Source: a virus. From it: DNA of 30,094 nt. The position numbers were made by a program, and so were the translations under genes. Under the pieces are notes generated by a model that searched no databases, was not told the DNA's origin, and saw only the letters and a program-made list of their open reading frames with translations. The first letter of the stretch is position 1; the number at the start of each line of letters is the position of its first letter. The stretch lies in the IMG/VR virus record IMGVR_UViG_3300009788_003000, positions 1 through 30,094 of that record. One strand, given 5' to 3'. Positions 1-30,094 of this stretch are shown here, one piece after another.

Positions 1-6352: not shown

Positions 6353-7081
6353 TTAAAATTTATTGTTTTTTCTAAAATTATCCATTGCTGGCAAATATTG
6401 AAGATTGTTTTCAACATGAAAGCCGCATACATTCTTTCCCTGTAAAGGAATGATGTGATCGACGTGAAATCCTTTTGGACAGTCCAAGTATGCCTGCTTA
6501 ATCTTAGCTAGATCTGCCCATGATGGAGTTGCCTTTAATTTTTTTGCGCGATACGCAGCACAAGCATTTTTTCGTCTTGCTAAATAAAGAAGATCAGACT
6601 TTTTACGCTGATTGTACTTTCTATTTCTTTCTTTTATTTTTTCTTTGTTCTCTAATCTGTATTTTTTAACCCTTTTTATATAGTTTTTGTTATTCTTTAA
6701 TTCATTGTGATATTTCTCAATCTTGCGAATCCTTGCTAATTTTCCTTTTTCGCTATTCTCGTATCTAGTTTGTGATGCTTTTATTTTTTCTTTATGTTTT
6801 GGATTGTTTTTTAATAAAATACGTCTTTTCCTGCCGTATTCTTTTGTGTATTCTTTGTTTTCTTTTGCCCAATTAGACAAATAGAATCTTATTCTTTCTT
6901 TATTTTTCTCTCGATATCTTCTGTTTGCTTCTATTTCTTTTGGATGTTTTCGTAATTTTCTTTTTATTTCGTTAGCGCATGGTTTACAATATGAGCCACG
7001 TCCGTGTGTTCTTCTTTTGTTTTTAATAAAATCTATTAATTGTTTATTTTTCTTACATTGCTTACATTCTTTTGTTTGCAC
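6353..7081 (-). CDS. Free-standing HNH endonuclease, leaderless GTG start
   Basis: This 242-residue, very Lys/Arg-rich protein has an N-terminal zinc-knuckle-like part (C6xxC9 and C32xxC35), a long basic middle, and a C-terminal HNH nuclease motif (FHVDHIIPLQGKNV, then HVENNLQYL) from about residue 204. Such enzymes nick or cut DNA and are often mobile homing endonucleases in phage genomes. It sits between two virion genes, nine bases before the TTG start of one and seven bases after the stop of the other. The GTG start lies exactly six bases after a TATAAT, so it probably has its own leaderless transcript. No SD is visible. It is more AT-rich than its neighbours. Confidence 0.85.
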   Translation of the reverse strand: MQTKECKQCKKNKQLIDFIKNKRRTHGRGSYCKPCANEIKRKLRKHPKEIEANRRYREKNKERIRFYLSNWAKENKEYTKEYGRKRRILLKNNPKHKEKIKASQTRYENSEKGKLARIRKIEKYHNELKNNKNYIKRVKKYRLENKEKIKERNRKYNQRKKSDLLYLARRKNACAAYRAKKLKATPSWADLAKIKQAYLDCPKGFHVDHIIPLQGKNVCGFHVENNLQYLPAMDNFRKNNKF

Positions 7082-7087
7082 ATAAAT

Positions 7088-7096
7088 ATTATACGG
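7088..7096 (-). promoter_or_regulatory. -10 element (CCGTATAAT) six bases before the HNH start codon
   Basis: The minus strand reads CCGTATAAT. The hexamer ends six bases before GTG at 7081 and overlaps the stop codon of the upstream virion gene at 7089-7091. It fits the leaderless pattern seen for other genes here. Confidence 0.6.
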
Positions 7097-9131
7097 TGAC
7101 TAACTCAGTATCTAACGGTGAGGTGGTGTATAAACTAGGAAGACTGCTCCATTTTAAATCGGGCAGTTTAATCTCAAATCTTAAAATAACACCACTTGCT
7201 GCAATGAGTCGCAAATAACTGGCAAGTAAATCTCGGGCTGGAGAAGTAGAGGTTGTAAAGACCGCAAGATCTCGTCCATCAATACGAGGAGCAACGGGTC
7301 CGAGAGTCCTTATCATCCGAATAGTTGCTCCTTCTAAATGATCTCTTTCAAATATGTGAGCTGGATCAATAATTAACGATCCATCACCAACCTTAGTTAA
7401 ATAACGAATAGGTCCCTCTTCTTCTGAGGTATTAAATTCAAAAACGAGGTGACCTTCATCGTCAAAATCGCTGACATCATCCACTAATAAGAGTGTTCTG
7501 TTCTCTCCTTGGCGGACGGTTTCCTGAATTGTTGTTGCATTTTCAGATGCAATAAACTGAGCAGCCGGATCATACAAAAAACTTCCTTTAAAGTTTTTAG
7601 ATGTTAAATCAACGAGATCAGCACCAGCCGCTACAACTTCTTGATTTGTTAATCCTGTTGGATCTGGAAAAACACCAGTTAAAGTATTGGCAACAATTGA
7701 AGTATATTGATAAAGTTCATTAAATTTTATTTCAGCCCCAACCAATCCCGATACTGGGGTAGGAGTAACACCTGTTAAAACATTGCCTGAACGTCCAGAA
7801 AAGAAAAAGAATCCTTGAACATTAGGCGCTTTTAACGCTCCTTTTGTTGGCCAATTCTGTCCATTAATTAAAGTGATTGTTGATGCTCCAATGCTTGAAA
7901 TGATTCCTTTAGCAGGTTTTCTAGAAAGTGTTGGATGAATAGTTCCATCTGTTGGATCGAATCCACTTACAGATCCAAGTAACATTGTTGTTGAAGTTGT
8001 TGAAATAACACTCGTTAATCCTTGATGAAAATGATGTCCACCAAAAAGAGTTCTTTTAACAAGTGGAGATGTAACTGGTAATATAACAATCAATTCTCTT
8101 GGACTTGTTTCAATTAAAGATGCCGGTCTAGCACTAAGAAGAATATTACCAAGATCAGGATTATAAAATGTAAAATCATCTAAATTCGTTTGAACAATGC
8201 CTGTTTCTGGTATTCCTTCCCCATTATCTATTCTAAAAAATCCAGCACCAACAAAAGTAACTTCAAATGTTCCAGTGTTTTGCGATAAAAACCCACTGTC
8301 TGATCTGATTGTAACCAAATCCCCACGCTGGACACCAGCAGCACTTAATCCAGGAAGTGGACCAGCCGTGATTGTATAAGTCATTTCAGAACCACCACCG
8401 AAACGTGTTACATCATAAGTAGCTATTCCTTGAGTTATTGGTCTGACTTGAGGAAATTGAAGTTTTACTTGAGCATCCCCACCTAAAACCTGTAAAAACC
8501 CTTGAGATCCAATTGTACGAGTTCTTATATTAAGGAACCGATCACCAGTACGAGCATCTAAAATTACTGATCCAACAATCTGTCCATTGGTTTTGTTCGA
8601 TATAACTGTAGCAAGTTCTATCGCTGTTGCTGCTCCAATAGAAGCAAAATCATCTGTATTAAATTCTATTTCGATTTCGCCATCATCGACTCTTATTTTG
8701 AGATCAAAACCATCTTCAAGAGCATAGGGTTCTGGTTGAGATGTTGTTGAATTTGCATGGGATGCAAGTGGACCATAAATAATATCAATCAATTGCAACA
8801 TGACTTTAGAAATTTGTTTTGGGGAAAGCCCTAAGATGGGAATGATCTGACGAAAGTCATCATCTAAAACACCAGTTCCCTGTCCCCTAACAACACCATA
8901 AAGACCAGCACGTCTATCTAAAAATCTTCCAGAAGCAGTAACAGAAATAAGATTATCACTTACTGCTTCAATTTGAGATTGAATATAACCATCTCCAGTA
9001 GCAAGAGCTTCCATTAATGCTTTTAAAAATACAGTCCCTTTAATACCATATCTTTTCGGCCATTTTGAAGTAAGTAGTTCAAATGCTTCATCAATTCTTT
9101 GTTGTTCTGATGATGAAATTGTTACAGCCAT
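7089..9131 (-). CDS. Virion structural protein, probable baseplate-associated
   Basis: This is a 680-residue protein. Its N-terminal 150 residues (EALATGDGYIQSQIEAVSDN, then GRFLDRRAGLYGVVRGQGTG) resemble the helical N-terminal region of baseplate J-type proteins, where a conserved LDxxA element is followed by a Gly-rich turn. The rest is beta-rich and contains YQYTS...LTGVFPDPTGL and FFSGRSGNVLTGVTPTPVSGL, related to segments in the 870- and 2016-residue proteins. The start overlaps the stop of the Nudix gene at 9131. Assignment to the baseplate is inference from position and the weak N-terminal similarity. Confidence 0.65.
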   Translation of the reverse strand: MAVTISSSEQQRIDEAFELLTSKWPKRYGIKGTVFLKALMEALATGDGYIQSQIEAVSDNLISVTASGRFLDRRAGLYGVVRGQGTGVLDDDFRQIIPILGLSPKQISKVMLQLIDIIYGPLASHANSTTSQPEPYALEDGFDLKIRVDDGEIEIEFNTDDFASIGAATAIELATVISNKTNGQIVGSVILDARTGDRFLNIRTRTIGSQGFLQVLGGDAQVKLQFPQVRPITQGIATYDVTRFGGGSEMTYTITAGPLPGLSAAGVQRGDLVTIRSDSGFLSQNTGTFEVTFVGAGFFRIDNGEGIPETGIVQTNLDDFTFYNPDLGNILLSARPASLIETSPRELIVILPVTSPLVKRTLFGGHHFHQGLTSVISTTSTTMLLGSVSGFDPTDGTIHPTLSRKPAKGIISSIGASTITLINGQNWPTKGALKAPNVQGFFFFSGRSGNVLTGVTPTPVSGLVGAEIKFNELYQYTSIVANTLTGVFPDPTGLTNQEVVAAGADLVDLTSKNFKGSFLYDPAAQFIASENATTIQETVRQGENRTLLLVDDVSDFDDEGHLVFEFNTSEEEGPIRYLTKVGDGSLIIDPAHIFERDHLEGATIRMIRTLGPVAPRIDGRDLAVFTTSTSPARDLLASYLRLIAASGVILRFEIKLPDLKWSSLPSLYTTSPLDTELVTV

Positions 9132-9892
9132 TATCCGATCCTATTCCGAAGTTTTTGAAGTTTATCTCTTACTTCAGATTTATCAAATTTATCCCCATAA
9201 GGTTTTTCATTTCCAGGCTTAAGTCCTGTATTTGGAATATAGTTTGGATTGCTTTGTGGGGCTTTTTTAATTTCTGATTTTTGTAATCCAAGAATCTTTA
9301 ATACAATATCTTGTTTATTATGAAGACTGTTTAAGACTTTTTTAGGAAGACCCTTTTCTGTATCAAACCATTCCCATTGATCCACCTCTTCATCTGGGTC
9401 GGCTTTTGAATCGGTTTTTATATTTTCATAAACAGGACATTTATAGACATGAATTAGAAGGTTTTTATCTAGAACCGGAAATGATCCTATATAATTTAAA
9501 TCATGTCCTTCAACTCCTGTTTCTTCTTTTAATTCTCTTAAAGCTGCGGCTTCATAGGTTTCACCATCTTCAACATGTCCACCAGGACAATTATATCCAC
9601 CTGAATCTTTTCTTTTACCCATCAAAAGTTTATTGCCATGCATAACCGCTATTGCCGCAATATCTTTTGGCGCTTCTTGTTGGAATAATTTATTTATAGT
9701 TGTAAGAGTTTTTGAATCTCTTTGCTTAGATGGTTCTAAATCTTCGTTTTTAGCAGCGGGTTTTAAATTACCCACAGCTCCACCGCCAACAAGTCCTGGT
9801 CCTCCAACAGAAGCGACACCATGACCGACAGAAGCAATTTTTGCTAAGTTTTCGTCAAAGTATTTTTCGGCTGTTTTACGAAGGTTATCCAT
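9131..9892 (-). CDS. Nudix hydrolase domain protein with N- and C-terminal extensions
   Basis: This 253-residue protein holds a clear Nudix box at residues 105-127: G105, E111, R119, E120, E123, E124, G126 (GGHVEDGE...RELKEETGV). Nudix enzymes hydrolyse nucleoside diphosphates linked to another group, such as oxidised nucleotides, NADH or RNA caps; the substrate cannot be told. The first 75 residues are not part of the fold and include a Gly-rich stretch (about 22-42). The last 50 residues are basic and carry two KSE motifs (LQKSEIKK, FDKSEVRDK) like those in the protein encoded two genes upstream. It lies within virion genes, so the protein may be packaged or attached to the particle. Confidence 0.85.
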   Translation of the reverse strand: MDNLRKTAEKYFDENLAKIASVGHGVASVGGPGLVGGGAVGNLKPAAKNEDLEPSKQRDSKTLTTINKLFQQEAPKDIAAIAVMHGNKLLMGKRKDSGGYNCPGGHVEDGETYEAAALRELKEETGVEGHDLNYIGSFPVLDKNLLIHVYKCPVYENIKTDSKADPDEEVDQWEWFDTEKGLPKKVLNSLHNKQDIVLKILGLQKSEIKKAPQSNPNYIPNTGLKPGNEKPYGDKFDKSEVRDKLQKLRNRIG

Positions 9893-10038
9893 TGTTCTCG
9901 CTTCACTTGGTATTGATCAGAATATTTATGCTGTGGTAAACTCATGTTCATATGAACTGAATGAGGTGGAATATTATTTTCCAATACAGAACACACTTTT
10001 TTAACGGAAGATTCATCCTTGATAGGTCCCGTTTTCAT
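9844..10038 (-). CDS. Small hypothetical protein upstream of the Nudix gene
   Basis: This is a 64-residue reading frame, polar and basic, with no recognised domain. It fills the space between the 319-residue protein gene and the Nudix gene and overlaps the Nudix start by 49 bases in another frame. A weak SD (GTAGG) stands seven bases before the ATG. The good fit between flanking genes supports it. The overlap and lack of a family match keep confidence moderate. Confidence 0.5.
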   Translation of the reverse strand: MKTGPIKDESSVKKVCSVLENNIPPHSVHMNMSLPQHKYSDQYQVKREQWITFVKQPKNTLTKT

Positions 10039-10058
10039 ATTTATACCTACTAAAACAA

Positions 10059-11018
10059 TTATCTTTTAAGAATCCGAGATGGTTTTATTTTTGTATCTTC
10101 CCAATCAATAGACTCAGATTTTTTAACATTCCGTTGATTAAAAAACTTCAATGCTTCATCACGTCTTTCTTGATGAACTAATGGCATAACTTTATGAGCA
10201 GACCAATTAGGAGATTGTTTAAGATTTTTTGAATCCTCAACATTCATATCTTTTTCTCTATCTTTCATGCCCGAATAATTCTGACCTGGCATTGGAGAAG
10301 ATTTACCAAAAGAAAGAGTTTTATCAACAGATTCAGATTTAGGAAGATTGGGTTTTTTCATTCCACGGATTTCTCCAAGAACTCTTTTATGTTCTTCTTT
10401 TTCTCCACCAACCCCCATTTGTTTCCGTCCATGAGCAGTAGATGTACCCTCTGGAGAGCTTCCCCAGTCTTTTCCATGTCCAATTTCTTTTGCTCTAGTT
10501 TCAAATATTGGTTTATGAACACCTTCAATACCAACATTCCTAGCTTTTTCAAAAGAACCTGACATATCACGCATTTTTTCAATAGATTTATCTAAATTAG
10601 ATTTTTGATAAACAGCAACTTCTTTTTTATGACCCATCTTTTCTTGAAGTTTTTCTCGTACATTTCTTGAAACAGTGGCTAAAACATTTCCTGCTTCATG
10701 ATCTGGTGTATCTCGATAGGTTCTAGCACCCATTTCTTTTTGTTTTGGGCCTCCGAGTTCAGCTTTATCAACCTTTTCCATTTCCATTTTGCAAAAACCT
10801 TCAGGATCTTTTTTTCCATCTTCACGTGCTTTATAAACACACGCCTTATACATTGCAGATTTATTTACATCTTCAGATTTCTGAACAAATGGTTTCTCTT
10901 TTTTTATTAAAGGTTCTTGAACATTATCGAATGATCCACCATCTGGCGACCATCCCTTAAAAAGATCTTCAGCTCCCTCAAAATAACTTGGAGCAGCAGT
11001 TTTTTCGACTCGTTTCAT
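10059..11018 (-). CDS. Hydrophilic Lys/Glu-rich protein with repeated KSE motifs, unknown function
   Basis: This 319-residue, strongly charged and probably disordered protein has no recognised fold. Four short related segments recur: VQKSEDVNKS (about 45-54), YQKSNLDKS (137-145), PKSESVDKT (227-235) and KKSESIDWE (299-307). The adjacent Nudix protein carries two similar KSE segments. A CxxxxR...C-type segment (CVYKAREDGKKDPEGFCKM, about 60-78) is the only Cys pair. The gene lies between the giant baseplate gene and the Nudix gene, all on one strand. The motifs could bind a common virion partner or be processing sites; I cannot tell which. Confidence 0.65.
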   Translation of the reverse strand: MKRVEKTAAPSYFEGAEDLFKGWSPDGGSFDNVQEPLIKKEKPFVQKSEDVNKSAMYKACVYKAREDGKKDPEGFCKMEMEKVDKAELGGPKQKEMGARTYRDTPDHEAGNVLATVSRNVREKLQEKMGHKKEVAVYQKSNLDKSIEKMRDMSGSFEKARNVGIEGVHKPIFETRAKEIGHGKDWGSSPEGTSTAHGRKQMGVGGEKEEHKRVLGEIRGMKKPNLPKSESVDKTLSFGKSSPMPGQNYSGMKDREKDMNVEDSKNLKQSPNWSAHKVMPLVHQERRDEALKFFNQRNVKKSESIDWEDTKIKPSRILKR

Positions 11019-11045
11019 ATTTAATCCTTTTCTTTAAACTACTTA

Positions 11046-14000
11046 TTAACTTAGCGTTACCTCGTTAGGTGTGGAACGAGCGATCGCATTATCGTTAATT
11101 GTAATACGTTCTGTAATAAGTTCTGGATCAATCAATACAACTGACTCAACACCTGCTGTTTCCTTAACAATACAGACGATATCCGAAAGGATTACATCTG
11201 CCCCTAAGCCTAAACTATTGATAAATCCTACTACGGAACTCTTAATGGTATCGCTGATTGATGCTAATGCAACACCCTCTTTAGTCTTAACCTTAATATT
11301 AAGTGTTACACGCTGAATTTGAGGCTCTCTTGCTTCAATCGCTACACCTGCCGCCCTTACTCCTGGAAAGGTTGTTGAATCAGGCTCATGTCCATCTAAT
11401 ACTCTTTGAACTCGTCGCTTTAATCCAATCCAATATTGATATCCAGAAATACCCGGAACAGGATCTGTTGCAAAACCAAGTCGGTTAGGCAAAGACATTC
11501 TTGCACCTTGGCCTTCATTTAGAAGCGATATATCATATCCAGGTTCAACAATAACTAATGCGATGTTTGTTGGATCAGATGGTGATGGAGCAATTGTTCT
11601 AATCGTTCGATAGGTTTCATATCCTTGATCAAGAATCCTAATTGAATCAGTTCCTGATACTCCTAAAGGAAATGGACCCTCTGCGACGGCGTTTGCATTG
11701 TCATAATCAACTTCAGTTGTTGATTCAATATTAGTAATTGTAAACGTTCCTTGATTGGCTGAAACAAATGGTGAACTTTCGCCAATAGAAATTTGATCAC
11801 CTGGCCTTGCAGAGTGATAAGGCATGAATATAAATGGCGCTGAAGTAGCATCCACAAATTGTTCTACTGCCTGAGTATTATCGACATCAAAATAAGTTGA
11901 GTTATCAGTTTCTCTTACTTGAAAAAAACCTTGATTAGCTGATGCAAAAAGTTGTGGAGGAGTTGTTCCAGCATAAGTTGTTCCATCACCAATCAATACC
12001 CAATCACCCGCTCTAAAGGGTGCTGATGGAATTGTTGCGGTTCCTGCGATTACTTCAAATCGAACTCGATTTCTTGAAAGTTTTCTAACTACCCAAGTAA
12101 CGGTTCCTGTATGAGTGAAACTAAATGTTGATGCTAATGCCTCACCAAATGTTAATCGTCCACCACCCGAGACCAAAGCAATCTCGGCTGTGGTTGCTGC
12201 GGATGGAGGAGTCCCAACAAAGTCTTTTCTTGCTCGTCCAGTTTGAAATAAAAAGATTTGATGACCTGGAGCAAGAAGTTCTAAGCCTGATCGGTCGATT
12301 TGGACAACGCCTTCACTGGCAGATATTGTTTGAGATGATCCTTTTAGGGATAGTATATTAACCCCCGAGGCAGTACCCCCAACAGCATTTACTTGTCCTA
12401 CAGCCCCAGGAACCTTACTAGCTACCTGTATTTTTCGTGCCCCATTGACTAAATCAATGTCTGCTGCAATTGATAATCCGCTAATTTGCTTACGATTGAA
12501 GTGGTCTGCAATGTTTTGGGGTGTCATGGGTATTAATCTAAAGACCTCCCCTATCTCTGGTACCAGGGTAAGGGGTTCTTTTAGACGTAAAGCGGGTGAT
12601 CCTGCACCCGTGCTAAAGATAAATGACTCCCCATTCTTCAATCTAACCCGTTCACTAGTATCTAATAGTTCATCAGCCGTTGATGTATCAATGATACCCG
12701 CACCAGATGACCCGGATGCATTAGCTGCACCAATAATGTCATTCACACCAGCAGTGTTATTGACTGCATCAATGATGTCTTGAGCAGTGTTTGATGCTGA
12801 ATCCAATTCAAATACACGTACACCAGTTGCTGATGACGTACTAATTGTCTCATTGACACCTGCAAGCGCACGCTTTGCTTCTATAATGATACGTGAAATG
12901 GTACCAGCAGCAGGCCCTGTGAATGTAAATGAGCTATCAACCTCAAATTCAGTCGGTGAAACAACGAGTGTAACGGTAAGAATTTGTCCTGCAACCTGGA
13001 TTCTGTCTCCAATTGCTATTGCAAACGATGGTGGAAGGCTTGATGTTAAAACAATGTGTTCAATATCGTAGTCATATCCATCCCCAATGGCAGGAATAGC
13101 CGTAACATCTACATCCGAAACACCATTTACTACTGTTACAATACCTAATACAGGGGTAATTGTTTGTATAAGGGGGTCTGTTGGGATAACTAGGGATGTA
13201 GGATCAGGGGATATACCATAAAACTTCCCTAATGAAACATCATAAGAGGTATATGTGAACGGACTAGCCCCTGCTGTAATTGCCCCCCCACCGGTAGCAT
13301 AGGCCCCTCCAGTAGGTACGGTCAAAGTAAATTGTTTAATGGCTTCACCACCTACTAATGGCGGAGTAACTGTTGGATCGGGAGTAACACCGTTAAATGT
13401 TCCTGTACCAATTGTGTAAGAGGTATAAGTAAATACGGTTGGGATGCCGCCAACTTCAATCGTTCCACCTGATGGATCAAATGTAATACCAGGCGTTCCA
13501 ACAATAGTTGTTGCAGTAAATCCAGAAACCGTATCAAGAGTATTAACTGCTGTAACTAATTTAGTAATTGAAGTTGCTGTTACACGATCACCTACACGCA
13601 TTGCCGTTGCTGGAACAGCACCAAATACAACATTATTTGGACCACTGGTAACAACTGAGTTTTGAATTGTTTCAGTTAAATGTTCATAAGTAAGTGTTAC
13701 ATCAGTTAGATTTGTAATTGTTGATATCTTCATTTGGCCTTGATTAGCCGCAGAAAAATTTGGATCATTTAAAGCAACAATATCTCCAAGTAAAACTGTT
13801 GATAGATCAACTGGAGTTACGAATTGAATTTCGTAAGTAAATTCTCCACCAACTGGACCAGTAAATGAAACCTCAACTTGTTCATTTGGACCAAGACCAA
13901 TAGATCTTTCAACATCACTAGCAAGAACAGCACTAATTAAAATATCACCTGATGCTGCATCAACACTAAAACTTGCTGCTGCTATTGTTGATGGTGTGGA

Positions 14001-17000
14001 TGGATAAAATATTCCAAATAGAACTCGGGTTCCATTGGGTCCGAATAAAACAGATGTAACTCTAATTTCTGTATCAGCAACACTAAATGGGGTATTTTCT
14101 CTTGATTTAAACCATGCTCGATAATCTTCAAATCTGTGACCTAACCATTTAGACGAAGAACCAAGAAGTTCAAGAGTGCTATCTGCTGCATCAAATGTAG
14201 TTGAAGTTGGAACCGCAGGCGCTGCAATAGTTGCTTCAACAAACATTGGTATATCAAAAGTTTTTCTAGCAGGATCATTATCAATAATAAAAACTTGATT
14301 ATCATCTTCTCCCAATTCAACCGCATCACCAGTAACAGCTTCAAGATCAGGACCAAGTCCATTTACTTGAAAAGGTTCTTCATTTCGAAGAGTTAATGTA
14401 GAAGAAGTTAATTGTTCAAGAGGCTGACGAATTAATTTGGGATGATGACCAAGATATCCCATAAATGGTCTATTATTATGTTCCGAATTAAATGGAGTTC
14501 CATTAGCATCAACATCAATAAATGGATCTGTTAAATCATTTACTGAAATAGTTATTTTTTGTGAGGGAAGACCAAACAAATCTGCGGATTCAATCGTAGC
14601 AATATGGGGATCATTTGATTCAAAGTTACCAGGATCGATTCCTAAATTAACAGCATTACCAGCAATAGCTGGAATTCCAAGAGCGCCAGATCCATCTAGT
14701 CGTAGGGTTTGAAATCGAACAACTCCAGAATCTAATACTTCGGCTTCTGCTCCTGAAACTTGAGAATTAAATGATGAAACAACGGAAGCTCCTGGAATAG
14801 CTGCTCCAACAGGAAAATTTACTTGTTGTGGAAGAGCATCAGTGGAATCGGCTCTAAAGAAAATAATTTGTTTTGTAATCGCATCTGGCGTGTCCGTTGT
14901 CGCAAGAGGTGCTGGATCATAAAGATCAACACTTGATCCATCACTAGCAACATCTCTAACTTTAAAGATTCCTCCTCTTGGAAGATTATATTGATGACAC
15001 CAATCATCAACTTGTACGGCTGAGAATTGTCCAGCAATACCAGCAATTCTTTGAATGTCAGTTGATGGTGCAGAATAGGTAAGGAGTGACGCTATTTGTG
15101 AAACAAATAAAATCTCAATATTTGCGTTAGGAACAACAACCATTTGTGCAGCCGTTCCTAAAACAGTTGAGAGATCAAAAGTTGTTTGAGCAAGACTTTC
15201 CGCAAAACCAGCAGTGTTAACTGTTCCAGCTTTTAATTCTTCTGTTGAATCAAGTCTGTCTATTAATTCGATTTGTCCTAGTAAACGATTTAGTCTGAAC
15301 TCTGGAGAGTTACCGGTTGACGTATCGTTTTCAGCAAAAAGTTTACCAACAAAACTTCCAGACAAAATCGTGAGTTCTGCTTGACTATTTCTTCCCCGAT
15401 TAGAGGTAAGGATAAAAGTACCGTCATCTCTGGCTGTAGCTGTAATCCCGATAAATTTAGCATTAAATACAACTGCAAACTCAGCAGGGCTTGCTCCTAA
15501 AATAGTTGATGATGCAGTTAATGCAGAAAAATCTGCATCAGTAATTGTTATTACTCCAGTTGAAATCCCATCAACTTCAATTTCTAAAGTTTCACTCGAA
15601 GTAAATGGGGGCCATTCAGATTGAGGAAAACTTTGAATAATGGCTTCTTGACCATTCTTTTCTAGTAATTGATCGTTTTTATAAAGTCTGATTGTGAATT
15701 GTTTTCTAAGAGGAAATCGAATAACTGTATTTGCATCATTTTCAGAAGCTGTACCTACACGAATAAAATCTGGATCATCTGAAAGAGGTGTTACAAAAAG
15801 TCTTCCATCTTTTGCTCTTGCTTCAACAGTTGTAAAAACAGTATTAATTGTTTCAGCTATTTCTTGAGCGGTTACAACACCAGGAGATCGATAGGCTGTA
15901 TTAGGAAGAGTTCTTTCTTCTGATTCACCATCAACTTCAAATAGAAGACTTTCTCCGCCATCAAGTGCAAATGGTTCTGTACCAATTGAAGCCACTTGTG
16001 CTTTAACAACTGGCCATTGTTGAAGTTGTAGGAATTGTTCTGTTCCGGCAGCACTGGAAACAATAACTTCTTCACCAACACCAGCAAATGATGGTTCAAA
16101 TCCTGTTCCATCATCAATGAAAAGAATACCTAATTGACCGGTTTCAGTTGGTTCTCGCAAAAAGGCTGATACAACCCGTTTTCCTTCATCAGGATCATTG
16201 ACTCCAATAACAGTACTAATGATAGCTCTTTGGGTTCCACGCCCAAGGTCATGAACATGATCTTTAATTCGTTGTCTTAATTCACTGTCGGTTTCAGTAT
16301 CTTGACCACCTGTAGCAGTCTCTTCATTCGTAACTAAAGCAGATGCAAATGGTGGAGATGAAAATTCACTAATCTTACCAATACCAACATTTCCATTTTC
16401 TCCTGGTTCAGTTGCAAGAGCATCAACATCTGTAACAGTATCTTCTCCATCAAAAAGAGTTTTATCTCGAAGTGTTCTAAAATTAATTGTTGCATTACCA
16501 GCAGCGGCAGGAACCGTTACAATTGTTCCAGCAGGAATAATACGATCGCCACCTTGAGCAAGAACTACCTCTTCACCAACAAGGTGGTCTTTTGTAAGTG
16601 GTGTTGAGAGAGTAAACTCCCAAAACGTACCAGTATCAACAACACTTGCATATCCAATTGATTCAGAAGTTGAAGTTCCTCGCCCCATGAAGATTGTTCC
16701 AGAAGCAGAAAATCCTGTAGCATCAACAACTTTAAGGATTGTGTCTCCAGCAGCAGGAGATACAGCACCTGCAAAAATTGTTGTCGATTGTTTTATAAAT
16801 GATGTGTCTTGAATAGTAAGAGGAACAGTTGCCGGTTCAGCACCTAATCGGGATGGGATAACACCCGATTCTTCAGCCAAGTTTTCAAGATCCACACCTT
16901 TGGATTTATCAACATCTCTTAATCTGAGAAGTTGTAACAACTTACCTTCTTGAGTGAAATCTGAAGACGCAGCAGCTTCAATCATGGTCAAAAATACTGA

Positions 17001-17096
17001 TCCTGGATTGAGATCGGTCAAATTAGTTTCAGCCAATAATTTGGCAATCATTTGACCCGCAATTTGTTGATATGATCTTAGTTGGATATCTGCCAT
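11046..17096 (-). CDS. Giant baseplate J-like protein (2016 residues)
   Basis: The N-terminal 330 residues follow the baseplate J/gp47 plan: helical start, LENLAEESGVIPSRLGA, IPAGT near 190, and the hallmark GGQDTETDSELRQRIKD at about 265-282. The last 120 residues return to the J-like C-terminal domain (REPQIQRVTLNIKVKTKEG, then ADVILSDIVCIVKETAGVESV). J proteins form the baseplate wedges that join hub to fibres in contractile tails. Typical members have 300-500 residues, so about 1500 residues of beta-rich sequence are inserted between the two halves. Near residues 1200-1300 there are two copies of a FTYTSY...F-GxxPDPT unit. The middle (about 12350-13350) looks less AT-rich than the rest. 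The start has a weak SD (AGAGG). Confidence 0.88.
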   Translation of the reverse strand: MADIQLRSYQQIAGQMIAKLLAETNLTDLNPGSVFLTMIEAAASSDFTQEGKLLQLLRLRDVDKSKGVDLENLAEESGVIPSRLGAEPATVPLTIQDTSFIKQSTTIFAGAVSPAAGDTILKVVDATGFSASGTIFMGRGTSTSESIGYASVVDTGTFWEFTLSTPLTKDHLVGEEVVLAQGGDRIIPAGTIVTVPAAAGNATINFRTLRDKTLFDGEDTVTDVDALATEPGENGNVGIGKISEFSSPPFASALVTNEETATGGQDTETDSELRQRIKDHVHDLGRGTQRAIISTVIGVNDPDEGKRVVSAFLREPTETGQLGILFIDDGTGFEPSFAGVGEEVIVSSAAGTEQFLQLQQWPVVKAQVASIGTEPFALDGGESLLFEVDGESEERTLPNTAYRSPGVVTAQEIAETINTVFTTVEARAKDGRLFVTPLSDDPDFIRVGTASENDANTVIRFPLRKQFTIRLYKNDQLLEKNGQEAIIQSFPQSEWPPFTSSETLEIEVDGISTGVITITDADFSALTASSTILGASPAEFAVVFNAKFIGITATARDDGTFILTSNRGRNSQAELTILSGSFVGKLFAENDTSTGNSPEFRLNRLLGQIELIDRLDSTEELKAGTVNTAGFAESLAQTTFDLSTVLGTAAQMVVVPNANIEILFVSQIASLLTYSAPSTDIQRIAGIAGQFSAVQVDDWCHQYNLPRGGIFKVRDVASDGSSVDLYDPAPLATTDTPDAITKQIIFFRADSTDALPQQVNFPVGAAIPGASVVSSFNSQVSGAEAEVLDSGVVRFQTLRLDGSGALGIPAIAGNAVNLGIDPGNFESNDPHIATIESADLFGLPSQKITISVNDLTDPFIDVDANGTPFNSEHNNRPFMGYLGHHPKLIRQPLEQLTSSTLTLRNEEPFQVNGLGPDLEAVTGDAVELGEDDNQVFIIDNDPARKTFDIPMFVEATIAAPAVPTSTTFDAADSTLELLGSSSKWLGHRFEDYRAWFKSRENTPFSVADTEIRVTSVLFGPNGTRVLFGIFYPSTPSTIAAASFSVDAASGDILISAVLASDVERSIGLGPNEQVEVSFTGPVGGEFTYEIQFVTPVDLSTVLLGDIVALNDPNFSAANQGQMKISTITNLTDVTLTYEHLTETIQNSVVTSGPNNVVFGAVPATAMRVGDRVTATSITKLVTAVNTLDTVSGFTATTIVGTPGITFDPSGGTIEVGGIPTVFTYTSYTIGTGTFNGVTPDPTVTPPLVGGEAIKQFTLTVPTGGAYATGGGAITAGASPFTYTSYDVSLGKFYGISPDPTSLVIPTDPLIQTITPVLGIVTVVNGVSDVDVTAIPAIGDGYDYDIEHIVLTSSLPPSFAIAIGDRIQVAGQILTVTLVVSPTEFEVDSSFTFTGPAAGTISRIIIEAKRALAGVNETISTSSATGVRVFELDSASNTAQDIIDAVNNTAGVNDIIGAANASGSSGAGIIDTSTADELLDTSERVRLKNGESFIFSTGAGSPALRLKEPLTLVPEIGEVFRLIPMTPQNIADHFNRKQISGLSIAADIDLVNGARKIQVASKVPGAVGQVNAVGGTASGVNILSLKGSSQTISASEGVVQIDRSGLELLAPGHQIFLFQTGRARKDFVGTPPSAATTAEIALVSGGGRLTFGEALASTFSFTHTGTVTWVVRKLSRNRVRFEVIAGTATIPSAPFRAGDWVLIGDGTTYAGTTPPQLFASANQGFFQVRETDNSTYFDVDNTQAVEQFVDATSAPFIFMPYHSARPGDQISIGESSPFVSANQGTFTITNIESTTEVDYDNANAVAEGPFPLGVSGTDSIRILDQGYETYRTIRTIAPSPSDPTNIALVIVEPGYDISLLNEGQGARMSLPNRLGFATDPVPGISGYQYWIGLKRRVQRVLDGHEPDSTTFPGVRAAGVAIEAREPQIQRVTLNIKVKTKEGVALASISDTIKSSVVGFINSLGLGADVILSDIVCIVKETAGVESVVLIDPELITERITINDNAIARSTPNEVTLS

Positions 17097-17170
17097 TATT
17101 TAAAACCTCTAACCCACCTTAATTATTGAAGAAAATCTGTATAGATTATGGAAAAATACCTGGGAATTCA

Positions 17171-17199
17171 TTGACATTTGTGGCGTGATGCGTTAAGAT
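17171..17199 (+). promoter_or_regulatory. Promoter TTGACA-N17-TAAGAT, leaderless
   Basis: A consensus -35 TTGACA (17171-17176) is followed after exactly 17 bases by TAAGAT (17194-17199). The ATG at 17206 begins six bases later. Transcription should therefore begin at or next to the start codon. This is the clearest promoter in the window and supports the leaderless reading of the other -10-N6-start sites. Confidence 0.75.
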
Positions 17200-17205
17200 C
17201 TTATT

Positions 17206-17955
17206 ATGAGATCGATAATACGCTTTGCACCCTTTCTAATACTTGTCAGTTTAACCGCCTACGCCCAGCCTGATTGGGTCACCGATACCAAAAGACGGGT
17301 AATTGGAGGTGACATCATTCATTGGGGAACGGGAAGATCATCCACTTCAGAGATTGCACTTTTTAAAGCTAGACACATGGCCATTAAAGCAATTCTTGAA
17401 GAGTGTGGAGGTTTTGCCCACAAAGAGATTGTGCCTGAAAAAAGGTACGTCGAAAAAGATATAGCTGGTGATTATGTCGCATACGCAAAAGTCTTTATCT
17501 CTAAACAGTCTTGTAGTTATGGTCAGGATAAATATCCATCTAAAGATATGGAGAATAAAAAGATCTTAGAAGGTCAAAAATTTTATGATCAATTACTTGG
17601 TAATACGACACCACAAGAAGAAGAAGAAATTCGTAAATGGATATTAGAAGAAAATGACCGACTTTGGTCGAGTGTAAAGTCTGAACACGATTCAACTCAA
17701 GAACAAATCAATTATCTTAAACAAGAATTAAAAATGCTTAAGGCTAGTATAAAACTTCAAAAAAGACCGGTAATGCCTTTAAGAGTTCCAGCAACAACAC
17801 CCATGAAAGCAATGTGCTGGAAAAAATATCAAACATTAATAGATCAAGCCATGATGGACGCTGCTCCATATGGTGCTAACTTAGCTCACCCAGCAGCTAG
17901 GCCGATGTTTAATGCAGCACAAAGAGAAAAGCAAATTTGCTTAATGATGGAGTAG
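17206..17955 (+). CDS. Secreted protein with LPP20-like N-terminal domain and coiled coil
   Basis: This 249-residue protein has a signal peptide (MRSIIR, then a hydrophobic core, ending near AYAQP at residue 21). Residues 22-100 resemble LPP20-type envelope domains: a PDWV start, a Gly-rich GRSSTSEIALFKARHMAIKA helix, then a YVAYAKVFI strand. An acidic coiled coil follows (about 135-180), then a Cys-containing tail with C204 and C246. There is no lipobox Cys at the cleavage site, so I do not call it a lipoprotein. It would act in the periplasm; its role in infection is unknown. No SD is visible, and the start lies six bases after a -10. It is first in a three-gene plus-strand operon. Confidence 0.7.
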   Translation: MRSIIRFAPFLILVSLTAYAQPDWVTDTKRRVIGGDIIHWGTGRSSTSEIALFKARHMAIKAILEECGGFAHKEIVPEKRYVEKDIAGDYVAYAKVFISKQSCSYGQDKYPSKDMENKKILEGQKFYDQLLGNTTPQEEEEIRKWILEENDRLWSSVKSEHDSTQEQINYLKQELKMLKASIKLQKRPVMPLRVPATTPMKAMCWKKYQTLIDQAMMDAAPYGANLAHPAARPMFNAAQREKQICLMME

Positions 17956-17957
17956 TA

Positions 17958-18215
17958 ATGGCTTATATATATTGGATTTCTAATAGGATTCAAGTGGACA
18001 AACATAGATACGATAAAAAACGAGATCATTGGCAAACTACAGATGAAGGCCATATTCATGTTCGTCTAGGAGAAAAAGACAACATGAATTTTAGAAATGG
18101 TTATCCAACAAAGCAACAGGCTATAGAAAGGGAAATCAAAGATCTTCAACACAAAATTGATAACAATCACATAACCATCATTAAGCTTAAGAAAATGTTA
18201 AAGGGAATAAAATGA
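17958..18215 (+). CDS. Small hypothetical protein (85 residues)
   Basis: I chose the ATG at 17958 because GGAG stands five bases before it. An upstream in-frame ATG at 17937 lies inside the previous gene. The protein starts MAYIYWISNRIQVDKH and has His-rich polar residues and a C-terminal helix predicted as coiled coil (about 55-85). No family is recognised. It follows the secreted-protein gene by two bases and overlaps the next start as ATGA, so it belongs to the same operon. Confidence 0.6.
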   Translation: MAYIYWISNRIQVDKHRYDKKRDHWQTTDEGHIHVRLGEKDNMNFRNGYPTKQQAIEREIKDLQHKIDNNHITIIKLKKMLKGIK

Positions 18216-18421
18216 TTTCTAAAATGCTCTTTTATCCACGCTATGCAGTAAATATGACTCAAGTAGAATTCGCACATTATTGCGGCGTGTCTAAGAGTAT
18301 TATTTGCAATATTGAGAAGGGTGTGCCGGTTAGCCTAAAGACTTGGTTAAAGATCCTTAAAGCAAGCATTATATTGTTAGAAGAAAAAAAAGACTTGACT
18401 TCAAGAATAAAAAGAGTCTAG
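18212..18421 (+). CDS. Small XRE-like helix-turn-helix protein
   Basis: This 69-residue protein contains a helix-turn-helix of the Cro/XRE type: MTQVEFAHYCGVSKSIICNIEKG (positions about 15-37) has the usual pattern of a first helix, Gly turn and recognition helix. The C-terminal part is basic. Such proteins bind operator DNA; here it may regulate its own operon or nearby divergent promoters. It starts on the ATGA overlap with the previous stop. The length is only just enough for the fold, so it is probably a dimeric repressor or a DNA-binding remnant. Confidence 0.7.
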   Translation: MISKMLFYPRYAVNMTQVEFAHYCGVSKSIICNIEKGVPVSLKTWLKILKASIILLEEKKDLTSRIKRV

Positions 18422-18424
18422 ATA

Positions 18425-18527
18425 GCCAACAATCGATCCTTCTCCCTAAGACTGGTTATCTAAGGGTTGGACCGAAATATTCCAAGTTAAACGTCATTGC
18501 TAGGAGTTTTTCCCTCAATTGACGTTT
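18425..18527 (+). other. Intergenic region with two imperfect hairpins
   Basis: Between the HTH gene and the opposite-strand phosphoesterase stop, the plus strand can form a first hairpin (CCAAC/GTTGG, then CCCTAAGA/TCTAAGGG with one mismatch, about 18427-18470) and a second one (AAACGTCA/TGACGTTT, 18489-18527). The intrinsic terminator at 18541 follows. It could be the 3' UTR of the operon or a small RNA. No reading frame is convincing here. Confidence 0.35.
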
Positions 18528-18530
18528 CTA

Positions 18531-19220
18531 TTAGGTAGGGCCGGGGAAAGTTATTTCCCCGGTTTCTTTATCGTAATCAAACACAATTGGTTTATTAATC
18601 GGACTATAATGCTCTGTACATAAAGAAGCATTTATACAATGAATTGTATGTTCTTCGTGTTTAAGTCGGGTTATACCATAGCCTTCATGAATATGTCCAA
18701 AGACATGAACTTTGGGTTTAACTCTTTTGAGTGCTTCTTTTAAATCATAACAACCAACTTTTTCACCTTTATTTGAACTGTAACTTGCTTTTACTTCATC
18801 TCCATGACCAAGAGGTGGTCCATGAGTAATTAAAATATCGGTTTCATTTGGTATAAGGTCCCATTTAGCTTTAATCAAACAACGGTCTTCATTAAAAGCC
18901 CAACCATGACCAAAAGTAGGTTGCCAGGGCGCACCCCAAATTTTAATTCCTTCAACTTCAGTCATTTCATCTCTGAGATAGATTCCGTTATTAATAAGAC
19001 TTTCAGCATAACTCGCATGAGATTGAAATGTTTTATCATGATTACCAGCAATAAAAATCTTGTAAGCATAATCTTGTTCACCAAGCCATTTATTGAATTT
19101 AATTAAATCCGGAAAATGACCAGTAAAAGTAATATCCCCAGCACATAAAAGAACATCTCCTTCAGGAAGGGTTAATTTATTTTGATATGTATGGGTATCT
19201 GATGTGCAAACGAATCTCAT
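18531..19220 (-). CDS. Calcineurin-like metallophosphoesterase (MPPED-like)
   Basis: This is a 229-residue protein with all metal-binding motifs of the calcineurin-like family in order: SDTHTY (D8, H10), AGDIT (D29), AGNHD (N60, H61), THGPP (H133) and GHIHEG (H176, H178). The family hydrolyses phosphomonoesters or diesters with two metal ions. The arrangement and size resemble MPPED-type cyclic phosphodiesterases. The substrate is unknown; the nearby RNA ligase makes 2',3'-cyclic phosphate or RNA ends a possibility, but that is inference. Its ATG overlaps the stop of a 39-residue peptide gene (ATGA). The 3' end carries the opposite-strand terminator hairpin inside its last codons. Confidence 0.9.
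   Translation of the reverse strand: MRFVCTSDTHTYQNKLTLPEGDVLLCAGDITFTGHFPDLIKFNKWLGEQDYAYKIFIAGNHDKTFQSHASYAESLINNGIYLRDEMTEVEGIKIWGAPWQPTFGHGWAFNEDRCLIKAKWDLIPNETDILITHGPPLGHGDEVKASYSSNKGEKVGCYDLKEALKRVKPKVHVFGHIHEGYGITRLKHEEHTIHCINASLCTEHYSPINKPIVFDYDKETGEITFPGPT
18541..18572 (+). terminator. Intrinsic terminator of the plus-strand operon, embedded in the opposite gene
   Basis: CCGGGGAAA-GTTA-TTTCCCCGG is a perfect 9-bp hairpin (18541-18562) followed by TTTCTTTAT on the plus strand. It ends the operon of the secreted protein and HTH gene. The minus strand has no T run after the hairpin, and the stem lies in the last codons of the phosphoesterase gene. Confidence 0.8.
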
Positions 19221-19336
19221 AAAAAATCATCCAAAAACATTAATAAAAGTATGCCGCTCCACCACGGAGCACCCAAAGATAAAAGTCCAACATAAATAGC
19301 GCCAGCAACAGCAAGTTTTTGTGCTCCTGCATTCAT
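19217..19336 (-). CDS. 39-residue membrane peptide between RNA ligase and phosphoesterase
   Basis: This is a short reading frame, MNAGAQKLAVAGAIYVGLLS... ending ...MFLDDFL. It has one long hydrophobic segment with Gly and Ala, typical of a single transmembrane helix (about residues 8-36, interrupted by a WW-containing turn). Its ATG overlaps the stop of the RNA ligase gene (TAATG) and its stop overlaps the phosphoesterase ATG (ATGA). Such tight coupling on both sides argues that it is translated. The peptide is unrecognised. Confidence 0.65.
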   Translation of the reverse strand: MNAGAQKLAVAGAIYVGLLSLGAPWWSGILLLMFLDDFL

Positions 19337-20433
19337 TAATGAAACTCTGTATTTTCTTTAAGTAAATATTCGGAATTAATCGATTTCAATATTTTACGAC
19401 CGATATGACATTTGGCTTCTACTTGAGGCCGAACGACCACACCCTCACGAATCTTTTGACATCCACAAAGAGAAGATTTCCCACCAACAATTTTATCAAG
19501 ATCAACTTCTGCAAATTTTCCTTCATATAAAACTGGAACAACATCTAATGAATGAAGGGCTCCAAAAATTGGTATATTTATATGATTAAGATATTTTCCA
19601 TCTTGCATTACATCAAAAACAATTAATTTGGTTTGACCTTCTTTTAATCCGTAGCCATATCCTTTTTGAATATTTGGTCCATAAATCTCACCATAAACGA
19701 CCTGACCTGGGCCAAGCTTTTCTTTGAGATTGTGAGTTACTACTGCATCTGCATAAACGTTCTTGTCGTAATATCCCTTATAAAGGAGCTTTTGACTAAG
19801 TTGAACGTTATGACTTCCATAAATGAATTCATGTTTTGGTGCTAAACCAACTAAATGTTTAATTTTTTTCCACCAAGTATTTGGATCATAAGGAACCCAT
19901 CCAGCACGAAAATTTGTTCCATGTATTTTTTCAGTAATAACCACATCATCTTCAGGGTCAAAAACTTTGTGATTATTCTTGATGTTTTCAATAGAAGTGT
20001 ATTTATGAAAGTTTGTATTTGATTTATAACGCTTTTTTGTTTTATTACCCATTCCCTGAAATCTTGGAGATGGTGGTTCGTATTTAGTGATTCCAAGTTT
20101 GTCCGTTACATCAGCTCCAACAGCCGTGTCCCAAACAAGACCAACATCTTTTAAATTAACAACTAAGCCCTGAGAGATAGCACCCCTTAATTTAATGGTT
20201 TTGACACGGTGCTTACTCAGTTTAACCTTTGAATCTTTACCAAAGATGTCGGCTTCTAAAGTTTCTGGTAAAACACTATCAACTGGAATATAAACGACTT
20301 TATCACCAACTTTATATTTGTCTTTTTGAATAACACAAAACCATCCTTTTAATCTGGCAAGTTCGAGTTTATCTGCGTTGGGATGTTCTGAAATTTCTTC
20401 AATTTTAAGAATTTCAACTTTTAACGATGACAT
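19336..20433 (-). CDS. ATP-dependent RNA ligase, DRB0094 (Rnl5) type
   Basis: This 365-residue protein starts with an OB-fold domain similar to EMAP-type tRNA-binding modules (ISEHPNADKLELARLKGW, about 14-31) followed by the nucleotidyltransferase. Motif I is TEKIHGTNF with Lys169 as the AMP-accepting residue. Motif III is GEIYGPN (E249), IIIa FDVM (about 273), IV EGVVVR (E330) and V GRKILKS (K347, K350). The N-terminal OB plus ligase plan is that of the Deinococcus radiodurans RNA ligase family. These seal 3'-OH/5'-phosphate nicks, with a preference for an RNA 3' end. AAGGAGGAAACC gives a strong SD. The start overlaps the upstream HNH stop by 13 bases. It is the head of a ligase, membrane peptide and phosphoesterase cascade. 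Confidence 0.92.
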   Translation of the reverse strand: MSSLKVEILKIEEISEHPNADKLELARLKGWFCVIQKDKYKVGDKVVYIPVDSVLPETLEADIFGKDSKVKLSKHRVKTIKLRGAISQGLVVNLKDVGLVWDTAVGADVTDKLGITKYEPPSPRFQGMGNKTKKRYKSNTNFHKYTSIENIKNNHKVFDPEDDVVITEKIHGTNFRAGWVPYDPNTWWKKIKHLVGLAPKHEFIYGSHNVQLSQKLLYKGYYDKNVYADAVVTHNLKEKLGPGQVVYGEIYGPNIQKGYGYGLKEGQTKLIVFDVMQDGKYLNHINIPIFGALHSLDVVPVLYEGKFAEVDLDKIVGGKSSLCGCQKIREGVVVRPQVEAKCHIGRKILKSINSEYLLKENTEFH

Positions 20434-20948
20434 GGTTTCCTCCTTGAAAGACCAGAGTGTTTATCATTGTGACAGTTTCTACATAATAAAATGAGATTTT
20501 TTAAAGAATTTAACCCACCCTTAGAAGCTTCTTTTTTATGGTGTGCTTCTAAATTCCATAAGTGATTGTGACCGCACTCTATACACCTTGGATCTCGTCC
20601 ACTTTGTAAAATCTTTTTCTTTATTTGACTTCTTTTGACTTTTTCTATTGGCTTTCTTCTATGGATTCCAAGACATCTCTTACTACAAAATCTATTTTTT
20701 GATCGATTCCATTGACTTTTGTTTCTAGGATTAAGCATCTTCCCGCAAGTATTGCAGTGTCCAATTTTTTTAGGTTTAGAGAAAAGATTAGATAATCGTT
20801 TATATTGACAAAGTTTACAATAATTCAGTTTTTCCGATTGAACCGATCCATATCCTCCCTTAAGGCGGCATATATCACAAATAATACGATATTTTTTGTT
20901 TCGCACCCCGCCATACAGGGTAGTAATAAAATCTTTTCGATCATACAT
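20421..20948 (-). CDS. HNH endonuclease with several zinc-binding motifs, leaderless
   Basis: This 175-residue Cys-rich protein has CxxC at 24/27, 44/47, 65/68 and a C88/C92 pair, then the HNH domain: C122xxC125, EAHHKKEASKGGLNSLKNL and C156xxC159-HNDKH. The nuclease motif is complete. It is a probable free-standing homing or nicking endonuclease inserted beside the RNA ligase gene, which it overlaps by 13 bases at its 3' end. The ATG at 20948 lies six bases after TATAGT. A second ATG four bases downstream is out of frame. No SD is visible. Confidence 0.85.
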   Translation of the reverse strand: MYDRKDFITTLYGGVRNKKYRIICDICRLKGGYGSVQSEKLNYCKLCQYKRLSNLFSKPKKIGHCNTCGKMLNPRNKSQWNRSKNRFCSKRCLGIHRRKPIEKVKRSQIKKKILQSGRDPRCIECGHNHLWNLEAHHKKEASKGGLNSLKNLILLCRNCHNDKHSGLSRRKPCHR

Positions 20949-20953
20949 AAGAA

Positions 20954-20960
20954 TACTATA
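20954..20960. promoter_or_regulatory. Overlapping divergent -10 elements, both six bases from their start codons
   Basis: Plus strand TACTAT (20954-20959) ends six bases before ATG 20966. Minus strand TATAGT (20955-20960) ends six bases before ATG 20948. The two hexamers overlap by five bases, and the whole divergent region is 17 bases. Both transcripts would be leaderless, and only one could start at a time. Confidence 0.6.
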
Positions 20961-20965
20961 CGGTT

Positions 20966-21196
20966 ATGAAAAAAAACTTAGACCTACCTAAAGAAGGTGA
21001 TGTGGTGGTGGTTACTGGGAAACTCGAAGGAAACATGAAAGATCGACTTAATGGGTTAGATCGTGTTGGAACTTGCGTTATTATTAAAAAGGGTGCTGTT
21101 GCTGTATTATTTGAAAATGGTGATGTTTGGTGGGGTCGGTCTTATGAAGTTTTTATTCATGAAAAGACGCCGGTCGGGTTGCAACCGACCACCTAA
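20966..21196 (+). CDS. Small hypothetical protein (76 residues), possible SH3-like fold
   Basis: This small protein is rich in Val and Gly: KEGDVVVVTGKL, GTCVIIKKGAVAVLFENGDVWWG. The pattern of short strands and Gly turns suggests an SH3-like barrel, but this is impression, not a family match. It is divergent from the HNH gene across a 17-base region and begins six bases after TACTAT, with no SD. The 3' end has a GC-rich hairpin (21172-21190) and converges with the small basic protein gene. Confidence 0.6.
   Translation: MKKNLDLPKEGDVVVVTGKLEGNMKDRLNGLDRVGTCVIIKKGAVAVLFENGDVWWGRSYEVFIHEKTPVGLQPTT
21172..21190. terminator. GC-rich hairpin between convergent small genes
   Basis: GGTCGG and CCGACC pair over six bases, with TT/AA continuing inside, at the convergent ends of the 76-residue and 61-residue genes. 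There is no clear T run on the plus strand. On the minus strand the T run comes seven bases later. It is a weak terminator candidate for either direction. Confidence 0.35.
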
Positions 21197-21378
21197 TCCA
21201 TTTCAGCCACGGCGTCACGTTTAGCTTTTTGTCGAGCAGACTTCTTTTCAGCTTTTCTAAAGCGCTTGCGATTCTTTTTAGTATAGTCGTTCGACTCTTC
21301 TTGAAAAATGCCACAGCCCTTTCCATGGTCATTACATTCTCTATTTTTTAGAAGGCGGTCTTTGTTGTAAGGTTTCAC
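21193..21378 (-). CDS. Small basic protein (61 residues), GTG start inferred
   Basis: I chose the GTG at 21378 (VKPYNKDRLLKN). The longer upstream frame from 21489 is mostly inside the neighbouring gene and reads like shadow sequence. The C-terminal part KKNRKRFRKAEKKSARQKAKR is very basic, and there are two Cys near residue 20 (RECNDHGKGC). The RQKAKR segment is also present in the adjacent protein. It is possibly a small nucleic-acid binding protein. It overlaps the neighbouring gene by 38 bases in a different frame. The start is uncertain. Confidence 0.4.
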   Translation of the reverse strand: MKPYNKDRLLKNRECNDHGKGCGIFQEESNDYTKKNRKRFRKAEKKSARQKAKRDAVAEMD

Positions 21379-21559
21379 GTATTTCTCTTTTTGCTTTTTG
21401 TCGTTCTCTTTTTTTGATTGATTTAGACCAAGAAGGAACTGTATCTGTATCACATGCACAACACCAGAATAATCCTCTAGTTGCACCATAAGGAAGTGTT
21501 TTTTGCTTTCTGCGTTCGCTTTTATGATCTTTGTTTTGGCAGTTTTCTTGAAAACCCAT
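21341..21559 (-). CDS. Small Cys-containing basic protein (72 residues), starts two bases after tRNA-Arg
   Basis: This 72-residue protein has a Cys cluster (FWCCACDTD, about 31-39) and a basic KKRERQKAKREIRE tail. No family is recognised. The ATG lies two bases after the CCA end of tRNA-Arg (CCA-TT-ATG), and no SD fits. It should be co-transcribed with the tRNA and may depend on tRNA 3'-end processing to give a translatable mRNA 5' end. Confidence 0.5.
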   Translation of the reverse strand: MGFQENCQNKDHKSERRKQKTLPYGATRGLFWCCACDTDTVPSWSKSIKKRERQKAKREIRETLQQRPPSKK

Positions 21560-21561
21560 AA

Positions 21562-21637
21562 TGGTCGCCTCGCAGGGAGTCGAACCCCGATTCTTGTTTT
21601 AGAAGAACAATGTCTTAATCCATTAGACGACGAGGCG
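21562..21637 (-). tRNA. tRNA-Arg (anticodon TCT)
   Basis: The minus strand folds into a complete cloverleaf: acceptor CGCCTCG/CGAGGCG 7 bp, D arm GTCT/AGAC, anticodon arm TTGTT-CTTCTAA-AACAA, variable GAATC, T arm CGGGG-TTCGACT-CCCTG, discriminator A and encoded CCA at 21562-21564. It reads AGA codons, common in this AT-rich genome and often scarce in hosts. Confidence 0.95.
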
Positions 21638-21645
21638 ATACTTTC

Positions 21646-21939
21646 CTAATCGCTTCTTCTTTGGTCTTGAAACGACCTTTGCTGTTTCCCGCCCAACGAT
21701 GTTCCGTGCATAGGGTGCATCTCACACTTCTCTTGGACTTCTTTCTTCGTCGTTTCTTCGGTTTCGCCATGATCACACTCAAAATGATAAGCCTTTAATT
21801 CAATACCAGCTTTGGTTTGTTCTAACTCAGTATAAGCCAATGTTACTGGTATGCCAACACGACGATGAACCAGAGATTTTAATATTAACTCAATCTCTGA
21901 TTTGGTTATGATTATATGTGTTTTAACATTTGTCTTCAT
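21646..21939 (-). CDS. Small protein (97 residues) beginning immediately after tRNA-His
   Basis: I chose the ATG at 21939 (MKTNVKTHIIITKSEIELILKS). The longer frame from 21981 would run through the tRNA. The start codon is directly adjacent to the CCA end of tRNA-His. The protein has an alpha/beta-like N-terminal half and a Cys/His-containing C-terminal part (FECDHG, KCEMHPMHG), possibly metal binding. No family is recognised. No SD can exist except within the tRNA T arm or acceptor stem, so it is probably leaderless after tRNA processing. It ends eight bases before tRNA-Arg. Confidence 0.6.
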   Translation of the reverse strand: MKTNVKTHIIITKSEIELILKSLVHRRVGIPVTLAYTELEQTKAGIELKAYHFECDHGETEETTKKEVQEKCEMHPMHGTSLGGKQQRSFQDQRRSD

Positions 21940-22014
21940 TGGGGTGACCGACGAGATTTGAACTCGCCCCTCCAGATTCACAATCTAGCGTGCTACCACT
22001 ACACCACGGCCAAC
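21940..22014 (-). tRNA. tRNA-His (anticodon GTG)
   Basis: Minus-strand cloverleaf: G-1 pairs with C73, as required for tRNA-His. The acceptor stem TTGGCCG/CGGTCAC has a U1-C72 mismatch and one G-U. The D arm is GTGT/GCAC with AGTGGTA loop. The anticodon arm is CTAGA-TTGTGAA-TCTGG, T arm GCGAG-TTCAAAT-CTCGT, with encoded CCA at 21940-21942. The first-pair mismatch is unusual but the G-1 signature is intact. Confidence 0.92.
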
Positions 22015-22025
22015 ACGTTAAAATT

Positions 22026-22034
22026 AATATACGC
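22026..22034 (-). promoter_or_regulatory. -10 element (GCGTATATT) of the tRNA-His/tRNA-Arg gene block
   Basis: The minus strand reads GCGTATATT 11 bases before the tRNA-His 5' end. The same GCGTATATTAAT occurs at 28040-28048 upstream of the 100-residue protein gene, which supports it as a phage promoter core. The block after it alternates tRNA and protein genes. Confidence 0.5.
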
Positions 22035-22040
22035 TTTGGT

Positions 22041-22292
22041 TTATTTATACCGCTCTTGAGGCATATTGTTGGGACGACGCGGATTGTCTTTTAAAATTTC
22101 TATTTTTCTTCTAATATACCAAATAGCTTTTTCAAGATCTTGAGTCGTTTTAACCTGATCTTTTTTTCCTGCTCTAGCAACATATTTAACGCAGTTGCCC
22201 AGATGGAATCCAAGATTCCAATCCTCGATTGCTTCAATTACTTCGATCTTACCAGAATTATAATGATTTGGGTGTTTGACTTGATCGTTCAT
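22041..22292 (-). CDS. DUF3310 protein (phage nucleotide-kinase-annotated family)
   Basis: I chose the ATG at 22292 rather than an upstream in-frame ATG at 22343, because the family begins here and a TATAAT lies six bases before it. The 83-residue protein matches DUF3310: HPNHYNSGKIEVIEAIEDWN, GFHLGNCVKYVARAGKK and LEKAIWYIRRKIE. The family is widespread in tailed phages and often annotated as nucleotide kinase. Its real function is not well established. The gene is divergent, over 17 bases, from the 104-residue gene at 22310. Confidence 0.9.
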   Translation of the reverse strand: MNDQVKHPNHYNSGKIEVIEAIEDWNLGFHLGNCVKYVARAGKKDQVKTTQDLEKAIWYIRRKIEILKDNPRRPNNMPQERYK

Positions 22293-22297
22293 GTCGT

Positions 22298-22304
22298 TAT
22301 TATA
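22298..22304. promoter_or_regulatory. Overlapping divergent -10 elements, both six bases from their start codons
   Basis: Plus strand TATTAT (22298-22303) ends six bases before ATG 22310. Minus strand TATAAT (22299-22304), with an extended TGG before it, ends six bases before ATG 22292. The divergent region is only 17 bases, and any -35 elements must lie in the opposite gene. It matches the arrangement at 20954. Confidence 0.6.
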
Positions 22305-22309
22305 CCAAT

Positions 22310-22624
22310 ATGAAAAATGATCCAGCACTCGTTGAAAAAACAAAGATTTGGTTAGGTAAAGATGGCCTTGAATTCTTCAGGAAAGTAAAAGAGGAGCATG
22401 GAACATTAATTGCTGTATTGAATAAGCCAAGCAAGCCTAGAAATCTAAAAGAAACTTGTCTGATGTTAATGAATAAAGGGCCAGTTTATATTCCCCACTC
22501 CGTTCACTTCCGAGAAGGAATGCGGGTCCGGAACTTCATGCGTTCCACCGGTCTTTGTGAAGGGTGGGATGCTCATGATTACGATAATAATTGGGCTGGC
22601 CTAATAGAAGAGTGTATCAAATGA
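22310..22624 (+). CDS. Hypothetical phage protein (104 residues)
   Basis: This 104-residue, mixed-charge protein has a central LKETCLMLMNKGPVYIPHSVHF segment and an acidic, Trp-containing C-terminal part. No family is recognised. It starts six bases after TATTAT without an SD. Its stop overlaps the next start (ATGA at 22621), making a three-gene plus-strand group that runs into the 3' end of the ribonucleotide reductase gene. Confidence 0.65.
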   Translation: MKNDPALVEKTKIWLGKDGLEFFRKVKEEHGTLIAVLNKPSKPRNLKETCLMLMNKGPVYIPHSVHFREGMRVRNFMRSTGLCEGWDAHDYDNNWAGLIEECIK

Positions 22625-22758
22625 AATGTCCAATATGTAAAGAAAACGAAGCTGAGAAAAAGCATCCATGTCCTTACGAGGAAGACATTAACGACAACTC
22701 ATCAAACTACTGCAAGTGTTGTGATGAATGCCGAGATGATTGTATTCAGGATATCTGA
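22621..22758 (+). CDS. 45-residue Cys-rich zinc-finger-like protein
   Basis: This small reading frame begins on the ATGA overlap and ends on a TGATG overlap with the next gene. The sequence has MKCPICKEN, then HPCPYE, and CKCCDECRDDC near the end, nine Cys in 45 residues. Several CxxC pairs suggest one or two zinc sites. The coupling on both sides and the Cys pattern support it. Its partner is unknown. Confidence 0.6.
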   Translation: MKCPICKENEAEKKHPCPYEEDINDNSSNYCKCCDECRDDCIQDI

Positions 22759-23003
22759 TGGGCATTCACATCTCTCCATCAACTATGCCTGATGCTCTAA
22801 CACCAATTTGTAACGACTGTGGGGTCGCATTGTGCTGGGACGTTAGCGTTGTAGAATACATGAAACGACCCAACTTTTGGGATGGGTGGCGCTGTCGGGA
22901 TTGTTACCCAGTTTACAAAGCTACTTTATTGGACAAACGCCACCGGCGCACTCTACAGAATCAAGATCGCCTCCACCGATTTCAGCAATATTCACTGGTT
23001 TAA
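22758..23003 (+). CDS. Small zinc-ribbon-like protein (81 residues)
   Basis: I chose the ATG at 22758, which overlaps the previous stop (TGATG). A TTG start at 22740 is less likely. The protein has ICNDCGVALCW (about 18-28) and WRCRDC (about 48-53), a two-CxxC zinc ribbon, then a basic C-terminal tail. The last 83 bases overlap the 3' end of the ribonucleotide reductase gene on the other strand. A zinc ribbon of this kind often binds nucleic acid; the role here is unknown. Confidence 0.6.
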   Translation: MGIHISPSTMPDALTPICNDCGVALCWDVSVVEYMKRPNFWDGWRCRDCYPVYKATLLDKRHRRTLQNQDRLHRFQQYSLV

Positions 23004-25842
23004 TCTTTTTAATTGCTTTTTCATAATCGTCTTTAGAAATAGCTTCTTCTGGTGCTTGAATAAATCCATGATCCGAATGACAAAGAAAAGAAATAGTTTT
23101 TATATTCTTTAAATTATTAGTTAACCACTCTTTAATTTTGGAGATTTCTTCTTTTTTATAATAAACCGTTACTGAAACCGATTGATCACTCCAATGTTTT
23201 TGAGCAAGCATAACCGTATCCAATTGTTTCCAAGTATCAAATCCCTGATCAGCACATGGAGTATTTCCATTAAACTCTCTATAAAAAGACACGACCTGAG
23301 TTGAGTGATCTAATGTTCCATCAAATTTTTGAACAGGTTCTATATAGTGACCGGCTTCTTTTAATAATGGAAGACATGGATCATTAGCTGCAAATCTCAT
23401 GCGCCTAATTCCATATCTTGAAAAAGCTGGATGGATGCCTGGGGTACAATCGCCCCAAATACTCATTGTACCAGATGGTTTAACTACAGTTGTTCTAATC
23501 GATTCTGGAATACCTAATTGTTTCGAGTAATCTTTATTTTCCTTTTGTATCGCTTCATATGCACGATCAAGGGTTTTTGGATTAAATAAACTACTCTGTA
23601 AACAACCAGTAATACCAGTGCCGATCCTGCGATTACGTTTAACGACAGAATCATTCTTAGGATTATGGTAACTCTCTAATGTTACACGCTTTCCCCATCG
23701 ATGCATTAAGACCGCTGCTTCTATAAACTCTTCTTCGTCTTTGATGTTGGGTAAGAAGATCTCTTGTAAATTGCACGGCTCGCCATCTTCCAAAATAGCT
23801 TCAGCGCATGGATTAACCCCGACTCCTGTATCGGCTTTCTTTTCACCGATTCGACCATAGATTTGGGCATTTTCTCTATTAAAGATACCGAAGGGTTCAC
23901 CGATTTCATAGGTTTTCCAAAATGATGGATGCAAATCCTCAATGTCGTCGCATACGACTGAAAAGTTGGCCATTGCTCTATAGTTTGGAACATTGAGGTC
24001 CCATCTTTTTGCTCTAAGGTAAGACTTATCCCATGGGTCTCCAAGTATGATGAGAGCGGTTCGTCTAACATTACCTGCAACCACCATTGCTCCAATAATG
24101 CAGAGAAGGTCTGATGCGTCAATCGGACGGATAAACTTGCCAGATCTTCGTTCAAGGAGTTCACAGAGTTTTTTAACGCACTCAATAAGAGGTATTGGAC
24201 CTGAAGCAGTTCCTCCGAATCCGGAAATTGGTTGACCATACCCTCGAACACATACAGTTGAATAACTGAATGATCGACCTGAAACGAAATAGGAGTGTAA
24301 AACTTTTCTAATGAGATGACACCATCCTTCTCGTGAATCGGGAACAATGAAATCGGCATCATTTGTGTCTTTGTGTAAGATTCTAACATCTTTTTTCACT
24401 CTCGGTAATTTGGAAGTAAATCTATGCTCAACACTCATTCCTACGCCACCACCAAGCATAAGAAGATCCATAGCCATTACAAAGTTATTCCAATCATCTG
24501 ACGTAGTAAACCAACAATTTGAAGTAAGACAAAACCCTTCAATAACAAACTGTTCGTATTCAGGAACTGTTGCGCAAAGAACTCGATTAATCCCTGCTGA
24601 CCTTATTTTAGTAATCTTAAGCGTTTCTGGTTTTGTTCTTTTTGTTCTCTTCCAAACTTCAAGATCGCAAGACTTTAAGAAAAACTGTTCATTCAAATCA
24701 TTTTTATTAATTGAAAGCCGCCACAGTTCTCTTTCTTGAGCATAATTCGAAGATGTTGAATCAAGATAAACTTCACCAGTTCCAACCCCGAGTTCTTCAA
24801 ATATTTCCTTAACTGCAATGAGTTCATCTCTACGGCTAGAAGAAATACTCATCGTTCCTGTTTTGTGATGAATATGACCATCAGCAGCAAAATAACCCGC
24901 CAAGAAACCAAAAGTATATTTTTGATCTTTCCTATATGATCCCTGTGGCAACTCTCCCCAGGCTAAAGGACAGTGAGGAACTGCGGTATACTCCCCTCTA
25001 TCTATATTGTAAATATTACTTCCAGGAAAGATCTCGGTTATCAATTCACGATCTTCTAACTTAAACTGCCGGAGTTCACCGTTTGATCGTGTTCCATCAC
25101 CAAAAAATAATCCATGCTGGGCACCAGGAATTGACATCTTAAAGTATTTTGGGGGACGAGTCCTTGGTAGAAGATCTCCTTCTCGAAGTTCTTCCGTACA
25201 AACTCTTTCCCATTCTACTTTTGTGTTCTTTTTTCTAAACCAACGATGGTTCAAAGAAGAAATCACTGTATAGGAATGACCTTGTGTGTCTCTGTAGGTA
25301 AGTTCTAAACAAGGATGTTCTTCGGCATGGGAGATTGTGGCGGGTGCCCAGACAGCATTTGCTGCGGTGCTATTATCCCGACCATAAAGTTTTGTATTGG
25401 AAAGAACTGTGACTTCTTCGCCTTCAATGTCTTTAAGAGTAATCCAGCCATGTTCTTTTGTTAAGATCTTTGTATCTTCGTGGAGGGGATTATTTAATGC
25501 TGCACCACCCAAACGTTCTTGTGCAGGTGCTCCTGAGAACCACCAACCACGACCTGCTGGACCTGCTTTGCGATTGCCTAAGAAGTATGCAAGTCTTTCG
25601 ATTTCGTTTGGGAGAAGATGTTTTTGATCGACGAGACGGATATTTCCTTCAATGACCCGCTGAACTGCTTCACGGAAAGTCTCACAACTACCCTTGTCTG
25701 AACGGAGATAAGTGCGTCGAAAAACGATCTTAGCCATGTTGGACCATGTCGTTTCATTAAATTCAATTTTATTAATAGCTTCACTGATTGGTCCATTAAT
25801 AAGTTCAAAAGACGTTGACGTACCTTGCTCTGCTGCTTCCAT
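22921..25842 (-). CDS. nrdJ: Adenosylcobalamin-dependent (class II) ribonucleotide reductase precursor with intein
   Basis: This 973-residue precursor gives a 649-residue mature protein after removal of the intein (residues 119-442). The mature part resembles the monomeric RTPR type of Lactobacillus: FRRTYLRSD near 41, GRGWWFSGAP near 98, GGAALNN-C at 119, NPCAEAILEDGEPCNL with the radical Cys and catalytic Glu, VVKPSGTMSIWGD, and a C-terminal ECAGGVCPIK redox Cys pair. It reduces ribonucleotides to deoxyribonucleotides in the cytoplasm using B12 as radical source, so infection would depend on host cobalamin. GGAG stands seven bases before the ATG. The gene gives a phage its own dNTP supply. 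Confidence 0.92.
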   Translation of the reverse strand: MEAAEQGTSTSFELINGPISEAINKIEFNETTWSNMAKIVFRRTYLRSDKGSCETFREAVQRVIEGNIRLVDQKHLLPNEIERLAYFLGNRKAGPAGRGWWFSGAPAQERLGGAALNNPLHEDTKILTKEHGWITLKDIEGEEVTVLSNTKLYGRDNSTAANAVWAPATISHAEEHPCLELTYRDTQGHSYTVISSLNHRWFRKKNTKVEWERVCTEELREGDLLPRTRPPKYFKMSIPGAQHGLFFGDGTRSNGELRQFKLEDRELITEIFPGSNIYNIDRGEYTAVPHCPLAWGELPQGSYRKDQKYTFGFLAGYFAADGHIHHKTGTMSISSSRRDELIAVKEIFEELGVGTGEVYLDSTSSNYAQERELWRLSINKNDLNEQFFLKSCDLEVWKRTKRTKPETLKITKIRSAGINRVLCATVPEYEQFVIEGFCLTSNCWFTTSDDWNNFVMAMDLLMLGGGVGMSVEHRFTSKLPRVKKDVRILHKDTNDADFIVPDSREGWCHLIRKVLHSYFVSGRSFSYSTVCVRGYGQPISGFGGTASGPIPLIECVKKLCELLERRSGKFIRPIDASDLLCIIGAMVVAGNVRRTALIILGDPWDKSYLRAKRWDLNVPNYRAMANFSVVCDDIEDLHPSFWKTYEIGEPFGIFNRENAQIYGRIGEKKADTGVGVNPCAEAILEDGEPCNLQEIFLPNIKDEEEFIEAAVLMHRWGKRVTLESYHNPKNDSVVKRNRRIGTGITGCLQSSLFNPKTLDRAYEAIQKENKDYSKQLGIPESIRTTVVKPSGTMSIWGDCTPGIHPAFSRYGIRRMRFAANDPCLPLLKEAGHYIEPVQKFDGTLDHSTQVVSFYREFNGNTPCADQGFDTWKQLDTVMLAQKHWSDQSVSVTVYYKKEEISKIKEWLTNNLKNIKTISFLCHSDHGFIQAPEEAISKDDYEKAIKKIKPVNIAEIGGGDLDSVECAGGVCPIK
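24517..25488 (-). mobile_element. Class 3 intein with LAGLIDADG endonuclease in the ribonucleotide reductase
   Basis: This 324-residue insert lies between GGAALNN and CWFTTSDDW of the reductase. It starts PLHEDTKILT, so residue 1 is Pro, not Cys or Ser. Block B is ISSLNHRWF, with His at B:10 and Trp at B:12. Block F is RVLCATVPEYEQF, with Cys at F:4. The end is CLTSN before the +1 Cys, with Thr at G:5 and Ser in place of the usual penultimate His. W-C-T at those three places with a non-nucleophilic first residue defines class 3 inteins, which splice from the F:4 Cys. LAGLIDADG-like motifs GLFFGDGT and LAGYFAADG make it a probable homing intein. The +1 Cys equals the active-site Cys119 of RTPR. 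Confidence 0.85.
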
Positions 25843-25936
25843 TCATTTGCTCCAAGTTTTTGATGTTTAATATTCATAAAGAACAGATCTTCATCGTCCC
25901 GGAAGAAAGTTAGACACCTGAAATTCTTTTTGAGGT

Positions 25937-26176
25937 CTAAGGATTTTCGTTATTTACATAGACAAAAGACATGAGTGCTAAGCAAATATTAATGAAAGAT
26001 GGAAAGGAATCGATTGAACCAAAGTTGTCTTCACGATCTTTTCTTGTTTCTGTATATTCTTTTAATTTTTGAGGATTATCACATCCTGCGTTAATAGCTG
26101 ATCGGATATCAAAAATTGATACTCCCAACCATTCAGCCATTGCCTCGACATCCATATCTGTTTTAAAACATTTCAT
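25937..26176 (-). CDS. Hypothetical protein (79 residues), leaderless
   Basis: This small protein, MKCFKTDMDVEAMAEWLGVS..., has a helical N-terminal half that could be HTH-like (MAEWLGVSIFDIRSAINAGC), but it is too short to be sure. The C-terminal end is hydrophobic (FINICLALMSFVYV) and may be membrane-associated. The ATG at 26176 lies exactly six bases after a TATAAT; another ATG four bases upstream is out of frame. No SD is visible. Confidence 0.55.
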   Translation of the reverse strand: MKCFKTDMDVEAMAEWLGVSIFDIRSAINAGCDNPQKLKEYTETRKDREDNFGSIDSFPSFINICLALMSFVYVNNENP

Positions 26177-26182
26177 TCATTT

Positions 26183-26191
26183 ATTATACGG
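26183..26191 (-). promoter_or_regulatory. -10 element (CCGTATAAT) six bases before the 79-residue gene
   Basis: The minus strand reads CCGTATAAT and the start codon follows after six bases. It is the same core as at 734, 7088 and (one base different) 20955. Confidence 0.6.
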
Positions 26192-26193
26192 AT

Positions 26194-26418
26194 TTACATA
26201 GCAGCATTTTCTTTACAAGATCCACTTGGATTTTTTTGTTCTGGATGTTTATATTTGGACATCATTATTTCGTCATAAGCTTCCATGCAGCGAGAAACAG
26301 ACTTCTTCATGGCTTTGTAGTGACCATGAAGTTTTAAATCACCACATTCTCTTGCTCTTGAAGAGGCTTCACTTAATGCGCATCTATATTCTCTTAAAAA
26401 CTCAAGGTATTCATCCAT
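26194..26418 (-). CDS. Hypothetical helical protein (74 residues), leaderless
   Basis: This 74-residue protein is mostly helical (MDEYLEFLREYRCALSEASS) with three Cys, a YKAMKKSVSRCMEAYDEIM middle, and a polar end. No family is recognised. The ATG lies six bases after TATAAT at 26425-26430, and there is no SD. It is upstream of the 79-residue gene but each has its own -10. Confidence 0.55.
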   Translation of the reverse strand: MDEYLEFLREYRCALSEASSRARECGDLKLHGHYKAMKKSVSRCMEAYDEIMMSKYKHPEQKNPSGSCKENAAM

Positions 26419-26424
26419 AAATGG

Positions 26425-26433
26425 ATTATACCC
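26425..26433 (-). promoter_or_regulatory. -10 element (GGGTATAAT) six bases before the 74-residue gene
   Basis: The minus strand reads GGGTATAAT and ATG follows after six bases. It partly overlaps the end of the HAD-like gene (stop at 26426-26428). Confidence 0.6.
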
Positions 26434-26725
26434 TTAAGTTAACGCTCCCAAGAGGTGATTTATACCAAAGATCATCTTCAGGAAAATCGTCTATGGCTAT
26501 ATCTGGAGTAAAGGATTTTTTTGCAACAACATGTGCGTCAAGACCAAGCTTCTCAACCCAACGCTTTGCATAATCAATGCCGCCCCCAGACCACACATAC
26601 ATCTCACAACCAAACGATTCCAAAAGCTTAAAAAGTTGAATCACCTCATATCGTGGTGTGTCTTCGCTCATCACGCCTTGTTTTATTAATGTTCCGTCAA
26701 CATCAAAAGCTACTGTTGTCTTCAT
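26426..26725 (-). CDS. HAD-like hydrolase (99 residues)
   Basis: The start AFDVDGTL gives the HAD motif I (D8, D10). Motif II-like WSGGG follows at about 45-49, and the end has TPDIAIDDF as motif IV-like Asp residues (about 73-79). There is a Lys at about 69-70 in VAKKSF for motif III. The length of 99 residues is short, so it has only the minimal core without a cap. Such proteins hydrolyse phosphate esters; the substrate is unknown. Its ATG overlaps the stop of the 235-residue gene (ATGA), indicating coupling. Confidence 0.8.
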   Translation of the reverse strand: MKTTVAFDVDGTLIKQGVMSEDTPRYEVIQLFKLLESFGCEMYVWSGGGIDYAKRWVEKLGLDAHVVAKKSFTPDIAIDDFPEDDLWYKSPLGSVNLRV

Positions 26726-27429
26726 TTGCGCCCCCTTTTCTTTCCAGGTAAATTCTTAAAACTCCATTTATCAAAACCTCTTGCAGCGGCTTTGTATTTA
26801 TCATCAATCTTTACCATTTCATTTTCTTTATTGCCGAGCACCCCAGATAGATATTGATGTATTTCTTGAAAGGCTGTTACAGGATCTTTAACACGAGCAA
26901 ATCCCAAAGATCTTAAATTAGGGTTTAAAACTAAAGTATTAATGGTTTGGCCATCATGTACTGGTTTAATCATCCATACCGGGCAATGGTGGTCTCTGAA
27001 CAAATGATTCAATGAACTATGATCAACTTCAAAAAAAGCTTTTAATTCTTTATGGTTTGTAATGGAATAATTATGTTCGTTTCTGAACCAATATGATCTT
27101 TTTCCGCTAGTGTCAAAACCCTCACCCTGCATGTAGTCAATGACTTCTTGGGACGAATAAAAAATATTAATCTCTTCTTCGCCTATAGTATATCGTTTTC
27201 GTTTGTGAATATAAATACCTGTAATGATTTCTCCAGCAAATCCGACAACAAAAGAAAAATTGGGATATTCATAAAAATCATCTCTGGTATTACAAAATTT
27301 CCAATGTTCTTTTAAGCAATATTTTTTATAAGGGGCATTTTCGGTCTTCCGAACATACACACATTCCTTATCAATCCCATAGGCTGAGGCAGTGTCATAA
27401 TAATCTCGAAACTTGGATACAATTCTCAT
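26722..27429 (-). CDS. Conserved phage hypothetical protein (235 residues)
   Basis: MRIVSKFRDYYDTASAYGIDKECVYVRK matches a hypothetical protein that I recall as common in large phages. It has a central FEVDHSSLNHLFRDHHCPVW region and a basic C-terminal tail (KKRGRK). I cannot assign a function. Its start overlaps the DUF2493 stop as ATGA and its end overlaps the HAD start, so 27776, 27429 and 26725 form one coupled operon. Confidence 0.75.
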   Translation of the reverse strand: MRIVSKFRDYYDTASAYGIDKECVYVRKTENAPYKKYCLKEHWKFCNTRDDFYEYPNFSFVVGFAGEIITGIYIHKRKRYTIGEEEINIFYSSQEVIDYMQGEGFDTSGKRSYWFRNEHNYSITNHKELKAFFEVDHSSLNHLFRDHHCPVWMIKPVHDGQTINTLVLNPNLRSLGFARVKDPVTAFQEIHQYLSGVLGNKENEMVKIDDKYKAAARGFDKWSFKNLPGKKRGRK

Positions 27430-27776
27430 ATAATCAATAAAAAGATAGGAAGCTTTTGAGTTTTTGCTAATTGAATCATGTTAGCTGTTCCTTTAGATTG
27501 ACCTTCTTGAATAGCAATTAATTGTTCACCATATTGGGCCATCTTTGCATTTCTAATTGGACCAGCAGCTAAACCAAAGTCTTCCCACTCTTCTTTTGTT
27601 ACTGGAAATGGTTCTATGGGTATCCCATTTTCTCTAGCCCATTTTTCACCTAAAAGGTCTACCCCCCTAGCATGACCACTAACAACTTCTGTGATTTTAA
27701 ATCCCGACCATTTAATGGCATTTTTAACTGCTTCGTAATCGGTTATTGTTCTGCTGCCCGCTATTATTGTTTTCAT
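27426..27776 (-). CDS. DUF2493/SLOG-type nucleotide-binding protein
   Basis: This 116-residue protein has the YspA/DUF2493 motifs: AGSRTITD at the N terminus, SGHARGVDLLGEKWARENG at about 33-51, and AGPIRNAKMAQYG in the middle. These SLOG-superfamily proteins have a Rossmann-like fold that binds nucleotides or nucleotide-like ligands. In phages they are common, with unknown substrate. AAGGAAAAAAT precedes the ATG. The start overlaps the end of the upstream 100-residue gene by 53 bases. Confidence 0.85.
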   Translation of the reverse strand: MKTIIAGSRTITDYEAVKNAIKWSGFKITEVVSGHARGVDLLGEKWARENGIPIEPFPVTKEEWEDFGLAAGPIRNAKMAQYGEQLIAIQEGQSKGTANMIQLAKTQKLPIFLLII

Positions 27777-28026
27777 ATTTTTTCCTTGCCTTAGTAATTA
27801 ATTCTTGAAGCCTAGATGGAATCTTGCCTATTTTTGTTGCTGTAGGACATAATCCTAATTCATCATCCATTAATGTATTAACAAGAGGACCGTACATCAA
27901 ACGGTTTTTGAACAAAATTAAAGCAATTTCTGGATGATCTTTTTCAATTTCATGTTCAAGCTCAGCCATTTTGTCACAAATGTTGTGCATTATGTCATTT
28001 CCTATTTCCCAGTTAGTTGGTTTCAT
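27724..28026 (-). CDS. Hypothetical protein (100 residues)
   Basis: I chose the ATG at 28026 because AGGAGGG lies just upstream; the longer frame from 28080 would include the promoter region. The protein MKPTNWEIGNDIMHNICDK is helical with a polar, Asn-rich C-terminal end that overlaps the next gene. No family is recognised. It is first in the minus-strand operon with the DUF2493, conserved phage and HAD genes, under the GCGTATATT promoter core. Confidence 0.6.
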   Translation of the reverse strand: MKPTNWEIGNDIMHNICDKMAELEHEIEKDHPEIALILFKNRLMYGPLVNTLMDDELGLCPTATKIGKIPSRLQELITKARKKYENNNSGQQNNNRLRSS

Positions 28027-28039
28027 ATTCCCTCCTATT

Positions 28040-28048
28040 AATATACGC
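28040..28048 (-). promoter_or_regulatory. -10 element (GCGTATATT) of the DUF2493 operon
   Basis: The minus strand reads GCGTATATT, identical to the core before tRNA-His, followed by AATAGGAGGG and the ATG at 28026. The short leader includes the SD, so this one is not leaderless. Confidence 0.55.
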
Positions 28049-28102
28049 TTGACAAAGGATTTATTGATTGGCAAGTACAAATATCAATTAATTGAAACTC
28101 TG

Positions 28103-28164
28103 TATGCCGGTCTGGGAGGGTCCCCTTTGTTTCCCAAACTATGGTAGTCTTTCAGACCGGTATA
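28103..28164 (+). promoter_or_regulatory. Long stem-loop in the 5' leader of the 81-residue gene
   Basis: TATGCCGGTCTG pairs with CAGACCGGTATA over 12 bp with one G-U. The 38-base loop can pair GGGA with TCCC. Four bases after the stem begins GGGAGGGGGG, a strong SD for ATG 28182. It may regulate translation or stability. A TTGACA stands at 28049-28054, but no convincing -10 is seen. Confidence 0.5.
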
Positions 28165-28181
28165 GTAAGGGAGGGGGGATT

Positions 28182-28427
28182 ATGAATTGGTTTAAAAAAT
28201 TATCTCAATTTCAATTTGGTGGATCAGGAAATTCGCAAGTAATGCAAAGCAACAACACTGTAAATGGCGATTTGGTAGGTGGAAACCTTCAAATATCTGG
28301 CAAAAGTAAAAGTGTTCAAAAATCTGGGGGCATTACCGTTATTAATTGCAATGGACAAATTGTGATTCGTGGTAAAGGAATTGAAACAGTTAATGTAAAT
28401 GGTAAAATTGTATGGCCAATAAAATGA
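28182..28427 (+). CDS. Small beta-rich hypothetical protein (81 residues)
   Basis: I chose the ATG at 28182 because of the strong SD GGGAGGGGGG. The protein, MNWFKKLSQFQFGGSGNSQV..., is rich in Gly, Asn, Val and Ile with alternating polar and hydrophobic residues, as in beta repeats (VNGDLVGGNLQISGKS, IVIRGKGIETVNVNG). No family is recognised. Its end overlaps the DNA ligase start, suggesting coupled translation. Confidence 0.65.
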   Translation: MNWFKKLSQFQFGGSGNSQVMQSNNTVNGDLVGGNLQISGKSKSVQKSGGITVINCNGQIVIRGKGIETVNVNGKIVWPIK

Positions 28428-29554
28428 TTAATCCATTCCTGCCCAAGCTTTACAAGAAAACGTCAACTGGAGCAATTCAACTGTGGCGCATTTGGACAGT
28501 GAGCAATGAGATCCACTCGGAATCCGGGCAGGTTGACGGTAAGAAAATCAAAAGTGTTGATATCATCAAACAAGGGAAAAACATTGGCAAGGCCAACGAA
28601 ACCACCTCAGTGGAACAGGCTCGCAAAGAAGCCGAGGCTCGCTGGACTAAAAAGAAAAAGAAAGGGTACGTTGAAAGTCAGAACGATGCTGCTGCTGGGA
28701 AAACTAGTTCGTTAATCACTGGTGGTTATGTTCCCATGACTGCAAAAGTTTATCAAGATCACAAGAAACATATTGTATTTCCATGTGCTGTTCAGCCAAA
28801 GTTGGATGGGATTCGGTGTACGGTTGAGAACGGAAAATTATTTACTAGAACCAGAAAACCGATCCTCACACTTCCTCATATAGAAAAAGAAATTAATCTA
28901 ACTACACAGATGCGACTTGATGGAGAACTTTATAACCACGATTATAAAGATAATTTTGAAGAAATCGTGCATTTAGTTAAACGAGACGACGTTCATCATG
29001 ATCACAAAAAGGTTCAATATCACATCTATGACATGGAGGAAAAAGGAACTTTCGAGGCACGAAACGATTTAATCTTAAATAAACTGTCTCGAAAATGGAT
29101 TCATGAAGCAGCATCAATAATAAAACCTGTCGAAACCCGCATAGCCAAAGATGAAGCCGAACTCAAACAAATCTATGATGACTTCGTTGAGCAGGGCTAT
29201 GAAGGAGCGATGGTTCGTAACCTTAATTCACCTTATGAAAATAAACGTTCTAAGCATCTTCAAAAATATAAAGAGTTCGTTGATGCAGAATTTAAGGTTG
29301 TGGATATTGAAGAAGGCCGAGGAAAGCTGGCTGGTAGTGTGGGTGCTTTTATTTGTGAGATCAAAGACGAACAGGGTGTCAGAAGATTTAAAACCAAACC
29401 TAAGGGAAAACTGTCTTTTCTAAAGACACTTTTCGAAAATGAAAAGTTATGGAATAATCGAATGATGACTGTTCAGTTTCAAGGATACACTAAAAAGAAC
29501 CATGTTCCACGATTCCCAGTGGGTATTAGATTTAGAGACGATAAGGATTTTTAA
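28412..29554 (+). CDS. ATP-dependent DNA ligase with N-terminal WGR-like domain
   Basis: The N-terminal 90 residues (LYKKTSTGAIQLWRIWTV, then EARWTKKKKKGY) resemble the WGR-like domain found before ligase in some phages. The catalytic domain has motif I QPKLDGIR (Lys130 as AMP acceptor), III DGELYNHDY, IIIa YDM, IV YEGAMVR and V LQKYKEF, then an OB-fold domain ending GYTKKNHVPRFP. The enzyme seals DNA nicks in replication or repair. The start is ambiguous: ATG 28412 overlaps the previous gene by 16 bases, and ATG 28424 overlaps its stop as ATGA. I keep the longer form. Confidence 0.9.
   Translation: MANKMINPFLPKLYKKTSTGAIQLWRIWTVSNEIHSESGQVDGKKIKSVDIIKQGKNIGKANETTSVEQARKEAEARWTKKKKKGYVESQNDAAAGKTSSLITGGYVPMTAKVYQDHKKHIVFPCAVQPKLDGIRCTVENGKLFTRTRKPILTLPHIEKEINLTTQMRLDGELYNHDYKDNFEEIVHLVKRDDVHHDHKKVQYHIYDMEEKGTFEARNDLILNKLSRKWIHEAASIIKPVETRIAKDEAELKQIYDDFVEQGYEGAMVRNLNSPYENKRSKHLQKYKEFVDAEFKVVDIEEGRGKLAGSVGAFICEIKDEQGVRRFKTKPKGKLSFLKTLFENEKLWNNRMMTVQFQGYTKKNHVPRFPVGIRFRDDKDF

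Positions 29555-30094: not shown

Follow-up and report, generated by a model that had tools for sequence, protein, structure and literature searches.

We found that a viral gene for an adenosylcobalamin-dependent ribonucleoside-triphosphate reductase carries an intein that begins with proline and sits directly before the codon for the cysteine equivalent to Cys119 of RTPR. We posit, at a probability of roughly 0.8, that this is a homing intein that splices by a class 3-type mechanism, in which a cysteine of block F would make the first attack. The gene lies in a 30,094-base virus record from IMG/VR, the whole of which was analysed and is here called the window; features of the gene and its intein are all on the minus strand.

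The interrupted reductase gene

The gene is a single uninterrupted reading frame of 973 aa (22921-25842) that encodes exteins and intein together. It matches NCBIfam TIGR02505 (E 2.4e-98; 330.1 bits, slightly below the cut-off of 340 with the insert included) and aligns residue by residue with the RTPR structure PDB 1L1L (E 3.4e-76), and by these matches its product is a monomeric class II RNR (NrdJ/RTPR). The equivalents of RTPR Cys119, Cys408, Cys419, Cys731 and Cys736 are all kept in the 1L1L alignment. The N-extein (residues 1-118, 25489..25842), delimited by its alignment to RTPR residues 20-118 and by intein-free alleles, ends in GGAALNN. The C-extein (531 aa, 22924..24516), delimited by TIGR02505, the RTPR alignment and the intein-free alleles, starts with CWFTTSD, the first residue of which, Cys+1 (codon tgt, 24514..24516), is the equivalent of the active-site redox cysteine Cys119. 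It further holds the equivalents of the thiyl radical cysteine Cys408 (23806..23808, in NPC) and of Cys419, the redox partner of Cys119 (23773..23775, in GEPCNL), and the C-terminal pair CAGGVC (22933..22950) that corresponds to Cys731/Cys736.

Residues 119-442 of the frame (24517..25488), which constitute the intein of 324 aa from Pro1 to Asn324, match no RTPR. Against intein-free NrdJ alleles (L006-L014, L026), among them relatives at 60-67% identity, the tblastn match of the N-extein stops at residue 118 and that of the C-extein resumes at the next codon; the site is empty in close NrdJ relatives of the window (57-67% identical), and further empty alleles were found in a second locus scan. 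Because the extein matches abut without a missing codon, the ends of the intein are exact, and the original prediction of an intein at 24517-25488 is borne out to the base. Its placement directly before the Cys119 equivalent holds as well, with 1L1L aligning through Asn118; the mass it gave, about 36 kDa, needs correction to the computed 37.2 kDa. A boundary moved by one (Asn1, a final Ser, Asn at +1) was rejected, as every splicing residue is lost, and so was a sequencing error at Pro1, which recurs in eight homologs with four Pro codons. The unspliced reductase can soundly be expected to be inactive, because its active-site strand is interrupted and Cys119 lies beyond 324 extra residues.

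Elsewhere in the window, a minus-strand gene that runs off the end of the record (1-879) encodes a protein with a TROVE (Ro-like) RNA-binding domain (Pfam E 2.3e-24), and a 2016-aa protein (11046-17096, minus strand) matches phrog_6 (baseplate wedge, E 1e-31), which suggests a contractile-tailed virus. Between these and nrdJ, the minus-strand stretch 19336-20948 encodes an RNA ligase with a PHA02142 OB-fold domain (19336-20433), overlapped by an HNH endonuclease gene (20421-20948). An ATP-dependent DNA ligase (28412-29554, plus strand; phrog_114, E 2.8e-76) is encoded on the strand opposite to nrdJ.

Splicing residues, predicted fold and mechanism

Position 1 (block A:1) is Pro (codon ccc, 25486..25488), which offers no nucleophile, so that the intein falls outside class 1, defined by Cys, Ser or Thr at this residue. 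The WCT signature is formed by Trp83 (B:12, 25240..25242), which is Trp in 98/98 members of the family described below, Cys305 (F:4, 24574..24576), the predicted first nucleophile and Cys in 96/96 members with data, and Thr322 (G:5, 24523..24525), Thr in 89/96. His81 (B:10, 25246..25248) is likewise His in all 98 members. The intein ends in Ser323-Asn324 (G:6-G:7, 24517..24522), with Ser in place of His and Asn324 (codon aat, 24517-24519) as the C-terminal cyclising residue. This register agrees between MAFFT alignments of 24, 38 and about 100 inteins and hhalign comparisons to class 3 and NrdA profiles, so the Pro1, the three WCT residues and the Ser for the penultimate His that had been picked out from the sequence alone all stand; the F:4 and B:12 residues, whose possible misplacement had been proposed as a check, lie in the expected columns when aligned with canonical class 3 inteins. 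Pro1, Trp, Cys, Thr, Ser-Asn and Cys+1 are conserved in eight further homologs, one of which (L134) has a sequence that ends after residue ~157, and the pattern therefore exceeds chance. With the window intein, these homologs constitute what we term group I, in which all 8 members with data have Ser at G:6.

We modeled the intein with six extein residues per side by AlphaFold2 from a 16-sequence alignment confined to the window and related loci, without inteins from phage databases (mean pLDDT 87.3, pTM 0.81). In comparisons by Foldseek and VIA-align, the model matches PI-PfuI over 305 residues (1dq3; Z 24.4, rmsd 3.1) and the likewise endonuclease-bearing inteins TliVMA (7qsu) and PI-SceI, and its splicing domain matches the WCT-grafted gp41-1 (6riz) and, over 121 residues at 22% identity, the class 3 Msm DnaB intein (6bs8; Z 17.1). 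The predicted fold is thus that of a Hint splicing domain split by a LAGLIDADG homing endonuclease. The first LAGLIDADG-type motif, QHGLFFGDG (25093..25119), supplies the acid Asp131, which is Asp/Glu in 97/98 family members, and the second, GFLAGYFAADG (24877..24909; PF14528, E 3e-7), supplies Asp203, which is Asp in 97/97 with data. A Hint fold with two such motifs and both catalytic acids retained is what characterizes LAGLIDADG homing inteins.

Under the working rule for class 3, namely an N-end without Cys and a block F whose fourth position (C2:4) is Cys (PMC7891396), the window intein is of class 3: it has Cys F:4, Trp B:12 and Thr G:5, and residue 1 is no nucleophile in 9/9 members of group I. 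Its +1 residue is Cys, and not the Ser/Thr typical of the original description of class 3 from 2010, which the later working definition does not require (PMC5222942, PMC7891396). The published rule thus upholds the class 3 assignment of the original prediction; the unusual Cys+1, on which that prediction made no remark, makes a class 2-like route conceivable. A precedent is the Bvi IcmO intein, the sole class 3 intein with Cys+1 known in 2016, which splices as class 3 and in which Cys+1 is unable to substitute for Cys F:4 (PMC5222942). It shares WCT and Cys+1 with the window intein, to which it is likened by description only, and differs as a mini-intein without endonuclease in another host gene (PMC5222942).

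In class 3 inteins, Cys F:4 attacks the N-junction, the N-extein passes to residue +1 and the terminal Asn cyclises (PMC5222942, PMC7891396). For the window intein, we posit that His81 helps to activate the Asn(-1)-Pro1 bond, which Cys305 would attack, displacing the Pro amine and generating a branched thioester. The N-extein would then pass to Cys+1, the future catalytic Cys119, after which cyclisation of Asn324 would release the intein and an S-to-N shift would rejoin the exteins as ...ALNN-CWF.... Pro1 may help in the first step, as the scissile bond would be a strained tertiary amide, and the LAGLIDADG domain is predicted to carry the intein from one NrdJ gene to another. Boundaries, residues, fold prediction and the pattern of spread come from sequence, and from these we infer splicing, its order and nuclease activity. 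By such a mechanism the redox cysteine of the reductase would double as the intein's second nucleophile, and Cys+1 would broaden the insertion sites available to class 3 inteins.

Cys+1 could alternatively attack the Asn-Pro bond directly, with Cys305 merely a helper. Class 2 KlbA inteins do combine a non-nucleophilic residue 1 with Cys+1 and Ser G:6, but they have class 1-like motifs with Asp at F:4 (PMC4031507), a position that is Cys in the window intein and in every relative with data (96/96), along with Trp B:12 in 98/98. We consider this class 2-like route improbable and favour class 3, because the signature of that class is complete save for Cys+1 and KlbA has Asp F:4. A decayed intein that leaves the reductase dead is less credible still: the penultimate His is replaced and some relatives are broken (e.g., L146, with four stops in the matched stretch), but the frame is open, the catalytic residues and extein cysteines are all kept, the same residues, including Ser G:6, are conserved across group I, dN/dS is low in a close pair, and the AceL NrdHF intein, which has been tested as class 3, lacks His at G:6 and yet splices well (PMC7891396).

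Relatives of the intein and their probable spread

Used alone as a query, the window intein found no close kin in viral or genome contigs; canonical class 3 inteins gave no tblastn hit to it at E<1, phmmer against PDB sequences returned nothing meaningful, and PHROGs and NCBIfam did not recognise it. Its kin were reached only by alignment-based scans. One, with an alignment that included phage RNR inteins, found L133 (52% identical, same site, Pro1), L134 (58%, incomplete) and a wider family at 25-30% identity, and a second yielded 80 viral loci and 10 genome contigs. The resulting family has 98 members, with Cys1 in 84, Pro1 in 13 and Cys+1 in 94; the majority are from viral contigs and ten from genome contigs (bacteria and one archaeon). 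The nearest kin of the window intein are this family, most members of which combine Cys1 with WCT. Because most members keep Cys1, WCT need not mean an unused position 1 in those. Reportedly, Tori and Perler showed in 2011 that class 3 splicing occurs in a few hybrids that have WCT together with Cys1 or Ser1. Among individual members, three Azospirillum genomes (L226, L227, L228) have a Cys1+WCT intein with the junctions QKGFFH-C...GN-CFGCGAHG (hyphens here and below mark intein ends), and L135:2498-3469, L136 and L137 have such inteins in a non-RNR gene, at PN-C or AN-CF(M/L). L146:2501-3462, in which the stops are in frame, also loses its frame in the C-terminal part and is either a decayed intein or a sequencing or assembly error.

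The Pro1 members form two groups, the only Pro1 sets in the family, and both precede the same NrdJ cysteine. Group I (the window, L133, L134, L152-L155, L158 and L222) has the junctions LNN-PL..DT and LTSN-C, and group II (L145, L188, L189 and L197) has GFN-PV or GYN-PV and TGN-C. At position 1, group I uses all four Pro codons (CCC, CCA, CCG and CCT) and group II uses three, and Pro1 therefore appears to be held by selection. Residue B:7 is Ser in 9/9 group I members and Thr in 85/85 others, a candidate co-adaptation. The close pair L152/L153, with dN 0.077 and dS 1.16, is under purifying selection by this measure. The inteins of group I share 43-58% identity with that of the window, while their NrdJ C-exteins are only ~30-39% identical to the window's; this, with the intein-free close NrdJ relatives, is the pattern that homing predicts and points to horizontal spread.

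Canonical class 3 inteins (the mycobacteriophage Bethlehem DnaB prototype; Msm and Mch DnaB-1; TerL of Violet, Gaia and Dusk; Pleione RecB) share with the window intein the same WCT columns, a residue 1 other than Cys, His B:10, a terminal Asn and occurrence in phage genes, and their long forms also contain LAGLIDADG. The TerL intein of phage Violet (L128) also begins with Pro, so Pro1 is not odd in itself. The compared canonical inteins differ in ending in THN followed by Ser/Thr+1, whereas the window intein ends in TSN followed by Cys+1, has an NrdJ host and carries an endonuclease of another lineage.

Intein-containing nrdJ genes (PMC3653736) and a class 3 intein in a phage RNR gene, AceL NrdHF (PMC7891396), are already known. 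The latter resembles the window intein as a class 3 intein in the RNR gene of a likely phage with a G:6 that is not His, and differs in being split, with Ala1, MCT for WCT, Ser+1 and a class Ib beta subunit as host (PMC7891396). An insert in the RTPR gene of Thermobifida phage P318 (MK240575, L002:3265-4179), which carries no annotation in its record, occupies the same NrdJ Cys119 site with the WCT residues and Cys+1, but has Cys1 and a terminal Gln (TGQ-C) and is 24% identical to the window intein; this Cys1 family member is absent from the same site in the relative L111. Inteins of phage NrdA/NrdE (ICP1, SPBc2, PM135, St1.CM and C3PO) also have an RNR host, mostly Cys F:4, mostly Thr G:5 and Cys+1, but differ in Cys1, Phe/Tyr at B:12 and insertion at another active-site cysteine (NL-C). 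The Proteus phage PM135 nrdA (L112:1115-4483) is a single open frame of 1122 aa with its intein, of which the record annotates only a 207-base large-subunit piece. In one viral NrdJ relative, ~50-65% identical (L028:4194-5165; also L029), the Cys119 site is empty and an intein lies directly before the equivalent of the thiyl radical cysteine Cys408 (NP-C...SN-C); it has Cys1 and Asp F:4 and is class 1-like. Within a single enzyme family, inteins of different classes thus occupy two of the active-site cysteines. In the literature searched, we found no description of a WCT family with Cys+1 in which most members have Cys1 and Pro1 groups occupy the Cys119 site; some members may be among the 1701 class 3 inteins surveyed in 2020 (PMC7891396).

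Origins of the proline at position 1

All trees are unrooted and, unless stated otherwise, were built with class-defining columns removed. In the whole-intein tree of 100 rows, group I is one clade (100/100) that joins the Cys1+WCT family (99/88), group II is a second (100/99), with L148, a Cys1 member, next to it (100/93), and canonical class 3 inteins are a third (100/97); the compared canonical inteins also separate as a clade in a tree of 38 inteins (100/98). A first tree of 24 rows could not place the window intein, and the pairing with L028 seen there was rejected as a long-branch join, gone once more kin were added. Whole-intein columns reject both a single clade of groups I and II (AU p 1e-6; p values here are guides, because several tested groups were named after earlier trees were seen) and the union of group II with canonical class 3 (p 0.017). 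A single origin of Pro1 was accordingly rejected on whole-intein columns, yet not on splicing-domain columns alone, where these two groupings have p 0.199 and 0.201. By whole-intein columns, two separate Pro1 lineages are well supported, and the residue-1 nucleophile appears to have been replaced by Pro at least twice in the family.

The relation of group I to canonical class 3 may be one of a shared splicing domain, of domain exchange or of independent loss. The published view is that class 3 is monophyletic and goes back to one event, the loss of the first nucleophile by a phage intein (PMC4031507, PMC3196547); a remark on phage origin in the original prediction leans on it. That remark gains from the splicing-domain tree, in which group I and canonical class 3 come together (98/88), and loses from the endonuclease columns, which reject the union (AU p 0.0085; 0.0003 with sparse sampling). 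On the whole intein, dense sampling does not reject the union (p 0.173), but sparse sampling with the class columns retained does (p 0.015).

It is conceivable, at somewhat less than even odds, that group I and canonical phage class 3 have a splicing domain in common, as a single class 3 origin would have it, and that group I carries an endonuclease related to the Cys1+WCT family, through domain exchange or a basal position. The splicing-domain tree, a common block A flavour (PL..DT, GW) and the dense whole-intein sampling agree with this, but the endonuclease columns, the sparse whole-intein sampling and the position of group I in the 100-row tree oppose it. Just short of an even chance, too, in our estimate, a Cys1+WCT ancestor lost Cys1 separately in group I, group II and canonical class 3, so that the class 3 type arose several times. 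Consistent with separate losses are the rejection of the two whole-intein groupings, the nesting of group II beside L148 and a minimum of three changes of the Cys1 state on the whole-intein tree; however, splicing-domain columns alone allow both groupings and need only two changes, and in an unrooted tree Cys1 could have been regained. That class 3-type inteins had more than one origin we put at even odds.

WCT grafted onto a class 1 intein gives no working class 3 intein (PMC7664689). The Cys1 intein of L148 and the Pro1 intein of L145 are 41% identical and have the same WCT frame and host site, and with such near pairs the loss of Cys1 can be tested in natural proteins. Two metallophosphoesterase/RDF inteins (L111:1187-2131 and L125:513-1463) combine Cys1, Cys F:4 and Thr G:5 with Val B:12 and Ser+1, which by these residues is another mixed class 1/3 signature.
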